A stretch of 64,000 bases of DNA from contig JAPLKB010000058.1 of NCBI GenBank assembly GCA_026388275.1, positions 124,676 to 188,675 on the forward strand. The letters are read 5' to 3'. Below, piece after piece: positions 1 to 64,000 of this stretch. Source of the DNA: Pseudomonadota bacterium. Lineage in GTDB: Bacteria > Desulfobacterota > Syntrophorhabdia > Syntrophorhabdales > Syntrophorhabdaceae. The translations under genes were made by a program, and so were the position numbers. A model generated the notes under the pieces. That model worked only from the letters and a program-made list of their open reading frames with translations. It had not been told where the DNA came from and searched no databases. Within the stretch, counting starts at the first letter, position 1. Each line of letters opens with the position of its first letter.

Positions 1-268
1 GATTTGAAAGTCCCATGTCGGCAATACCGGTTAGTACCCCGGCAGCCATCTTATCAGCGCTGAGCAAGGTGCTTCCTGTATACTGTGTTAACTCCACTTT
101 ACCGGCAAGCTTTTTATTAAGCTCCTCACAGTACTTACCCATCATTATTGAATTCATATGCATAGGGGGAAAATAATTAGCCATTTTAAGCTTAATGACA
201 TCGGCTGAAGCATGTGTTGAAAATAAAAACAAAACGATAAAAATAAGTAATATGCTCTTCCTTTTCAT
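1..268 (-). CDS. dctP: TRAP transporter periplasmic substrate-binding protein (DctP family), N-terminal part
   Basis: The reading frame starts at an ATG at 268 and runs off the left edge, so only about 89 residues are visible. A typical signal peptide (MKRKSILLIFIVLFLF, then an Ala-rich cleavage region) is followed by a DctP-like opening with KLKMANYFPP and a later GIADMGL. Such proteins capture an organic acid in the periplasm and deliver it to the DctQM membrane pair. A good ribosome site (AAGGAGG) lies just upstream. The gene is last in the order Q-M-P, whereas many TRAP operons begin with P. The ligand cannot be read from the fragment. Confidence 0.85.
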   Translation of the reverse strand, partial: MKRKSILLIFIVLFLFSTHASADVIKLKMANYFPPMHMNSIMMGKYCEELNKKLAGKVELTQYTGSTLLSADKMAAGVLTGIADMGLSN

Positions 269-387
269 TGTGCTGCCTCCTTATAGTTTATTATATTTAC
301 TGTATTGTAACACATTGCCGCCTTTGTTCAAGTATATCTAAGTAACCACTACACTGCAACTTATGACTTTCTTAATGCTCATCTCTT

Positions 388-1689
388 TTATTTATAAAAA
401 AGTGATGGCAGCCAGAGGGCGAGTTGAGGAAAAACAAAAAGAAGTCCCCAGACAGTTACAAGAGAAAGCAGAAACGGTGTTACACCCTTATATATCCGGC
501 CCATAGGCTCCTTGGTTATGTTCTTTACAACGAATACACAGACAGCTACGGGCGGAATAACCACGCCGATCATGACAACAACGCCGATTACTATGCCGAA
601 CCATATAGGATCGAAGCCGAGCTTTTGTACAGCCGGGTAAAAGATAGGAGTTGCAAGGATCATAAATGCCAGGTCATCTATAAAAGACCCCCCGATCTCG
701 TAAACAAAGCAAATCATAATCATGATAATATAACGGTTCAAGGGCAGCGACACAAGCCAGTCTGCTGTGTTTTGGGGAATATTTGTAACAGCGATAAAAT
801 GGCCAAGTATCACAGAGCCGGTTATGAGCATGAGAATCATCCCGGCAGTACGAAGAGCGTCTGAGACGGATTTGACGTATCCTTTAAAATTTAAGTTTCT
901 TTTAGCTATTGCCAGAACAAGCACAGCAAAGGTGCCCATTGCCCCTGCTTCGGTGGGTGTGAAAAAACCTGCCATGATTCCGCCGACGACAAGGCAAAAA
1001 ATAAGCAATATCCATGCAACCTCCGGCAGTGAGCGTATTCTTTCCTTCCATGTTGACCGTTCCGACATGGGTGCGATCTTTGGATTAATCTTTGCCCATG
1101 CATAAATAATCCCGAGAAAGAAAAAGGCTATAATGAGTCCAGGTATTATCCCGGCCAGGAAAAGCTTTCCTATGGATTGTTCGGTAATAACGCCGAATAG
1201 AATGAGCACTACACTGGGTGGTATGATGCACCCCAGCGTTCCTACTGTTGCGACTATACCTGTTGATAATCTTCTGTCATAACCGTAACGGTCCATCTCA
1301 GGGACCGCAACGCTGGCAAAAGTGGCCGAGGTAGCGGCAGAGGATCCGCAAATGGCCTTGAAACCGGTAGCCCCAATTACAGTGGCCATGGCAAGACCGC
1401 CGGGTATGTGGCCGACAAATTTATGCGCAGAATCGTACAATCTTACTGCAATGCCTGCGTTAAAACCTATTTGACCCATAAGGATAAAGAGAGGAAAAAC
1501 CGTATATCCATAACTCGTTATGACGTCATAAATATCTCTGCCTACGAGTTGCATGGCAGGCTGGAAGCCGTTTAAGTAAGCGAAACCTGCAAAACCTATT
1601 AAGGCCATTCCGAAGCCAAGTTCTATACCTGTTGTGAAAAGAAGGAGCAGTGCAACCAGTGCTATAATACCTGCGGTGATTTCATTCAT
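388..1689 (-). CDS. dctM: TRAP transporter large permease subunit (DctM family)
   Basis: This 433-residue, very hydrophobic protein has the length and multi-helix profile of the DctM large subunit, which forms the ion-coupled translocation channel of tripartite ATP-independent periplasmic transporters. Family-like stretches include GTLGCIIPPSVVLILFG and a C-terminal GVVIPPVAVCVFVVKN, the paired PP motifs seen in DctM proteins. It overlaps the upstream dctQ by 8 bp, which implies translational coupling, and is followed after 119 bp by dctP. With the IclR gene and acyl-CoA ligase nearby, import of a carboxylated catabolic substrate is the reasonable inference; the substrate is not determined. 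Confidence 0.93.
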   Translation of the reverse strand: MNEITAGIIALVALLLLFTTGIELGFGMALIGFAGFAYLNGFQPAMQLVGRDIYDVITSYGYTVFPLFILMGQIGFNAGIAVRLYDSAHKFVGHIPGGLAMATVIGATGFKAICGSSAATSATFASVAVPEMDRYGYDRRLSTGIVATVGTLGCIIPPSVVLILFGVITEQSIGKLFLAGIIPGLIIAFFFLGIIYAWAKINPKIAPMSERSTWKERIRSLPEVAWILLIFCLVVGGIMAGFFTPTEAGAMGTFAVLVLAIAKRNLNFKGYVKSVSDALRTAGMILMLITGSVILGHFIAVTNIPQNTADWLVSLPLNRYIIMIMICFVYEIGGSFIDDLAFMILATPIFYPAVQKLGFDPIWFGIVIGVVVMIGVVIPPVAVCVFVVKNITKEPMGRIYKGVTPFLLSLVTVWGLLFVFPQLALWLPSLFYK

Positions 1690-2164
1690 ATTGACCCCCC
1701 CAGACTTTCACGATGTCGGAGATAAAGACCAGGCACTCGACAAAGCAGCATATTCCCACGGTGTATGCAATGGGGAAAAAGGGTATCTTGAGCGTGGATG
1801 AGACTTCGCCTGATGCATGAAATTCGTTGCCGACCATGAAAAGGTTATATCCTATAAGGGCAAATAGAAAGATGCACAGAACCCGTGAAAAGGTGTTCAT
1901 TATGGCCTTGCCATTCTTGGGTAGTCTATCCAGGAGAATTTCCATATATACATGCCCGCGATCCAACGATACCTGGGGGATGGTAAAACCGATCACAATC
2001 GCAAGCAATAAGGACACTATTTCGTATGTGCCCAGGATGGGATGTTTGCCGGCTCTCATGAAAATATCAGAAACGGTCAAAAACATCATTAAAGTAAGAG
2101 CTGTACCGCCTATAATGTTTAGGACTTTACTCACTTTTTGAAGAATTTTATACGCTTGATCCAT
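1682..2164 (-). CDS. dctQ: TRAP transporter small permease subunit (DctQ family)
   Basis: This 160-residue protein has four predicted membrane segments, the architecture of the DctQ small subunit that pairs with DctM. A DctQ-like segment (PQVSLDRGHVYMEILLDRLP) lies in the middle. The start at 2164 is backed by a strong AGGAGG site 5 to 10 bases upstream. It is the first gene of the Q-M-P transcript, preceded by an unusually long leader (about 320 nt if the promoter near 2518-2500 is used). Family assignment is secure; substrate unknown. Confidence 0.9.
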   Translation of the reverse strand: MDQAYKILQKVSKVLNIIGGTALTLMMFLTVSDIFMRAGKHPILGTYEIVSLLLAIVIGFTIPQVSLDRGHVYMEILLDRLPKNGKAIMNTFSRVLCIFLFALIGYNLFMVGNEFHASGEVSSTLKIPFFPIAYTVGICCFVECLVFISDIVKVWGGQYE

Positions 2165-2630
2165 TATACCTCCTTATTCCTTACATTTTATCCGTATAAA
2201 TGCATAGAAGCAGCCGAAAAGCATAACTGTTTCTTTGGTAATGATTCATCATATTGCTGTTATCGAGATATTTTGATATGGATATCAAATAAATTTCCTC
2301 AAAAACATAGATGAGTGTATTGTTCTATATAAATTGATCACAATCTTAATATGTTTAGTTTTAAGAAAAGCAAGGCCGCTTGTCAAGAGATATTTGTGAA
2401 ATCTAAACTTAGACAAAATTATATTACCTACCCTAATGTTATATTATAACGCGCTCGGAAAGCATATCGTTGAATGAAATAGTCTTTCATAGAATGATAT
2501 TACCTATGCCAAAAGATTGTCAAGTAAAAAAGAGGAGTTAGGAAATTGTCAATGAAATTAACAGGTAAACAGATACAAAAGAAAATTGTAAAATAAATAT
2601 ATGAAAATTAAACAAATTTAAAAAAATCAT
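2165..2630. promoter_or_regulatory. Long regulatory interval upstream of the TRAP operon
   Basis: No gene is seen in these 466 bases, which are very AT-rich. On the minus strand a TTGACA box (2518-2523) is followed by AGGTAATATCATTC (2505 down to 2492), giving a sigma-70-like promoter aimed at dctQ. Palindromes are present at 2474-2490 (ATGAAA, 5-nt spacer, TTTCAT), at 2438-2450 (GTTATATTATAAC) and at 2272-2289 (TTTGATATGGATATCAAA, perfect). The first overlaps the start-site region and is a candidate IclR-family operator; the last sits in the presumed leader. A partial copy of the promoter box (ATATTACCTA) occurs at 2421-2430. Binding proteins are inferred, not shown. Confidence 0.6.
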
Positions 2631-3422
2631 TTACTCTGCTTTTTCAGAATAACCTAATTCTTTAGAAATGATCATAGCTGTTGCCATGACCTCTTTTACT
2701 ATTATCTTAAGGTCTTCTGAATCAGCAGATGATGAGATAAAACCAACTCCTAAAGAAGCCACAACATTTCCATTAAAATCACGAATCGGAGCGGAAATAC
2801 CATTAATACCTTCAAAAACTGTTTCATTATCAAAAGCAAATCCTTGTTTTCGTACCTTATGAAGCAATTTTATGAATTCTTCTTTATTTGTAATGGATTT
2901 TTTTGTAAAGGCCGTCAAAGGATTCTTTTGCAAGAGTCGTTCGATTTCTTCATTGGGCAGATATGACATTAAAACTAACCCCATCATACCCCAATATGGA
3001 GGGCGGCGTGTGCCCATTTCCGAAGTGAAACGAATTGGGTTTCTCGGGTCGTCCCTTTTGTCTAAATACAGTACTTCATCACGATCAAGAATCCCCAGAA
3101 ATACTGTTTTGCCCAGACTCATCTGTAATTTATTTATATGTGGAGATGAAATATTTCTAAGAGATAAAGAGTTAAAAACGATACTTCCCAATTCGAACAA
3201 TCTAAAACCGAGGGAATATTGCCTTGATTGCTGATCCTGTCTAAGGAAACCATATTTTACAAGTGTTGAACAGAGTCTTAAAACTGTAGCTCTGGGTAGA
3301 CTGAGAATATTAGAAAGCTGAGCCAGAGAAAGTGCATGTAAATTGTTATTAAAAACAATCAGTATCTGCAATGCTCTTTCCAATGACCTGTTGTAAAAAG
3401 CTTCATCCCTGGTTGATTGCAT
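2631..3422 (-). CDS. IclR-family transcriptional regulator
   Basis: The 263-residue protein has an N-terminal winged helix-turn-helix (about residues 10-70, with LSLAQLSNILSLPRATVLRL) and an IclR effector domain (about 85-255). IclR proteins usually bind a small organic acid and control catabolic genes from palindromic sites. The gene is transcribed away from the acyl-CoA ligase and lies between that gene and the TRAP operon. Both neighbours carry a shared promoter box (2492-2505 inverted relative to 3536-3549), so it is the obvious candidate regulator of both. Whether it activates or represses, and its ligand, cannot be told from sequence. Confidence 0.92.
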   Translation of the reverse strand: MQSTRDEAFYNRSLERALQILIVFNNNLHALSLAQLSNILSLPRATVLRLCSTLVKYGFLRQDQQSRQYSLGFRLFELGSIVFNSLSLRNISSPHINKLQMSLGKTVFLGILDRDEVLYLDKRDDPRNPIRFTSEMGTRRPPYWGMMGLVLMSYLPNEEIERLLQKNPLTAFTKKSITNKEEFIKLLHKVRKQGFAFDNETVFEGINGISAPIRDFNGNVVASLGVGFISSSADSEDLKIIVKEVMATAMIISKELGYSEKAE

Positions 3423-3516
3423 TATTTCACTAATTAAATAATTTGTTTACAATTTGCAATACAATTACCGGATTGTCAACAGGAAAAACAGCAGTTGTAG
3501 GTTAAGTTAATTTTTC

Positions 3517-3549
3517 TTGACAAAAATTTTCGAAAAGGTAATATCATTC
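3517..3549 (+). promoter_or_regulatory. Promoter of the acyl-CoA ligase gene with a box shared with the TRAP promoter
   Basis: TTGACA at 3517-3522 is followed after 13 bases by AGGTAATATCATTC (3536-3549), which contains -10-like hexamers. The same 14 bases occur in reverse orientation at 2492-2505 behind another TTGACA, upstream of dctQ. The match continues as a gapped similarity (ATG one base further on both sides). A joint -10 element and operator is the simplest reading. The transcript would have a leader of roughly 110 nt before the ligase start. Confidence 0.6.
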
Positions 3550-3670
3550 CATGCACATCTATTTCATACACTGATATTTATTCTGGGTGTTTATTTTGTG
3601 GAAAATCACGAAGTTCTTCGGACCCATAAGGAGACGCTACGAGCAAATTCAGGCAAGGAGGTAGCTTTAT

Positions 3671-5314
3671 ATGGCGATAGAAGGTTTTACGGAATATGCA
3701 AAGGAAGACCGGGAGAAGTACAACAGATTAAGGTGGTGGCTTGGAATGACATGGGGAGATATGTTTGATAAAGCCACAGACCTTTACCCTGATAAAATTG
3801 CTCTGGTTGACGATGTGGGCCGTTGGACATATAAGGAACTACGGGAAAAGGTTGATCGCCTTGCAATCAGTTTGATGAAACTTGGCATAAAACCTTGTGA
3901 CCAGGTCATGCTTCAGTTTCCTAACTGGCACGAATATATTCTGACATTTTTTGCCATGCAGAAAATTGGCGCTATTACAGTGCTTCTCATTCCGAGGCAT
4001 AATCAGTTAGAGATTAACCATCTTGCCAAATTAACAAAACCTGTGGCCTGGATTCTGCCTCAAAAGTACGGTAAGATCGACTACCAGCCGATAATTGATG
4101 ACGTATTGAAAGAAAATCCACAGATTAAGCACATAATCCAAGTCCGGACAGAGAAAAACAACAAATATACAACTTTAGATGCATTGATCGAAGAAGCGGA
4201 GCTGACCGAGGAAAATCTTAAAGCGTTAAATGATCGGAGGCCTGACCCTGATGAGGCCTCCCATATAATGCCTACAGGAGGAACAACGGGATTGCCGAAG
4301 GCAAGTGTACGGACACACAACTGTTATATATGCAACATAGAATATCATTCGAGGGCATGGGAAATCACAAGCAATGATACCATTATGGTCATAACGCCCG
4401 TAACGCACAGTATGGCTATGCACTGGGGAATTGGTGCGGCAATATTTAATTATGCAAAGCTTGTCCTGCTTGATTCGGTACAGGCCGAAGACATTTGCGA
4501 ACGTATTGCGTCGGAAAAGGTTACGGCTATGCCTTCTGTTCCAGCCCTGATTGCCAGGATAGTTAACATGGAAAACCTCGAAAAGTATGACCTGAGTTCG
4601 TTAAAGACAATATCTGTCGGTGGTTCACCGAGTACTCCGGATCTGGTCATGGCTGTATATGACAAGTTAAAGTGTATATTTATAAACGGATTTGGTTCGT
4701 CCGAGGGCACTAATACAGCCACAAGGCCGGGGGACAGTATTGATATCATATGCAATAGTGTAGGCAGAAAAGTCTGTCCTTATGATACGATCAAAATCAT
4801 TGATGAAGAAGGAAACGAAGTATCGACAGGAGTGGAAGGGGAACTTGTCTCAAAAGGTCCGGGTATTTTTACAGGTTACTTTAAATCCCCGGATGAAAAC
4901 AGCCTGATATTTACCGATGACGGGTTTTTCAAAACCGGTGATAAAGCAAAGAAAGATCAATATGGGAACATTACCATAACGGGCAGGTTTAAAGACATCA
5001 TCAACAGAGGCGGTGAAAAAATAAGTGCTTTAGAAATTGAGAATCTAATGAGCGCAAACCAGTATATTCGAGAAACCGCTGTGGTTGGTATGCCTGACAA
5101 GATACTGGGTGAGAGGATCTGTGCCTATGTTACCCTGAAACCAGGGATAACGCTCACCTTCGAAGAGATTATTGCCTTCCTGAAGGAAAAGGGCGCATCC
5201 GTACAACAGCTTCCCGAGAGGATCGAATTCGTTGAGATGCTGCCTTTGACAAAAGTGGGTAAAGTTGACAAGAAAGTTCTCAGAGAAGACATTAAGAAAC
5301 GGATAGCAGAGTAG
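3671..5314 (+). CDS. AMP-forming acyl/aryl-CoA ligase (ANL superfamily)
   Basis: The 547-residue protein carries the full set of adenylate-forming ligase signatures: the P-loop PTGGTTGLPK near residue 200, GFGSSEGT in the middle, TGDKAKKD, the hinge motif GRFKDIINRGGEKI near residue 437, and the C-terminal catalytic lysine region TKVGKVDKK near 526. It should activate a carboxylic acid with ATP and load it on CoA. Overall style resembles 2,3-dihydroxybenzoate-AMP ligase and related aryl-CoA ligases, so an aromatic or short-chain acid is possible; this is inference. A strong AAGGAGG site supports the ATG at 3671. It likely forms one regulon with the TRAP importer through the shared promoter box, and it converges with the aldolase gene. 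Confidence 0.88.
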   Translation: MAIEGFTEYAKEDREKYNRLRWWLGMTWGDMFDKATDLYPDKIALVDDVGRWTYKELREKVDRLAISLMKLGIKPCDQVMLQFPNWHEYILTFFAMQKIGAITVLLIPRHNQLEINHLAKLTKPVAWILPQKYGKIDYQPIIDDVLKENPQIKHIIQVRTEKNNKYTTLDALIEEAELTEENLKALNDRRPDPDEASHIMPTGGTTGLPKASVRTHNCYICNIEYHSRAWEITSNDTIMVITPVTHSMAMHWGIGAAIFNYAKLVLLDSVQAEDICERIASEKVTAMPSVPALIARIVNMENLEKYDLSSLKTISVGGSPSTPDLVMAVYDKLKCIFINGFGSSEGTNTATRPGDSIDIICNSVGRKVCPYDTIKIIDEEGNEVSTGVEGELVSKGPGIFTGYFKSPDENSLIFTDDGFFKTGDKAKKDQYGNITITGRFKDIINRGGEKISALEIENLMSANQYIRETAVVGMPDKILGERICAYVTLKPGITLTFEEIIAFLKEKGASVQQLPERIEFVEMLPLTKVGKVDKKVLREDIKKRIAE

Positions 5315-5334
5315 AAATAGAAGTTTTATAACGT

Positions 5335-5903
5335 TTACATTCTATTTAAGTGATACAGAAAAAATCCAGACGATTCGAGGCTGCTTGTGAACATGTGGGC
5401 CTCTTCGAGTGTATTGCCCTTTGCAAAACTGCCATGTCCTCGAACAAGAACTATTTTATGGTCTTTAAGGCATTCACTGACCATTTCTGCAGCTTCTTCC
5501 GAAGCGATAGTGTTTTCAGGAGTTGTGACAGGTATTTTTTTAAAAAGAAAAGAGCCTTCCGAATCAATCGGTGTAAGCTCATCTTTAATCATGGAGAATA
5601 GGGTAGCATAAGGCGGGTGTGCATGTATGATTGCGAGAGCGCTGGTGTTTTTGTATATAGCCCAGTGTACAACTGCCTCCGATGACGCAGAAGACAGGCC
5701 AGGATCATCCCTTTCAAGTTCCAGTTCAATGATATCACTTAATTTTAAGCGGCCCATCATAGAACCTTTTTTTGTAATGTATATCTTGTTGCCGATGCGC
5801 ATACTCATATTTCCAGCATGAGAGCTTATCAAACCCCTTAAAAAAAATCTTTTCCTGTATCTCTGAATGTAGCGAAAAGGATGTTTTTCGGCAAATCAAT
5901 CAC
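5335..5903 (-). CDS. Class II aldolase/adducin-family protein, frame interrupted at an A8/T8 run
   Basis: From 5832 down, the frame encodes a class II aldolase core: GLISSHAGNMSMR, a TKKGSMMG loop, the metal-binding HAHPPYA and the later RGHGSFAKG. No ATG precedes it. Upstream, a GTG at 5903 opens a second frame (VIDLPKNILFATFRDTGKDFF) that matches the expected helix before LRGLISSHAGN but stops at TAA just after a run of eight T (plus-strand A at 5840-5847). Adding one T joins the two frames into a normal-sized protein of 189 residues. So this is either a mutation, a sequencing error in a homopolymer, or slippage. Related enzymes cleave sugar phosphates or decarboxylate hydroxy acids. Confidence 0.75.
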
Positions 5904-5942
5904 CCAAACAAATGTTTATAAACAACTTGTCTGTTAAAAACA

Positions 5943-6974
5943 TTATTTTTTATGCGGTTCTATAATTACCTTCAGGCAGTTTTTTCCTTCGCCGGCAGCT
6001 TTAAATCCCTTGGCAATATCTTCAAGACCGAATCTGTGTGTAATCATATCTTCGACATGAACATTCCCGGCCCTGATCAATTCCATGGCTTGTACATTAT
6101 CGAGCGGGGCAGCGCCGTAACAGGTTTTGAGGTTTACGTCGTTTCTCCAGAAAGGATTGAAATCTATATTAAGCGTTTGTCCCGGATTAGGTACGGCAAA
6201 AAATAAAACAGTACCGCCCCGGTCAACAGACTGCAAAGCCTGCTGTGCAGCGGACAAAACCCCTGCGCAGATAATAACTTTATCTGCCAGTCGGCCGTGA
6301 TTTACCTTTTGTATCAGTCCAGGTATATCTCCATCAGCATGTATTGTATGTTCAGCGCCGAATCTCTTTGCAGCTTCCAGTCTGTAATCATCAATGTCCG
6401 TTGCAATGATCCTCCCGGCGCCAAGAGAATGGGCAAGCTTAATCATAAGCAGACCGGCAATACCGCAGCCAAGAACCAACAAGGTGTCTTCGGGCTTCAG
6501 GGCAACAGCCCTCAGTCCCCTGACTATTGTTCCTAAGGGTTCAACGAATGACCCTTGCTCATAGGTCATTTCATCAGGAAGGAGCAGTGTGCCGGTATCG
6601 ATGCTTTTCCCTGATACCTTCAGGTATTCTGAAAATCCGCCCGGATCAAAATTATTTTTCGTTTGAAATACCTGGCATGCTGTCTGATGGCCGGTGAGGC
6701 AGAAATGGCATTCGTCGCATGGCACATGGTGTGTTGCAAAGACCCTGTCGCCTTTTTTGAATTTTAAAACCTCTTCCCCGACCTCAACTATTTCGCCGGT
6801 CAGTTCATGCCCAAGCACTAAAGGCGCCTTTTTTATACGGTACCATTCCATGATGTCGCTGCCGCAAATGCCGCTTGCCATAACCTTAATAAGGATATCC
6901 CTTTTGCCCACCACGGGGATCGGCAATTCTTCTACCTCTACTTTGCTGTTGCTATAATACATTCCTACGCGCAT
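5943..6974 (-). CDS. Zinc-dependent medium-chain alcohol/polyol dehydrogenase
   Basis: This 343-residue protein is a classical medium-chain dehydrogenase. It shows the catalytic zinc region GICGSD and GHELTGEIVEVG, the structural zinc cluster CDECHFCLTGHQTAC (Cys spacing 2-2-7), and a nucleotide-binding LVLGCGIAGLL. Such enzymes oxidise secondary alcohols or polyols with NAD(P), for example sorbitol or threonine dehydrogenases. The gene starts 7 bases after the lsrF-like gene and is followed after 39 bases by the class II aldolase, so the three are probably co-transcribed and act on the same pathway. The actual alcohol is unknown. Confidence 0.9.
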   Translation of the reverse strand: MRVGMYYSNSKVEVEELPIPVVGKRDILIKVMASGICGSDIMEWYRIKKAPLVLGHELTGEIVEVGEEVLKFKKGDRVFATHHVPCDECHFCLTGHQTACQVFQTKNNFDPGGFSEYLKVSGKSIDTGTLLLPDEMTYEQGSFVEPLGTIVRGLRAVALKPEDTLLVLGCGIAGLLMIKLAHSLGAGRIIATDIDDYRLEAAKRFGAEHTIHADGDIPGLIQKVNHGRLADKVIICAGVLSAAQQALQSVDRGGTVLFFAVPNPGQTLNIDFNPFWRNDVNLKTCYGAAPLDNVQAMELIRAGNVHVEDMITHRFGLEDIAKGFKAAGEGKNCLKVIIEPHKK

Positions 6975-6981
6975 GACCGGT

Positions 6982-7872
6982 TTATCCCTTCTTCGCTTCG
7001 TTCTTTTCGGTCAGGAAGAAATCATAAGCTGCCTTAGGATTTTCTCCTTCATGAACAACCTTCCTAATTGCTTTAATCATGGCAACAGGCGATTCTGATT
7101 GAAAAATATTACGGCCCATATCTACGCCAGCCGCACCGTCCTGGATGGCATTGTAAGCCATTGTCAAGGCCTCAAGTTCAGGTAATTTTTTGCCTCCTGC
7201 AATAACAATAGGTACCGGACAGGCGGCTACAACAGTATCGAAACCTTCAGGCACATAGTAGGTTTTTACGTATGTTACTCCGAGTTCTGCAATGATGCGG
7301 GATGCCAGACGCATGTATTTTGCATCCCGTGCCATTTCTTTGCCTACTGCGGTAACACCGAGCGTGGGAATACCGTAGCGGTTGCCCATATCCACAAGGC
7401 GGGTCATATTGTGTACCGATTGCGTTTCCATCTGTCCCCCGATGAAAACCTGAACAGCCATAGCTGAAACATTCAAACGGATGGCTTCATCAATATCTAT
7501 TGCAATTTGCTCATTTGAAAGCTCGTTCAAAATGCTTGGTCCTCCGCTTGCTCTCAGAACTATTCCTTTGTCAAAGTCGGGTGGGATAATTGTCCTCAAG
7601 ATGCCACGGGTAAGCATTAGCGTATCTGCATAGGGTAAAAGCGGCAGGATAGTTACATCAACACGTTCCAGGCCTGTTGTTGGGCCTTGAAAATATCCGT
7701 GGTCGATAGCAAGCATAACTGTTTTACCGGACTTAGGGTTAAATATCCTGGACAAACGGTTTTTCATCCCCCAGTCTATGTTGTTGGAGCCCTTCAGAAA
7801 AAAAGGCTCACTTTTGGCAGGTATGTCTATATAAAACTGCTTTTCCTTTTCAGATTCGTCAACTTCCGGCAT
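6982..7872 (-). CDS. lsrF: LsrF-like DhnA-type aldolase/thiolase
   Basis: The 296-residue protein aligns by memory over nearly its whole length with E. coli LsrF, sharing stretches such as [41 protein letters not shown] and [12 protein letters not shown]. LsrF transfers the acetyl group of the phosphorylated AI-2 breakdown product 3-hydroxy-5-phosphonooxypentane-2,4-dione to CoA. The active-site lysine (in VKTYY) is kept. No other lsr gene (kinase, LsrG, ABC importer) is present; instead it sits with a dehydrogenase, a class II aldolase, a CoA ligase and a TRAP transporter. A related C-C cleavage on another substrate is therefore equally likely. An AAGGAG site supports the start. Confidence 0.82.
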
Positions 7873-7910
7873 AGTTATTAGCTCCTTTCAGTATTTTTTG
7901 ATAATACATC

Positions 7911-8438
7911 CTAATCTCTGCAGGTGTTTTTTGTCAATGGAAAATCAGGGGATTTGATCATCTCTATATTCTGCTCATCGCCAATATCGGAAAGAAACTC
8001 TTTAAGCTGTTTTCCATATATTGGATGAACGATTGCAGGTTCAATTTCAATACATGGAATAATGGCAAATTTTCTCTTATGAAGCTCAGGGTGGGGTATC
8101 TTTAATAACGGTGTATCAAGCACCAGATCTCCAAAGAGCAGAATGTCAAGGTCTATTATTCTCGGACCGTTTTTTAAAACTCTTTTTCTGCCCATTGTTT
8201 TTTCTATATTGCTAAGAAAACGTAGCAGGTCAAAGGGCGAGCCATTCCACATGACACATGTTGCACAATTAATAAAGTTGTTTTGTTCTATTGTTGATAC
8301 CGGTGATGTGGAATAAAGGGAAGATATGGAAATTAACCTGACCCTCTTGTCTTCTGCTAATTTCATTATGCTTAACTTGCAATTATCTGTGATGTTGCCG
8401 ATATTTGAACCAATTCCTATAAACGCTTTTTGTTCCAC
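7911..8438 (-). CDS. folK: 2-amino-4-hydroxy-6-hydroxymethyldihydropteridine pyrophosphokinase
   Basis: The 175-residue protein is a complete HPPK, the folate-pathway enzyme that moves pyrophosphate from ATP to hydroxymethyl-dihydropterin. Signatures are IGIGSNIG at the N-terminus, YSTSPV, NNFINCA, and the family hallmark GPRIIDLDILLFGD followed by PHPELHKRKFAI. It starts 8 bases after the tatA stop codon and is followed after 38 bases by the lsrF-like gene, so it may share a transcript with both although functions differ. Confidence 0.95.
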   Translation of the reverse strand: MEQKAFIGIGSNIGNITDNCKLSIMKLAEDKRVRLISISSLYSTSPVSTIEQNNFINCATCVMWNGSPFDLLRFLSNIEKTMGRKRVLKNGPRIIDLDILLFGDLVLDTPLLKIPHPELHKRKFAIIPCIEIEPAIVHPIYGKQLKEFLSDIGDEQNIEMIKSPDFPLTKNTCRD

Positions 8439-8446
8439 GATGATTA

Positions 8447-8641
8447 TTAAGAAGACTTGTCGTTAATTTTACTGTCTTTAGGGGGGGATATATCTATTGC
8501 GTCAGGTTCTTTATATGTTTTCTTGAAATTCTTAATGCTTTTACCGATTGCCTCACCTAAGCCGGGGAGCTTACCTGCGCCAAAGATGATGAATATTATA
8601 ACAAGTATAATTATAAGTTCAGGAAATCCGATACCAAACAT
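8447..8641 (-). CDS. tatA: Twin-arginine translocase subunit TatA
   Basis: This 64-residue protein has a short N-terminal membrane helix ([16 protein letters not shown]), the conserved FGAGKLP hinge, an amphipathic helix with Lys residues and a charged tail, the standard TatA layout. TatA oligomers form the translocation path for folded proteins. It is separated by about 10 kb from tatB and tatC (18902-19986); both TatA and TatB start [10 protein letters not shown]. Tat substrates in the window (DUF362 and YedY-like proteins) give it work to do. Confidence 0.93.
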
Positions 8642-8730
8642 GATTCTAAAATATCACTACATGTCCGGAATAGTCAATGATATTCGTAGTAATTAATTGA
8701 TGGACCAAGTTCATGTACTAATATTGTTGT

Positions 8731-8773
8731 TGCAAGAAAAAAAGAGGCAAGGTTGGGGGGTAACCTTGCCTCT
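8731..8773 (-). terminator. Rho-independent terminator of the PEP-CTERM-like gene
   Basis: A perfect 12-bp inverted repeat (AGAGGCAAGGTT at 8743-8754 and its complement at 8762-8773) encloses a 7-nt loop. On the minus strand the stem is followed directly by a T-rich run (TTTTTTTC at 8743-8736). It lies 20 bases past the stop codon of the gene at 8793-9575. Confidence 0.93.
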
Positions 8774-8792
8774 ATCTATGATAAGGAGGTAT

Positions 8793-9575
8793 TTAAATCT
8801 TGTTTACTCTTTTTCTTATGACTCCGACTCCCATGAGTCCTGCACCTAAAAGATATATTGCAGGTGGAACAGGAACGGTGCCGGTGGTAACTAACATATC
8901 CTGTCTCTCATGGCCACTCACTCCTGCAAAGCCTTGTTCCCACAATGTTGCAACCATTACAGGATATTCACGAGTTAACCCGTTGAAATTATTATCCTTG
9001 GCATTATACTCGGTTCCAAACTTTTCCATAACCTGGTGTCTGAATGTATTGCCATCGCCAGGGTCAGATACTTCTCCTTCGAGCCACCATATCGTATTCT
9101 GGAGAGCGCTGGCAGAATTGTGTCTGCCTGCTTCTGTATTATAATCGTAAGAGCCTAAAGTACCCTGTGAAAAATAGTAATAGAGCCATGCCGCACCTTT
9201 AGACAATGAATCGCTACCGCCTGCTGCACCTCCTCCACCATATACCGCTGCATTACTGAGAACCACACTGTTAATGGTGTTTCCCCAAATGTGTTCGGGA
9301 TATTCCAAACAAAAGCTTTGGAGAGCATAATTTCCGCCTATGTAGATCTTTGCTAACAAGCTGTAATTGTTGAGAAGCGGTTCTAGACCATCACCAGGCT
9401 GTAATGTAAATTCTCCTCCTTGCCCTGTCTGATACGGCCCATAGCCATTATAGCCATACAATGTTGCATTCGTGTTGCTTCCGGTAGTTGTAAGCGTATA
9501 AGCCATTGCCGTACCTGACATAAATATAGAAGCTACTAAAACCAATATTATTAAAATAGAACCCTTTAACCTCAC
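8793..9575 (-). CDS. Exported PEP-CTERM-like surface protein
   Basis: With a GTG start at 9575 the product has 260 residues. This start is preferred over a longer frame to 9653 because an AGGAGG site lies 6-11 bases upstream and the protein then begins with a clean signal peptide (RLKGSILIILVLVASIFMSG, cleavage after TAMA). The body is rich in Gly, Tyr, Asn and Ser. The C-terminus has a VPVPPAIYLLGAGLMG segment followed by a basic RKRVNK tail, the tripartite sorting signal of exosortase substrates in a VPxP variant. No exosortase gene lies in the window. Function is unknown; cell-surface or matrix roles are usual for the class. Confidence 0.85.
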   Translation of the reverse strand: MRLKGSILIILVLVASIFMSGTAMAYTLTTTGSNTNATLYGYNGYGPYQTGQGGEFTLQPGDGLEPLLNNYSLLAKIYIGGNYALQSFCLEYPEHIWGNTINSVVLSNAAVYGGGGAAGGSDSLSKGAAWLYYYFSQGTLGSYDYNTEAGRHNSASALQNTIWWLEGEVSDPGDGNTFRHQVMEKFGTEYNAKDNNFNGLTREYPVMVATLWEQGFAGVSGHERQDMLVTTGTVPVPPAIYLLGAGLMGVGVIRKRVNKI

Positions 9576-9996
9576 GAATAACCTCCTTTTAGAATCTTTT
9601 ATTTTTTGGTCGTTTTTTGTTATTAATAAAATGTTATACAATATGTTATACAATGTACAACAATTTAGATTCTTTGTATGTAGGATATGTACGACAGTTT
9701 GTGTAGGAAAAGTTGGAATAATTTTGTAGTTTTCAATTTTTAATTCTATTGGATGACAATACGTAAAATATTGGCTAATTATATTTATATGGATGACAAG
9801 GCTGAGATAAAATATGTAAGACTATGATTTTACAGTGGAGTTAAGTTTGTTCTGGAAAAATAATAAATTGTATTTTTCGGAGAAAAATAGAAAAACTATC
9901 ACATTCAGGCAAATATTTATGGAAAAATTGATTATTCAAATGTTTACCTTGGCAAAATAAACAAAGTTATATAAATGAAGACGAATTGATACGCTA
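9576..9996. promoter_or_regulatory. AT-rich upstream region of the PEP-CTERM-like gene with direct repeats
   Basis: No gene is seen in these 421 bases. A 12-bp unit ATGTTATACAAT is repeated head to tail at 9631-9642 and 9643-9654. The 10-mer TGGATGACAA occurs at 9750-9759 and 9790-9799, exactly 40 bp apart, each followed a few bases on by TAAAATAT. This spacing (about four helical turns) suits a regulator-binding array, but no protein can be named. I found no -24/-12 promoter on the minus strand here. Confidence 0.45.
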
Positions 9997-10662
9997 TCAA
10001 AGTGCACGAAGAAGCTCTTCATAGTTTTTAATTACATGATCAGGTTTTGCAGTCAGAATATCATCCTTTACATTTTCCCCTTCTGTAATGATTATTACCC
10101 GAAGACCTGCATTTCTTGCAGCATTGATATCATCCAGACTGTCGCCCATAAAAATGGTCTTATCTTTTTTTGCCCTCAGCCATTCCATTGCCATATTTAA
10201 CCCATCAGGGCTGGGCTTAAGATTCAGGACATCATTGCGGCTCAGGGAAATATTAAAAAGCCCTTCCAGGCCAAGTTTCGATAAAGCCTTTGTAAGGGTC
10301 TTGCCTCCTACATTGCTTACAAGACCGGTACGAACCCCCTTTGCTCTGATTGCAAGAAGAAAATCTTTTGCACCGGGTCGTAATGCCCAGCGTGTCAGGG
10401 CATCTTCATCGTATTGATCATAGATACAACCTATCTTCTCCTGCACTTGATCAGGATCCAAACCTATTTCAGTTGATGCCTGCATGGCCTCTTTCATCAG
10501 AGTGGAGTATCTTCTGCTTTTAATACGGTCTTTAGCAAAACCAACATCCAAGAGCATCTTCAGAGTTGTTTCAACTGCTTCGGAAAGTTTCCATTGAAAA
10601 TCGACAAGGGTCCCTTCATAATCAAAAAGCATTGTGTCAATGTCATCAAAACGTATATTCAT
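9997..10662 (-). CDS. HAD-superfamily hydrolase (phosphoglycolate phosphatase-like)
   Basis: This 221-residue protein has the HAD fold motifs: motif I DTMLFDYEGTLVD, motif II TGLVSNVGG, a lysine in NLKPSPDG (motif III) and MGDSLDDINAARNAG (motif IV), with a helical cap between motifs I and II. It should remove phosphate from a small molecule. The second Asp of motif I, normally DxD, is Glu (DYE), a change at the general acid/base position. The gene stands alone between divergent or unrelated genes, so the substrate is open. Confidence 0.88.
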   Translation of the reverse strand: MNIRFDDIDTMLFDYEGTLVDFQWKLSEAVETTLKMLLDVGFAKDRIKSRRYSTLMKEAMQASTEIGLDPDQVQEKIGCIYDQYDEDALTRWALRPGAKDFLLAIRAKGVRTGLVSNVGGKTLTKALSKLGLEGLFNISLSRNDVLNLKPSPDGLNMAMEWLRAKKDKTIFMGDSLDDINAARNAGLRVIIITEGENVKDDILTAKPDHVIKNYEELLRAL

Positions 10663-10811
10663 GATTACCGCACCCCTTTGAAGTATGTTCTTATAATATG
10701 TTGCAAATTAATTGCAAATCCCGATAAGGATCATATTAGTACGGCATTTTTTAGCCGGAAGCGGCCGGCACTATGTCCAGAGCTTCAAAACAGTATAACA
10801 AGTTTAGCTTG

Positions 10812-10839
10812 TTTACACCAAATAAAAATGTGATATAAT
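10812..10839 (+). promoter_or_regulatory. Sigma-70 promoter directly in front of amrB (probably leaderless mRNA)
   Basis: TTTACA (10812-10817), a 16-bp spacer and a perfect TATAAT (10834-10839) are followed 7 bases later by the ATG at 10847. Transcription would therefore begin at or next to the start codon. No Shine-Dalgarno sequence is present, and the conserved start of the protein rules out a later ATG. Confidence 0.7.
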
Positions 10840-10846
10840 CAGTAAT

Positions 10847-11701
10847 ATGGTATATATCAGAGAACCGGCTGTAAGTGGAATGTTCTATCCGGGCAACCCG
10901 GAAATTCTACGGAGAGATTTAGCAAAATATATGGAAAATGCGGTCTTTGATGCCGTCGAAGGAGAAGTTATCGGCATGATTTCTCCTCATGCAGGGTATG
11001 TTTATTCGGCCCCGGTGGCTGCTTACGGTTATAAGTCGTTGCTTGGCAGGATCTATGATGCTGTAATTATTATAGCACCGAGCCATAGAGTGAATTTTGA
11101 AGGAGTTGCAATACAAAACAACGGTGGTTACAGAACGCCTCTTGGAATAGTAGACATAGACGAGGATTTATCTGAGGAGATTTTAAAAGAAGGTAGTGCG
11201 GTAAATATAAATACCAAGGCACACATAGGAGAACATTCCCTTGAAGTCCAACTCCCCTTTCTGCAAGTTGTTCTTAATTCATTTAAACTTGTTCCACTTA
11301 TAATGGGAACACAGGACCTGTCAGTATGTGAGGAATTGTCGAGATGCCTTTATGAAGTGCTAAAAAAGAGCGGCAAGCATTTCTTAATAGTAGGAAGTTC
11401 AGACCTTTCCCACTATTATCCATATGACGAAGCAGTAAACATTGACAAAGTTATTGTTGAGCATCTTGAAAAATTCAACACACAGGGACTGGCCGAGGAT
11501 TTTAGCCGGAATAAATGCGAAGCTTGCGGTTTTGGTACGATGATAACAACTATGATGGTATCTGAAAAATGTGGTGCAACAGGTTCAAAGGTTTTGAAAT
11601 ATGCAAATTCTGGCGAAGTATCAGGTGATAAAAGCGGGGTTGTAGGCTATGTTTCAAGTGTATTCTATAAACCTTCTGAAAATAAGGAGAACCTTAATTG
11701 A
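10847..11701 (+). CDS. amrB: Memo-like protein (AmmeMemoRadiSam system protein B)
   Basis: The 284-residue protein matches the Memo family: it opens REPAVSGMFYPGNPE, continues with the conserved MISPHAGYVYS, APSHR, GEHSLEVQLPFLQ and VGSSDLSHY. The family resembles non-heme iron dioxygenases and keeps His residues of that pocket (PHAGY, GEHS, DLSH), but its reaction is not established to my knowledge. It overlaps the next gene, the AMMECR1-domain partner, by 4 bp. The third usual partner, a radical SAM protein, is not adjacent. Confidence 0.93.
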   Translation: MVYIREPAVSGMFYPGNPEILRRDLAKYMENAVFDAVEGEVIGMISPHAGYVYSAPVAAYGYKSLLGRIYDAVIIIAPSHRVNFEGVAIQNNGGYRTPLGIVDIDEDLSEEILKEGSAVNINTKAHIGEHSLEVQLPFLQVVLNSFKLVPLIMGTQDLSVCEELSRCLYEVLKKSGKHFLIVGSSDLSHYYPYDEAVNIDKVIVEHLEKFNTQGLAEDFSRNKCEACGFGTMITTMMVSEKCGATGSKVLKYANSGEVSGDKSGVVGYVSSVFYKPSENKENLN

Positions 11702-12231
11702 GTCTTTCTGGAGAAGAAAAGGCAGAGCTTAAAAGGTTTGCAAGAAATGCGATAGAATCTGTTTTATTCGGAAGGCCGGAAGAGGTCGTACAAATCCCGG
11801 AAAGGTTGAAGGAAAAAGGTGGTGCCTTTGTTACAATTAAAAAGAAAGGTGATTTAAGAGGATGTATCGGCTACATAAACGCTATATTGCCTATTTTTGA
11901 GACTGTGAAAGAGACAGCGATACAAGCGGCATTTCATGATCCGAGGTTTGATCCTGTTGATATAAAAGAATGGGAGGATATCAATATAGAAATTTCTGTT
12001 TTAACCCCCATGAAAAAGATCGAAGATATTGCAGAGATAGAAGTTGGCATTCATGGTTTATACATCGAGAAAGGATACAATTCCGGGCTTCTGCTCCCAC
12101 AGGTGGCTACGGAATATAACTGGGACAGGATGACTTTTCTTGAGCACACATGTTATAAGGCAGGTCTTCCAAAAAACGCCTGGAAATCAAAAGACACTAT
12201 TATTTATATCTTTTCAGCAGATGTTTTTTAA
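11698..12231 (+). CDS. amrA: AMMECR1-domain protein (AmmeMemoRadiSam system protein A)
   Basis: This 177-residue protein is a single AMMECR1 domain, shown by the family motif LRGCIGYI (here KGDLRGCIGYINA), FHDPRFDPV and the LLPQVATEYNWD region. It starts with TTG at 11698 inside the amrB stop region, a translationally coupled overlap with an AAGGAG site in the end of amrB. AMMECR1 and Memo proteins occur together widely; the molecular role is unknown to me. Confidence 0.92.
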   Translation: MSLSGEEKAELKRFARNAIESVLFGRPEEVVQIPERLKEKGGAFVTIKKKGDLRGCIGYINAILPIFETVKETAIQAAFHDPRFDPVDIKEWEDINIEISVLTPMKKIEDIAEIEVGIHGLYIEKGYNSGLLLPQVATEYNWDRMTFLEHTCYKAGLPKNAWKSKDTIIYIFSADVF

Positions 12232-12310
12232 CTTAAATGGAATTGTCAGAAGTAACATGAAAATTGATGAATGGCATAAGAAAATAAGCGCATTAAGTTG
12301 CAATCCGTGA

Positions 12311-12412
12311 AAATACCCCGCAAAGCGGGCGAGAGGGGAAGTATCTTCGAGCCGGGGCACCCGCTGCGGGTCGTGAAGAGGGGGCGACCGAGTACCCGCT
12401 TGCGGGTGTCCC
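12311..12412 (+). ncRNA. GC-rich self-complementary leader (candidate structured RNA or palindromic repeat)
   Basis: About 100 bases of markedly higher GC than the flanks lie upstream of the DUF1858 gene. Small hairpins are seen at 12317-12329 (CCCGC/GCGGG), 12359-12371 (ACCCGCTGCGGGT) and 12394-12407 (ACCCGCTTGCGGGT). An alternative long fold pairs 12354-12364 with 12402-12412 (11 bp, one G-U) and 12366-12371 with 12394-12399. Mutually exclusive folds, placement 22 nt before an AAGGAG ribosome site and the following molybdenum genes make a cis-acting RNA possible. A dispersed palindromic repeat is the main alternative. I could not match it to a riboswitch class. Confidence 0.4.
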
Positions 12413-12434
12413 AGTAATAGTAAGGAGTATAAAA

Positions 12435-12635
12435 ATGATTGATAAAAACATGTCTATTGATGATGTCGTAAAAAAGTATCCTGAGACAATCCGGGTATTT
12501 GAACAGCATGGACTTGGTTGTATCGGATGCCAGGCTGCCCTTTTCGAGAACATTGAACAAGGAGCTGAAATCCACGGGATCGATGTAAGTGTACTGATCA
12601 GCGATCTCAATAAAGCAGTAGCAAAAACCCTTTGA
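12435..12635 (+). CDS. DUF1858 / disulfide-redox-type small protein
   Basis: The 66-residue protein is one DUF1858-like domain of the type seen next to hybrid-cluster proteins and at the N-terminus of ScdA/RIC iron-sulfur repair proteins. Typical features are DVVKKYPETIRVFEQHGLGC followed by IGCQ, giving the two closely spaced cysteines (GCIGC) thought to act in redox chemistry. An AAGGAG site lies 8 bases before the ATG. It precedes the molybdenum-cofactor genes by 37 bases and follows the structured leader, so co-expression is likely. Confidence 0.85.
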   Translation: MIDKNMSIDDVVKKYPETIRVFEQHGLGCIGCQAALFENIEQGAEIHGIDVSVLISDLNKAVAKTL

Positions 12636-12672
12636 CAGAAAGGCAGCTTTAGCTGTTAGTTTATGGCAGAAC

Positions 12673-13296
12673 ATGCAAAAAATATATACGGTAATATTGG
12701 CTGCCGGTACTTCAAGCAGACTTGGTTTTAATAAGCTTACAGTAAAAATAGACGGTCAGTCGGTAATTGCCAGGACTGTTGAATGTTTTTGTATAGAAGG
12801 TATAGAAAAGATATTTATTGTTACCAATCCTGAAAGCCTTGAAATTAAAAAAGAGCTTGAAGACTTTTTTCTCTCCTCTTCCATATCTATTGTACTTGTT
12901 AACAACCCTGATTACAAAGATGGCATGTCCTCATCAGTAAAGGCTGTGCTTCCCTTTATTGAGGACGCTGATGGTGTCTTTTTCCATCTTGGCGATAAGC
13001 CTTTTATAAAAAGGGAAACAATAAGCAGTATGCTGGATATGTATTTGAACGAAGGTCCTCGAATGCTTATTCCTGAATATAATGACAACAAGGGACATCC
13101 GGTAATGGTGAAAATCAAGCTTTACATTGAGGAGATGAAGATACTCACAGGGGACAGAGGCTTAAGGGAAATCATAGATAAACATATGGAAGATGTGGTA
13201 TTTATAAAGGGTGATGAGGGAAGTGTTTTCGACATAGATACTATTGAAACAATAAATCTTTTAAAAGAAAGGGGATACAGGATTGAAAAAGGTTAA
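12673..13296 (+). CDS. mocA: MocA-like molybdenum cofactor nucleotidyltransferase
   Basis: This 207-residue protein has the NTP-transferase fold: the N-terminal LAAGTSSRLGFNKL loop that grips the nucleotide, HLGDKPFIKRETI in the middle, and GHPVMV plus LTGDRGLREII in the C-terminal half, as in MocA (CTP:molybdopterin cytidylyltransferase). It should attach a nucleotide to the molybdenum cofactor for hydroxylases of the xanthine dehydrogenase family. It is followed by a MoeA-like gene (14-bp overlap), yqeB and xdhC, a set known from selenium-dependent molybdenum hydroxylase clusters. Confidence 0.9.
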   Translation: MQKIYTVILAAGTSSRLGFNKLTVKIDGQSVIARTVECFCIEGIEKIFIVTNPESLEIKKELEDFFLSSSISIVLVNNPDYKDGMSSSVKAVLPFIEDADGVFFHLGDKPFIKRETISSMLDMYLNEGPRMLIPEYNDNKGHPVMVKIKLYIEEMKILTGDRGLREIIDKHMEDVVFIKGDEGSVFDIDTIETINLLKERGYRIEKG

Positions 13297-14299
13297 AGTG
13301 GAGGATGCGCTCGGGTTGGTGCTTGCCCATGATATTACCGAGATTATCCCCGGAAAGAAAAAGGATGTGGCCTTCAAAAGGGGAAGGATTATCGAAAAAG
13401 ATGATGTAGAAAAACTTTTAGATCTTGGTAAAGGGCAAGTATTCATTTTTGATAAGAAACTTAAGGGTATCCACGAAGATGAGGCAGGCATGAGGATTGC
13501 CCGATCCATCATAGACAGCAATATGGAGTCTGTTCCTGCGAAGGAAGGAAAAGCAAATATAGTAAGTAAGGTGAAGGGCCTTTTTTATGTGAATGAAAAA
13601 CATCTCTATGAAATCAATAGAATTTCCGATGTGCTTTTGAGCACCGTCCCGAACAGATACCCGGTGAAAGAAGGCGATATTGTTGCAGCAACAAGGATTA
13701 TCCCCCTTTACACGAATGAGAAGGTGTTGAAAAGGGCAGAGAGGGTAGGGAAGAAGGGGATTATTTCAATAAGCCCTTTTAAAGACCTTAAAATAGGCCT
13801 TGTAATTACGGGCAGTGAGGTCTTTAGCGGCAGGATACAGGACGGTTCTTATGTTGTTGAAGAGAAAATCAGAGGATACGGGCTGGATGTTATAGGCAAG
13901 ACTCTTGTTCCGGATGATGTTGAAACTATAGGAAATGCCGTTAATGCACTGCTTGAAAAGGGCGCAGATATTGTTATAACAACAGGAGGTCTTTCTGTTG
14001 ATCCGGACGATGTGACAAAGGATGGGATCGAATCAACAGGAGCTAAAGTTATATTTTATGGTACGCCTGTTTTTCCGGGAGCTATGTTCCTTGTGGCACG
14101 TATAAAGGATAAATATATTCTTGGCGCGCCTGCATGTGTTTATTACAGCAAGCACACCGCGCTTGATATATTCCTCCCAAGGATTATGGCAGGGGAGGAA
14201 ATACGTAAAAATGATTCGGCTAAACTTTCATACGGCGGTCTTTGTCTGCATTGCAATGTTTGCCGTTATCCTGTATGTTTTTTCGGGAAGGGATTGTGA
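13283..14299 (+). CDS. MoeA/MogA-like molybdopterin-binding protein
   Basis: The 338-residue protein carries the molybdopterin-binding domain in its C-terminal half (LKIGLVITGSEVFSG, VITTGGLSVDPDDVTKDG, FPGAMFLVA), while its N-terminal part resembles the non-catalytic portion of MoeA-like proteins (VEDALGLVLAHDITEI). The C-terminus ends with a Cys-rich stretch (LCLHCNVCRYPVCFFG). It starts with TTG at 13283, inside the end of mocA, and its stop codon overlaps the start of the YqeB-like gene (TGATG). It probably handles cofactor in the same hydroxylase maturation route. Confidence 0.86.
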   Translation: MKKVKVEDALGLVLAHDITEIIPGKKKDVAFKRGRIIEKDDVEKLLDLGKGQVFIFDKKLKGIHEDEAGMRIARSIIDSNMESVPAKEGKANIVSKVKGLFYVNEKHLYEINRISDVLLSTVPNRYPVKEGDIVAATRIIPLYTNEKVLKRAERVGKKGIISISPFKDLKIGLVITGSEVFSGRIQDGSYVVEEKIRGYGLDVIGKTLVPDDVETIGNAVNALLEKGADIVITTGGLSVDPDDVTKDGIESTGAKVIFYGTPVFPGAMFLVARIKDKYILGAPACVYYSKHTALDIFLPRIMAGEEIRKNDSAKLSYGGLCLHCNVCRYPVCFFGKGL

Positions 14300-15105
14300 T
14301 GAACAACAGAATTCAGGATTTAAAGATAGTTATAAAGGGTGCCGGCGAGATGGCATCAGGAATTGCATGCAGACTTTTTATGGCTAATCTTAAACAGATT
14401 GTCATGACCGAGATACCCAAGCCGCTTACTGTAAGAAGAACCGTTGCCTTTTCCGAAGCAATCTATGAAAAAGAATGGACGGTTGAAGGTGTTGTTGCAG
14501 GCCTGGCGATGAATGCGGATGTGATTGAGAAAATCTGGAAAGAGAATAAAATAGCAGTGATAGTTGACCCTGAATGGAAGATCGTAGAAGAACTAAAGCC
14601 GGATGTGGTTATTGATGCAATTATGGCAAAACGGAATATCGGGACAGAGAAAGGCGAAGCACCGCTGGTTATAGGTGTAGGTCCGGGTTTTTCAGCACCG
14701 CAGGACGTCCATGCGGTAGTGGAGAGCAACAGAGGGCACAACCTTGGGAGAGTTTTTTATAGCGGCGCAGCAGAGCCGTATACAGGGATACCTGGTCCTG
14801 TAATGGGTTATACTACTGAACGGGTGTTGAGGTCGCCGCACGAAGGTCTGATAAAACATGTCAAGACAATGGGAGATCAGGTAAAAAAAGGTGAGACAGT
14901 GATGTTTGTCAATGATACGCCCGTGCCTGCTCCATTCGATGCTTTACTTAGAGGGCTGATACGCGAGATCCATGTGAAGGCAGAAGAAAAGATAGGAGAT
15001 ATTGATCCGAAAGCAACAAAAGAATATTGTTTTATTATTACAGAAAAAGCAAGAGCAATAGGCGGTGGTGTACTTGAGGCGATTATGCACTTTTCCTTCG
15101 CATAA
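14299..15105 (+). CDS. yqeB: YqeB/EF2563-family selenium-dependent molybdenum hydroxylase maturation protein
   Basis: With the ATG at 14299, overlapping the preceding TGA, the product has 268 residues; a longer in-frame start at 14242 lacks support. The start gives KIVIKGAGEMASGIACRLF, a Rossmann-like glycine loop, followed by GVVAGLA, VDAIMAKRN-like and GVGPGFSAPQDVHAVVES, as I recall for the EF2563/YqeB family. That family tracks genomes with selenium-dependent molybdenum hydroxylases, where selenium is a labile non-Sec cofactor atom. Its reaction is not known to me. Neighbours mocA and xdhC agree with the assignment. Confidence 0.85.
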   Translation: MNNRIQDLKIVIKGAGEMASGIACRLFMANLKQIVMTEIPKPLTVRRTVAFSEAIYEKEWTVEGVVAGLAMNADVIEKIWKENKIAVIVDPEWKIVEELKPDVVIDAIMAKRNIGTEKGEAPLVIGVGPGFSAPQDVHAVVESNRGHNLGRVFYSGAAEPYTGIPGPVMGYTTERVLRSPHEGLIKHVKTMGDQVKKGETVMFVNDTPVPAPFDALLRGLIREIHVKAEEKIGDIDPKATKEYCFIITEKARAIGGGVLEAIMHFSFA

Positions 15106-15166
15106 CATACAGAGCTGAGCATTTTGTACATAAACTTCCGGTTTCCGACCCATTGAGGAGATGGAT

Positions 15167-16165
15167 ATGGATTTATATGGGACAATTGAACAATATATTA
15201 AAAACGGACAAAAAGGTGTGCTGGCAACAGTAATATACCGGGCCGGATCAGCTCCGAGAGATATCGGAACCAAGATGTTTATAGGCGATGATGGAAAATG
15301 TTTCGGTACTGTCGGCGGCGGCCGCCTTGAATTTGATGCGCACAGAGAAGCAATGCGTATAATGGAAACAGGAGGAATGAACGTAATTCATTTCAGGATG
15401 AATTCAAAGGAAGTTGCTGAAGATGGAATGCTCTGCGGAGGGAATGTCGATATTCTTCTGGAGCCTGTAAAAGAAAAATATTTGGAGCTTTACAGGAAGA
15501 TTGGAAATCTATTACAGAAAAGAGGCAAGGGCGTTGTTGTTACAGTATTTGATGGGAATAATATACGTAAGACCCTCATTGAGCAGGATGCCGGCACAAC
15601 CGGTGATATACTGGAAGAAAGAGAAATGCAAAAATTCTATAAATATATTCATGAAAATCAACCTGCTGTTATTGATGGGGTTATTGTCGAACCTTTAAAA
15701 GTCTTTTCTTCATTATATATATTCGGTGCAGGACATGTTTCGCAATTTATCTCTAAAATTGCGAAAATTGTAGATTTCTATGTTGTAGTTATTGATGACA
15801 GGGAGGAATTTGCAAACAGGGAAAAGTTTCCTGAGGCAGATGAGATCATTGTTGAAGATTTTCATACAATGTTCGAAAAATTGAAATTTACAGGACAGGA
15901 ATTTGTCACGATTGTTACAAGAGGGCATAAATATGATGCGGATGTTCTTGCTGAAGCGTTAAAAAAACCTTTAAAATATACGGGAATGATTGGCAGTAAA
16001 AGGAAAGTAAAGATTGTTTTTGACTTTATGAGGGAATCAGGTTTCAGTGAAGAAGCAATTGGAAAGGTGTATGCTCCTATCGGTCTTTCCATAGGTGCAG
16101 AAACGCCGCAAGAGATTGCCGTCAGTATAGTAGCCGAGCTTATTAAAATAAGGGGAGAACATTAA
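15167..16165 (+). CDS. xdhC: XdhC/CoxF-family molybdenum hydroxylase maturation protein
   Basis: The product (332 residues from 15167; an ATG at 15161 abuts the GAGGAG ribosome site and is less likely) has the XdhC N-terminal domain with VIYRAGSAPRDIGTKM and GTVGGGRLE, plus MLCGGNVDILLEP, and a C-terminal Rossmann domain (LYIFGAGHVSQF, VTRGHKYDADVL, GMIGSKRK, PIGLSIGAETPQEIAVSI). XdhC proteins insert or sulfurate (or selenate) the molybdenum cofactor in hydroxylases. It closes the maturation set; no structural hydroxylase gene lies in the window. Confidence 0.94.
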   Translation: MDLYGTIEQYIKNGQKGVLATVIYRAGSAPRDIGTKMFIGDDGKCFGTVGGGRLEFDAHREAMRIMETGGMNVIHFRMNSKEVAEDGMLCGGNVDILLEPVKEKYLELYRKIGNLLQKRGKGVVVTVFDGNNIRKTLIEQDAGTTGDILEEREMQKFYKYIHENQPAVIDGVIVEPLKVFSSLYIFGAGHVSQFISKIAKIVDFYVVVIDDREEFANREKFPEADEIIVEDFHTMFEKLKFTGQEFVTIVTRGHKYDADVLAEALKKPLKYTGMIGSKRKVKIVFDFMRESGFSEEAIGKVYAPIGLSIGAETPQEIAVSIVAELIKIRGEH

Positions 16166-16169
16166 AGGT

Positions 16170-17174
16170 TTGACAGAGAAAATCTTGATTGACGAAGATA
16201 AGGATATTTTTGAAGAGGCAGCAGGAGATGAAATCTTGATTGACGAAGATAAGGACGTTTTTGAAGAAGCTGCAGTAGATGAAATCTTGATTGACGAAGA
16301 TAAGGACGTTTTAGAAGAAGTAGTGGAAAAAGGTCTCCCCATACCCTTTGACCCACTTAAAAAATATCTTGCAGAGGTATCAAGATACCCTGTTTTGTCA
16401 AGAAATGAGGAATTGGAAATTGCAGTAAAGATACATAATGACAAGGACAGGGATGCTGCGCAAAAGCTTGTTATCTCCAACCTCAAGCTTGTTGTAAAGA
16501 TTTCCCTTGAATATTACAATACCTATCTCAACATTCTCGATCTTATCCAGGAAGGTAATGTGGGGCTCCTTCATGCAGTGAAAAAGTATAACCCGTATAA
16601 GGGTACAAAATTTTCAACATATGCTTCCTTCTGGATTAGAGCCTACATACTGAAATATATCATGGATTCATGGAGCCTTGTAAAAATTGGCACTACGCAG
16701 AGCCAGAGGAAGCTTTTTTATAGACTGAATAAGGAAAAACAGAAGCTTGAAGCCTTAGGTATATTTCCAGCCCCCCAACTCCTTGCAAGCACCCTTGATG
16801 TAAAAGAAGAAGAAGTCGAGGATATGCAAAAAAGGTTGTTTTATTCGGACATTTCTCTTGAAACTCCCCTTGGCGATGAGAGCGATGATACCATTCTGGA
16901 TATGATAAAATCTGATGGCAATGTCGAGGAAATTGTTGCGAATAAGGAAAAAAATGAAATTTTGTCAATAAAAGTTGCTGAATTCAAGAAGACCTTAAAC
17001 AATAAAGAGATATTTATTTTTGATAACCGAATTATGACAGATGAACCTCTTACATTACAGGATATAGGCACTAAATTCGATATATCACGGGAAAGGGTCA
17101 GGCAGATTGAAAACAAAGTGCTGAAAAAGTTTAAAGAGCAATTTAAGGGCGAATTGAAAAAGCTTGATTTCTGA
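16170..17174 (+). CDS. rpoH: RpoH-like sigma-32 factor with an N-terminal triple repeat
   Basis: The 334-residue protein has sigma-70-family regions 2 (ISNLKLVVKISLEYY, LDLIQEGNVGLLHAVKKYNP, FSTYASFWIRAYI) and 4 (LTLQDIGTKFDISRERVRQI), plus an RpoH-box-like QRKLFYRLNKEKQK, which points to the heat-shock sigma. Before it lies an acidic extension made of three 17-residue units beginning ILIDEDKD (DNA 16182-16232, 16233-16283, 16284-16334). The frame opens with TTG at 16170, five bases after xdhC. Such repeats are not usual in sigma factors. Role of the repeat is unknown; it could be dispensable or could affect stability. Confidence 0.88.
   Translation: MTEKILIDEDKDIFEEAAGDEILIDEDKDVFEEAAVDEILIDEDKDVLEEVVEKGLPIPFDPLKKYLAEVSRYPVLSRNEELEIAVKIHNDKDRDAAQKLVISNLKLVVKISLEYYNTYLNILDLIQEGNVGLLHAVKKYNPYKGTKFSTYASFWIRAYILKYIMDSWSLVKIGTTQSQRKLFYRLNKEKQKLEALGIFPAPQLLASTLDVKEEEVEDMQKRLFYSDISLETPLGDESDDTILDMIKSDGNVEEIVANKEKNEILSIKVAEFKKTLNNKEIFIFDNRIMTDEPLTLQDIGTKFDISRERVRQIENKVLKKFKEQFKGELKKLDF
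16182..16334 (+). repeat. Three tandem 51-bp repeats inside the sigma-factor gene
   Basis: Units at 16182-16232, 16233-16283 and 16284-16334 share an identical 5' core starting ATCTTGATTGACGAAGATAA. Units 1 and 2 differ in a handful of bases, unit 3 has diverged toward its end. The unit length is a multiple of three, so copy-number change by slippage would keep the reading frame. Confidence 0.95.
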
Positions 17175-17572
17175 TTCCTAAAGCATAATAAATACTGATA
17201 TTACAATGTGTTGTAATAAATATAGCATATATTACATTAGATAAGTTAGATAATATATTGTTAATATATGATAAAAAAATACTGTCAATAGCGGCTTCCA
17301 GAACATAGCATGATTCAGATTTTCTGTCTAATCTGAATTTATCACGGATATCATTGGCAAACCGACAAAGATACTTATCCTGATTGAGAACATGGGTTTA
17401 TTTTTTAATATATATTTACTTAATAGGAGGAGCATGAGATGTCCTCTATGCAACCAAGCTTCTTGCCAGGCTTCTTTCTTATCTCTGAACCCATACACTT
17501 CTTGCAATATGGACTCAAGCTGAAATATGTATATTATGAAAGTAAGTGAAAAGAAGGTGGCTTTTAAAAAAA
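17175..17572. other. Intergenic region with an AT-rich hairpin and a possible tiny ORF
   Basis: No convincing gene lies in these 398 bases. A perfect AT-rich inverted repeat (TATTACAA, TGTG loop, TTGTAATA) at 17199-17218 follows the sigma-factor gene; it lacks a T-run and is at best a weak terminator. A 29-codon ORF at 17434-17523 has a strong TAGGAGGAG site and begins MRCPLCNQASCQ with a CxxC pair, suggesting a remnant zinc-ribbon protein, but it is too short to trust. Confidence 0.4.
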
Positions 17573-17662
17573 TGGCGGAGGGAGTAGGATTCGAACCCAC
17601 GGGGCGCTTGCACGCCCAACGGTTTTCAAGACCGCCGCTTTCGGCCGCTCAGCCATCCCTCC
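17573..17662 (-). tRNA. tRNA-Ser (anticodon TGA)
   Basis: The minus strand folds into a class II tRNA: acceptor stem GGAGGGA/TCCCTCC, D arm, anticodon stem GCGGT/ACCGT around the loop CTTGAAA (anticodon TGA, reading UCA), a long variable arm (GGGCG...CGCCC type), the T arm with GGTTCGAATCC, discriminator G and an encoded CCA at 17575-17573. The long variable arm agrees with serine identity. Confidence 0.95.
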
Positions 17663-17750
17663 GGTCTAATCAATATTAAATATCATTTTTGAGTGATGAT
17701 TTAAAGATATTTTAATGGTTAAAACGTATAATCAATACTCAAAACCTTTG

Positions 17751-18737
17751 TTACCACTTAATAAGGCTGCTGCCCCATGTAAGGCCACCGCCGAAGGCTG
17801 TCAGAAGAACAAGTTTGTCCTTCACTATTGTATTGTTTCTGACAGCTTCATCAAGGGCAATCGGTACTGTAGCGGATGAAATATTCCCGTATTTCTGTAT
17901 AGTCAGATATACTTTGTCCATAGGTACCTTCAATTTTTTTGCCATAGCCTGGAGAATCCGGATATTTGCCTGATGCGGTATAATAACATCAACGTCATCT
18001 ATCGTATAGCCGTTTGTTCCGGCAGCTTCTTCACATGCTTCAGCAAATCTTCCCACAGCTACCTTGAATGATTTATTCGCTTCAATCATCTTCAAAAAAT
18101 GCAGCCCCTTATCAACACTTTCATGAGATATAGGGGTGGTCATGGAACCGCCGCCAGGCATTAAAAGTGTGTCGCCGCTTGCTCCATCGGTATGGATGTG
18201 TGTTGAAAGAATTTTAGCTCCCGAATCAGATTCTGTTATGACTGCTGCGCCTGATCCGTCACCCCAGAGAATACAACTTTCCCTCTCCTTCCAGTTTATC
18301 ACTCTGCTCATGATTTCGCCTGCAACTACAAGGGCGGTTTTGTTTGTGCCCGATCTGACAAGTGTTTCAGCGACATGCAGGGCAAAAATAAAACCTGAAC
18401 ATGCAGCCGTTATGTCGAAAGATACGGCATTTTTGCATCCCAATTTGGCTTCGAGCCAGTTTGCCCCTGCAGGGCAATGCGTATCCGGCGTAATAGTGCC
18501 GAGGATAATCAAATCAATATCATCCGGCTTTACTCCAGCCACTTCCATAGCTCTTTCGCAGGCAATTTTGCACAAATCGGAAACTGCCTGGTTTTCTTTT
18601 GCAATCCTTCTTTCTTTTATACCTGTCCTTGAATAGATCCATTCGTCGGATGTGTCCAGGAATTTCTCAAAATCACAGTTTGCCATAATATGTTCAGGAA
18701 CATATGAGCCTGTTCCTATAATACTGATTTTCTTCAT
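17751..18737 (-). CDS. fabH: 3-oxoacyl-ACP synthase III (KAS III)
   Basis: This 328-residue protein is a typical FabH, which starts fatty-acid synthesis by condensing acetyl-CoA (or another acyl-CoA) with malonyl-ACP. The catalytic triad is visible: Cys in ITAACSGF near residue 112, His in IPHQANIRI and Asn in YGNISSATVP. The N-terminal GTGSYVPE and TSDEWIYSRTGIKERRIA are also standard. The gene stands alone, divergent from tatB. Confidence 0.96.
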   Translation of the reverse strand: MKKISIIGTGSYVPEHIMANCDFEKFLDTSDEWIYSRTGIKERRIAKENQAVSDLCKIACERAMEVAGVKPDDIDLIILGTITPDTHCPAGANWLEAKLGCKNAVSFDITAACSGFIFALHVAETLVRSGTNKTALVVAGEIMSRVINWKERESCILWGDGSGAAVITESDSGAKILSTHIHTDGASGDTLLMPGGGSMTTPISHESVDKGLHFLKMIEANKSFKVAVGRFAEACEEAAGTNGYTIDDVDVIIPHQANIRILQAMAKKLKVPMDKVYLTIQKYGNISSATVPIALDEAVRNNTIVKDKLVLLTAFGGGLTWGSSLIKW

Positions 18738-18901
18738 TCAGAACCCCTATTTGTTAATATGGTGTAAGTTAAATGCAAATATAATTGAGTTTTAAGTATA
18801 AATAGAACAATAAAGGGCAAATAAAGTCAAGGAAAAGATACCTGTATCAATCAACCGTTATTTTCTTTAAACTCCCGATCCTTTTATGATATTTTATCTC
18901 A

Positions 18902-19228
18902 ATGTTTGGTATAGGTTTCCCAGAACTTATCGTAATTATGATTGTAGCCCTTCTTGTAGTGGGTCCTGCAAAGCTTCCGGAGCTTGCCAGGTCAATCGGC
19001 AAGGCTCTCCTGGAATTCAGACGCATGGCTGATGAAGTTAAGGAAACGATAAATGAAGAGGTTATAAAAGAGGAAGAACCGAAAGAAGAAACCAGAAAGA
19101 ATGAATTGCTCAGTAAAAAAGATACTCAAACTGAGGGGGAAAATAAACAGCACGATACGCAGCATGAACTGCATAATGAAGTATTAACGGAAAAAGAAAA
19201 ATCCATTACGCATCACCTAAAGGGCTGA
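18902..19228 (+). CDS. tatB: Twin-arginine translocase subunit TatB
   Basis: The 108-residue protein has an N-terminal membrane helix ([21 protein letters not shown]), the TatA/B hinge [14 protein letters not shown], and a long acidic, lysine-rich tail. The Glu in the helix (PEL), the longer tail and linkage to tatC favour TatB over TatA, though the two families overlap in sequence. It ends 5 bases before tatC. Confidence 0.85.
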
Positions 19229-19233
19229 CAGTA

Positions 19234-19986
19234 ATGGCGGGCGGAACCGGGATAGATGAAAAACAGCCCTTTATTTCACATCTAATTGAATTACGCAACA
19301 GGATTCTCATTTGTGCTGCTGCTGTCGGCATAGCTTTTATTTTCACTTTTTATTTCAAAGAAAAAATATTTGATTTCCTTATGCAGCCCTTTATCAAGGT
19401 AATGCCCGAAAAAAGCTCTTTTATATTTACTTATGTTACAGAGGCATTTATTACTTATGTTAAGATATCGATTGTTGCCGCAGTTTTTGTGACATTTCCG
19501 GTAATCCTCTATGAATTCTGGATGTTTGTATCGCCAGGTCTCTATCAGAAGGAGAAAAGGTATCTCTTGCCTTTTATTATTTTCGGAAGTATCTGTTTCT
19601 TATGCGGAGCATCGTTCTGTTATTATGTGGTGATGCCCGTTATATACAGGTTTTTTGTAAGTTATGCCGGTGAGTATGTTATCCCCATGCCCGATTTAAA
19701 GGCATATATGAGTCTTACATTACGCATGGTTGTTGTATTTGGTTTTATATTCGAACTTCCTCTTGTTGCATACTATTTATCGAAGATAGGGATAATAAAC
19801 CACAAACTCCTCATTTCAAAAAGACGGTACGCCATCCTTGGAATATTTATTTTAAGTGCCATTATAACGCCGCCGGATATTACAAGCCAGATATTAATGG
19901 CAATTCCCTTGTGCGGACTCTATGAATTGAGTATCATTATAACGAGAATATTTGGAAAAAAGGTGGTAAAAAATGAAAAAGCTTAA
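19234..19986 (+). CDS. tatC: Twin-arginine translocase subunit TatC
   Basis: The 250-residue protein has six membrane segments and TatC signatures: PFISHLIELRNRI at the N-terminus, the FVSPGLYQKEKR loop, and FGFIFELPLVAYYLSK. TatC recognises the twin-arginine signal peptide. It overlaps the start of glmU by 14 bp, so the tatB-tatC-glmU genes are likely co-transcribed. Confidence 0.96.
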   Translation: MAGGTGIDEKQPFISHLIELRNRILICAAAVGIAFIFTFYFKEKIFDFLMQPFIKVMPEKSSFIFTYVTEAFITYVKISIVAAVFVTFPVILYEFWMFVSPGLYQKEKRYLLPFIIFGSICFLCGASFCYYVVMPVIYRFFVSYAGEYVIPMPDLKAYMSLTLRMVVVFGFIFELPLVAYYLSKIGIINHKLLISKRRYAILGIFILSAIITPPDITSQILMAIPLCGLYELSIIITRIFGKKVVKNEKA

Positions 19987-20977
19987 TATTGTCATACTTG
20001 CTGCAGGTAAAGGCGAAAGGATGTTGTCGAAAAAACCGAAGGTCATGCACGAAGTTATGGGCAAGCCTTTGATAGGCCATGTTGTGGAAAGAGCAAAGGA
20101 ACTTTCCCCTGTTGAAATTGTTGTGGTGACAGGCTTTGGCAGGGAAGAGGTTGAGGCATATCTTCAAAATCAGAACGTAAATATATCGGTTCAGACTGAA
20201 CAGAAAGGTACGGCCCATGCTTTGCTTACTGCGGAAAAATTTATAAATGGAGGAGATGTCCTTGTTCTTTACGGAGATGTGCCTTTAATTGAAGACTCTA
20301 CATTGAATGATTTTCTCTCCTTTTATAGTAATTTCAACAGCATTTCCTTTTTAACAACCCAGGTGGGCAATCCACAAGGTTATGGCAGGGTGATAATGAA
20401 AAATGATGAAATTCTGGATATTGTCGAAGATGCCGATGCTACTCCGGAAGAAAAGCTGGTAAACGAAATCAATACCGGTATTTGCATTATCCCCGAAGAT
20501 TGTTTGCCCCTTCTCAAACTTATCGAACCGAACAATAAAAAGGGTGAATATTACCTGACCGACATCTGCAAGGTTGCAAAAAAGAAAGGCTTGAATATAA
20601 AAGGTTGCCGACATGGTGAATCAACTGAGGTTCTTGGCATTAATAATAAAAAAGAACTTCTTAATGCTAACATTACCATGCGGGACAGGATACTCGACAA
20701 GCATATGCTGAGAGGCACAACAATGCTTGGCAGGAATATATATATTGAGAGTGATGTAATTATAGGCAAGGAAACGACTGTTTTCGCGAACTCTTACATA
20801 CTTGGCAGCACTATAATAGGCGATGACGTAGTAATAGGGCCGAACACTTTTATAAAGAATTCAAGAATAAATAGCAGCGTACGCATTGAAGGTTTTGCTT
20901 TCATAGAAAATTCCGAAATCAAGAAGGATACAGTTGTCGGGGTGTTTTCACAGATTAATCAGGACAATGTTTTATGA
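19973..20977 (+). CDS. glmU: GlmU-type UDP-GlcNAc pyrophosphorylase lacking most of the acetyltransferase domain
   Basis: Residues 1-230 form the uridylyltransferase domain: LAAGKGERMLSKKPKVMHEV, TEQKGTAHALL, LYGDVPLI, QGYGRVI and NEINTGI. A left-handed beta-helix then begins (NIYIESDVIIGKETTVFANS and later rungs), but the protein ends at 334 residues where family members usually reach about 450. The missing part holds the active-site His and other residues of glucosamine-1-phosphate acetylation. No continuation in another frame is seen in the next 200 bases. So it probably makes UDP-GlcNAc from GlcNAc-1-P only, with acetylation supplied elsewhere. It precedes glmS. Confidence 0.88.
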   Translation: MKKLNIVILAAGKGERMLSKKPKVMHEVMGKPLIGHVVERAKELSPVEIVVVTGFGREEVEAYLQNQNVNISVQTEQKGTAHALLTAEKFINGGDVLVLYGDVPLIEDSTLNDFLSFYSNFNSISFLTTQVGNPQGYGRVIMKNDEILDIVEDADATPEEKLVNEINTGICIIPEDCLPLLKLIEPNNKKGEYYLTDICKVAKKKGLNIKGCRHGESTEVLGINNKKELLNANITMRDRILDKHMLRGTTMLGRNIYIESDVIIGKETTVFANSYILGSTIIGDDVVIGPNTFIKNSRINSSVRIEGFAFIENSEIKKDTVVGVFSQINQDNVL

Positions 20978-21181
20978 AAGCTTGTATGAATTGTATGTTT
21001 TATGTATATTGAAGACATCGTAATTATTAAAAATTTGCAGCAAATAGAGCTTCTGTATCAGTAAGGGATGTGTTAAGAAGGTTGTCAAAAAAGCGATATA
21101 ATTATTTTAACGATGTTGACTTGGGGAACAAAAAACGTAAGCTAAAGATGCAAGAACAAATAAAATAAAAAGGAAAATATT

Positions 21182-23002
21182 ATGTGTGGAATAGTTGGAT
21201 ATATCGGAAAAGAAGAGGCCTGCGACATACTCATCGAGGCCCTGAAAAAACTTGAATACAGAGGATATGACTCTGCCGGTGTAGCCATCTGGTGCAATAA
21301 TAAAATAGCAACGGCAAGAAAAAAAGGCAAAGTTGACGAATTGAGGAAGGTCGTTTCTGAACATGTTTTTAGCGGTACAATGGGGCTTGCCCATACAAGG
21401 TGGGCTACGCATGGAATGCCTTCGGAAAAAAATGCACATCCACATAAAGCAGGCGACGTGGTTGCGGTCCATAACGGTATTATTGAAAACTATGTTGAGT
21501 TAAAGGAAAGGCTGAGAGGGGAGGGTCGCAAATTTCTGTCGGATACCGATACGGAAGTTGTTCCTCATCTGATTACATCTTACATAGAGAAAGGTAATGA
21601 TTTTCTGGAGGCAGTCAAGTTAACCCTTAGAGAGCTAAAAGGTTCTTATGCTTTGGGCATTATGAGGGAGAAGGAAAGGGTAATTATTGCTGCAAAAAAA
21701 GAAAGTCCTCTTATAATCGGTATCGGAGACGGTGAATATTTTATCGCAAGCGATGCGCCGCCTATTCTCAACAGGACAAACAGGCTCATATTTCTTGAGG
21801 ACAACGATATTGCTGTTTTCAAGGATGATACATTCATGATTATCGACCAGGATGGAAATAGTGTGGAGAGAAATATTCACCAGGTAAGCTGGTCAGGTGC
21901 TATGGCAGAGAAAGGCGGTTATAAGCATTTTATGCTGAAAGAGATATTCGAACAACCCAGAGCAATTGCTGAAACCCTGATAGGAAGGTTGGATGAGGAG
22001 AGAGGACAGATTGATTTTGATGAACTGAAGATGCCTGATTTGAAAAAGATAAAAAAGATATGGATGGTGGCCTGTGGTACTTCATACCATGCATGTATGA
22101 TTGGTAAATACGTGATCGAAGCAAATTTACGCATACCCGTCGAGACTGATCTGGCTTCCGAGTTCCGTTACAGAGACCCTATTATAAGCAGGAGCGACAT
22201 GCTTATCCTGATTTCACAGTCAGGGGAAACTGCAGATACTATTGCTGCCATGAAAGAAGGAAAAAAGAATGGCGCCTACACCTTATCAATTTGTAATGTC
22301 CTTGGCAGCACACTTGCCAGGGACGCCGACGGTGTAATATTCACCCATGCCGGTCCGGAAATAGGAGTCGCCTCGACAAAGGCGTTTACTACACAGATTT
22401 CTGTACTTTTCATGCTAATGCTTTATATGGGCAAAAAGCTGGGACTTATGGATAGCAACACTTTAAGGGAGAAAATAGGTGAAATTAAAAAGATTCCTCA
22501 CAAAGTGCAGATAATTCTTGATAAATCAAAAGACCTTGAAGAACTTGCAAGGAAATATATTGGATTTAAGGATTTTCTCTATATTGGAAGGGGGATAAAT
22601 TATTCAACAGCCCTGGAAGGTGCCTTGAAGCTTAAAGAGATTTCCTATATACATGCTGAAGCATATGCAGCAGGGGAGATGAAACATGGCCCTATTGCAC
22701 TGATTGATGAGAATTTACCGGTTGCAATTATATCACCGAACGACTCAACATATCATAAGACATGCGGCAATATTGAAGAAGTAATGGCAAGGAGAGGGAG
22801 GGCTATACTTTTCACGGATACAGATACACATGAAATGGCGGATAGGGCGGATGCCTGCTTTATCATTCCTTCAACCATTTATGAGCTCCAGCCAATTTTA
22901 TCTGTGCTGCCGCTGCAGCTTCTCGCTTACTATATTGCCAATCTGCTTGGCACGGATGTGGATCAACCACGCAATCTGGCGAAAAGCGTAACGGTAGAGT
23001 AA
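21182..23002 (+). CDS. glmS: Glutamine-fructose-6-phosphate aminotransferase
   Basis: This complete 606-residue enzyme makes glucosamine-6-phosphate from fructose-6-phosphate and glutamine. The N-terminal glutaminase begins with the catalytic Cys (MCGIVGYIG) and has YRGYDSAGVA, HTRWATHG and HNGIIEN. The two SIS sugar-isomerase domains show ACGTSYHA, SQSGETADT and AGEMKHGP, ending in the family-type NLAKSVTVE. Linkage with glmU unites the amino-sugar route to peptidoglycan and lipopolysaccharide. The 204-base leader shows no glmS ribozyme that I can recognise. Confidence 0.97.
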   Translation: MCGIVGYIGKEEACDILIEALKKLEYRGYDSAGVAIWCNNKIATARKKGKVDELRKVVSEHVFSGTMGLAHTRWATHGMPSEKNAHPHKAGDVVAVHNGIIENYVELKERLRGEGRKFLSDTDTEVVPHLITSYIEKGNDFLEAVKLTLRELKGSYALGIMREKERVIIAAKKESPLIIGIGDGEYFIASDAPPILNRTNRLIFLEDNDIAVFKDDTFMIIDQDGNSVERNIHQVSWSGAMAEKGGYKHFMLKEIFEQPRAIAETLIGRLDEERGQIDFDELKMPDLKKIKKIWMVACGTSYHACMIGKYVIEANLRIPVETDLASEFRYRDPIISRSDMLILISQSGETADTIAAMKEGKKNGAYTLSICNVLGSTLARDADGVIFTHAGPEIGVASTKAFTTQISVLFMLMLYMGKKLGLMDSNTLREKIGEIKKIPHKVQIILDKSKDLEELARKYIGFKDFLYIGRGINYSTALEGALKLKEISYIHAEAYAAGEMKHGPIALIDENLPVAIISPNDSTYHKTCGNIEEVMARRGRAILFTDTDTHEMADRADACFIIPSTIYELQPILSVLPLQLLAYYIANLLGTDVDQPRNLAKSVTVE

Positions 23003-23148
23003 ACTCCATCACAATGTCTTGATTTATTTGGAATTATAATAAAATCACTATCTATATTCATCTCATTATCAAGTAAAAAATGTGAGCAATATTATATGAA
23101 ATATTGTATATTTGTATAGGTAATCACTGCTCTTTTGGGAGTTATAAA

Positions 23149-26100
23149 GTGGGTAAAAAAGAAAGCAATGAGCCGTTTCCTGTTGAACTTACTGCGTTAC
23201 GCAGGCGTATCGCAGAGCTTGAAAGAAAACAAACTAGAGACATCGCCGCACGTAAACAGGCAGAAAAGGCTTTGCAGGAAGCGAACGAGTGGATGGAGTT
23301 TGCCCAGCGGTCGGCCAAAGCCGGAATCTGGAATTGGGATATCAAGACAGGGCAACTTGAATGGTCGCCGGAGTTATTCAAACTTTTCGGGTTGGACAGC
23401 CATCAAACAGATGCATCATTCGAGGCATGGGAGTCCGTTATTCATCCGGATGATCTTGAGGCTGCCAAATCCAGGATTGATCTTGCGCTGAAGGACTCTT
23501 CGTTCCTGACAAACGAGTACCGGATAATACGTCAAGATGGGCAGGTGCGATGGATTAGTGCATTGGGTCAAGCTAGCCCTATCCGCATGAGCGGTATATG
23601 CATTGACATTACCGACCGCAAACAAGCTGAGGATGCACTCCGTAAGAGCAATGAACGACTAGGCATCCTGTCTGATATTGCCAGAGAACTGCTTGCAAGC
23701 GATGCGTCACAGACCATTATAGAAGAGCTATGCCAAAAGGTGATGACATATCTCAATTGTGATGTTTTTTTCAATTTCCTGGTTGATGACGAGAAACAAC
23801 GACTTCATCTGAACGCCGCTGCAGGCATATCCGACAAGTCTGCTAAAGAAATACAGTGGCTGGATTTTGGGGTAGCGGTCTGCGGAACAATGGCCCGCGA
23901 CTCCTGTCGAATAGTGGCCGAACATATTCCCACTGCAATGGGTCCAAAGACTGATCTGATAAGCTCTTTCGGCATCAAGGCCTATGCTTGCCATCCGTTA
24001 CTGTCTTACGGCAAGGTGATCGGCGCTCTTTCATTCGGCACCAGATCGAGGCTCTTTTTTTCGAAAGACGACCTGAACATGATGAAGGCGGTAGCTGACC
24101 AGGTTGCCCTTGCAATAGAGCGGAAAAGAACGGTTGAGACACTCCGTAAGGCCCGTGAAGGGCTTGAACAGCGGGTCGCGGAAGGAACATTGGAACTAAA
24201 GCGTCTGGCAGAATTACTCGAACTCGCACATGACGCCATTATTGTCATAGACGTAAAAGGAAAGATCTCATTCTGGAACTCCGGTGCTCAAAAAATATAC
24301 GGCTGGACAAAGCAGGAAGCCATCGGCAAAATATCTCATGAGCTTCTCCTTGCCAAATTTCCTGTTCCTTTGAAGAATATTATGGCAACCACCTTACGGA
24401 AAGGCCGTTGGGAAGGCGAACTTATTCATACCACAAAAGATAAGAGAAAAATTACTGTGTTAAGTCGATGGGCTATGGAACACGGCAATGAAAAGAGATC
24501 CACAAACGTCCTGGAAATAAATAGTGATATTACGGAGCGTAAGCAGGCAGAGGATGCCCTGCGGCTTACCAATACTTACAATCGAAGCTTGATTGAAACA
24601 AGCCTTGATCCTCTTGTCACAATAAGTGCTGAAGGTAAAATAAACGATGTAAATACCGCTACCGAAATGGTAACGGGATTTTCTCGGGATGATTTGATCG
24701 GAAGAGATTTTTCCGACTATTTTACAGACCAGAAAAAAGCTCGTACCGGATATAAGTTAGTGTTTAAAGAGGGTTTTGTCCATGATTACGAGTTAGAAAT
24801 CCGACACAGAGATGGACACATTACCCCGGTAATCTATAACGCATCGGTATATAGAGACGAGGCGGGCCGTGTGAAAGGTGTCTTTGCGGCAGCAAGGGAT
24901 ATTACAAAACGCAAGCAAGCGGAGGAAGAGCTGGTACGTCTTGCGGCTGCAGTAGAGCAATCTGCCGATGGAATAACCATAACTGACCCGAAGAGAATAA
25001 TACTTTACGTAAATCCTTCATTTCTCGTACAAACAGGGTACTCCAAGACAGAGCTCATCGCTCAAAACATTGAAATAGTGAGAAGCGGTAAGGATGGAGA
25101 AGGCATCTACCGGGATATGCGCGACAAAACAGCCCATGGAAAGGTTTGGTCCGGTGAAGTGACCAATAAAAGGAAAGACGGGACGCCCTATGATGCCTAT
25201 ATGACTGTCTCCCCGGTTAAAGACCCGGCCAACAGGATCACCAACTACGTGTCAATTATCAATGATATTACGGAAAAGAAAAGGTTTGAGAAACAACTAC
25301 GGGAAGCCCAGAAGATGCAAGCAATCGGTACATTGGCCGGTGGTGTAGCTCACGATTTTAATAATATTATTGCGGGTATTATAGGTTTCACAGAGATGGT
25401 GCTTGAGGACGCTCCTGCAGAAAGTCCTTCCCGGCGAAGGTTGCAGCTCGTACTCAAGGGGGCTTATCGCGGTCGAGACCTTGTAAAACAAATACTTGCA
25501 TTCAGCCGGAAGGGTGAGCACGAAAAAAAACCTGTTTCTCTGAATCATGTTATTGAAGAAGTATCCCTCTTACTCAGAGCTTCTCTGCCGACAACCATCG
25601 AAATAAGGGAAAATCTTGTCCTCGAGTCGGATACTATCATGGCTGATCAGACCCAAGTCCATCAAGTAATCTTAAACCTTTGTTCAAATGCTGCCTATGC
25701 AATGCGCGAGAAAGGTGGAACACTAAGGATAGAACTTGCAGAGGAAAGTTTGGGTCCAGAAGATCGCAGACTATATCCGGAGTCAAGACCAGGCCAGTAT
25801 GTGAGACTGACTATAAGCGATACAGGCTGCGGGATCGAGCAAGAACATATGGACCATATTTTCGAACCATTTTTTACCACTAAAAGCCCTGGTGAAGGAA
25901 CCGGCCTTGGTCTTTCAGTGGTACATGGGATCATAAAGAATCATGATGGATTTGTGAGAGTTTACAGCAAACCGGAGAAAGGGTCATCATTTCATGTGTT
26001 CTTGCCTAAAACTAAGGAACAACGATTGCCTGAATCGGCTCAAATTGATTCGGTGACAGGCGGCAAGGAATCCATTCTGTTTGTGGATGATGAAGAATTA

Positions 26101-26445
26101 TTGGTTGAAATGGTGCAGCAGAGGCTGGAACGCCTGGGATACAAGGCAGTGGGCACGACAAATGCACTAAAGGCGCTCGATATTTTTCGTGCCCAGCCGG
26201 ATATGTTCCATCTTGTCATAACTGATTATACTATGCCCCAGATGACAGGCCTTGATCTATCAATTAAGCTGCTTCGCATAAGACCGGATATTCCGATTAT
26301 CATGTGTTCCGGATTAAACGATCCCGTACCAATAAAGAAATTGAAAAAAGCAGGCATAACAAGACTAATTACCAAGCCCTTCGGGAAAAAGGAGTTTTCT
26401 CAAACTATTCGAAGTGTACTCGATAAGAAAAAAACAGAAAACAGA
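23149..26445 (+). CDS. Hybrid sensor histidine kinase (PAS-GAF-PAS-PAS-PAS-HisKA-HATPase-REC)
   Basis: The GTG at 23149 (GGGAG upstream) is preferred to an upstream TTG at 23104; it gives about 1,099 residues. Order: coiled coil, PAS (about 38-150), GAF (about 175-330), coiled coil, three PAS domains (about 355-475, 480-600, 600-720), kinase core with the phospho-accepting His near residue 735 (GGVAHDFNN), ATP-binding GTGLGLSVV, and a receiver domain with Asp near 1026 (VITDYTMP). No membrane segment is seen, so sensing is cytoplasmic. The NtrC-type regulator starts about 10 bases later and is the likely partner. Confidence 0.92.
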
Positions 26446-26457
26446 TAGAGGAATGCG

Positions 26458-27864
26458 ATGGCGAAAGTCCTTATTATTGATGATGATGAAATATTTTCTG
26501 AGATGATTGCCGATATTGTGCTACGTGTCGGTCACAACCCATCACGTTCTTTTAATCTCAATGATGGATTGAAAAAGGTATTTGCCGAACCCTTTGATGT
26601 AGTTTTTCTTGATATATTTTTGCCTGATGGTAATGGACTGGAAGCTCTTCCGCAAATCAGAGAGGCGGGATATTTGCCTGAAATAATCATTCTCACGGGG
26701 TTTGGAGATGCCAATGGCGCTGAGTTGGCTATTAAAAACGGCGCCTGGGATTATATTGAAAAACCTTCTTCAATCAAAGAAGTTACACTTTCTCTTATCA
26801 GGGCTCTTGAATACCGGAAAGAGAAAACGACGAATAAATCTCCCGTGGCGCTGAATCGTGGAGCGATTATCGGCAACAGTTCAGGCATAAGGGCGTGCAT
26901 AGACCTTCTTGCCAAAGCTGCATCGAGTGACATAAATGTAGTAATTACCGGAGAAACCGGTACAGGCAAAGAGCTTTTTGCATCGGCAATACACAGCAAC
27001 AGCTCCAGGGCTCATAAAAACTTCGTTGTAGTGGATTGTGCTTCCCTACCTCAGACCCTTGTGGAAAGCATCCTTTTTGGCCATGAAAAAGGATCATTTA
27101 CCGGAGCCGACAAAACACAAACCGGTCTCATAAAACAGGCTCATGGAGGAACGCTATTTCTTGACGAAGTCGGTGAATTACCGCTCTCCCTCCAGAAGAA
27201 TCTATTACGGGCTCTCCAGGAACATCGTTTTCGTCCTGTTGGTTCTGAATTGGAGATAGAAAGTAATTTTCGTCTCATTTCTGCAACAAATAAGGATCTG
27301 AATAAAATGGTAGAAACAGGACAGTTCCGGGAAGACCTCCTTTTTCGTCTCCGCTCACTCACTATTGATCTTCCCCCGTTAAGAAAGCATCCGGAAGATA
27401 TCAAAGAATTACTTGTATCTTTTATTACAAAGCTCTGTGATCGTTATGGAAAGGGAATCAAAGGGTTTTCGCCTGAATTTCTTGAAGCTCTTGAAAAATA
27501 TGAATGGCCGGGGAACGTGAGGGAATTGTTAAGCGCTGTTGAGAGCGCTGTCTCTGAAGCGCTTGAGGAACCGGCGCTGTTTCCCAAGCACCTACCGTTG
27601 AACATAAGGATCAGTTTGAAAAAGGCATCTCTACAGAAAGATGTGAACACCGTTAATGGCGAAGAAAACAATTTACATTTAGCGGCTTCAATCCCTGTGC
27701 TCAAAGATTTCAGGGATAATGCGATTGCTAAGGCTGAAAGGACATACCTCGAAAATATTTTGGCTTCTACCAGTAACAATATTATAGAGTCTTGCCGGAT
27801 TTCCGGTTTGTCGCGGCCAAGGTTGTATGCACTTTTGAAGAAATATAACCTTATAAAACGATGA
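26458..27864 (+). CDS. NtrC-family sigma-54-dependent response regulator
   Basis: The 468-residue protein has a receiver domain (phospho-acceptor Asp52 in FLDIFLPDG), a AAA+ domain (Walker A GETGTGKELF, sigma-54 contact loop as GSFTGA rather than the commoner GAFTGA, GGTLFLDEVGELP, and the arginine-bearing FREDLLFRL), and a Fis-type helix-turn-helix at the C-terminus. It should activate sigma-54 promoters when phosphorylated, probably by the preceding hybrid kinase. Directly downstream lies an array of AAGACA sites and a -24/-12-like promoter, its probable target. Confidence 0.94.
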   Translation: MAKVLIIDDDEIFSEMIADIVLRVGHNPSRSFNLNDGLKKVFAEPFDVVFLDIFLPDGNGLEALPQIREAGYLPEIIILTGFGDANGAELAIKNGAWDYIEKPSSIKEVTLSLIRALEYRKEKTTNKSPVALNRGAIIGNSSGIRACIDLLAKAASSDINVVITGETGTGKELFASAIHSNSSRAHKNFVVVDCASLPQTLVESILFGHEKGSFTGADKTQTGLIKQAHGGTLFLDEVGELPLSLQKNLLRALQEHRFRPVGSELEIESNFRLISATNKDLNKMVETGQFREDLLFRLRSLTIDLPPLRKHPEDIKELLVSFITKLCDRYGKGIKGFSPEFLEALEKYEWPGNVRELLSAVESAVSEALEEPALFPKHLPLNIRISLKKASLQKDVNTVNGEENNLHLAASIPVLKDFRDNAIAKAERTYLENILASTSNNIIESCRISGLSRPRLYALLKKYNLIKR

Positions 27865-27922
27865 ATACAAACTCCAGGCCACAGAAAGTGAATATCAAAT
27901 ACTTTCATTTGGACGCCTTTGT

Positions 27923-27981
27923 TGTCTTATGAAATAAGACATAATATTGCTTCGCAAGACAACTTATCGACCGGCAAGACA
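27923..27981 (+). promoter_or_regulatory. Phased operator array: palindrome plus AAGACA half-sites every 20 bp
   Basis: A perfect palindrome TGTCTTATGAAATAAGACA fills 27923-27941. Its right half-site AAGACA (27936-27941) recurs at 27956-27961 and 27976-27981, exactly 20 bp apart each time, so all lie on the same DNA face. The array sits about 100-150 bp before a sigma-54-like promoter, the usual place for an NtrC-type activator site. That the regulator at 26458-27864 binds it is inference. Confidence 0.65.
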
Positions 27982-28078
27982 AAACCCCACTTTATTTTTT
28001 TGGCCATAACATCGAAAAGATGTGGATCTATTTAATATCATACACAATATTGAATCAATATCTTTATGTGTATACTCC

Positions 28079-28093
28079 GGCACAATTCTTGTA
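28079..28093 (+). promoter_or_regulatory. Sigma-54-like -24/-12 promoter
   Basis: GGCACAATTCTTGTA matches the sigma-54 pattern (GGCAC at -24, TTG at -12 with correct spacing); the invariant GC at -12 is GT here, so it is a near-consensus element. It lies about 100 bp after the AAGACA array and just before the small signalling gene at 28107. Confidence 0.5.
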
Positions 28094-28106
28094 TTAAGTG
28101 TCTGTC

Positions 28107-28511
28107 ATGCAGGAACACTTAAGGAATAAAATAATTGAAAATACAGTAATTTTTTACAGTAAAAAAACTGGTAAAAAAGAAATAGAGCTTCAAAAAACCG
28201 TAGCAAACACAGTGAAAGATCAGAAAATAGAAATCTGTAAAACTGTTGAAGATTTATTTACAAAACTCCGTTTTATAAAACGCGACAGAATGATTCTAAT
28301 TCTTTTGGTTTCGGATGAGGACGACTTCAGAGATATCCTTACAATTAAATCATTATTGGATGATATGCGCATTTTGCTCATTCTTCCCAATGCGGGAGAT
28401 GAAATAGTTGCCATGGGTCATAGCATTCATCCACGGTTTTTGAGCTATATAGACGGCAATTTTCAGGAAGTGGCAGCAGTTCTGGAAAAGATTGAAAAAC
28501 TAAGAGTATAA
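28107..28511 (+). CDS. Small receiver-like protein of unknown function
   Basis: This protein of about 134 residues has an alternating alpha/beta pattern (MILILLVSDEDDFRDILTIKSLL, MRILLILPNAG, HPRFLSYIDGNFQEVAAVL) resembling a degenerate receiver fold, but the phospho-acceptor Asp arrangement is not evident. The start is uncertain: ATG 28107 lies only a few bases past the predicted sigma-54 start point, GTG 28098 would precede it, and an AAGGAA at 28120-28125 could serve a non-ATG start further on. It is followed after 40 bases by an ATPase-domain gene, so the two probably act together. Confidence 0.6.
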   Translation: MQEHLRNKIIENTVIFYSKKTGKKEIELQKTVANTVKDQKIEICKTVEDLFTKLRFIKRDRMILILLVSDEDDFRDILTIKSLLDDMRILLILPNAGDEIVAMGHSIHPRFLSYIDGNFQEVAAVLEKIEKLRV

Positions 28512-28550
28512 ACAAGAGGCAAATAATTATTCCATAGAGGGAGGTATCAA

Positions 28551-29243
28551 ATGGCAAAGGAAATAAAAAATCAATTTAATTTCAAAAGTCAATTTAATTT
28601 CAAAAGTCTTCCGTCGTTTATTTACAACAGGGAAATTAAACCGAAAGAAACGGATATCAACGATATTATCAACGCAACCAGCTCAATATTGCCCCAGCAC
28701 ATAGAAGACGAGGGCATTAAAATAAAATTTAATCTTACAAATGAAAGATTAAATATTATGGCCGATATTTCCAGGATGCAGGAAGCCCTACTGAATTTGA
28801 TTAAAAATGCCCGGGACGCAATGCCCCTTGGCGGAGTGTTGACCATTGCTACAAAAAAAGCGAATTTCAACAACGGAATCTATCCATATAGAAATGATAA
28901 ATTGTCGGCAATGTGCGCTGTCTGTTCAATATCCGATACGGGTTATGGCATGGATGAAATTACATTGAAAAGAGCCTTTGAGCCCTTCTTTACATCGAAA
29001 AACAGCACCATGCAAAAGGGTCTTGGCTTGCCCATAGCATATCACATTGTTAAAGAACACAACGGGAGCATATCCATGGAAAGCAGTCCGGGAAAGGGGA
29101 CAACAATTAAGCTTTACCTGCCTTTGTCAGAACGCGGTGTAGAGAAAGTTGAGCCTATACCCCTTCCTCCATCTGCCGGAATAGGATTGATGTTTAATGA
29201 AACTTTTTTTAGTGGAAATAACAATGAACTGGCAAGTTTGTGA
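28551..29243 (+). CDS. Histidine-kinase-type ATPase domain protein without a HisKA domain
   Basis: The 230-residue protein is almost only a HATPase_c domain: N box EALLNLIKNARDAMP, G1 SDTGYGMD, F box FEPFFTSK and G2 KGLGLPIAYHIVKEHNG. No phospho-accepting histidine helix is present before it; the N-terminus instead has a short duplicated segment (QFNFKS twice, an 18-bp DNA repeat at 28571-28606) and a basic linker. A GGGAGG site supports the start. It may be a phosphatase or anti-factor-like partner in the regulon of the NtrC-type regulator; it could also be a kinase fragment. Confidence 0.75.
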   Translation: MAKEIKNQFNFKSQFNFKSLPSFIYNREIKPKETDINDIINATSSILPQHIEDEGIKIKFNLTNERLNIMADISRMQEALLNLIKNARDAMPLGGVLTIATKKANFNNGIYPYRNDKLSAMCAVCSISDTGYGMDEITLKRAFEPFFTSKNSTMQKGLGLPIAYHIVKEHNGSISMESSPGKGTTIKLYLPLSERGVEKVEPIPLPPSAGIGLMFNETFFSGNNNELASL

Positions 29244-29337
29244 GCTTCTTGCAGGAGACAACAGAGAATGATGCAGGTCTTTGCTTTGGAAGAAAACTGG
29301 TGTCTTTCATAACATTAAAAAGATAAAGGAGGTGTTA

Positions 29338-29562
29338 ATGAAAATAAGAATTAATTCTCATCTTTATAATAGCTGTGGGAGTTGTGAAGATATTTGTCCT
29401 GAAGTTTTCAGAGTGACACATGATTTCGTTCTCAATATGCTGGGTAGAACTTAAGACTTACCTGATTTTTTTGAGAATGCCTGCAGGGACGCTGCTGATT
29501 ACTGTCCGGTTGATGCTATTCTCATTGAAGAGCAATGGAATAAAAGAGCTATGTGTGCTTAG
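29338..29562 (+). pseudogene. Small ferredoxin gene interrupted by an in-frame stop
   Basis: An AGGAGG site precedes an ATG at 29338. The frame gives a ferredoxin start with NSCGSCEDICPEVF, then a TAA at codon 39 (29452-29454). In the same frame the sequence continues as ACRDAADYCPVDAILIEE, the normal C-terminal half of a single [4Fe-4S] ferredoxin, up to TAG at 29560-29562. The four cluster cysteines are thus split by one nonsense codon. TAA is neither a selenocysteine nor a pyrrolysine codon, so the gene is probably dead or misread. Confidence 0.8.
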
Positions 29563-29719
29563 AATTGAACAAAACAGGAAAAGATGGAGGGTTCAAAGGA
29601 TATTTGCCTGGTTGAGCAAGGAACTCGAAAGAAAAGACTATATCAACCGGCGGTTTTTAATACCTCTTTAAGGGCGGTAAATACGTTTCTGTTATTCTAT
29701 TAATGAAAAGGAGGTCCAT

Positions 29720-30166
29720 ATGTTTTCACCAAAAAAGATTCTTGTACCAACAGACTTTTCCAAGTACTCGGATAAGGCACTTCAACAGGCGGCTGACATT
29801 GCAAAGGAGCATAACTCCACAATCTACCTTTTTCACGTTATCGGAATAATCCAGCAATGTGCTGTAGATTATTGCCTTGACAACCAGATAATAGAAGAAC
29901 TTGAGAAAAAGAGTATCGATTCATCCAAGGAGATGATGAAAGAACAAATCAATAAAATTGCTGAAGCAAAGTCCTTAAAAATAATCACAGATGTCAAAAA
30001 AGGCACTCCTTACGAAGAAATACTTAAGGAGCAGGCAGAAAAAAAGATAGATCTGATCGTTACTGCATCCCATGGCAAAACAGGTCTGATGCATTATTTA
30101 ATGGGGAGTGTGGCAGAAAAGGTTGTAAAGGGAGCAAAGTGCACTGTAATGTTGGTAAAAGCCTGA
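29720..30166 (+). CDS. Universal stress protein (UspA family)
   Basis: The 148-residue protein is a single Usp domain: it opens KKILVPTDFSKYSDKAL and ends with the nucleotide-loop region DLIVTASHGKTGLMHYLMGSVAEKVV followed by a terminal beta strand (CTVMLV). The GxxG-9-G(S/T) type loop suggests the ATP-binding subgroup. Strong AAGGAGG upstream. It lies between a broken ferredoxin gene and a hemerythrin-like gene, a setting consistent with stress or oxygen response. Confidence 0.92.
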   Translation: MFSPKKILVPTDFSKYSDKALQQAADIAKEHNSTIYLFHVIGIIQQCAVDYCLDNQIIEELEKKSIDSSKEMMKEQINKIAEAKSLKIITDVKKGTPYEEILKEQAEKKIDLIVTASHGKTGLMHYLMGSVAEKVVKGAKCTVMLVKA

Positions 30167-30355
30167 TCAATAATAAAGTGTACTTGTAAAAATATCCTTG
30201 AGGAACCGGCACGGGAAGATAATTCACATGTGAAAATGATGCCTGAAATTTGCAAAAAACTGAAAAAGAGTAAACCATTTAAAAATGGATTTCCATAAAG
30301 TAAAAAGGGCAACGCAAAGAAGCAGGGCCGAAATACAAATCAGCGGAGGTATGAA

Positions 30356-30907
30356 ATGCTGCCTATAGGGCCTTTAATGATCGAACACCGTCTTATAGAG
30401 AAAATGATTCTGGCAATAAAACAAGAAGCCGGGAGACTTGAGACGGGAGGCGAACTCAATATCGATTTCCTTGAACTCATTGTTGATTTTATTCGCACCT
30501 ACGCTGATCTTTGTCATCATGGAAAAGAAGAGGACATCCTCTTCAAGGAACTCCAGAAAAAAGATCTCTCTGACGAGCAAAAGCGTATAATGAGCGAATT
30601 GGTTGAAGAACACATAATTGGGCGTGTTACGGTGAAGCGACTCTCAGAGGCCAGAAATAAATATATTGAAGGCAAAAAAGAAGAACTGTCGATTATTGTG
30701 AAGCTCATGGTGTTTCTGGCAGATTTCTATCCGAAGCATATTGAGAAGGAGGACAGGCACTTTTTTATCCCTGTCATGGGCTACTTCACTTCTGAGGAAA
30801 AGGATGCCCTTTTAGAACAGGGTAACGAGTTTGACAGAGATCTTATCCATCATATCTACAAAGAAAAATATGAGAGTGCTTTAAAGCTGCTTTCAATTGG
30901 TTCATAG
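30356..30907 (+). CDS. Hemerythrin HHE-domain protein
   Basis: This 183-residue, all-helical protein has hemerythrin-type iron-ligand spacing: His in PLMIEHRLIE, His-His and Glu in LCHHGKEEDILF, His in VEEHIIGR, and HIEKEDRHFF near the C-terminus. Such proteins bind a di-iron centre and sense or carry oxygen or nitric oxide. AGGAGG-like site (GCGGAGG) supports the start. In an anaerobe, an oxygen or NO protection role beside a universal stress protein is reasonable inference. Confidence 0.87.
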   Translation: MLPIGPLMIEHRLIEKMILAIKQEAGRLETGGELNIDFLELIVDFIRTYADLCHHGKEEDILFKELQKKDLSDEQKRIMSELVEEHIIGRVTVKRLSEARNKYIEGKKEELSIIVKLMVFLADFYPKHIEKEDRHFFIPVMGYFTSEEKDALLEQGNEFDRDLIHHIYKEKYESALKLLSIGS

Positions 30908-30933
30908 GCGATAGCGCTATATGAATACCATCC

Positions 30934-31293
30934 ATGATTTTATACTTAATATTAGGAGTTGCGGCTGTAGCCTTAAGCGGATTCATAGACATTGGCGAAG
31001 GAGCTATTATCATGCCTGCCTTTGTCTTTTTGTCCGGATTTTTTTAACATCAGACACGGGGTACCGGGTACCACGCTGTCTCTTCTCATTCCGCCTATTT
31101 CGGTTCTCGCTGCAATGATGTACTATCGACAAAGATTATAGATGTGAAAAAGGCGACCGCAATCTGTCCCGGACGCATTTTCGGTAGTTCTTTCAATGCA
31201 AAGTTTGGGATGGGGCTATTAAACATAGCGTTATAACGAACATTTGGGGTGGCATTGTTTTTCATTGCATTAAAGATCATATTAATGAAATAA
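30934..31293 (+). pseudogene. Decayed TauE/SafE-family membrane transporter
   Basis: Pieces of a TauE/SafE half-transporter are spread over several frames: LGVAAVALSGFIDIGEGAII followed by PAFVFLSGFF and a stop, then GTTLSLLIPPISVLAAMMYY and a stop, then DVKKATAICPGRIFGSSFNA, and finally GVALFFIALKIILMK. The order and length (about 120 codons) fit one domain of the family, with at least two stops and one frame change. It is clearly non-functional as read. Confidence 0.75.
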
Positions 31294-31435
31294 TTATATT
31301 TATTGTCTTCATGGCCCATTTTTGAAAGCGACAAAATGGTGTTGCCCGGTATTGAAGAAGATTCATTAGGGTTATCAGTGATAACATAGATTGGTCATGC
31401 AGCATGAAAGTTTGTGAAACTATAGTGATTTAAAT

Positions 31436-33967
31436 ATGATCAAATCAATAAATGAATTATATGCTTTTTGGGCGCTGTCTCCAAATACTTTGCTTACCCG
31501 CCTTCAGGCCACAATCGATGGTTTGACCGGGATTGAGGCACAAAAACGACTTCAAACCTTTGGCCCTAATACCCTGAAACCAAAGAAGAGGAAAGATTCA
31601 CTTGCACTTATCCTTGCACAGTTCAAAAGCCCGATCATTATAATACTACTTTTTGCGACTGGACTCTCCTTTATACTTCATGATGTAACCGATGCATTGA
31701 TCATACTGGCAATAATCCTGGTTAGCGGCCTGCTTGGATTCTTCCAGGAACGTGGAGCGGTTAATGCTGTTCAGAAACTCCTTTCCATTGTCCAGGTCAG
31801 AACAATGACACTTCGTGACGGAGATTTCATGGATGTGCCAATCGAAGAAGTGGTACCGGGCGATATAATCAAATTAAACGCTGGAGATATTATCCCTGGT
31901 GACTGTATGATCATTGAATCCAAGGACCTTTTTCTTGACGAAGCAACATTGACAGGAGAGACCTACCCGGTGGAAAAGGAAACAGGGATCCTCAACGAGG
32001 CAGCCCCTCTCAACCGGAGAACAAACACGCTTTTCATGGGTACCCATGTTGTGAGCGGCGACGGAAAGGCGGTTGTTGTTCATACCGGGAAGGATACGGA
32101 GTTTGGAAAGATATCTGAACAGCTTAAATTCAGGCCGCCAGAGACGGAATTTGAACATGGTGTCAGTCATTTTGGCTACCTCCTGTTAGAGGTTACCATG
32201 ATACTGATAATATTGATCTTTACTATCAACGTATATTTCCACCGGCCAGTGCTGGAATCGTTCCTTTTTTCCCTTGCCCTTGCGGTAGGGCTCACGCCTC
32301 AGCTTCTACCGGCAATTATCAGTATCAACCTTGCCCACGGTGCAAAACGGATGGCTGGCCAGAAGGTTATCGTAAAACGGCTTGCATCGATTGAGAACTT
32401 CGGAAGCATGAATATCCTCTGTTCCGATAAAACCGGCACCTTAACCGAGGGCCTGGTACAATTGCACACTGTCCTCGATATAGAGGGCCGGGAGAACGAA
32501 AAGGCCCTTCTCTACGCATATATCAATGCATACTATGAAACAGGCTTTACAAATCCTCTTGATGAAGCAATCCGCCAATATCGGCAGTTCGACCTTTCAC
32601 ATATGAGCAAGCTTAACGAAGTGCCCTACGATTTTATCCGCAAGCGCCTTACCATACTTGTGGATAATGACAATGCTCATCTCATGGTAACAAAAGGTGC
32701 ACTTTCAAATGTACTCGCTGTTTGCTCCACCGTTGAAATTTCCGGGGGGGAGGTTGCTGATATAGGAACATTTCAGGAGAAAATCAATCAGCAGTTCATT
32801 GACCTAAGCAATAAGGGTTTCAGGACTCTTGGCCTCGCATATAAGGATATGGGTTCTCAATCTTCTATGACAAAAGATGATGAGATGCACATGACCTTTC
32901 TTGGTTTCCTCGTTTTCTTTGACCCTATCAAGGAGGGTATCATCGAAGTTATCAAAATCCTTAAAGAATCCGGTGTCACGCTGAAAGTCATTACCGGAGA
33001 TAGCGAGCTTGTTGCCGCCAGTGTAACTGAGCGTATGAATTTCCCGAACCGTAGTATACTGAACGGTTCCAGTATTCGTGAAATGAGTAATGAAGCACTG
33101 ATGAAAAAGGTCAACAGCGTAGATATCTTTGCTGAGATTGAGCCGAATCAAAAAGAGCGTATCATCCTTGCTTTGAGGAAATCGGGAAATGTAGTCGGAT
33201 ACATGGGAGACGGCATCAATGACGCATCGGCATTACATGCTGCAGATGTAGGAATTTCGGTAAACAGCGCGGTAGATGTGGCTAAGGAAGTGGCCGATAT
33301 CGTACTTCTCGAAAAAGACCTCCGTGTTCTGGCAAATGGTGTACTGGAGGGCAGGAAAACTTTCGCAAATACGCTTAAGTATGTCTTTATGGCTACAAGC
33401 GCCAACTTCGGCAACATGTTCAGCATGGCAGGGGCCTCACTTTTTCTTTCTTTCCTTCCTCTACTTCCAAAACAGATTCTATTCACGAACCTATTGACTG
33501 ATTTTCCTGAGATGACAATTGCCACCGACAGCGTTGACCAGGAGATGCTCAATCAGCCCCGTAAATGGAACATCAAGTTCATCCGTAACTTTATGCTTGT
33601 TTTCGGTTTACTTAGCTCTGTTTTTGACTATCTTACCTTTGGCGTCCTTCTTCTTGTTCTCAATGCATCGGTCGAAGAATTCAGGACCGGCTGGTTCATG
33701 GAATCCGTTATTTCTGCTTCAATGATCGTGCTGGTCATACGAACCCGGGGACCTTTCCTGAAAAGTAGGCCGGGTAAGGCTTTATTGACTGCCACTTTCC
33801 TTGTCGCCGTGGTTACAATCCTTTTCCCTTATACACCTATGGGAACGCTCTTTGGATTTGCACCTATACCGCTGCCATACATTTTGACGCTCCTTCTTAT
33901 TGTCGTGCTCTATATCATTTCAGCAGAGGTAGCAAAAAGGTTCTTCTATAAATGGGCAAAGTTATGA
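31436..33967 (+). CDS. mgtA: P-type ATPase, magnesium-translocating (MgtA/MgtB type, P3B)
   Basis: The 843-residue protein has the full P-type ATPase series: actuator motif LTGETYPVEK, phosphorylation site CSDKTGTLTEG, KGALSNVL nucleotide pocket, and hinge MGDGINDASALHAADVGISV. The order of helices and the C-terminal KQILFTNLLTDFPEMTIATD are typical of Mg2+ importers of the MgtA class rather than calcium pumps. It lies alone after the decayed TauE gene; there is no Shine-Dalgarno sequence upstream of the ATG. No MgtA-type riboswitch leader was recognised. Confidence 0.92.
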   Translation: MIKSINELYAFWALSPNTLLTRLQATIDGLTGIEAQKRLQTFGPNTLKPKKRKDSLALILAQFKSPIIIILLFATGLSFILHDVTDALIILAIILVSGLLGFFQERGAVNAVQKLLSIVQVRTMTLRDGDFMDVPIEEVVPGDIIKLNAGDIIPGDCMIIESKDLFLDEATLTGETYPVEKETGILNEAAPLNRRTNTLFMGTHVVSGDGKAVVVHTGKDTEFGKISEQLKFRPPETEFEHGVSHFGYLLLEVTMILIILIFTINVYFHRPVLESFLFSLALAVGLTPQLLPAIISINLAHGAKRMAGQKVIVKRLASIENFGSMNILCSDKTGTLTEGLVQLHTVLDIEGRENEKALLYAYINAYYETGFTNPLDEAIRQYRQFDLSHMSKLNEVPYDFIRKRLTILVDNDNAHLMVTKGALSNVLAVCSTVEISGGEVADIGTFQEKINQQFIDLSNKGFRTLGLAYKDMGSQSSMTKDDEMHMTFLGFLVFFDPIKEGIIEVIKILKESGVTLKVITGDSELVAASVTERMNFPNRSILNGSSIREMSNEALMKKVNSVDIFAEIEPNQKERIILALRKSGNVVGYMGDGINDASALHAADVGISVNSAVDVAKEVADIVLLEKDLRVLANGVLEGRKTFANTLKYVFMATSANFGNMFSMAGASLFLSFLPLLPKQILFTNLLTDFPEMTIATDSVDQEMLNQPRKWNIKFIRNFMLVFGLLSSVFDYLTFGVLLLVLNASVEEFRTGWFMESVISASMIVLVIRTRGPFLKSRPGKALLTATFLVAVVTILFPYTPMGTLFGFAPIPLPYILTLLLIVVLYIISAEVAKRFFYKWAKL

Positions 33968-34121
33968 TGAAAGACCGGCCTTGAAAACAGGAGATTATAT
34001 AATGTCTTTGCACCAGCAGTTACTCGAAATCTTATCACAACGTCTTGATTTTTCAGTCTGTGAATGTTACTGTTATCATTGTTAATACTATTATTCTATT
34101 GATTATCGGAAGGTGCTCTGT

Positions 34122-35741
34122 ATGAAGAAATTTAAGGTTCTTGTCACGGATAATATTTCAAAGAAAGGTGTCAATATACTGGAACGTGAAGGCAATACCG
34201 AAGTTGATATAAAAGCCGGCATCAAGGCAGATGAACTCAAAAAGATTATCGGTGAATATGATGCTATTGTTACGCGAAGCGGAACAAACGTTACTGAAAG
34301 CTTGTTGGAAACCCCGGGTAAACTGAGGATTATAGGAAGAGCAGGCGTTGGTGTTGATAATATAGATATTGAAGCTGCGAGCAAAAAAGGTATTATTGTT
34401 ATCAATGCTCCCACCGGAAATACCCTTGCAGCAACTGAGTTGACAATGGGACATATCCTGGGCGCTGCAAGGAAGATACCCCTTGCAAATAGTTCCCTTA
34501 AATCAGGCAAGTGGGACAGAAAAAGTTTGGGTGTAGAACTTTATAATAAAGTGCTTGGTATTGTGGGACTGGGCAGGATTGGAAGTAACATTGCCATAAG
34601 AGCTAAAAGTTTCGGCATGAAGATAATCTCCTATGACCCTTACATCAAAAGGAGCAAAGCCGATGCCCTTGGGGTGACACTATACGATAAGCTGGATGAT
34701 TTACTCAAGGAAGTTGATATAATTACATTCCATACCCCTTTGACGCCTGTTACAAAAAACATGATTACCGCCAGAGAGATAGCCTTGATGAAAGACGGTG
34801 TCATTATTGTTAACTGTGCAAGAGGTGGAATAGTAAATGAAGATGATCTGTATAATGCCTTAAAATCAGGGAAGATATTTAGTGCCGGTATAGATGTTTT
34901 TGTAAAAGAGCCTCCCGATAACAGCAAACTGTTGGAGTTGGAAAATCTATTTGTAACGCCGCATATCGGGGCCAATACAACAGAGGGACAGGAGGCGGTT
35001 TCTGTAATCATAGCCGAACAGGTTCTAAATGCCCTGAATAACAGACCATGTCTTAATGCTATCAACATACCATTCATGAAATCACAGCTTCCGGAAACTA
35101 TGCAGCTATATTTTAACCTTACCGAAAAGATGGGAAAATTTGCTGCTCAGATTTCAGAAGGAAGACCTGAAATGATAAAGATTATCATGGTCGGTAAAAG
35201 CTTCGAGGAAGACCTTTGTGAAAGAAGATTTGATGTTCCCTTCAGCTACCAGCCTTTTACCATTGCAGGTCTCAAAGGGTTTTTTGAAGTAAACCATAAG
35301 GGGGCTGCTACCTATATTAATGCTCCATATCTGGCAAAAGATGGAAATATTTTTATAGAGGAGACAAAGGCATCACAGTTTGATAAATTCAATGATCTTA
35401 TTTTATTTATCATCAAGACCGATAAAGGTGAAACATCAATCGGCGGAACGGTGTTCCCGGATAAACTGGGAAGAATTGTTTTACTTGACCGCTTTCATCT
35501 TGATATGGTGCCGGAAGGTGCCTTTATACAATTCAGAATTTTTGACAAACCCGGTATTGTCGGAAAAGTAGGAACAATACTAGGCAATAACAATATCAAT
35601 ATTTCAGGTTTTGGTATGTCCAGGCAAAAAAGCGGGGAAGAGGTTGCCTTTGTTTCTGTGGATGACCATATTAGCAGTGAAGTGCTTGATGAGATTTTGC
35701 GCATAGATGGGATGATTGAAGCAAAGGTTATATATTTATAG
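34122..35741 (+). CDS. serA: D-3-phosphoglycerate dehydrogenase (long form)
   Basis: The ATG at 34122 (GGAAGG upstream) is better placed than a GTG at 34113. The 539-residue enzyme makes the first step of serine synthesis. It has the substrate domain, the NAD loop LGIVGLGRIGSNIA, the ARGGIVNEDDL and PHIGANTTEGQE active-site region with the His/Glu pair, an intervening ASB domain, and a C-terminal ACT domain (QFRIFDKPGIVGKVGTIL) for serine feedback. Length fits the long bacterial type. Confidence 0.96.
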   Translation: MKKFKVLVTDNISKKGVNILEREGNTEVDIKAGIKADELKKIIGEYDAIVTRSGTNVTESLLETPGKLRIIGRAGVGVDNIDIEAASKKGIIVINAPTGNTLAATELTMGHILGAARKIPLANSSLKSGKWDRKSLGVELYNKVLGIVGLGRIGSNIAIRAKSFGMKIISYDPYIKRSKADALGVTLYDKLDDLLKEVDIITFHTPLTPVTKNMITAREIALMKDGVIIVNCARGGIVNEDDLYNALKSGKIFSAGIDVFVKEPPDNSKLLELENLFVTPHIGANTTEGQEAVSVIIAEQVLNALNNRPCLNAINIPFMKSQLPETMQLYFNLTEKMGKFAAQISEGRPEMIKIIMVGKSFEEDLCERRFDVPFSYQPFTIAGLKGFFEVNHKGAATYINAPYLAKDGNIFIEETKASQFDKFNDLILFIIKTDKGETSIGGTVFPDKLGRIVLLDRFHLDMVPEGAFIQFRIFDKPGIVGKVGTILGNNNINISGFGMSRQKSGEEVAFVSVDDHISSEVLDEILRIDGMIEAKVIYL

Positions 35742-35799
35742 ATTCTCAATCTTATAGTAGTTTTAAAATAACAGCAAAATGTATTTCCATAGGAGATAA

Positions 35800-36237
35800 A
35801 TGAAATATCAAACCGGTGAAGTCGGCAGGGTCATTGTTGCGAAGTTTGAAGATAGCGACGATATTATTAACAATATTATAGGCATTGCGAAAAAGGAAGT
35901 AATCAAAGCAGGCATTTTTTATCTTCTTGGCGGCATGAAGAATGCTAAGATTGTAGTAGGTCCTGAAAAAGATGAACTCCCGCCCATACCGGTATGGCGC
36001 GAGATGAAAGAAAGTCATGAGATTATCGGAATCGGAACAATTTTCTGGCATGAAGAAGAACCGAAGATACATTTTCATGGGGCCTATGGCAAGCATGACA
36101 AAGTTAAGGTCGGGTGTCTCCGTGAGATGGCTGATACGTTTATTGTGCTTGAGTGTATCATTCTTGAAATAAAAGGGATAGATGCAATAAGGAAGCTTGA
36201 TCCTGCTTCAGGGATGGTGCTTCTCGATCTTCCGTAA
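35800..36237 (+). CDS. PPC/DUF296-domain protein
   Basis: This 145-residue protein is one PPC (plants and prokaryotes conserved, DUF296) domain, with AGIFYLLGGMKNAKIVV, the glycine-rich GTIFWHEEEPKIHFHGAYG holding the metal-binding HxH pair, and a C-terminal beta strand. In plants the domain occurs in AT-hook proteins; in bacteria it stands alone with unknown role. It follows serA by 58 bases and its stop codon abuts the converging polyferredoxin gene. Confidence 0.87.
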   Translation: MKYQTGEVGRVIVAKFEDSDDIINNIIGIAKKEVIKAGIFYLLGGMKNAKIVVGPEKDELPPIPVWREMKESHEIIGIGTIFWHEEEPKIHFHGAYGKHDKVKVGCLREMADTFIVLECIILEIKGIDAIRKLDPASGMVLLDLP

Positions 36238-37773
36238 TTATTTATTTGTTTTTTTAGACACCGGAAACACCTCGATGGCAGATTTTCCTTCTAATGGACA
36301 TTTATTTTCACAAATTCCGCACCCTATGCATAATTGGTCTGCAATATATGGTCTTTTCAGGACGGTCCTTTTACCTTCGTAATTCTTTTCTGTGAATAAC
36401 TCAAATTTTATTGCCTTTTCCGGAACCGGACAATGTTCTTCGCAGACGATGCAATTGATCTTTTTTGCATAAGGGAGACAGTGGTTTTTGTCAATTACGG
36501 CAGTGCCTATAACGCTTTTTTTCTTTTGTTCCAAGGGAAGATTCGGGATGGCCCCTGTGGGGCAGACCTGGCCGCAGAGGTTGCAGTTGTATTCGCAATA
36601 TCCAAGACGGGGTATAAGAACTGGCATAAAAATCCCGTAAATGCCTGTCTGAAATAGGGCAGGGTACAGAGCATTTCTCAGGCAGACCTTGATACATTCG
36701 CCGCATCTCACGCATTTTTTAAGAAATTCACCATCATTAAGCACCCCGGGAGGCCGCAGGGATTTATCCTGTATGGATGGGAAGTGAAAGGAGAAAACTC
36801 TTGAAACAAAAAAACCTGACAGCATTCCTCCCAGAAAGACCCTTCTGCCTGCTGAAACAGGTGCTTTCATTAATTTGGACGTAGCTTTGGCAGAGGTTGC
36901 CCTGGCGAAGGGTAGTTTCATGGCAAAATTTACCCTTTTAAAATTGCATTTGAGACGGCAATCCATGCAGAGAATACAGTCCTGTTTCTGTAGTGTGTCT
37001 TCATCGAAACCTGTGGGGCAGGTTGTTTTGCAAGTTTGGCAATCACGGCAGATATGTGACGGGATCCTTTTGAATATGGAAAGTCTGCCCAAAAGACCCA
37101 GAAGTGTTCCAAGGGGGCACAAATTTTTACACCAGTTCCTTTTTTCGTATCTTTCGAGGAAAATAATAAACAGAAAAAACATGAAAGAGATAAAGGCAAG
37201 GGGGTAAAAGGTTTCTCTGAAAGGCAGGATATAGTCCTTTAAAAAAGCATATACTGGTGCTGCATAATCACGATTTTCCCCTGCTATATGATATAAACCA
37301 GACCATCCTGCTTTTACAGAGTATCCCAGTAGAGGATGAAGAAAGAATGTCATGGCTCTTACGAGTATGGCAATAGGGTCAAAAATCCCTGCGATATTCA
37401 CATTAAAAAATGCAGCAGATAGAAGTGTAAAAAGGAAAAAATACTTGAAATTTGTCTTCAAAATTCCGACAGGCATTGTTTTTTTAATTTTATTGGTAAT
37501 CAGGTCAATAATTGTGCCCAAAGGACATATCCATCCGCAGAAAAATCTGCCGAGTAATGTTGAAAAAATCAACATTAATACCCCTGGGAAGAGAAGCAGC
37601 GTAAATGTCTTGGCGGCAAGTAGAAAGCTTAAGACAATAAGAGGGTTAGCCCTGAAAAAACTATTAACAGCAAAGGATATCTCATCCTTCCCTCTATATT
37701 CTGTATTAACAAAAAAGATCAGGAATATCGCAAGGAAGATTAACTGAGATATACGGGAAGTTGTTATTTTCAT
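36238..37773 (-). CDS. NapH/NapG-like fused membrane polyferredoxin
   Basis: The 511-residue protein starts with about five membrane helices and CGWICPLGTIIDL plus CKNLCPLGTL, as in NapH-type quinol dehydrogenases, then cysteine clusters CRDCQTCKTTCP and CILCMDCRLKC. In the middle sits a twin-arginine-like segment GRRVFLGGMLSGFFVS, after which NapG-like ferredoxin motifs follow (CVRCGECIKVCL, CNLCGQVCPTGAIP, CIVCEEHCP, CIGCGICENKCP). It thus looks like NapH and NapG joined in one chain. It would take electrons from quinol or pass them to the adjacent Tat-linked proteins. Confidence 0.85.
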   Translation of the reverse strand: MKITTSRISQLIFLAIFLIFFVNTEYRGKDEISFAVNSFFRANPLIVLSFLLAAKTFTLLLFPGVLMLIFSTLLGRFFCGWICPLGTIIDLITNKIKKTMPVGILKTNFKYFFLFTLLSAAFFNVNIAGIFDPIAILVRAMTFFLHPLLGYSVKAGWSGLYHIAGENRDYAAPVYAFLKDYILPFRETFYPLAFISFMFFLFIIFLERYEKRNWCKNLCPLGTLLGLLGRLSIFKRIPSHICRDCQTCKTTCPTGFDEDTLQKQDCILCMDCRLKCNFKRVNFAMKLPFARATSAKATSKLMKAPVSAGRRVFLGGMLSGFFVSRVFSFHFPSIQDKSLRPPGVLNDGEFLKKCVRCGECIKVCLRNALYPALFQTGIYGIFMPVLIPRLGYCEYNCNLCGQVCPTGAIPNLPLEQKKKSVIGTAVIDKNHCLPYAKKINCIVCEEHCPVPEKAIKFELFTEKNYEGKRTVLKRPYIADQLCIGCGICENKCPLEGKSAIEVFPVSKKTNK

Positions 37774-37795
37774 ATATTAAAAGTGATGTTCATTT

Positions 37796-38674
37796 TTACC
37801 CTTTTAATATCCTTACCTTACTAAGGTTAATTTCTCCCAGACCTCTTCTGTGCGCAGAAACAGTGGTTGATATATCATGTGGGTTAAGACCAAAGAGGGT
37901 TGTGGCATATGCATCGGCCGAGACAATATCTGCAGAGGCAACGACCGTATTCAGCACCCTTACATCTTTAAGGTTCCCGCCCTGTGGTCCATGATTTAAG
38001 AGAATACGCGTTGCATCAATGATTGTCAGATGACTTTTCATAAAGACATTAACATCAGAAAGGGCTTCATCTATATTTCTGTGGATGTATCCTCTGTTGC
38101 CACCCATGATGCCCATGATGTTTTTTAAGCCAAGAGTGAGACGAGTAAGACTATGATGTTTTGCTATGGGTACATTGATAAAAACATCGGCAAGAAGAGC
38201 TTCGTCGTATAGTTCCCATTCTTTAAGAAAAATGCCGTTAATTTTTGTGTTTTTAAAACGTTCGCTTTCAATGTGCTTTAGCTCAACATTTGTTAATCCC
38301 CTTAACGTTGCTTGAATACCACTGTTTTCGTAACACCTTCTTGCATCATTACAGGTGTTGTCAAAAATCTTAACTTTTTTTGCCCCGGCTTCCAGACAAT
38401 CTTCAACTATAGCCTTTACAACTGCAGGATGCGTGGTTGCGCCATATTCCGGCTTTCTGTCCCATCCTATGTTCGGTTTTACAACGACTATATTGCCCTT
38501 TTTTACAAATTTGCGGATGCCGCCCAATCCCGCAATGGCGTTCCTTGTTGTGGCTGCATAATCCTTGCCTTCTGCAACCCCCAGAACAGAGGGCTCCTTT
38601 GCAAAGATGTTTTTGTGAAATCCGGCTAAAAGTAAAGATGATGCAGTAAACTTCAAAAAATCTCTTCTTTTCAT
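37796..38674 (-). CDS. Tat-exported DUF362 (iron-sulfur-like) protein
   Basis: The start at 38674 gives 292 residues beginning with a twin-arginine signal (MKRRDFLKFTASSLLLAG); a longer frame to 38716 would bury the signal. The remainder is DUF362: VVVKPNIGWDRKPEYGATTHP, KVKIFDNTCNDARRCYENSG, VPIAKHHSLTRLTLGLKNIMG. DUF362 proteins often pair with ferredoxin domains and occur beside polyferredoxins; the function is not known to me. It lies 22 bases upstream of the fused polyferredoxin, so the two are probably one transcript. Confidence 0.86.
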   Translation of the reverse strand: MKRRDFLKFTASSLLLAGFHKNIFAKEPSVLGVAEGKDYAATTRNAIAGLGGIRKFVKKGNIVVVKPNIGWDRKPEYGATTHPAVVKAIVEDCLEAGAKKVKIFDNTCNDARRCYENSGIQATLRGLTNVELKHIESERFKNTKINGIFLKEWELYDEALLADVFINVPIAKHHSLTRLTLGLKNIMGIMGGNRGYIHRNIDEALSDVNVFMKSHLTIIDATRILLNHGPQGGNLKDVRVLNTVVASADIVSADAYATTLFGLNPHDISTTVSAHRRGLGEINLSKVRILKG

Positions 38675-38715
38675 AGAGATAATTTTAACTATTCTATGTG
38701 GTTTGTCAATGGACA

Positions 38716-38724
38716 TGATATAAT
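38716..38724 (+). promoter_or_regulatory. Extended -10 promoter before the YedY-like gene
   Basis: TGATATAAT (38716-38724) is an extended -10 element; the ATG of the next gene begins at 38731, about where transcription should start. No Shine-Dalgarno sequence is present, so the mRNA may be leaderless. No clear -35 box is seen, as extended -10 promoters allow. Confidence 0.5.
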
Positions 38725-38730
38725 TAATAT

Positions 38731-39414
38731 ATGGACAGGCGCAATTTCATAAAGTTTCTATCTGTTCTTGGTATTGGCTTTATACTTCCCCACTCTACGC
38801 TTTCTGCAAAGGAGGTTGAGAAGATATTGGAGAACGAGGACAGAGAAGGATTTTATATAAGGTTTTATAAGCCCTTTAAACCTGTTGATCATAATAAATG
38901 GACTTTAAAAGTCGGTGGTTTGTGTGAAAATCCAAGGACATTAAACCTTTCCAATATTAAAGAACTCAGGAAAGAAACTCAAGTTTCGCGGATGACATGC
39001 GTTGAATCATGGTCGAGCAAGGCAAAGTGGGGAGGCTTCAGCCCGAAAACACTTTTTGATATTGTAAGGCCTGGAAAGGAAGCAAGATTTGTATATTTTT
39101 ATTCGGCAGATGATTATTATGAATATATTTCGCTTGATGACCTTTTAAAGAAAAGGGTGCTTTTTGTCTATGAGATGAACGATAAATTTCTCCCCGATAT
39201 ACATGGGGGTCCGCTTAGGCTGATAATGCCCTTCAAGTACGGATACAAAAGCATAAAGACTATAGTAAAAGTTGATTTTGTAAAGAACGAAGGTACGGGT
39301 TATTGGTCAAATTATGGCTATTCCAGGGATGCAACCATAAAAAAGGGTGAAGATCATGCCCTTGATTTAAGGGAATACAAAATACTGAAAAACGAGGGTG
39401 AACCGGATTACTAA
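38731..39414 (+). CDS. YedY/MsrP-like molybdoenzyme (sulfite oxidase family), Tat-exported
   Basis: The 227-residue protein opens with a twin-arginine signal (MDRRNFIKFLSVLGIGF) and has the oxidoreductase molybdopterin-binding domain: WTLKVGGLCENPRTLNL, then the molybdenum-ligand cysteine in SRMTCVESWSSKAKWGGF, and HGGPLRLIMPFKYGYKSIK. It is shorter than E. coli YedY (about 330). It is divergent from the DUF362/polyferredoxin pair and likely to receive electrons from them. Cofactor for this enzyme type is plain molybdopterin, not the cytidine form made by MocA. Confidence 0.88.
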   Translation: MDRRNFIKFLSVLGIGFILPHSTLSAKEVEKILENEDREGFYIRFYKPFKPVDHNKWTLKVGGLCENPRTLNLSNIKELRKETQVSRMTCVESWSSKAKWGGFSPKTLFDIVRPGKEARFVYFYSADDYYEYISLDDLLKKRVLFVYEMNDKFLPDIHGGPLRLIMPFKYGYKSIKTIVKVDFVKNEGTGYWSNYGYSRDATIKKGEDHALDLREYKILKNEGEPDY

Positions 39415-39442
39415 ACTAACACCGGCCGACATCGATTGAGGG

Positions 39443-40564
39443 TCAATTTTCTATTATCCGCTCCATTCTATAGTATAAGAGCAGGTCAATAAATTCCTTT
39501 GACTCTACAGGATTTTTTTCCATGTAAAAAAGATGTGAATCGCAGTCGCAATCCGAAGAGCCGAAATCTTTTATCCGGCCATCTGAAATTTTACGGAAAG
39601 ACCCTGCTATTTTGCATTCAAGACGGGACGAAGAACGTATTGGAAGGGCATGAATAAGGACGGCTTGTTCTCTCAGATAATCAATGTGCCAGAAAAGATT
39701 TTTTCTTTTTCTCTTATGTCTCTCTATCCTTGCAGTGAGGTCTTTCATTGCAGAACCGATATATATATAAAAACCCTTTTTAAAGAAGATGCTGCCAAGT
39801 TTGCCTATTGTAATTTCCTTGTCATTGTCAAGGTTGAGAATGAGCATATAGCTTCCGCAGTCCGCACCTTCTTTTTCATATATATGCCAGGGAATTTCAA
39901 GCTCATTTGTTTTGTTTTCAATGGAAAGATCATTTTCCCAGGCAATGGATACGGCTTTTATGAATATATCATTCCGAAAGGTATGGAGTGTTTTTGAAAA
40001 CTCCGGGTCAATATGATATTCAGGCAGAAAATATTTAACGGAATTGGAATGAACGGCAAAGAGAACACCGCCATAATAGGAGGAAGCAGCTAATTCTGTG
40101 ACGTGCCTTCGTCCTCTGTCCGTCACTGCATCAGGAAACATAGCCATACTGTTATGAAAGAGAGTGCAGGATTTTACCTCAAGGAGCATTCTGTCATTAC
40201 CTTTTTTAAGTAGAAAATCGAATCTGCTTCTTCCTACGGTAAACTCAGGTTTTTCAATAGAATAGTCCTCAAGACCGGATATGGCCTGCTTTTCAATGAG
40301 CCATTTGACGACGGTATTTGTATGGTGTGTATGGAGGAAGACAGGCACTCCTTTTTTTTCAACTGCTATAACGGTATAATCCGTACGTTTTTCCGGGCTA
40401 TGAGTTGTTTTGGTAATGTAGATGGTTTTGTTTTTCTGCAAAAGCTCCCAGAGCCTGCCGGGGTTCGGAAGATATGCCGTGATTATCCTGCTGTTGTGAA
40501 GACAGTTAACGATAAACCTGTTCGGCCTTTCAATAAATACTGCGGTTTCAAAGTGACTGAAAAT
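39443..40564 (-). CDS. sfsA: SfsA-like protein fused to a GIY-YIG (DUF123) domain
   Basis: The C-terminal third (about residues 215-373) is a DUF123/GIY-YIG domain (GSYMLILNLDNDKE, GFYIYIGSAMKDLTARIERH, HWHIDYL-like). The first part is SfsA: EVKSCTLFHNSMAMFPDAVT and TDRGRRHVTELA match its nuclease-like core. Family homology (FETAVFIERPNRFIVN, TAYLPNPGRLWELL) extends upstream of the usual TTG at 40441 to about 40564, but the only plausible start there is ATT. So the gene either uses ATT or has lost its start. Nucleic-acid processing is the likely role, inferred. Confidence 0.75.
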   Translation of the reverse strand: MFSHFETAVFIERPNRFIVNCLHNSRIITAYLPNPGRLWELLQKNKTIYITKTTHSPEKRTDYTVIAVEKKGVPVFLHTHHTNTVVKWLIEKQAISGLEDYSIEKPEFTVGRSRFDFLLKKGNDRMLLEVKSCTLFHNSMAMFPDAVTDRGRRHVTELAASSYYGGVLFAVHSNSVKYFLPEYHIDPEFSKTLHTFRNDIFIKAVSIAWENDLSIENKTNELEIPWHIYEKEGADCGSYMLILNLDNDKEITIGKLGSIFFKKGFYIYIGSAMKDLTARIERHKRKRKNLFWHIDYLREQAVLIHALPIRSSSRLECKIAGSFRKISDGRIKDFGSSDCDCDSHLFYMEKNPVESKEFIDLLLYYRMERIIEN

Positions 40565-41333
40565 GTTTAATTTCGTAATTCTGTCCGTTTGGTTATAATT
40601 ATTTGGATCATAATAATTGTCTCACATTGACTTTTGCATGAATTTCAAACATGAAGGATAGGTCCTTATTTTGTGCATGTCTGATCATGCCTTTTTTCTT
40701 TTACGAGAACCGGTAAACCATATGATCCACGATAATAGTCCTCGTTATTTATAACACAAAGTTTATCGGGAAACATGCTAAATGAGAATCAGCGTTATTT
40801 ATTAATGCGATGAAAAGTTAGTATAATGATATTATGGCATAAGTACTACTCGATTATCTATAATAGATGCAGGAGAATTCACAAGATAAAAATGAGTAAC
40901 ATCGGAGATATGCTGAACCCCAAAACGATTCTGACAATCATTAAATTATCAATTTTTGCAAAAAGCTTGGCTTTAAATTGAAGTGGCTGTCCAGAGGTGT
41001 GTCGAAAGTTACTTTAATCCTCAAACATTAGATGGAGCTAAAAGCTGTAAGTCCATGATCGGTATACACCGGCCTGAGATTCCCACAGAACTAAAATATA
41101 TACAAGATGGAGTTCAGGCCCAGGGTTTCTCCGTATAAAATATTTAATATTAAAGGCAAATGAAAAAAGGTGGGAATATTACGGTAACGAATTTAGCGTA
41201 GAAGGTAAGATTTAATAGCAGTTTAGGGGGTAGGACCTCCGGCATCAGGGCAGTTTCTGACCCGGAGGTCCAGGAGAATGAGATCTACCTGCTTCCAGGA
41301 GCACTTGATTGACTCATAACTTTTTAATTTATT
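40565..41333. other. Long gene-poor region with a strong hairpin
   Basis: About 770 bases contain no convincing gene. A GC-rich perfect stem (GGACCTCCGG at 41233-41242, CCGGAGGTCC at 41262-41271) encloses a loop of about 19 bases with a small inner TCAG/CTGA pair; it lacks a T-run on either strand. One frame is open for about 50 codons at 40977-41138 without a start or familiar motif; chance is enough to explain it. Confidence 0.5.
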
Positions 41334-41777
41334 TCAATTGTTCAATGTCATACCTTCTTTAATTTCAATAGTCCCCTGTGTACCATCTACTCTTATGATA
41401 TCTCCATCCCTGATTATTTCCGTTAGTCCGGATATACCTATCACTGCCGGGATACCATATATCCTGGCAAATTCCACTGCATTAGAAGCCTGACCGCCAT
41501 TTTCCGTAGCTATCGCATTCGCTTTAGATAATATTATTGCAAGTTTAGGTGAAGCTGTTCTGGAAACAATCACCATGCCATCTTTTACCTTTAATATATC
41601 CTCATCTTTTTTTATTACCACAGCTCTGCCCATAGCCACTCCTGATGCTGCTGCTGCTCCATGTATAGCCTTTCCATTCAAATATCTTGCTAAAACGTTT
41701 GCCCTGCTTCTGCGACCCTCCAGATCCGATATATATTCTTCGGAAAACTGATCATGCTGTACTAATTTCGTTTCCAT
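41334..41777 (-). CDS. Stand-alone PEP-utilising swivelling domain with His replaced by Asn
   Basis: This 147-residue protein is the mobile (phosphohistidine) domain of PEP synthase/PPDK-type enzymes: GVAMGRAVVI, MVIVSRTASPKLA, then TENGGQASNAVEFARIYGIP and VDGTQGTIEI. In active members the core reads GGxxSHxA; here the phosphorylated His is Asn, so phosphate transfer by this domain should be lost. Similar stand-alone parts occur in phenylphosphate synthase. It follows the Tm-1-like gene after 110 bases with an AAGGAG site of its own. Confidence 0.82.
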   Translation of the reverse strand: METKLVQHDQFSEEYISDLEGRRSRANVLARYLNGKAIHGAAAASGVAMGRAVVIKKDEDILKVKDGMVIVSRTASPKLAIILSKANAIATENGGQASNAVEFARIYGIPAVIGISGLTEIIRDGDIIRVDGTQGTIEIKEGMTLNN

Positions 41778-41887
41778 TGCTTTTCTCCTTTTTTAATTAC
41801 TATATTATTGTTTATATTTGATAAGTCGTATGTTTACAGCACAACCACCATTTAAATGTGCTTGAGTCGTTGTTCCTCCCTATCGTC

Positions 41888-43210
41888 CTACACGTTTACA
41901 ACCTGAGCCAGTCGAGAAACATCTTCTTTTTTCCTCATCAGCTTATCCAAAACTTCAACGCTTCTTTTAGCAAAGACAGGATCGTTGATATCTGTATCTA
42001 TCTCCTCAAAGGGAATTATCGGATTTAAAACACTCTTCAGTACATCGATGAACACCTGATCTGCCTCGTGGTCGTAAAGCAGCTCCCCTGGCTTTGAATA
42101 TTCAGAAAACCCTTTCTTCGGTATAAGAACATAGTTTAAATCCGGCGCCTTGTTGAGTTTTTTGCCGATAATCAGTGCGACTTTGCGCATGTCCTCAACA
42201 GCAGTCCTGATAAGAATCCGGTAATCGTAGTGCACAGTAGGTCTTGACAAAAGCTTTGTCGGCGCAGGACAAGAGGGGGTAAAACCAAAAAAATCAATCC
42301 CGCCAGGTGCAAAAACAAGAGGAACTCCCATTTTCCCAGCCGTCTCCAGGCGATCAGGGCCTGCTCCCTTACTGAAACCTTCATAAAACTCATCCACTAA
42401 CTCGCGAGGTGTAATATCGAGAACACCTTCTATTCTGCCCTCACCGATAAGCTCCTCAAGCGCCATACCGCCGGTACCGACAGCATGGAATGCCATCATC
42501 TCGTATTCCTTCTGTAAAAGGGGCTCTTCAAGCTGAAGTACGCAGGGAGAAGTGGGACCGCATGCTGTAACCCCTATCATCGGTATGTTTTTTTGGGGTT
42601 GTTCTCTGTCCATCATACCGCAAACAGCATGTGTAGCCTGCGCCAGGAGGTGGCGCATGAAATCATTGAGGCCGAGAAGGTCTCCAACAGAATGAAACAT
42701 CACGATGTCTTTGGTTTGAACGTATTCTCTGACATCCCTTGACGCCACGGTAGAGAGCATTACCTTCGGGATACCGAAAGGCAGGGAACGCATAATGTAA
42801 GTAGCCATCCCTGTTCCTGATCCGCCTCCTATTGAGAGAACGCCATGCAACCTCCCTTCTGCAAACAAACGGTTTGCAATGACGGCCCCACCCTCTCGTA
42901 TGGCATAACTGATACGTTGTTTATCCCATGTCCCTGCTGTGTCGTCGAGATCAACGTTAACTGCCGCGGCAATGTCCCTGTTTGTCACGTCCGGCTTTAT
43001 TTGGGACGTGTTGAAAGTGCCTATATCCATGAGTATCGGATGTACTCCGAGATTTAAGGCAACATCTTTAATGAATGCAGCTTCTCTGCCTTTTGTGTCA
43101 AGAGTGGTAATAATGAGAAGCTGTTTTTTGTTCGTACCATATTTTCTTGTAGAGCCCGAACGTAATAGCGCTTGCTCTAAATTTGAAACATGCCCTGATC
43201 CGTGTTCCAT
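41888..43210 (-). CDS. Tm-1-like ATP-binding (UPF0261) family protein
   Basis: The 440-residue protein matches the UPF0261/Tm-1 family: LLIITTLDTKGREAAFIKD, GVLSIGGGSGTGMATYIMR, VMLSTVASRDVREYV, MIGVTACGPTSPCVLQL, HAVGTGGMALEELI and the C-terminal FAPGGIDFFGF. The plant member Tm-1 is an ATP-binding resistance protein; bacterial members are often next to PEP-like or phosphoenzyme genes and have no reaction known to me. An AGGGGG site supports the start, and it is the first gene of a two-gene set with the swivelling domain. Confidence 0.9.
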   Translation of the reverse strand: MEHGSGHVSNLEQALLRSGSTRKYGTNKKQLLIITTLDTKGREAAFIKDVALNLGVHPILMDIGTFNTSQIKPDVTNRDIAAAVNVDLDDTAGTWDKQRISYAIREGGAVIANRLFAEGRLHGVLSIGGGSGTGMATYIMRSLPFGIPKVMLSTVASRDVREYVQTKDIVMFHSVGDLLGLNDFMRHLLAQATHAVCGMMDREQPQKNIPMIGVTACGPTSPCVLQLEEPLLQKEYEMMAFHAVGTGGMALEELIGEGRIEGVLDITPRELVDEFYEGFSKGAGPDRLETAGKMGVPLVFAPGGIDFFGFTPSCPAPTKLLSRPTVHYDYRILIRTAVEDMRKVALIIGKKLNKAPDLNYVLIPKKGFSEYSKPGELLYDHEADQVFIDVLKSVLNPIIPFEEIDTDINDPVFAKRSVEVLDKLMRKKEDVSRLAQVVNV

Positions 43211-43625
43211 AGTAAACCCCCTTTTTTTACTTGTATCAACACCATCTTTGTGGTCGTTGACATCATAATATGTAAAATAAACTGAAACGGTTTTAATTAA
43301 AATGGGAAATAAATACTATAAAGTATGAACCTAATGTTCCTATATAAGCGGAAACGAGCAGCCGGACTTCACGAGGATTATAATTGATTAAGTGTGCCGT
43401 GAACGCTATTGAAGAGATTAACGATGAAATGAAACTGGAATAATAGGAACATCCGGGTCATACTTAAAGCAGAGAAGGACTGTAAATATGGGACATTTTT
43501 TTAATTTATATTATCCAATAGGATAAGCAATGGTGCCAATGGCATATCCGGAGTAAATTTAACTCCATAAACGTCAGGGAAGATACTGAACAATTGTATG
43601 TGAAATAGATAACTGCGGTTACAGT
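43211..43625. other. Intergenic region holding an inverted-repeat element
   Basis: The 415 bases have no gene. Near-complementary 23-bp ends at 43321-43343 and 43443-43465 (3 mismatches) bracket 99 bp; details are in the repeat entry. Outside the element the sequence is AT-rich and includes promoter-like stretches for the Tm-1-like gene, none certain. Confidence 0.5.
43321..43465. repeat. 145-bp element with imperfect 23-bp terminal inverted repeats
   Basis: The left end (AAGTATGAACCTAATG, then TTCCTAT) is the reverse complement of the right end (43443-43465) except for three central positions. The 99-bp interior encodes nothing recognisable. Size and layout fit a MITE-like or other palindromic mobile repeat; no clear target-site duplication is seen, so a long hairpin RNA is also possible. 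Confidence 0.5.
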
Positions 43626-45332
43626 CTAAAGGGAAAGCAGCAGTGATCGTAAATTGGTTTTGTCATTATTGACACCCAGTTTTTTTCTTATGATGAACCT
43701 CTGTTTATCAATGGCATCTTTGGTCGCGCTGAGAAGCTCAGCAATTTCCTTTGTAGTTCTGCCCTGTTTTATCAAAGAGACAATTTCAAGCTGTCTTGGG
43801 GTAAGGTTGAAATTACGAACGTTATAACGAAAGGGTGAAAGGATTTCCCTGAGATTTGTTTCTATTAATCCAAGTGTTGTGCGCTGCAAACCATCCAGTC
43901 TATTTTTTTTCAGCTTCTCAACATATGGGAGTACAAGCTCGTTCACATTTGACACGAATCTTTGTTCGAGTTCCTCCTTGTCCTTTTCCCGTTGCCTCAG
44001 CAATACCTTTAGCGCGATATTCGCTTCTTCAAGGCCCTGCCGCTCAGTGTACAGTGCTTTTTCTGCCTCTGTCCGTGTTTTGATTTCTTGCTCGAGTTTT
44101 TGTTGAACTTCAATGCGCACAATGATGTTGCCAAGCTGACCGGCGAGAAAGTCGAGACTGATGATCGCCTGCTCCGATATTGTCTCTTTTACCCTGGAAA
44201 ATAGGTTGAACGAGGCGATTACCCGCCCGTCATGGAGTATGGGGATGGTTGCGGAATATTTGTAGCCTTCTTCGTTCGATGTTGGCATTGATTCACTACT
44301 TGGGATTATCAGGATGTGCTTCTCATTCATCATCCGTTTCCAGGGTGATGATCCGGCCGCAATAACTCTGACCTTTGTCTCCATTTTTGGTGACAGGCCT
44401 ATTGAAGAAATAAGCTCCAGATCTTCTCCTCCGTGCTTTTTTAGCCAGATACCCCCGCTTTCCATGCCCGATGCCTTCACCGCGGTTTCCAGGATAAGGG
44501 TCAGCCCTTCACCCACATCCCCTGTTTGCGCCAGCTTTAGAGCAAGATCCCGTTGCATAAGGATTTGGTCTACCATGTTCTTCTTTTCCGTGATATCCTG
44601 CACAGTACCTTCATGGTAAAGTACCTGTCCCGCTTCATCACAGACGGCTCGCGCATTGATCAAAAACCATGCAATGCTGCCATCCTTTCTGTACATACTC
44701 CAGAGGTGGTCATGCACATGACCATTCTTGCCTATCATCTCGAGATACTCATACCAGGTTTTGACATTGACATGCAGTTGTTTACCGACATCCATGCAAT
44801 TTTCTGACAGTTCTTCAAGTGAATCAAATCCGTGAAGGCGGACAAGGGCAGGGTTGGCATTAAGCAAACGGCCCTCAGGTGTAACCTGAAAAATGCCTTC
44901 TGTCGCATTGAAGAAGATATTCCAGTATTTGTCCTCTGCCTGTTTTTTCTCCGTTATGTCTTCTAAAGTACCTTCGTAGTAAAGGATGCTGCCATTATTG
45001 TCTTTTTCAGCCCTTATATTCATGCGGACCCATCTTGCACCACCATCCCGTGTATGCATCTGTGTTTCCAGATTTAGGGCCTTTCCTTTGTCGCGTAGCA
45101 GTTTGTTTATACGTTTACGTTCCTTTGGATCGGCATAAATGTTTCCGAAGTTCAAACCTTTTTTGATGAGATTATCTGGCCAGTCAAAGCCGTACATCCT
45201 GGCAAATGCAGCATTGGCGCTGATAAACCGTCCGTCAGCGTTCGCCCGGAACATCCCCTCTACGGCGTTTTCGTAGACGCTTTTGTAATTATCTTCTTTC
45301 TTACTGATATCCTTTGTATGTTTGTTCACCAT
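43626..45332 (-). CDS. PAS-PAS-GAF regulator with LuxR-type DNA-binding domain
   Basis: The 568-residue protein has two PAS domains (about 15-130 and 135-255, each ending with an ITEKK linker), a GAF domain (about 265-405), a coiled coil (about 405-500, QLEQ/LEEANIAL heptads) and a C-terminal LuxR helix-turn-helix (LTPRQLEIVSLIKQGRTTKE then IAELLSATKDAIDKQR). It is a soluble one-component signal sensor. The ligands are unknown. It faces the MFS transporter at 45574 back to back, which may be its target. Confidence 0.92.
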   Translation of the reverse strand: MVNKHTKDISKKEDNYKSVYENAVEGMFRANADGRFISANAAFARMYGFDWPDNLIKKGLNFGNIYADPKERKRINKLLRDKGKALNLETQMHTRDGGARWVRMNIRAEKDNNGSILYYEGTLEDITEKKQAEDKYWNIFFNATEGIFQVTPEGRLLNANPALVRLHGFDSLEELSENCMDVGKQLHVNVKTWYEYLEMIGKNGHVHDHLWSMYRKDGSIAWFLINARAVCDEAGQVLYHEGTVQDITEKKNMVDQILMQRDLALKLAQTGDVGEGLTLILETAVKASGMESGGIWLKKHGGEDLELISSIGLSPKMETKVRVIAAGSSPWKRMMNEKHILIIPSSESMPTSNEEGYKYSATIPILHDGRVIASFNLFSRVKETISEQAIISLDFLAGQLGNIIVRIEVQQKLEQEIKTRTEAEKALYTERQGLEEANIALKVLLRQREKDKEELEQRFVSNVNELVLPYVEKLKKNRLDGLQRTTLGLIETNLREILSPFRYNVRNFNLTPRQLEIVSLIKQGRTTKEIAELLSATKDAIDKQRFIIRKKLGVNNDKTNLRSLLLSL

Positions 45333-45573
45333 TTATTCCAAAGCCTTTTGGTGTACCTCTGCCTTATATTTAATCTCTTTGGAGGAGGGACTTTCTGCAT
45401 CTATATATTAAACTTTTTGACGACTATTGCAACTTTTTTCGAGGTGTGCTGAAAATAGGTTCCCTTTCGTATTTCCAGCTGCCAAAGCGACCCTGCGTCA
45501 GGTATCAGCCACGACTTTGACCGTAGAAATCTATGGCAAAAATATCGGTTTACGGGTTATCCTGAAAGAATAA

Positions 45574-46815
45574 ATGTGGACCAGACTTAAATCTTTCCTT
45601 ACCTTCCCCATTCTTGCTGCTTTATTCTGTTTCTCCATGTTCTACCGGGTTACAAACGCCGTCATTGCGCCGGACCTTGTGCGGGAGTTCAATCTTGACG
45701 CCGAAAGATTGGGTTTACTCGGTAGTGCCTTTTTTTACACCTTTGCCGTTTTCCAGATACCTATGGGGGTGCTACTCGACAGGGTAGAGCCCCGCAGGAT
45801 CATATCCTCCTTTTCCCTGGTAGGGGCATCCGGGGCCATAGTTTTTGCATGTTCAGGCAGTTTTTATACAGCCCTTCTGGGGAGGGCGCTGCTTGGCATA
45901 GGCATGGCATCTGTGCTTATGGGCAGCCTTAAAGTTTTTGCCACCGGACATTCTCCGCACAGATTTTCCACACTTTCCGGGACCCTTATCGCTATCGGAA
46001 CCCTGGGGAATTTCCTTGCCACCTCACCGCTGGTATATATGAATTCTATTATCGGATGGAGACTTACATTTGTCTGCTGTGGTTTTATAACGGCTCTACT
46101 AGCTGTCCTTATTTTATTTGTATTAAAAGAAGTGACTGCTGATAAGCAAGAAAACACGTTACATACATTTTACCCGGAACAGATGACAGGAGTACTTAAA
46201 TCAGCACAAATGATTTTGAGCAACTTTTCTTTCTGGCAGATAGGCTCTATAGCGTTTTTCAGATACGGCACCTTCGTGGCTTTGCAGGGAGTGTGGCTTG
46301 GCCCTTATCTGATGGTCATCAAAAGATTTACTCCCCTTGCAGCGGGGAATATTTTAATGATGCTCTCTTTTGGCATGATTTTAGGCTCGCCTGTTGCAGG
46401 ATATCTTGCCGACAGGGTTTTTCGCACGACAAAATCCGTTGTTCTGCTGGGTTTGAGCTGCTATGCATTATGCCTTATCCCTCTCACGGGGATTTGGAAG
46501 ATTGAGAGTGCTATCACCTATTCTGTACTTTTCATATTCCTTGGTTTCTTCAGCGGGTTTGGTATGCTTGCCTATTCGCATATCAAGGAACTCTTTCCTT
46601 TAAATATGTCGGGAACGGTCATTGCCGGGATAAACTTTTTTGTTATGGCTGGTGGTGCATTTTTCATACAGATCATCGGGATAATTATCTCTCTTTATAC
46701 AGGCACGAGTAATGACTATCCATCAGGAGCCTATCATTTAGCGTTCATCATATGTCTTATAGGGATGATCGGGAGCCTCGCTTTTTATGGTTTTTCGAAG
46801 AGCAAGCAGGAATGA
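45574..46815 (+). CDS. Major facilitator superfamily transporter
   Basis: The 413-residue, 12-helix protein has the MFS loop-2/3 signature GVLLDRVEPRRII and a matching second-half GYLADRVFRTTK, plus GRALLGIGMASVLMGS in helix 4. It probably exchanges a small organic molecule across the inner membrane. It starts 241 bases from the divergent LuxR-type regulator. No Shine-Dalgarno stronger than GAAAGAA precedes the ATG. Substrate unknown. Confidence 0.93.
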   Translation: MWTRLKSFLTFPILAALFCFSMFYRVTNAVIAPDLVREFNLDAERLGLLGSAFFYTFAVFQIPMGVLLDRVEPRRIISSFSLVGASGAIVFACSGSFYTALLGRALLGIGMASVLMGSLKVFATGHSPHRFSTLSGTLIAIGTLGNFLATSPLVYMNSIIGWRLTFVCCGFITALLAVLILFVLKEVTADKQENTLHTFYPEQMTGVLKSAQMILSNFSFWQIGSIAFFRYGTFVALQGVWLGPYLMVIKRFTPLAAGNILMMLSFGMILGSPVAGYLADRVFRTTKSVVLLGLSCYALCLIPLTGIWKIESAITYSVLFIFLGFFSGFGMLAYSHIKELFPLNMSGTVIAGINFFVMAGGAFFIQIIGIIISLYTGTSNDYPSGAYHLAFIICLIGMIGSLAFYGFSKSKQE

Positions 46816-46960
46816 GAACGACGTTTTTTGAAGGTGGATATAACCGGCTGGCAATTGGGACATTTAGCGGATAACGCACTCTCAGGACCATAAAACAACC
46901 GAAAAAAACACTTCCTTAACTCATCCTAAGCATGCATATTTCGTTGCATCAAGGTGTGAC

Positions 46961-48727
46961 TTAGATTATTTTAAAAAGTTTCTTAAATCTCTCAGCTTTT
47001 TCACTGTAATTTTGATAGAGTTTCATATTGCCTTCTGTCCTATGGTTTTCCGCAAGCTCAAAGCACACTGTTATTCTTAAAGGAAAAAACGGGGCGTATT
47101 TATAAAGAAAATTATCAATATCGGTTAGTATTGTAATAGCCTCGGCAATTCTTCCTGTTGCCTTGTAAAATCTTGCCATTTCAATTTTATAAAACTGGTT
47201 GTAAGGGAAGAGATTCACTGCTTTAGTAAGATACTTTTCAGATAATCCGGACCTGGCGGTTTTGTAATAAAACTTTGCAATGCCGACATATATTTCACCA
47301 TTAACACTATTTAATTTTAGTGCCTTTAAGTAGTACTTTTCTATATCTTGCTTCAACTGATCATTTTTTAAGTTAGAAGATGACATATAAATCTGGTTTA
47401 AAAAATCGGCCATACTTTCCTGTACCATTGATGAACCGTAACTAAAAGTGGATGCGTACAATAAATACCTGTACGCACTGTCTATATCCTGACTTTTTAT
47501 GGTTTTCTTTGCTTTATCAAAATAATAAAAACCGATATATTGCGGAACAATCAAGGTTAAAAAGAAAATCAAAATTAAATAATTTGCAGCCCTTTTCATC
47601 CATGACTTGACTTCAATATAATTAATCCTGCTATCCGTTTCTGAAATTATTAAAGCAGATAGGGTATAAAATAATGCCTGAAAGGGTGGGGCAGGGAAGT
47701 TGTATTCATACATATTATGTAATAAAAAGGACAAAAGAGATATTTTAAGTAAAAAACGGGAAGAAAAGAATGGTCCTTTGAAAATTATAAAAAGAAAAAA
47801 TAAAAATAATATAAAGCCAACAAGGCCAAGCTCTATGAGTATATTGAGGAATATATTATGCGCATGCACGTGTGATTCCATATCGATAAGAAAAGGATTT
47901 GCTACTGTGTTAAATAAACCTCTTATAGAATTAATACCATGGCCAAACAATGGGGCATCCGAAAACAATTTGATGGTTTTTTCAAAGATGTAAAACCTGT
48001 AAAAAGATGATAACATGCCTCCCTCTGCAGAAGGTATGGATGGGGACTGTATAAGAAATCCTATAACGTACCTGAAAGTAATATATAAGGCAAAACCACT
48101 GAATATTGTTAAAAGTATACTTTTTGCCGTCTTTTTATCCTTTTTAATAAGAAAATATATTAAAATAACAATAAGGGCTAATAACATAGAAATCATTCCA
48201 GCCTTTGAATTTGATAAAAGATTTGAGAAAATCAAAAAAGAAGTCATATACAAAAAAACAGTTTTGCTTGATCTGTGATAAAGGTAAATGGATATAGGGG
48301 CAAGAGGTGTTAAAAAACCGGAGTAAGGATTTCTATTATAGAATAGACCAATAATATCATTACCGTTACATAACTGAAATATTCCAAAAATACCATTTAT
48401 AACACCACAATAAACAAGGACAAAGAGAAGTTTATTCCCCAGATCTTCATAATTCCTGAGTATTAAATACAATAACGCTCCGGAAATTAAGGAAGACGAA
48501 AACATTATCGAAGCCCATTTATCCTCAGCCCATAAGGTTGATGCTACAGCATAGAGAGAAAATATCAGGACAATAAACGCATCTTTTTTTATCTCTATTG
48601 TCTGAGAAAGCCATAAAAATAAAATAATTGTGAGAACAAAAAATATTAGAATCCCATTCGCCGGTGACAAATAACCGCCTAAAAGAGAAGCATATGCGGT
48701 AATGGATATGAGCATAATATTTTTCAT
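46961..48727 (-). CDS. O-antigen ligase/polymerase-like membrane protein with TPR tail
   Basis: The 588-residue protein has about ten membrane helices, and the periplasmic Wzy_C signature HAHNIFLNILIELGLVGF near residue 290, as in O-antigen ligases and PglL/TfpO oligosaccharyltransferases. After the last helix (about 390) follows a tetratricopeptide-type region of about 190 residues (YYLKALKLNSVNGEIYVGIA and more). Given the type IV pilin genes next door, O-glycosylation of pilins is an attractive inference; surface polysaccharide work is the alternative. It overlaps the YfhO-like gene by 4 bp (ATGA). Confidence 0.85.
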   Translation of the reverse strand: MKNIMLISITAYASLLGGYLSPANGILIFFVLTIILFLWLSQTIEIKKDAFIVLIFSLYAVASTLWAEDKWASIMFSSSLISGALLYLILRNYEDLGNKLLFVLVYCGVINGIFGIFQLCNGNDIIGLFYNRNPYSGFLTPLAPISIYLYHRSSKTVFLYMTSFLIFSNLLSNSKAGMISMLLALIVILIYFLIKKDKKTAKSILLTIFSGFALYITFRYVIGFLIQSPSIPSAEGGMLSSFYRFYIFEKTIKLFSDAPLFGHGINSIRGLFNTVANPFLIDMESHVHAHNIFLNILIELGLVGFILFLFFLFIIFKGPFFSSRFLLKISLLSFLLHNMYEYNFPAPPFQALFYTLSALIISETDSRINYIEVKSWMKRAANYLILIFFLTLIVPQYIGFYYFDKAKKTIKSQDIDSAYRYLLYASTFSYGSSMVQESMADFLNQIYMSSSNLKNDQLKQDIEKYYLKALKLNSVNGEIYVGIAKFYYKTARSGLSEKYLTKAVNLFPYNQFYKIEMARFYKATGRIAEAITILTDIDNFLYKYAPFFPLRITVCFELAENHRTEGNMKLYQNYSEKAERFKKLFKII

Positions 48728-51240
48728 TTACGCCTCTTAATAAAATAAATGGATAAAGAGATACCAATCAATGTCAAAAGTAGGCCTGAATAAAATGAGA
48801 CAGGAATATACTTAAAGACAACAACATGCTTGCCCTTTGGAGCTTCTATTGCCCTGAAAGCAAGGTTCGCATTATATATTTTGGTCTGTCTTTTATCAAT
48901 GTATGCCTTCCAGCCTGGATAGAATGTATCGCTTACATATAAAAACATATCTTTATCAGATTCATATTCCAGAACAACCTTGTTAGCCAGGTATGATACC
49001 AGCTTTACGTTGCCTCTATGCTCTATTTTAGTTTTTACAGGTTTTTGATTTCTCAATGTTGCTTTATTATCTTCCATATTGCCAATCTTGTTGTCTTTGA
49101 TAAGAGGATTGTTTCTTGTATCCTTTAAATCCGTGATCAATATTAATTCCTTTTTTAAATCAATGCTTTTGTCTTTAAGCTTTTCAATGGCCATTGTCTC
49201 ATTATTAACAAAATGAATTCTGTCAAAAAGAAGGAATCTTCCAGGACAAGGCAGGTATTCATAGAGATGCACCTTTTCTTTGCCGATAGCAATATTGCTA
49301 AGAATCTTGAATTTGCTGTTTTTAGTTTTATGAGATGTAATTAAATATCGGATGCCTGAAGCATCAATTCCCCTTTTAGCGTCTTCAAGGGTACCTGCAC
49401 CAAACATTGTGATTAAATAAATTTCATTTTGTTGTACCCTCAATACTTCTGCACCGCCCATAGTATATAGCCCGAAGATTGCGGCGTACGATGAAGACAG
49501 AATTCCCCGGTCTTTAGGAAATCTATCAAATTCAGCATTTGTTTTTGGAGTAACAAAATAACGCTCAGTATTTCTGACATTTGTAAGTTTTTTCGAAAAA
49601 TCATGATTTTCCATATAGGCTTTCCAGGGAACTGTAGAATAAAAGCCATAACTGGCAAGAAACAGATCTGCTGTTAATAAAAACAGTAATATTTGAAAAA
49701 CAATCTTTTTGTATTTTAACCTGAGATATAAAAGCAGCATAAAGCAGAACATAAATGAAAAAAAGAGAAACCTTTTCACATTATGGAGATTAAAATTAAT
49801 ATCATGATATGCAGGGGATTTTATCCCCATTTTATCTAAAAAATTATATATATTATCATTAAAAATGACTACATATCCCCAGATTATGACAAGCGCAAAC
49901 CCGAAATAAAATGAAATAGATACGATATTTTTAACTCGCACAGTATTTTCGGCCACACCTTTTTTTAAAAGATCAAAACCAAGGCCTGATGTAACTGCAA
50001 TAACAAAGAAAAATACAAAAAGAAATTTTACAGGATACCTTACGCTACTGAAAGGAGGGATATGATAAAGAAACCTATACAGCGGCGTATTACCTCCAAG
50101 GGCAAACAAGAACGATATAAAAATCAGTATTATAAAAACCCATTTTTTTCTGTCTCTCGATATAAAATAAAAAGAAGATAGAATAAATGGAATAACGCCA
50201 AGATATACTGTTTTCAACCATGATTGATTTTGCCAGTATTTTTGAGTATCAAGCATATAACCATAAAAATCAGGAAGAAAAAACTGTACAAAATCCTTCC
50301 ATGCAAAAGACCAGATTATTGCTTCTTTATATGTTAAACCGCTTGTCCTTATACTGTTTATTTTTAATTCATAAAAAGGAAGCAACTGGACTGAGGATAG
50401 AAGAATAAAAAGAAGTAAAACAAGGGATATGGCGATTACCCTTTCTTTTATTATTTTCCATAGAGTATCTTGCAAAAGTTTAAAGTCAGTCACTCCAGTG
50501 AAAACCGGGGTAAAGAACTTTTTTAAACATCTGCACCTATGCTTTTGCATAAATGACAGAAAAGAACAATTGAAACTGTTTTTCAGGAAGCTCCATATTG
50601 TGTTAATATTGCCCGAAAAAGCTTCATCGGTTATAAATAAATTAAGAAAGATCGTTATTATTATTAATACGAATATTGTCATAATAACAATTTCAGGCGC
50701 GCCTGCAAGAAACTGCATGGTAAGAGAAAGGGCTGTGTAAGCCAGATATTTTTTTTTCTTATTATCAAAATATTGAAGAAAAAACATAATAATAAGAGGA
50801 AACCAGGATACTGAAAAAAGATGTGGGAGCAGATTATGGACAGACATGAGGTATCCTGAGAGCATAAAAATAATTCCGCCTGCAAAGGAAGCTGTCTTCG
50901 AAGCTTTACAGTATCTTAAAAAAAGGCACGTAGTTATACCGGCAAAGTAAAAATGTAAAATAATCAACCAGTTCCATACAATATTGAATGGTAAAAAAAG
51001 ATATAAAATATGAGGCGGATAAAAAACACCTGGTTGCAAGGTTGCAAGCAGGGGGATGCCTGAGTAATTATAGGGGTTCCACAGGGGAAGTTGAAAAGAC
51101 TTGACGAGTTTGACCCATAGAATTTTTGGAGGTATAAAAAAGGCAGAAAGATCCCTTTCTATAAAAATATATTTTGAAGACAGCATAGGATTGAAATAGA
51201 TAACTGTAACGATAAAAAGTAAAAAATAACCGAATATCAT
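48724..51240 (-). CDS. YfhO-like integral membrane protein (putative glycosyltransferase)
   Basis: The 838-residue protein has about 12 membrane helices and a C-terminal extracellular-type beta domain, with RDLSAFFIPPKILW near the N-terminus and SDTFYPGWKAYIDKRQTKI at the end, both typical of YfhO family proteins, which are thought to move sugars onto teichoic or other surface polymers. It overlaps the O-antigen-ligase-like gene and follows a terminator, so the pair seems to form a separate transcript. There is no clear Shine-Dalgarno site before the ATG. Confidence 0.85.
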   Translation of the reverse strand: MIFGYFLLFIVTVIYFNPMLSSKYIFIERDLSAFFIPPKILWVKLVKSFQLPLWNPYNYSGIPLLATLQPGVFYPPHILYLFLPFNIVWNWLIILHFYFAGITTCLFLRYCKASKTASFAGGIIFMLSGYLMSVHNLLPHLFSVSWFPLIIMFFLQYFDNKKKKYLAYTALSLTMQFLAGAPEIVIMTIFVLIIITIFLNLFITDEAFSGNINTIWSFLKNSFNCSFLSFMQKHRCRCLKKFFTPVFTGVTDFKLLQDTLWKIIKERVIAISLVLLLFILLSSVQLLPFYELKINSIRTSGLTYKEAIIWSFAWKDFVQFFLPDFYGYMLDTQKYWQNQSWLKTVYLGVIPFILSSFYFISRDRKKWVFIILIFISFLFALGGNTPLYRFLYHIPPFSSVRYPVKFLFVFFFVIAVTSGLGFDLLKKGVAENTVRVKNIVSISFYFGFALVIIWGYVVIFNDNIYNFLDKMGIKSPAYHDINFNLHNVKRFLFFSFMFCFMLLLYLRLKYKKIVFQILLFLLTADLFLASYGFYSTVPWKAYMENHDFSKKLTNVRNTERYFVTPKTNAEFDRFPKDRGILSSSYAAIFGLYTMGGAEVLRVQQNEIYLITMFGAGTLEDAKRGIDASGIRYLITSHKTKNSKFKILSNIAIGKEKVHLYEYLPCPGRFLLFDRIHFVNNETMAIEKLKDKSIDLKKELILITDLKDTRNNPLIKDNKIGNMEDNKATLRNQKPVKTKIEHRGNVKLVSYLANKVVLEYESDKDMFLYVSDTFYPGWKAYIDKRQTKIYNANLAFRAIEAPKGKHVVVFKYIPVSFYSGLLLTLIGISLSIYFIKRRK

Positions 51241-51261
51241 TTATAAGGAGAGAATAGGTAT

Positions 51262-51293
51262 AAAAAAGGGGGATACGAATATCCCCCTTTTTG
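51262..51293 (-). terminator. Rho-independent terminator after the pilin gene
   Basis: A perfect 13-bp stem (AAAAAGGGGGATA at 51263-51275, complement at 51280-51292) with a 4-base loop ends in a run of T on the minus strand. It lies 17 bases past the stop of the pilin at 51310-51699 and separates the pilins from the YfhO-like gene. Confidence 0.95.
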
Positions 51294-51309
51294 TCTCTTC
51301 ATAAGAATG

Positions 51310-51699
51310 TTACCAATTGGCGCCGCTAGTTTGTATACCTGCATAGCCGGTAGGTACGTTGGGTGCCGGGGACATAGAAAATTGAAACTCAAAACCCGAA
51401 ACCTTGATGGTAATTGTTTGTCCACCTATGGTAGGGGCATCTATACCTTGATAATCCACTCTGGCAAGAACGTCAGTCCATGTGTATGCTCCAGTAGTGC
51501 CGCCCATAGCCATTGTTGCGTATTGGATCATATTTGCGCCCCTTAAAGCTCCGAGAAATCCATTTGCTACGCCTCTTGCCGCATCTTTTTGAAGGTCTGC
51601 GAATTTTGGAACAGCCACTGCTGCAAGTATGCCGAGCACAATAATAACTACAATAAGCTCAATGAGGGTAAAACCTTTTTTATTTCTTAATAATTTCAT
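51310..51699 (-). CDS. Type IV pilin (prepilin), PilA/MshA-like
   Basis: This 129-residue prepilin has a short basic leader cut after Gly9 (NKKGFTLIELIVV), the conserved Glu5 of the mature form, a hydrophobic helix (VIIVLGILAAVAVPKF), and a globular domain with Gly-rich loops. It is the last pilin gene before a terminator and differs more from the pair at 51870 and 52333 than those differ from each other. An AGGAGG site precedes the start. Confidence 0.95.
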   Translation of the reverse strand: MKLLRNKKGFTLIELIVVIIVLGILAAVAVPKFADLQKDAARGVANGFLGALRGANMIQYATMAMGGTTGAYTWTDVLARVDYQGIDAPTIGGQTITIKVSGFEFQFSMSPAPNVPTGYAGIQTSGANW

Positions 51700-51869
51700 A
51701 CATTCCTCCTTTTAAATATTTTTTACATTTTGCATTATCATAAGATGCAAATCAATAATACCCTTTTGCCCTTGTTATACTTTTTACACCTCCTTCCAAC
51801 TCTTTTTTTATTAAATTCCAAGGAGGGTGGTGTTATAAAGGCTCCTCCTTGTATCCACATAATGTGTTT

Positions 51870-52244
51870 CTATCTTGATATGTTGCCAAGTGTAGTAGGT
51901 ACAACAGGAGTCGGCGATAACGTATACACGTAAGTGTTTCCACTGATTGTGACGCCAACAGTGGTATTTGCCGTTCCAAAAAATGTTACACCGTCGGACT
52001 GCACCTGATTTAAAATAACTCCCATAGTATACGAACCTGTTGTGTTGTTTAGTACCCTGTTCGAGAATACGATACTGTTCGCACTTCTCATCGCGCCGAG
52101 TAACGAATCTGCTGCAGCGTCAGCGGCATTTTTCCTCATATCAATATACTTCGGGACTGCAACTGCCGCAAGAATACCCAGAATGACGATAATAATAATG
52201 AGTTCGATGAGTGTAAAACCTTTTGAATGCTTGGATATGTTCAT
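51870..52244 (-). CDS. Type IV pilin, duplicate A
   Basis: The 124-residue prepilin (leader MNISKHSKG, cut before FTLIEL) is almost the same as the neighbour at 52333-52707: by eye 111 of 124 residues agree. The mature helix and the whole C-terminal GVTISGNTYVYTLSP region are shared; differences cluster in the leader, mid-domain and before the last turn. This is a recent tandem duplication. The hairpin (CAAGGAGG/CCTCCTTG at about 51817-51850) after it lacks a T-run and is not a sure terminator. Confidence 0.95.
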   Translation of the reverse strand: MNISKHSKGFTLIELIIIIVILGILAAVAVPKYIDMRKNAADAAADSLLGAMRSANSIVFSNRVLNNTTGSYTMGVILNQVQSDGVTFFGTANTTVGVTISGNTYVYTLSPTPVVPTTLGNISR

Positions 52245-52332
52245 TTTATAACTCCTGCCATTTTTATACTTTTTTCAAATTCTACTTGTATATACATATA
52301 TTGCAGCATATTACAGGCAAGTTTCATCTAAA

Positions 52333-52707
52333 CTATCTCGATATGTTGCCAAGAGTGTTTGGTACATTAGGCTGCGGTGATAATGTATACACATAAGTAT
52401 TCCCGCTGATTGTTACGCCCACAGTGGTATTTGCCGTTCCAAAAAATGTTACCCCGTCGGACTGCACCTGAGCAAGAATATCCGCCATTGTATAAGCACC
52501 TGTTGTGTTGTTAAGCACCCTGTTTGAGAATACAATGCTGTTTGCACTTCTCATCGTGCCGAGTAATGCATCTGCCGCTGCATCGGCTGCATTTTTCCTC
52601 ATATCAATATACTTCGGGACTGCAACTGCAGCAAGAATGCCGAGTATAATGATAATAATAATGAGTTCAATGAGTGTAAAACCTTTTGAATGCCTGATTA
52701 CATTCAT
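52333..52707 (-). CDS. Type IV pilin, duplicate B
   Basis: The start at 52707 gives a 124-residue prepilin with leader MNVIRHSKG cut before FTLIEL; a longer open frame reaching 52782 is not expected to be translated because AAGGAGG lies just upstream of 52707. It is about 90% identical to duplicate A. The hydrophobic N-terminal helix contains a run of isoleucines. Intergenic 52708-52937 is AT-rich and probably carries its promoter, though I see no -24/-12 site. Confidence 0.95.
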   Translation of the reverse strand: MNVIRHSKGFTLIELIIIIIILGILAAVAVPKYIDMRKNAADAAADALLGTMRSANSIVFSNRVLNNTTGAYTMADILAQVQSDGVTFFGTANTTVGVTISGNTYVYTLSPQPNVPNTLGNISR

Positions 52708-52937
52708 ATTAAAAACCTCCTTGATTGATCTACGTATTATATTATATAAAAGCAATAAATATACCACAATATTATGTATCATTAATAAAATTGTTAATTA
52801 TCTATTATGAAGACGGAAATCAAGTAAATTTGAGCAGTTGTTTGAGCAATATTTCCATAAAGTAAGAGTGTTGTATAAAGCTATTGATAAAAAAACATCA
52901 CAATTTTTGTAGTTATGCTACAAAATATGGAGGTGAT

Positions 52938-53624
52938 TTAATATCTCCTGATTTTCAATGACAGAACAAAACCGGATATAAGAGAAGATAAAAAGAGCAG
53001 TAGAAACAGGAACGGAAATTTAACGGCATACACAAGCGGGGTAAGCATAAACCTTGATAAGATACGTAATCTGCAGTCTTTTATTATAAAACTGGCGGCT
53101 AAAGGAGAATAACGATAATAAAATTCAACAAAAATTGTCCCGATCCTGTTTGTAAGCAGATACCTGTCTCTGAATTCCCTCAGAGCAATAACATGAGGAT
53201 CAAGGTAACTACCGTAAGCAGCCGTTGCTATAAAACACCCACTGCCTGTGCCGAAATTTATTTTCGGTAGCGTTGTAGGCGCTTGTCCGAAGGTATCCAT
53301 AGTATATATATAAGTATAACTTTTGATAGTTACATCCAAAGTCCTGTCCCCGCTCACATTATATACGGCACCTTGGATATTTGCGTTCCCGGCTACATCA
53401 CCCATTGTATATGTAGCTGTATTGTTAGATAATATCCTTGAAGAATGGATCATGCTATTGGAACTGCGAAGAGTTCCGAGTATACTCTCGGAAACTCCAT
53501 CTGCAGCGTCTCGTCCCAGATCTATATATTTTACAACTGCAACTGCCGCGAGAATGCTTAAGATTACAATAATAATTATAATTTCAATAAGAGTAAAACC
53601 TTTTGAATTTTTTACGCAAATCAT
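52938..53624 (-). CDS. Pilin-like protein with C-terminal CFI-box and membrane tail
   Basis: Residues 1-125 are a type IV pilin (MICVKNSKG cut before FTLIEI, then helix). At residue 130 a CFI-box-like motif begins ([20 protein letters not shown], then [12 protein letters not shown]), followed by [12 protein letters not shown] and a hydrophobic segment ending in a basic KIRRY tail. CFI-box modules normally end other secreted proteins; on a pilin, with a second membrane span, it is unusual. It may be a tip or anchor pilin, or be processed at the box. It follows the PilR-like gene. Confidence 0.85.
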
Positions 53625-53695
53625 TAAGCATACCCCATAGACAGGATTATCTTCCTAAAGAATATAATTGTTTGCAATTTAAATACCTTAAAATT

Positions 53696-55051
53696 CTATT
53701 CAGATAATGTTTCCACATTGTATTTTTTTACCCTGTACCACATGCTTCTCTCGGTAATACCAAGAAGTTTTGCTGCTTTTGCCTGATGCCCTTTTGTTCT
53801 GTTTAAAGCATCCGTTATCATTTTTCTTTCTACTTCAGAGATTGCGTCATCCAGGGTTTTACCAGATGAAAAAATATCCTGTACCGAAAAATCACCGCGC
53901 AGGTAAAGCGGTAAGTCGTCTATTGTGACAATTCCTCCCTCACACATGATGGATGATCTCTTTATTACATTGATAAGTTCTCTAACATTGCCGGGCCATT
54001 TGTGTTCTATCATGATTTTTTTAACCGCAGACTCGATCTTTATAAACTCTCCTGTCTCTTTTGAAGCATCAAGTAAGAAACGGTCTATTAAGTGGTTTAT
54101 GTCTTCCTTCCTTTCCCGTAGCGGTGGAATCATAATATGAATCTGAGAAAGCCTGTGAAACAAATCTTCCCTGAATTTTCCGCCTTTTATTTCTGTTTCG
54201 AGAATTCTGTTTGTAGTTGCCATTATTCTCAGATCTACCTTCCTGTTTTTTAACCCCCCTAATCTTTCAATTTCCCTTGTTTCAATGACCCTTAGAAGCT
54301 TTGCCTGAAGATAAGGGCTCATCTCACCAATTTCGTCAAGGACAATGGTACCATTGTCGGCTAACTCAAATTTTCCCTGCTTTGTCTGAGAAGCACCGGT
54401 AAAGGCTCCCCGCTCATAACCGAAAAGCTCGCTTTCAAGCAGATTATCCGGTATTGAAGCGCAATTTACAACGACGAACATACCCTTCCTCTTTGATAGC
54501 CGATGGATTAGATGGGCAATGACTTCTTTACCAACGCCAGTTTCTCCTGTAATTAAAACAGATATATCCTTTTCAGCAATTTTATCTGCAGTTCTGAATA
54601 TTTCTTTCATTGAAGAAGATTTGCCTATTACTCCATAATGTTCCGTATCAGAAAGTGCTTCCTCTTTCGTGCGCTCTATCGCTTCCTCAATCCCTTTTTT
54701 ATGCAGAACCCTTTTTACTATGATCTTCAGTTCATCAAGGGCAATCGGTTTAATAAAAAAATCAGTTGCACCGCGTTCTATCGCTTCCATGGCGTTTTTC
54801 TTTGTTCCAAAAGCTGTAATAATAATGATAGGAGTGTTAACCTTTTTCTTAATCTCATCAATGGCAGTTAAACCATCAACGCCGGGGAGTTTAATATCCA
54901 TTATAATAAGAGCAATATTCCTATTAATGCTTATATATGCATCTTCATAGGATTCATAAGAGGATACGGCATAGCCTTCCCCTTTTAACGCCTCTTCAAG
55001 GAAAAATCTGACGCCGCCATCATCTTCAATAATAATAATCTGTTCGTTCAT
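53696..55051 (-). CDS. pilR: PilR-type NtrC-family response regulator
   Basis: The 451-residue protein has a receiver domain (phospho-acceptor Asp52 in IIMDIKLPG), AAA+ domain (Walker A GETGVGKEVI, sigma-54 loop GAFTGASQTK, GTIVLDEIGEMSP) and Fis-type helix-turn-helix at the C-terminus (GHQAKAAKLLGITERSM). It overlaps the kinase gene by 4 bp and lies directly before the pilins, so control of pilin expression through sigma-54 is likely. I did not find consensus -24/-12 sites before the pilins. Confidence 0.9.
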   Translation of the reverse strand: MNEQIIIIEDDGGVRFFLEEALKGEGYAVSSYESYEDAYISINRNIALIIMDIKLPGVDGLTAIDEIKKKVNTPIIIITAFGTKKNAMEAIERGATDFFIKPIALDELKIIVKRVLHKKGIEEAIERTKEEALSDTEHYGVIGKSSSMKEIFRTADKIAEKDISVLITGETGVGKEVIAHLIHRLSKRKGMFVVVNCASIPDNLLESELFGYERGAFTGASQTKQGKFELADNGTIVLDEIGEMSPYLQAKLLRVIETREIERLGGLKNRKVDLRIMATTNRILETEIKGGKFREDLFHRLSQIHIMIPPLRERKEDINHLIDRFLLDASKETGEFIKIESAVKKIMIEHKWPGNVRELINVIKRSSIMCEGGIVTIDDLPLYLRGDFSVQDIFSSGKTLDDAISEVERKMITDALNRTKGHQAKAAKLLGITERSMWYRVKKYNVETLSE

Positions 55052-56076
55052 TTAGAACCCGGTAAAGTTATGGTAAATGTTGTTCCATTGTTACTTGTTT
55101 CTACGTTTATGTCCCCACCATGCATTCTGATATTTCTGATGCTTATAAAAAGCCCGAGGCCTCGTCCACCTTTTCTTTTTGAGAAAAAAGGTTTAAATAT
55201 TGCCTCAATGTCTTCGGTTTTGATGCTTGAACTCTTATTGTATACCAGAATTTTCAGGATATTATTACATTTTGTTTCTACTTTTACATATCCGCCTGCA
55301 GCTTCATGTTGAAAAGCGTTCTTCAATAAATTATTAACAGCCTGAAAAATCCTCGTTTTATCTCCTCTGAAAATGATATTTTCAGTATCCGTGACGAAAT
55401 CGCATTTAACATGGTCGAATTGTTTGTGTAAACTATCCATTGATTCTTTAATGATCGTATTTATATCAAACTCTTCATGTTCAATTCCGTCATCAGTAAA
55501 ATCAAGCAATTCTTTTGTAAATATATCTATTTTTTTTGCAGAATCCAATATTGCGTTAACATATGACATTGCCTGTTCCCCGATCAATTTTTCTTTTAAA
55601 AGCTCACTCATGCCCGTTATGGTGTTAAGAGGGTTTCTTACTTCATGTGCCACCATAAGGGACATGTAGCCCAGGGGTACGATGTAATCAAGTCTCTCAA
55701 TATCTTTTTTCATATCGCTGTGCGTTTTTTCTCCCCCAAACTTATTATGCTTTGCCATTTCTGTTAGTTTTTCTATAAGAGTATAAACCTCCATCATTTG
55801 ACCTTTTTCTTTTCTGAATTCGCCGAACCTTACAATATGCTCGACTTTTTTCACGAGATTTATAACAGGTTGAGTGATGGCCGATACAGCTAAGAATGAA
55901 CAAAATGCAGAAAAAAGAGAGACTATAAAAATAGAAATAAAATAACTGTCGTAAAAATGTAATGCGCTTCTATATCCGATCATAGCCGAGAGGATGCTTG
56001 TAAGAAACACAACAAAAGGTATAATGGTATTTAAGCTATACCGTAAGTTCTTTGGATCGTTAAATATACTTTTCAT
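55048..56076 (-). CDS. pilS: PilS-like membrane sensor histidine kinase
   Basis: The 342-residue protein has two N-terminal membrane helices around a short loop (about residues 15-70), a HAMP-like linker, the phospho-accepting His in LMVAHEVRNPLN, and the ATP-binding N box NNLLKNAFQHEA, the F box IFKPFFSK and G2 GGRGLGLF. It overlaps the NtrC-type partner by 4 bp. Name PilS rests on position within the pilus locus; it has fewer helices than the Pseudomonas enzyme. Confidence 0.82.
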   Translation of the reverse strand: MKSIFNDPKNLRYSLNTIIPFVVFLTSILSAMIGYRSALHFYDSYFISIFIVSLFSAFCSFLAVSAITQPVINLVKKVEHIVRFGEFRKEKGQMMEVYTLIEKLTEMAKHNKFGGEKTHSDMKKDIERLDYIVPLGYMSLMVAHEVRNPLNTITGMSELLKEKLIGEQAMSYVNAILDSAKKIDIFTKELLDFTDDGIEHEEFDINTIIKESMDSLHKQFDHVKCDFVTDTENIIFRGDKTRIFQAVNNLLKNAFQHEAAGGYVKVETKCNNILKILVYNKSSSIKTEDIEAIFKPFFSKRKGGRGLGLFISIRNIRMHGGDINVETSNNGTTFTITLPGSK

Positions 56077-56079
56077 TGT

Positions 56080-57301
56080 TTATCCTCCCCTTAAAGCCTG
56101 CATCATGTTCCACCAGGGCATCATTACGGCAAGGGCTAAAAATAATACTATAACAGACAGAACAATCGTCATAATAGGTTCTATCCATGCTGACAAACGA
56201 TTGATTGAATATGTAACCTCCCTGTCATAATGTATAGATACTTCTCGAAGCATTTCTTCAAGTGAACCCGTATCTTCGCCTGTTGATACAAGGTGTATGA
56301 CAAGTGGTGGAAATATTTTGCTGTCTTTTAAAGGTTTTGATATGCCCTTACCTTTTTCTATCTTACCCTGTATTTCAATAATCTTCTGGGCGATATATTC
56401 ATTCCCGACTGTTCTTGCAACTATTTCGAGGGTCCTCATGATAGGAACGCCTGCCCTTACCATAATTCTCAAACATATAAGCAAAGCGGCTCATACATAT
56501 TTTTAATATTATCTGTCCGATAAGAGGGATCTTTAATTTATTTTTATCATAAATCAATTTACCTTTTTCAGTTCGTATATATAATATCAGCGCAGTAATA
56601 ATGGCGCCAATGGCACTGAAAGTATATATGCCATATGATTGAACCAGTGTATTGATAAAAATCATGATTTTTGTAGGAAGCGGGAGCTCTACTTTGGAAG
56701 CCTTAAACAGGACTGCAAAACGTGGTATTACAAATGTTACTATCACAAAAAAAGCCACAACAATTCCGCTTATAACCATAATCGGATATCGCGTGGCAGA
56801 TTTAAGCATCTCTTTTGTTTTCATTTGAAATTCCAGAATGCCTGAAAGCTTTTCAAGGACATCTTCGAGTAAACCGCCCATTTCACCAGCCCTGACCATA
56901 CTTATGTACATTTCGGGAAATACACCTTTATGTTTTTCAAGGGCATCGGAAAAACCCACACCTTTATCAATATCCTGATAAATGTTCCTTATTATCTGCT
57001 TTAACCTTGCGTTTGTGGTCTGTTCTTCAAGTGCTTTAAGACCGGATATAATTGGAATACCTGCTTTAACAATAGTCTGGAGTTGTCTGGTAAAAAAAAT
57101 AAGGTCGTCATATTTAACCTTCTGGTATCGAGCAAAAAATGCCTGCAAATCTAAAGAGCTGGTCTTTTCTTCTTCGACCGATACGGGAAGCAAGCCCATA
57201 CTGTCTAATTGTATGTAGACTATGCCTCTGCTCTCCGCTTCCATAATACCCTGTATCAGAGAACCTCTGTCATCTCTTGCTCTGTAAGCGAATTTCCCCA
57301 T
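56080..57301 (-). CDS. pilC: PilC/GspF-type inner-membrane platform protein, one-base frameshift
   Basis: The first frame (57301 to about 56465) carries the first T2SF domain (YDDLIFFTRQLQTIVKAGIP, ARAGEMGGLLEDVLEKL-like) and two membrane segments, reaching ICMSRFAYMFEN. There the family continuation (MVRAGVPIMRTLEI, LVIHLVSTGEDTGSLEEML and the last helix) lies in the next frame, ending at 56080. One extra T (plus-strand A, 56464 or 56465) causes the break; without it a normal 406-residue protein results. The base is not in a long homopolymer. Either an error or true loss of the platform protein. Confidence 0.85.
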
Positions 57302-57302
57302 T

Positions 57303-59000
57303 TTAATCTATCTTTGTTGTATTTAAAGCTTCCTCAAGAGTAGTAATGCCGGCAATAGCTTTTCTCACTGCATCATCCTTCATTTCCATCATACCACGTG
57401 CCTTTGCAGCTTTTTTGATGACTTCACTGGAAGATTTGTCGACAATGAGCGCACGTATGCTATCGTCAACAATGAGGACTTCGAACACGCCCGTCCTTCC
57501 TTTATAGCCGGTATATTTACATACAGGGCATCCTCTGCCTCTGTAAAGGGGGATATTTTCTTTAATATTTATACTATCAAGAACTGATCTGGCAGGCATA
57601 TACTCTTCTTTGCAATCCGGGCATATTTTTCTTAATAGTCTTTGTGCAATTACGCATGTTAATGAGGAGGCTACAAGGAAAGGTTCAACGCCCATTTCCA
57701 CAAGCCTTGTAGCAGAGCCTGCCGCATCATTTGTATGAAATGTTGAAAGCACGATATGACCTGTAAGAGCTGAATGGACTGCGATTGTTGCAGTTTCCCT
57801 GTCTCTTATTTCGCCTACCATTATAACATCGGGGTCCTGTCTTAAAATTGCTCTTAAACCTACATCGAAAGTAAGTCCGGCTCTTGGGTTTACCTGGGAC
57901 TGTGAAATTGATTCGATAGTATATTCAACCGGATCTTCTATGGTAATAATATTCTTTTCCGGTGTATTGATATAGTTGAGTATTGCGTAAAGTGTAGTAG
58001 ACTTACCGCTGCCTGTGGGGCCTGTAGAAAGAATAAAACCGTATGGTCTTTTTATGACGTTTTTGATTTTTTCTTCATCATCGGAAAAAAAACCTATCCT
58101 GTCTATACCATAAAGAGCAGCACTTTTATCTAGCATTCTCAAAACAGCCTTTTCCCCGTATATTGTCGGATATGTGGAAACTCTTATACCGAGGTCTTTT
58201 GTACCTTCTTTTATATCGAACCGTCCATCCTGGGGGATTCTTGATTTAGCAATATCCATGCCCGCTACAATTTTTATTCTCGATACTATAGGAAGAAACA
58301 TTTTTTTCGGCGGCGCCGGTATTTCTCTCAACTTTCCATCTATCCTCATCCGTATCCTTAATGTTTTTTCGCCGGGCTCTATATGAATATCACTCGCACT
58401 ATCAGCTACTGCCTGTGTAAGAAGACTATTTACAAATCTTATTACAGGCTCCTCATCACCGGATTCAAAAGTGATTTTTTCCTCTTCCTCTTCCTCTTCC
58501 TCTTCCGGCTTAACAGTTGCTTCTTCCTCTTTCATTTTTTGAAGAGTCTCTTCCACAATTGTTTTTACGCCATAATATTTTTCAAGAGCTCTTTTCATCT
58601 CTCCTTCGGTAGTTATGCATGGATCCACTTCCATTCTTACAATTCTTGTGACCTCATCCATTGCGTTTATATCCAGAGGGTCAACCATGGCGAGTTTTAA
58701 GACATTAAAACGCCTCTCAAAGGGAATTATGAGATAATTTTTTGCAATATCCTCGCTGATTAACTTCACCAGTTCCTTGGGTATGTCTTTTTCGTCGAGA
58801 TTAACTATTGGTATTCCAAGCTGTTTGCTGACCGTATCAATAATATCCTTTTCTGTAAGAAGGCCCATCTTGATAAGTACTTTGCCAAGTCTCTCACCGT
58901 ATTTTTTTTGTTCGACAAGCGCTTTGTAAATATCTTCCTCTTGTAATCTTTTAGCTTCTATAAGGATTTCGCCCAGCTTTTTTCTAATCCGTTGAATCAT
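57303..59000 (-). CDS. pilB: PilB-type pilus extension ATPase
   Basis: The 565-residue protein has the N-terminal MshEN-like domain (LGEILIEAKRLQEEDIYKAL, twice-similar segments), then a linker with a run of nine glutamates, and the secretion ATPase core: Walker A TGPTGSGKSTTLY near residue 330, Asp and Walker B boxes (DPDVIMVGEIRDRETA), STFHTNDAAG, and four cysteines of the zinc site (CPDCKEEY and GCPVCKYTG). It powers pilus assembly. It overlaps pilT by 4 bp and is 1 base from pilC. Confidence 0.95.
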   Translation of the reverse strand: MIQRIRKKLGEILIEAKRLQEEDIYKALVEQKKYGERLGKVLIKMGLLTEKDIIDTVSKQLGIPIVNLDEKDIPKELVKLISEDIAKNYLIIPFERRFNVLKLAMVDPLDINAMDEVTRIVRMEVDPCITTEGEMKRALEKYYGVKTIVEETLQKMKEEEATVKPEEEEEEEEEKITFESGDEEPVIRFVNSLLTQAVADSASDIHIEPGEKTLRIRMRIDGKLREIPAPPKKMFLPIVSRIKIVAGMDIAKSRIPQDGRFDIKEGTKDLGIRVSTYPTIYGEKAVLRMLDKSAALYGIDRIGFFSDDEEKIKNVIKRPYGFILSTGPTGSGKSTTLYAILNYINTPEKNIITIEDPVEYTIESISQSQVNPRAGLTFDVGLRAILRQDPDVIMVGEIRDRETATIAVHSALTGHIVLSTFHTNDAAGSATRLVEMGVEPFLVASSLTCVIAQRLLRKICPDCKEEYMPARSVLDSINIKENIPLYRGRGCPVCKYTGYKGRTGVFEVLIVDDSIRALIVDKSSSEVIKKAAKARGMMEMKDDAVRKAIAGITTLEEALNTTKID

Positions 59001-60064
59001 TTATTATCACCTGTCACCTGATGTTTGATGTAATCTGCCATACTTGCCACCGCATATGCGTCTTCCCATTTTATAATTCTCCTGCTTAAAAGATCATTGA
59101 GGTTCTGTTCCATGGTATGCATTCCATATTCCTTTCCGAGTTCAATGGAAGAATATACCTGATAAGTTTTTCCTTCCCGTATCATATTTCTAACAGCAGG
59201 TGTAATAATAAGCACCTCAGTTGTTGGTATTCTGCCCTTTATGTCGATTCTCTTTAAAAGTTTCTGCGTTATTACGCCCTGAAGCGTAATGGAAAGCTGG
59301 GAGCGAATCTGTGGTTGCTGGTAAGGGGGAAAAACGTCTATAATTCTGTCTATAGTCTGGGAGGCACTTGTAGTATGCAAAGTAGAAAATACAAGATGAC
59401 CTGTTTCGGCTGCAGTAATGGCTGCCTGCATGGTTTCAAGGTCCCTCATTTCGCCGATCAGTATCACATCAGGGTCCTGTCTTAATACACGCTTTAGCGC
59501 ATTTGAAAAAGACAGCGTATCTTCACCAACTTCTCTCTGGGAAATAATAGATTTCTTTGGCTTATAGACGTATTCTATGGGATCTTCAACTGTTACCACA
59601 TGAAGAGATTGTTCTTCATTAATCATGTCAATCATTGCTGCAAGAGAGGTTGATTTTCCGCTCCCTGTCGGCCCAGTAACCAGAATCAGGCCATTTGGTT
59701 TTCTTGTCAGATCTTTTAAGATGTTCGGCAAATTTAAATCTTCCAACTTGGGAATGTTCACGGGGATAAGCCTTATGGCGAATGCAATTATACTTTTTTG
59801 AAAATATACATTCACCCTGAAACGGGCTTTCCCTTTTAATTCGTAGGCAAAATCAAGCTCCCGGTCATTAAAAAAAGCATTTTTTTTTGCAGAATCTTCA
59901 ACAAGTTCATCAAAAAAGGATTTAAGGTCTTTCTCGGTTAGATAAGTTGCGTGGATATAAGAGAGCTCGCCGTCAATCCTTATGGAAGGCGGGATGCCCG
60001 CTATAAGATGCAAATCCGATGCGCTTTTTTCAATCATAAAATGCAGCATATCTTTAATATTCAT
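58997..60064 (-). CDS. pilT: PilT-type pilus retraction ATPase
   Basis: The 355-residue protein is a complete PilT: the N-terminal PAS-like fold (ASDLHLIAGIPPSIRIDGEL), Walker A GPTGSGKSTSLA near residue 131, His box HTTSASQTIDRIIDVFPPYQ, Walker B DPDVILIGEMRDLET, and the C-terminal retraction motif region (AVRNMIREGKTYQV). It disassembles the pilus. It overlaps pilB by 4 bp; a paralogue lies 207 bp upstream. Confidence 0.96.
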   Translation of the reverse strand: MNIKDMLHFMIEKSASDLHLIAGIPPSIRIDGELSYIHATYLTEKDLKSFFDELVEDSAKKNAFFNDRELDFAYELKGKARFRVNVYFQKSIIAFAIRLIPVNIPKLEDLNLPNILKDLTRKPNGLILVTGPTGSGKSTSLAAMIDMINEEQSLHVVTVEDPIEYVYKPKKSIISQREVGEDTLSFSNALKRVLRQDPDVILIGEMRDLETMQAAITAAETGHLVFSTLHTTSASQTIDRIIDVFPPYQQPQIRSQLSITLQGVITQKLLKRIDIKGRIPTTEVLIITPAVRNMIREGKTYQVYSSIELGKEYGMHTMEQNLNDLLSRRIIKWEDAYAVASMADYIKHQVTGDNK

Positions 60065-60271
60065 ATAAGCCTCACTAAAATTATAAAAAAACTTTTATTT
60101 AGTTAATGTTTACAAAAAAATTGCAATATCAACTACTTAAAAAACCAGTAACTCATGATTTCTGCAAGTTTTAATCTGCAGAAGACAGTCTGTGTAATTC
60201 AGAAATGAAGATGCAGCCTTGTGACTGCTCTTCATAGCCGACGCTTTGCTTCTTAATGTAAAATTAATACT

Positions 60272-61831
60272 TTATACAAAAAATATATTATTAAAGGCTA
60301 TTTCTTTTATGTCATTATCGAATAACAACATATAACATTTAACGGTTTTCCCACTATAAACCTTAGAAACAGGTATTGTCAATGTATGCCATTCGTTATC
60401 TTTGATGAGCTCCAGGGGGATCTTAGGGATTTCAATATCTTCGTTGTTGTCTGACACCATTCTGAGTCTGAATAAATACCAGGCTTTTTCAACTTTAGTC
60501 TCCAGAATTTTATAGGAAAGGTTGCAAAAACTCTTTAGAGAAAAAATATTTTTTTTGCCGTTTAAAATAGTATAATCGGCAATAAAATTAAGATCTTCTT
60601 TAAGAGGCCCCCTGTCTCTGAATAAAAGCCCTATAGGCGTATCAAAAAGCATACCTGATGCATCAAAAAAGCTGAGGTTATTAAGACTGAAATCAGCCTC
60701 ATAAAGAATCATTTCTTTTTCAAGTTTCAACGGTCTAATGCCGGTCAATGTTTGATTTTTATTAGGTGTGGTTTCAAAAATACGTTCAATAAAGCCTTTT
60801 TCTTTTGAGGATTCAAAAATCATTTCAGGCATATCTATCAACCCATTTTCATAAAGCTTGAGAAGTGATTTATCCATGGAAATCATGTCATCTTTCTTTG
60901 AAATATCCATTATAGAAAATATTTGATGGACTTTATCTTCTTTAATAAGGGTTTTTATTGATTGAGTTGTAGTCATGACCTCGCATGCACATACAAAGCC
61001 TTTACCATCTGCTCTCTGAACAAGCCTTTGAGATACAACGCATTGAAGCAGCTGGGATAGTTGATTGCGTATCTGGTTTTTTTCATATTCAGGAAAAAAA
61101 TCAATTATTCTATTGAGAGTTTGGACTACGTTTATCGTGTGAAGAGTTGAAAATACAAGATGACCTGTTTCGGCCATTTCAATTACGATCTTCATCGTTT
61201 CGCTGTCTCTGATCTCGCCGACAAGTATCACATCAGGATCTTCTCTGAGTACCCTTTTAAGAGCTGACTGAAAAGATTTTGTATCTTTACCTACTTCACG
61301 TTGGCTTATAATGGATTTTTCAGATTTATATACAAATTCGATGGGGTCTTCAATCGTTACAATATGGCAGGCGCGTTCTTTATTGATTAAATCAATCAAG
61401 GATGCGAGGGTAGTTGATTTCCCGCTACCAGTGGGACCAGTGATGAGGACTAAACCATTTTGTTTTTTTGTGAGTTTTTTTAATATCTCCGGAAGGCCGA
61501 GTGCGCTGAAAGAGGGAACTTTATTTGGGATGGGTCTCATAACGAGCCCTATGTTTCCCATCCTTAAAAAGGCGTTTATCCTGAATCTCCCAAGTCCGTT
61601 TATTTCATAGCTGTAATCAAGTTCTTTTTTCCCTTCGAAGGTTTCGTACTGCCATGCCGTTGCCGTTGTTTTTAATAGACTGTTTATTTCTTCACTTCCA
61701 AGGACAACATCATTTAGTTTAATAATGTTTCTATTGTTCCCTAACGGCGGCAGATCCTTGAAAAAAAATATACTTTTTACTCCTTGAGAAATACCCTTTT
61801 CAACTATTTCTGTTAAATTGACTTTCTTCAA
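60272..61831 (-). CDS. PilT/PilU paralogue with an extra C-terminal beta-rich domain
   Basis: Residues 1 to about 350 form a PilT-like ATPase (Walker A GPTGSGKSTTLA, Walker B DPDVILVGEIRDSET, HTINVVQTLNRIIDFFPEYE, and a C-terminal part with SIKTLIKEDKVHQI). From about 350 to 519 an added domain follows, rich in beta-strand-like stretches with ASGMLFDTPIGLLFRDRGPL, WYLFRLRMVS and NEWHTLTIPVSKVYSG; its style recalls carbohydrate-binding or PilZ-like beta sandwiches but I cannot place it. PilT proteins normally stop near 350-370. The tail could link retraction to a ligand or partner. It overlaps the TPR gene by 32 bp. Confidence 0.85.
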   Translation of the reverse strand: MKKVNLTEIVEKGISQGVKSIFFFKDLPPLGNNRNIIKLNDVVLGSEEINSLLKTTATAWQYETFEGKKELDYSYEINGLGRFRINAFLRMGNIGLVMRPIPNKVPSFSALGLPEILKKLTKKQNGLVLITGPTGSGKSTTLASLIDLINKERACHIVTIEDPIEFVYKSEKSIISQREVGKDTKSFQSALKRVLREDPDVILVGEIRDSETMKIVIEMAETGHLVFSTLHTINVVQTLNRIIDFFPEYEKNQIRNQLSQLLQCVVSQRLVQRADGKGFVCACEVMTTTQSIKTLIKEDKVHQIFSIMDISKKDDMISMDKSLLKLYENGLIDMPEMIFESSKEKGFIERIFETTPNKNQTLTGIRPLKLEKEMILYEADFSLNNLSFFDASGMLFDTPIGLLFRDRGPLKEDLNFIADYTILNGKKNIFSLKSFCNLSYKILETKVEKAWYLFRLRMVSDNNEDIEIPKIPLELIKDNEWHTLTIPVSKVYSGKTVKCYMLLFDNDIKEIAFNNIFFV

Positions 61832-63023
61832 GAATTTTTAACCTCTCAATAACTTTGTTCTTTTCCTCTATCTTGCCGCCTTCTCGTAGGTAAAACCTGT
61901 AATATTTAATAGCCTCTTTAATTTCGCCCATGTCGTCCTTTATAAGCGCAATAGATAAATATGTTGAAGGGTTTTTGTTGCCTCTCCTGATCAAATTCTC
62001 AAGGACTCTCGAAGCCTCATCATACCTCTTTTGATGACGCAAAAGGCCGGAAAGGTTAATATAGGCTTCAGCTCCGTCCTTATCCATGTCGATCGCTTTT
62101 TTAAAATATTCTTCTGCAAGTTTCCTGTCTCCTTCTCTCATAAAAATGATGCCTGTATTGTTATATGCTTTTGTGTAATCAGGTTTTTTTTCGAGAATCC
62201 TTCTAAAATACATCAATGCTTCGTTTGCATTACCTTCTCTCATGGCAATAACGCCAAGATTATTCAAAACCTCTATGTTATTAGGCTGTTCTGATAAAAT
62301 ATTTAAATACAGCTTCTTCGCCTCCTTTGTTCTGCCTTTTTCTGTTTCTAAAAGCGCTTCGTTGTACATAGACATAATTCTTTCTTCATCAACCTTCATT
62401 ACAACAACCTTCGTGTGCTCCATTGATGCCGAAGGAATTTCTTTTCTCGGATTGACAGGCAAGGCGGAGGTATTTACGTAGGTACTCTTTAACCTGGCAG
62501 TTTTCTTTTTCAGAGCTGGAATCTCTTTAGGTTCAAGGCCTGTTATTTTTCCATGAACTGTTTCTGTGGCATTTGTTTCTAAGTTACGAGACTTATTTTT
62601 CAATGTTTTATCTTCGGATTTTGCATTGAAGGATGTTTTTGCAGAAGTTTCAGTTTTTTCATTTCCCTTTGTATTTGCTTTTTCCTCAATTTTTGTTGTT
62701 GCTCCAACCTTGTCAACAGGTTTTAGTTCCGTATCAGGTTCTTTCACTTCAGCAGGTTGTGCCTTTTCAACTGTCTTTTCTACCCGTTGCATGACGGGCT
62801 GCCCTTTTGAAGCAAATATTTTTGAAGAAGGCTGAATTGGTTTTGTTCTAAGCATCATAGGCAGAATAGAAACAAGTAAAACGATACCTGTTATGGCTGA
62901 CAGAGTGATATAAAAAATGTTTTTATTCTTTGTATACACAGTCTGTATACTGCTCCGGACATCGGGTTTGACCTTTTTCCTCTCCTCCTGAGCCTTTTTT
63001 AGGGCATCAAGGATAAGACTCAT
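61800..63023 (-). CDS. GspB/MshN-like membrane-anchored TPR protein
   Basis: The N-terminus MSLILDALKKAQEERKKV is the opening of GspB/ExeB-type proteins, then one membrane helix (about residues 34-58), a long charged low-complexity periplasmic linker (many K, E, T) and at least five tetratricopeptide repeats (NIEVLNNLGVIAMREGNANE, PDYTKAYNNTGIIFMREGDR, and so on). In MSHA and type II systems such proteins help the secretin reach the outer membrane. It overlaps the secretin gene by 4 bp (ATGA) and the PilT paralogue by 32 bp. Confidence 0.85.
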   Translation of the reverse strand: MSLILDALKKAQEERKKVKPDVRSSIQTVYTKNKNIFYITLSAITGIVLLVSILPMMLRTKPIQPSSKIFASKGQPVMQRVEKTVEKAQPAEVKEPDTELKPVDKVGATTKIEEKANTKGNEKTETSAKTSFNAKSEDKTLKNKSRNLETNATETVHGKITGLEPKEIPALKKKTARLKSTYVNTSALPVNPRKEIPSASMEHTKVVVMKVDEERIMSMYNEALLETEKGRTKEAKKLYLNILSEQPNNIEVLNNLGVIAMREGNANEALMYFRRILEKKPDYTKAYNNTGIIFMREGDRKLAEEYFKKAIDMDKDGAEAYINLSGLLRHQKRYDEASRVLENLIRRGNKNPSTYLSIALIKDDMGEIKEAIKYYRFYLREGGKIEEKNKVIERLKILEESQFNRNS

Positions 63024-64000
63024 TGGGAATCCTTTCCATATATTATCATCGGTGTTAAGAATATGACAAGTTCACTTCTATATGAATAATCTGTCTTTGT
63101 CTTAAAAAAACTTCCCAACCCCGGTATGGACATGAGGCCCTTTATACCCTGCTCATCATTTGTTGAAAAGTCTTTTATAAGTCCGCCTATTATTACAGAT
63201 TCACCCTCCCTCACCTTAACAAGGGTGTCTACCTCTCTCACAGAAAGAACAGGTGCGGTGACCTTTGTGCCGCCTACCGTTGACTCAGCAGTACGGATCT
63301 TTTCAGTAAGCATTGGGTGTATATTCATGACTATATTACCTATATTGTCTATCTGAGGCACGACATCGAGAACAAGCCCGATAGTTACATATTTTGGTGT
63401 TGAAGTGGTTACCGGAGGGTTGCCGGAAGATACCGTTGTTGTTGTTTCGAAGAACACATCTTCAGTTGCGACTTTTATAACAGCTCTCTGGTTATTCAGG
63501 GTTGAGATCTTCGGGCTTGAAACAATGTTTATTTTGCCCTGTGTTCTCAGAAGGTCAATAAAAGAATCAAATCTACCTCTTCCTACACCGAAACGTATAT
63601 ATTGTTCAGGGGCTGTAGGCAGCGTTTTCAAATTAGGTATATTAAAATATTGTGTTTGAGTAGTTACAAGTGCCTGTTCGATATTTAATGCAAATCCTTG
63701 CCATTGGGCACCGATAAGGCTCCAGTTGATACCTTCCTTTGATTCTTCGGTGAGCAATACTTCAACAATCTTGGCTTCTATCATTACCTGTCTTTGAACG
63801 GTTCCCTCAACCGTTTCAAGGAAAAGTGCAATATGTTTTAAATTTTTCGGGTAATCCATAACCATGATTACCGAAGCCTGCCTGTTTAAGATAAATTTTC
63901 CCTGGGGAGAAAGGAAAGTTTTTATATTGTTTTCTATATCTCTCCATAAATCAGTTTCCGTACCCGTTGATACTACAATATTTGCCTGACCGCCGCCGGT
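63020..64000 (-). CDS. mshL: Type IV pilus secretin (MshL/PilQ-like), C-terminal part
   Basis: The frame stays open to the right edge, so the start lies outside. The visible 327 residues include the end of an N-domain (LWRDIENNIKTFLSPQGKF, VQRQVMIEAKIVEVLL) and the secretin barrel domain: GRFDSFIDLLRTQGKINIVS, SPKISTLNNQRAVIKVATE, PQIDNIGNIVMNIHPMLTEK, VREGESVIIGGLIKD and the final SELVIFLTPMII. This is the outer-membrane ring through which the pilus passes. It leads the long minus-strand pilus operon. Confidence 0.93.
   Translation of the reverse strand, partial: TGGGQANIVVSTGTETDLWRDIENNIKTFLSPQGKFILNRQASVIMVMDYPKNLKHIALFLETVEGTVQRQVMIEAKIVEVLLTEESKEGINWSLIGAQWQGFALNIEQALVTTQTQYFNIPNLKTLPTAPEQYIRFGVGRGRFDSFIDLLRTQGKINIVSSPKISTLNNQRAVIKVATEDVFFETTTTVSSGNPPVTTSTPKYVTIGLVLDVVPQIDNIGNIVMNIHPMLTEKIRTAESTVGGTKVTAPVLSVREVDTLVKVREGESVIIGGLIKDFSTNDEQGIKGLMSIPGLGSFFKTKTDYSYRSELVIFLTPMIIYGKDSQ

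Follow-up and report, generated by a model that had tools for sequence, protein, structure and literature searches.

In the 64,000-nucleotide stretch of Syntrophorhabdaceae DNA analysed here (the window), an operon for an MSHA-like type IV pilus encodes a PilT-like ATPase that is prolonged by a C-terminal domain, predicted to be a beta-sandwich of the carbohydrate-binding-module (CBM) / galactose-binding-like type, and that is gained and lost together with the adjacent plain PilT as a two-gene cassette. The observation of a tailed PilT-like ATPase, made originally in a sequence-only reading of the DNA, is confirmed: the tail is real, and it is undescribed in the libraries and papers searched. 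Architecture, fold, pairing, operon and cassette-like loss were all obtained computationally. As to the role of the tail, we tentatively favour, at a little below an even chance, a module for docking or regulation, borne by an accessory PilT paralogue whose working partner would be the plain PilT in the cassette.

The Tailed ATPase and Its Core

The open reading frame (60272-61831, reverse strand) encodes 519 amino acids from a TTG start, which is common to all eight orthologous loci checked, and this start lies within the last bases of the upstream TPR gene, the overlap being 32 bases in the window and 26-32 bases in the loci listed; the conserved start codon together with the overlap argues for a real, translationally coupled gene. 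The PilT/PilU-family model TIGR01420 matches residues 6-338 with 410.8 bits (curated cut-off 319.1), thus placing the protein in this family along the whole ATPase core and bearing out the complete PilT-like core that had been proposed from the letters; the tandem arrangement of two PilT genes (61831-60272, then 60064-58997), noted there too, is likewise correct. N-terminal PAS-like and RecA-like domains are present; Walker A (GPTGSGKST), Asp box, Walker B (DVILVGEIRD) and His box are all intact in the window's protein, and the AIRNLIRE-like motif reads SIKTLIKE. In the full-length model the core closes with a helix at 345-354, followed by a low-confidence linker and then by beta-strands from 402 to 518. 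Solved PilT proteins (Geobacter metallireducens PilT4 6OJX; 2GSZ/2EWV; 5ZFQ) share the complete core over residues 8-341 (best chain E 3e-90), but the best-matched full-core chains, of 356-390 amino acids, stop after it and none carries the 165-residue C-terminal domain.

Sequence and Distribution of the Tail

Searched alone against Pfam and NCBIfam, the tail gave zero matches at E<=1, and all 17 available tails together gave only two weak Pfam matches, the best being SGBP_B_XBD at E 0.03 in one member; none of the 17 falls by sequence into a curated CBM family. A profile search of the PDB returned only 3F95, a beta-glucosidase, at E 0.25 and 1TZA at E 1, neither of them a strong match. The earlier suggestion of a beta-rich tail of no known family is therefore upheld by the lack of Pfam and NCBIfam matches and by the all-beta AlphaFold2 model described below. 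No papers on PilT with carbohydrate-binding or C-terminal extensions were found.

The tail is kept in every orthologue found, namely in 16 proteins from three families of the anaerobic order Syntrophorhabdales (loci from Syntrophorhabdus and Syntrophorhabdaceae included), with 40-64% identity to that of the window; because of this conservation it cannot be a chance read-through, and an artefact of read-through or frameshift is ruled out. The tailed orthologues are mostly 515-542 amino acids long, those of loci L018 and L024 being truncated by contig end and contig start, respectively. Occurrence is confined: the tail was detected in 17 of the 46 Syntrophorhabdales genomes and in nine of 395 genomes sampled from the phylum, all nine belonging to the same family or order as the window, and a scan of 84,980 species based on a single peptide pattern yielded 11 loci, most or all of them in genomes of Syntrophorhabdales already found. 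Search for the same tail on other proteins, which had been proposed as a check, gave no second copy in the window's own genome at E<=10 and, within the phylum, only the nine matches mentioned. A 532-amino-acid frame that could pass for another tailed PilT (L083:1546-3099, genome G045) was rejected: it is a PilT-like ATPase whose additional part of about 150 residues is N-terminal and MshEN-like, as in extension ATPases.

Predicted Fold

AlphaFold2 applied to a 17-row tail alignment (row 1 starting at protein residue 336) produced a disordered stretch followed, from about residue 386 on, by an all-beta domain in which block pLDDT is 77-94. The fold search, likewise suggested beforehand, gave mostly CBMs and discoidin-type domains as the best solved Foldseek matches, with E of about 1e-3 and modest TM-scores of 0.3-0.45, partly because 50 disordered residues were counted in the model. 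Re-comparison with VIA-align, which trims these residues, brought CBM28 3ACF (Z 10.7, rmsd 3.6 over 136 residues), CBM29 1OH3 (Z 10.4, rmsd 2.8 over 113 residues) and numerous other CBMs including CBM4 and CBM27, while the highest row was a viral turret protein (Z 11.0). On the strength of a confident model and best matches that are mostly CBMs, the tail is assigned by predicted fold to the CBM / galactose-binding-like superfamily. The likeness to CBM modules (CBM28 3ACF, CBM29 1OH3, CBM4-2, CBM27) extends over 112-136 residues with Z of about 9-10.7 and rmsd of 2.8-4.1, but identity is about 10%, and those modules, which belong to enzymes that degrade polysaccharides, are secreted and sugar-binding whereas the tail is fused to a cytoplasmic ATPase. 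Secreted sugar-binding proteins are where the CBM fold is commonest.

The MSHA-Like Pilus Operon

The operon (Table 1) runs from genes for a PilM-like, a PilO-like and a small protein through the MshL-like secretin, the TPR protein, the tailed PilT, the plain PilT and the MshE-like ATPase, and continues with the platform protein, the histidine kinase, the sigma-54 regulator and the pilins. The same order, within the reach of each contig, is found in loci L039, L040, L043, L048, L059, L062, L063 and L064, the last of them showing no kinase or regulator between platform protein and pilin. With the Vibrio MSHA operon it has in common an MshL-related secretin, a TPR protein, an MshEN-type extension ATPase, a platform protein and pilins; unlike it, the window's operon also encodes a PilT pair of its own as well as a histidine kinase and a sigma-54 regulator, and its secretin, although scoring best with MshL among secretin families, attains 214 bits where the family cut-off is 250. 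For this last reason the operon is named only "MSHA-like".

Table 1. Features of the tailed PilT gene and of the surrounding operon in the window.
Feature	Position	Strand	Basis
Four type IV pilins	51310..53624	-	
Histidine kinase and sigma-54-type response regulator	53696..56076	-	
Platform protein (MshG/PilC-like), frameshifted in the assembly	56080..57301	-	Comparison with homologues
Extension ATPase (MshE/PilB-like) with MshEN and c-di-GMP-binding motif	57303..59000	-	PF05157; NF053729 55.5 bits vs 38
Plain PilT partner, 355 aa, second cassette gene, sister clade of the tailed paralogue	58997..60064	-	TIGR01420 469 bits; tree
Predicted CBM / galactose-binding-like beta-sandwich of tailed PilT, about residues 386-519	60275..60676	-	AlphaFold2, Foldseek, VIA-align; conserved in 17 loci
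Flexible linker of tailed PilT, about residues 355-385	60677..60769	-	pLDDT <50 in full-length model; poorly conserved in alignment
PilT/PilU-family ATPase core of tailed PilT, residues 1-354	60770..61831	-	TIGR01420 410.8 bits; motifs; model
MshN-like TPR protein; 32-base overlap of its end with the start of tailed PilT, likewise in relatives	61800..63023	-	
MshL-like secretin, 513 aa in full, runs past the window	63020..64000	-	TIGR02519 214 bits vs cut-off 250

Several further peculiarities of this region were noted. The platform protein gene carries a single-base frameshift near 56440-56460, its homologues being single open reading frames of about 407 amino acids; either an error in the assembly or recent pseudogene formation may account for it. 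The type IV pilin at 52938-53624 (reverse strand) possesses a C-terminal CFI-box-CTERM domain (NF041770, 94 bits vs 40), an unusual combination. Three more pilins lie at 51310-52782 on the same strand, and the near-identity of two of them (51870-52244 and 52333-52782) suggests a recent duplication of the major pilin. The pilins are followed at 46961-51240 (reverse strand) by genes for an O-antigen-ligase-like protein, whose end is TPR-like, and for a membrane protein of the YfhO family; large membrane proteins of similar type stand after the pilins in several relatives, which makes pilin glycosylation likely.

Pairing, Phylogeny and Joint Loss

A tree of 54 ATPases separates the 16 tailed proteins (100/99) from their plain neighbours (100/99) as two clades, which are joined at 99/95 away from the housekeeping PilT and PilU clades; the housekeeping PilT-PilU pair of the window's genome resides on a separate contig (C64). 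Orthology of the tailed protein to PilU is thereby ruled out, and the topology suggests that the gene was duplicated long ago within the lineage and that one copy gained the tail. An untailed PilT of another pilus operon (L061:13850-14929, contig C9 of genome G001) appears as sister of the whole tailed clade, its position being unsure because of a long branch.

The plain PilT directly follows the tailed gene in every locus with sufficient contig, the tailed gene was never seen outliving its partner in the loci examined, and the relatives' operons that lack one of the two cassette PilT genes lack both, the remaining operon genes being kept. The tail is thus an optional addition to the MSHA-like pilus, not one of its essential parts, and the cassette as such is dispensable for keeping the operon. 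One case of loss is preserved as a scar: in G001, which belongs to the same genus and has an MshE 93% identical, residues 1-67 of the tailed protein run straight on into the final part of the plain PilT (L073:12759-13116, contig C26), corresponding to a single deletion of about 2470 bp that took the tail with it. Mapped on the MshE tree, presence of the cassette requires four changes.

Within the pair the two copies evolve unequally. Among nine representatives mean identity amounts to 52% for the tailed ATPase, 68% for the plain partner and 44% for the tail domain, the partner being better conserved than the tailed ATPase in all 36 comparisons. Departures from motifs, counted by eye, concern the first His-box histidine (missing in seven of 16 tailed proteins), the Walker B glutamate (replaced by aspartate in two) and Walker A (deviating from GxxGxGKS in seven). 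Altogether about ten of the 16 tailed copies bear catalytic-motif substitutions that are absent from the partners, all 16 of which retain the His-box histidine, the Walker B glutamate and the Walker A form. Faster divergence and motif loss restricted to the tailed copy are what one would expect if it were an accessory subunit next to a conserved motor.

Possible Roles of the Tail

The sequence-only reading had suggested that the tail might sense a cytoplasmic ligand such as a cyclic nucleotide or a sugar and so gate retraction. For the cyclic nucleotide no support was obtained: none of the 17 tails has a Pfam match to a cyclic-nucleotide-binding or PilZ family, no such cyclic-nucleotide-binding domain occurs among the fold matches listed, and a PilZ (c-di-GMP) domain is rejected also by the absence of the combined RxxxR and [DN]xSxxG motif from all 17 tails. 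A sugar stays a possible candidate because the modelled fold is of CBM type, and a sensor that gates retraction on binding a sugar, a sugar nucleotide or a lipid-linked sugar precursor such as the donor for pilin glycosylation is the main rival of the docking or regulatory reading, albeit an unlikely one. Among the best fold matches are true sugar binders (CBM28, CBM29, CBM4, CBM27), and the O-antigen-ligase-like and YfhO-like genes after the pilin cluster could glycosylate pilins; however, such glycosylation-type genes are found also in operons without the tail, the identity to CBMs is as low as stated above, and the most conserved residues of the tail look mostly structural (Gly, Pro, core aromatics), and a conserved aromatic platform could not be shown. 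Moreover, protein binders of the same fold family, APC10 and neuropilin b1, are among the Foldseek matches, and for this reason the shared fold is insufficient to indicate a sugar ligand. The more specific proposition that the cytoplasmic CBM-type domain senses a sugar or sugar-nucleotide ligand and thereby switches retraction of the dedicated MSHA-like pilus is rated lower still; if true, it would couple pilus dynamics to carbohydrate or glycosylation state.

Two further explanations dispense with a ligand. The tail might have a purely structural task, giving shape to the tailed hexamer or to its mixed or stacked complex with the plain PilT, with no partner outside; its never being seen without an adjacent plain PilT and the joint loss of both genes agree with this, but the long low-confidence linker suggests, in a single-chain prediction, that the tail does not pack against the ATPase core of its own protein, and we consider this possibility improbable, on a par with the ligand sensor. 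Somewhat more doubtful is the idea that the tailed paralogue retracts the MSHA-like pilus independently, as a full motor and second PilT, with the tail as dispensable decoration. The window's copy, which retains all ATPase motifs and scores well above the TIGR01420 cut-off, may indeed be a full motor; yet motifs drift in many tailed orthologues and never in the partner, and identity of about 44% between tails of distant representatives implies that the tail is under selection.

According to the preferred docking or regulatory reading, a duplicated PilT would have turned into the accessory subunit of a dedicated retraction pair for the MSHA-like pilus, in which plain PilT would be the conserved motor and the tailed paralogue would act with it in the manner of PilU with PilT. 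The CBM-type beta-sandwich would hang in the cytoplasm on its flexible linker and most likely tether the motor to a further component of the pilus base or give access to a regulator; dependence on PilT, docking in the cytoplasm and regulation of retraction are what we infer for this pair. Known pilus motors offer analogies. In both V. cholerae and P. aeruginosa the action of PilU depends on PilT (PMC6762196). In the V. cholerae MSHA system PilT is required also to start pilus extension, and two-hybrid tests show binding of both PilT and PilU to MshE and MshG (PMC9815625). Like the tailed protein, PilU (9N32) is a second PilT-family ATPase beside PilT, from which the accessory role is proposed by analogy, but the two fall into separate clades, and in the cassette the tailed gene comes first and PilT second. 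A C-terminal extension on a pilus motor ATPase is likewise known for cyanobacterial PilB, where it binds Hfq; that protein, however, is an extension motor of another lineage, and the passage on it describes no folded domain of the tail's type (PMC12288463).

Significance

Regulation of retraction motors is poorly understood. Extension motors carry c-di-GMP-binding MshEN domains, and in the family libraries and solved PilT chains searched no added domain was found on a retraction motor. The tailed PilT, kept with its dedicated partner across the order and lost only as a pair, lends itself naturally as a test case both for the role of a regulatory domain on a retraction motor and for the coupling of two retraction ATPases.
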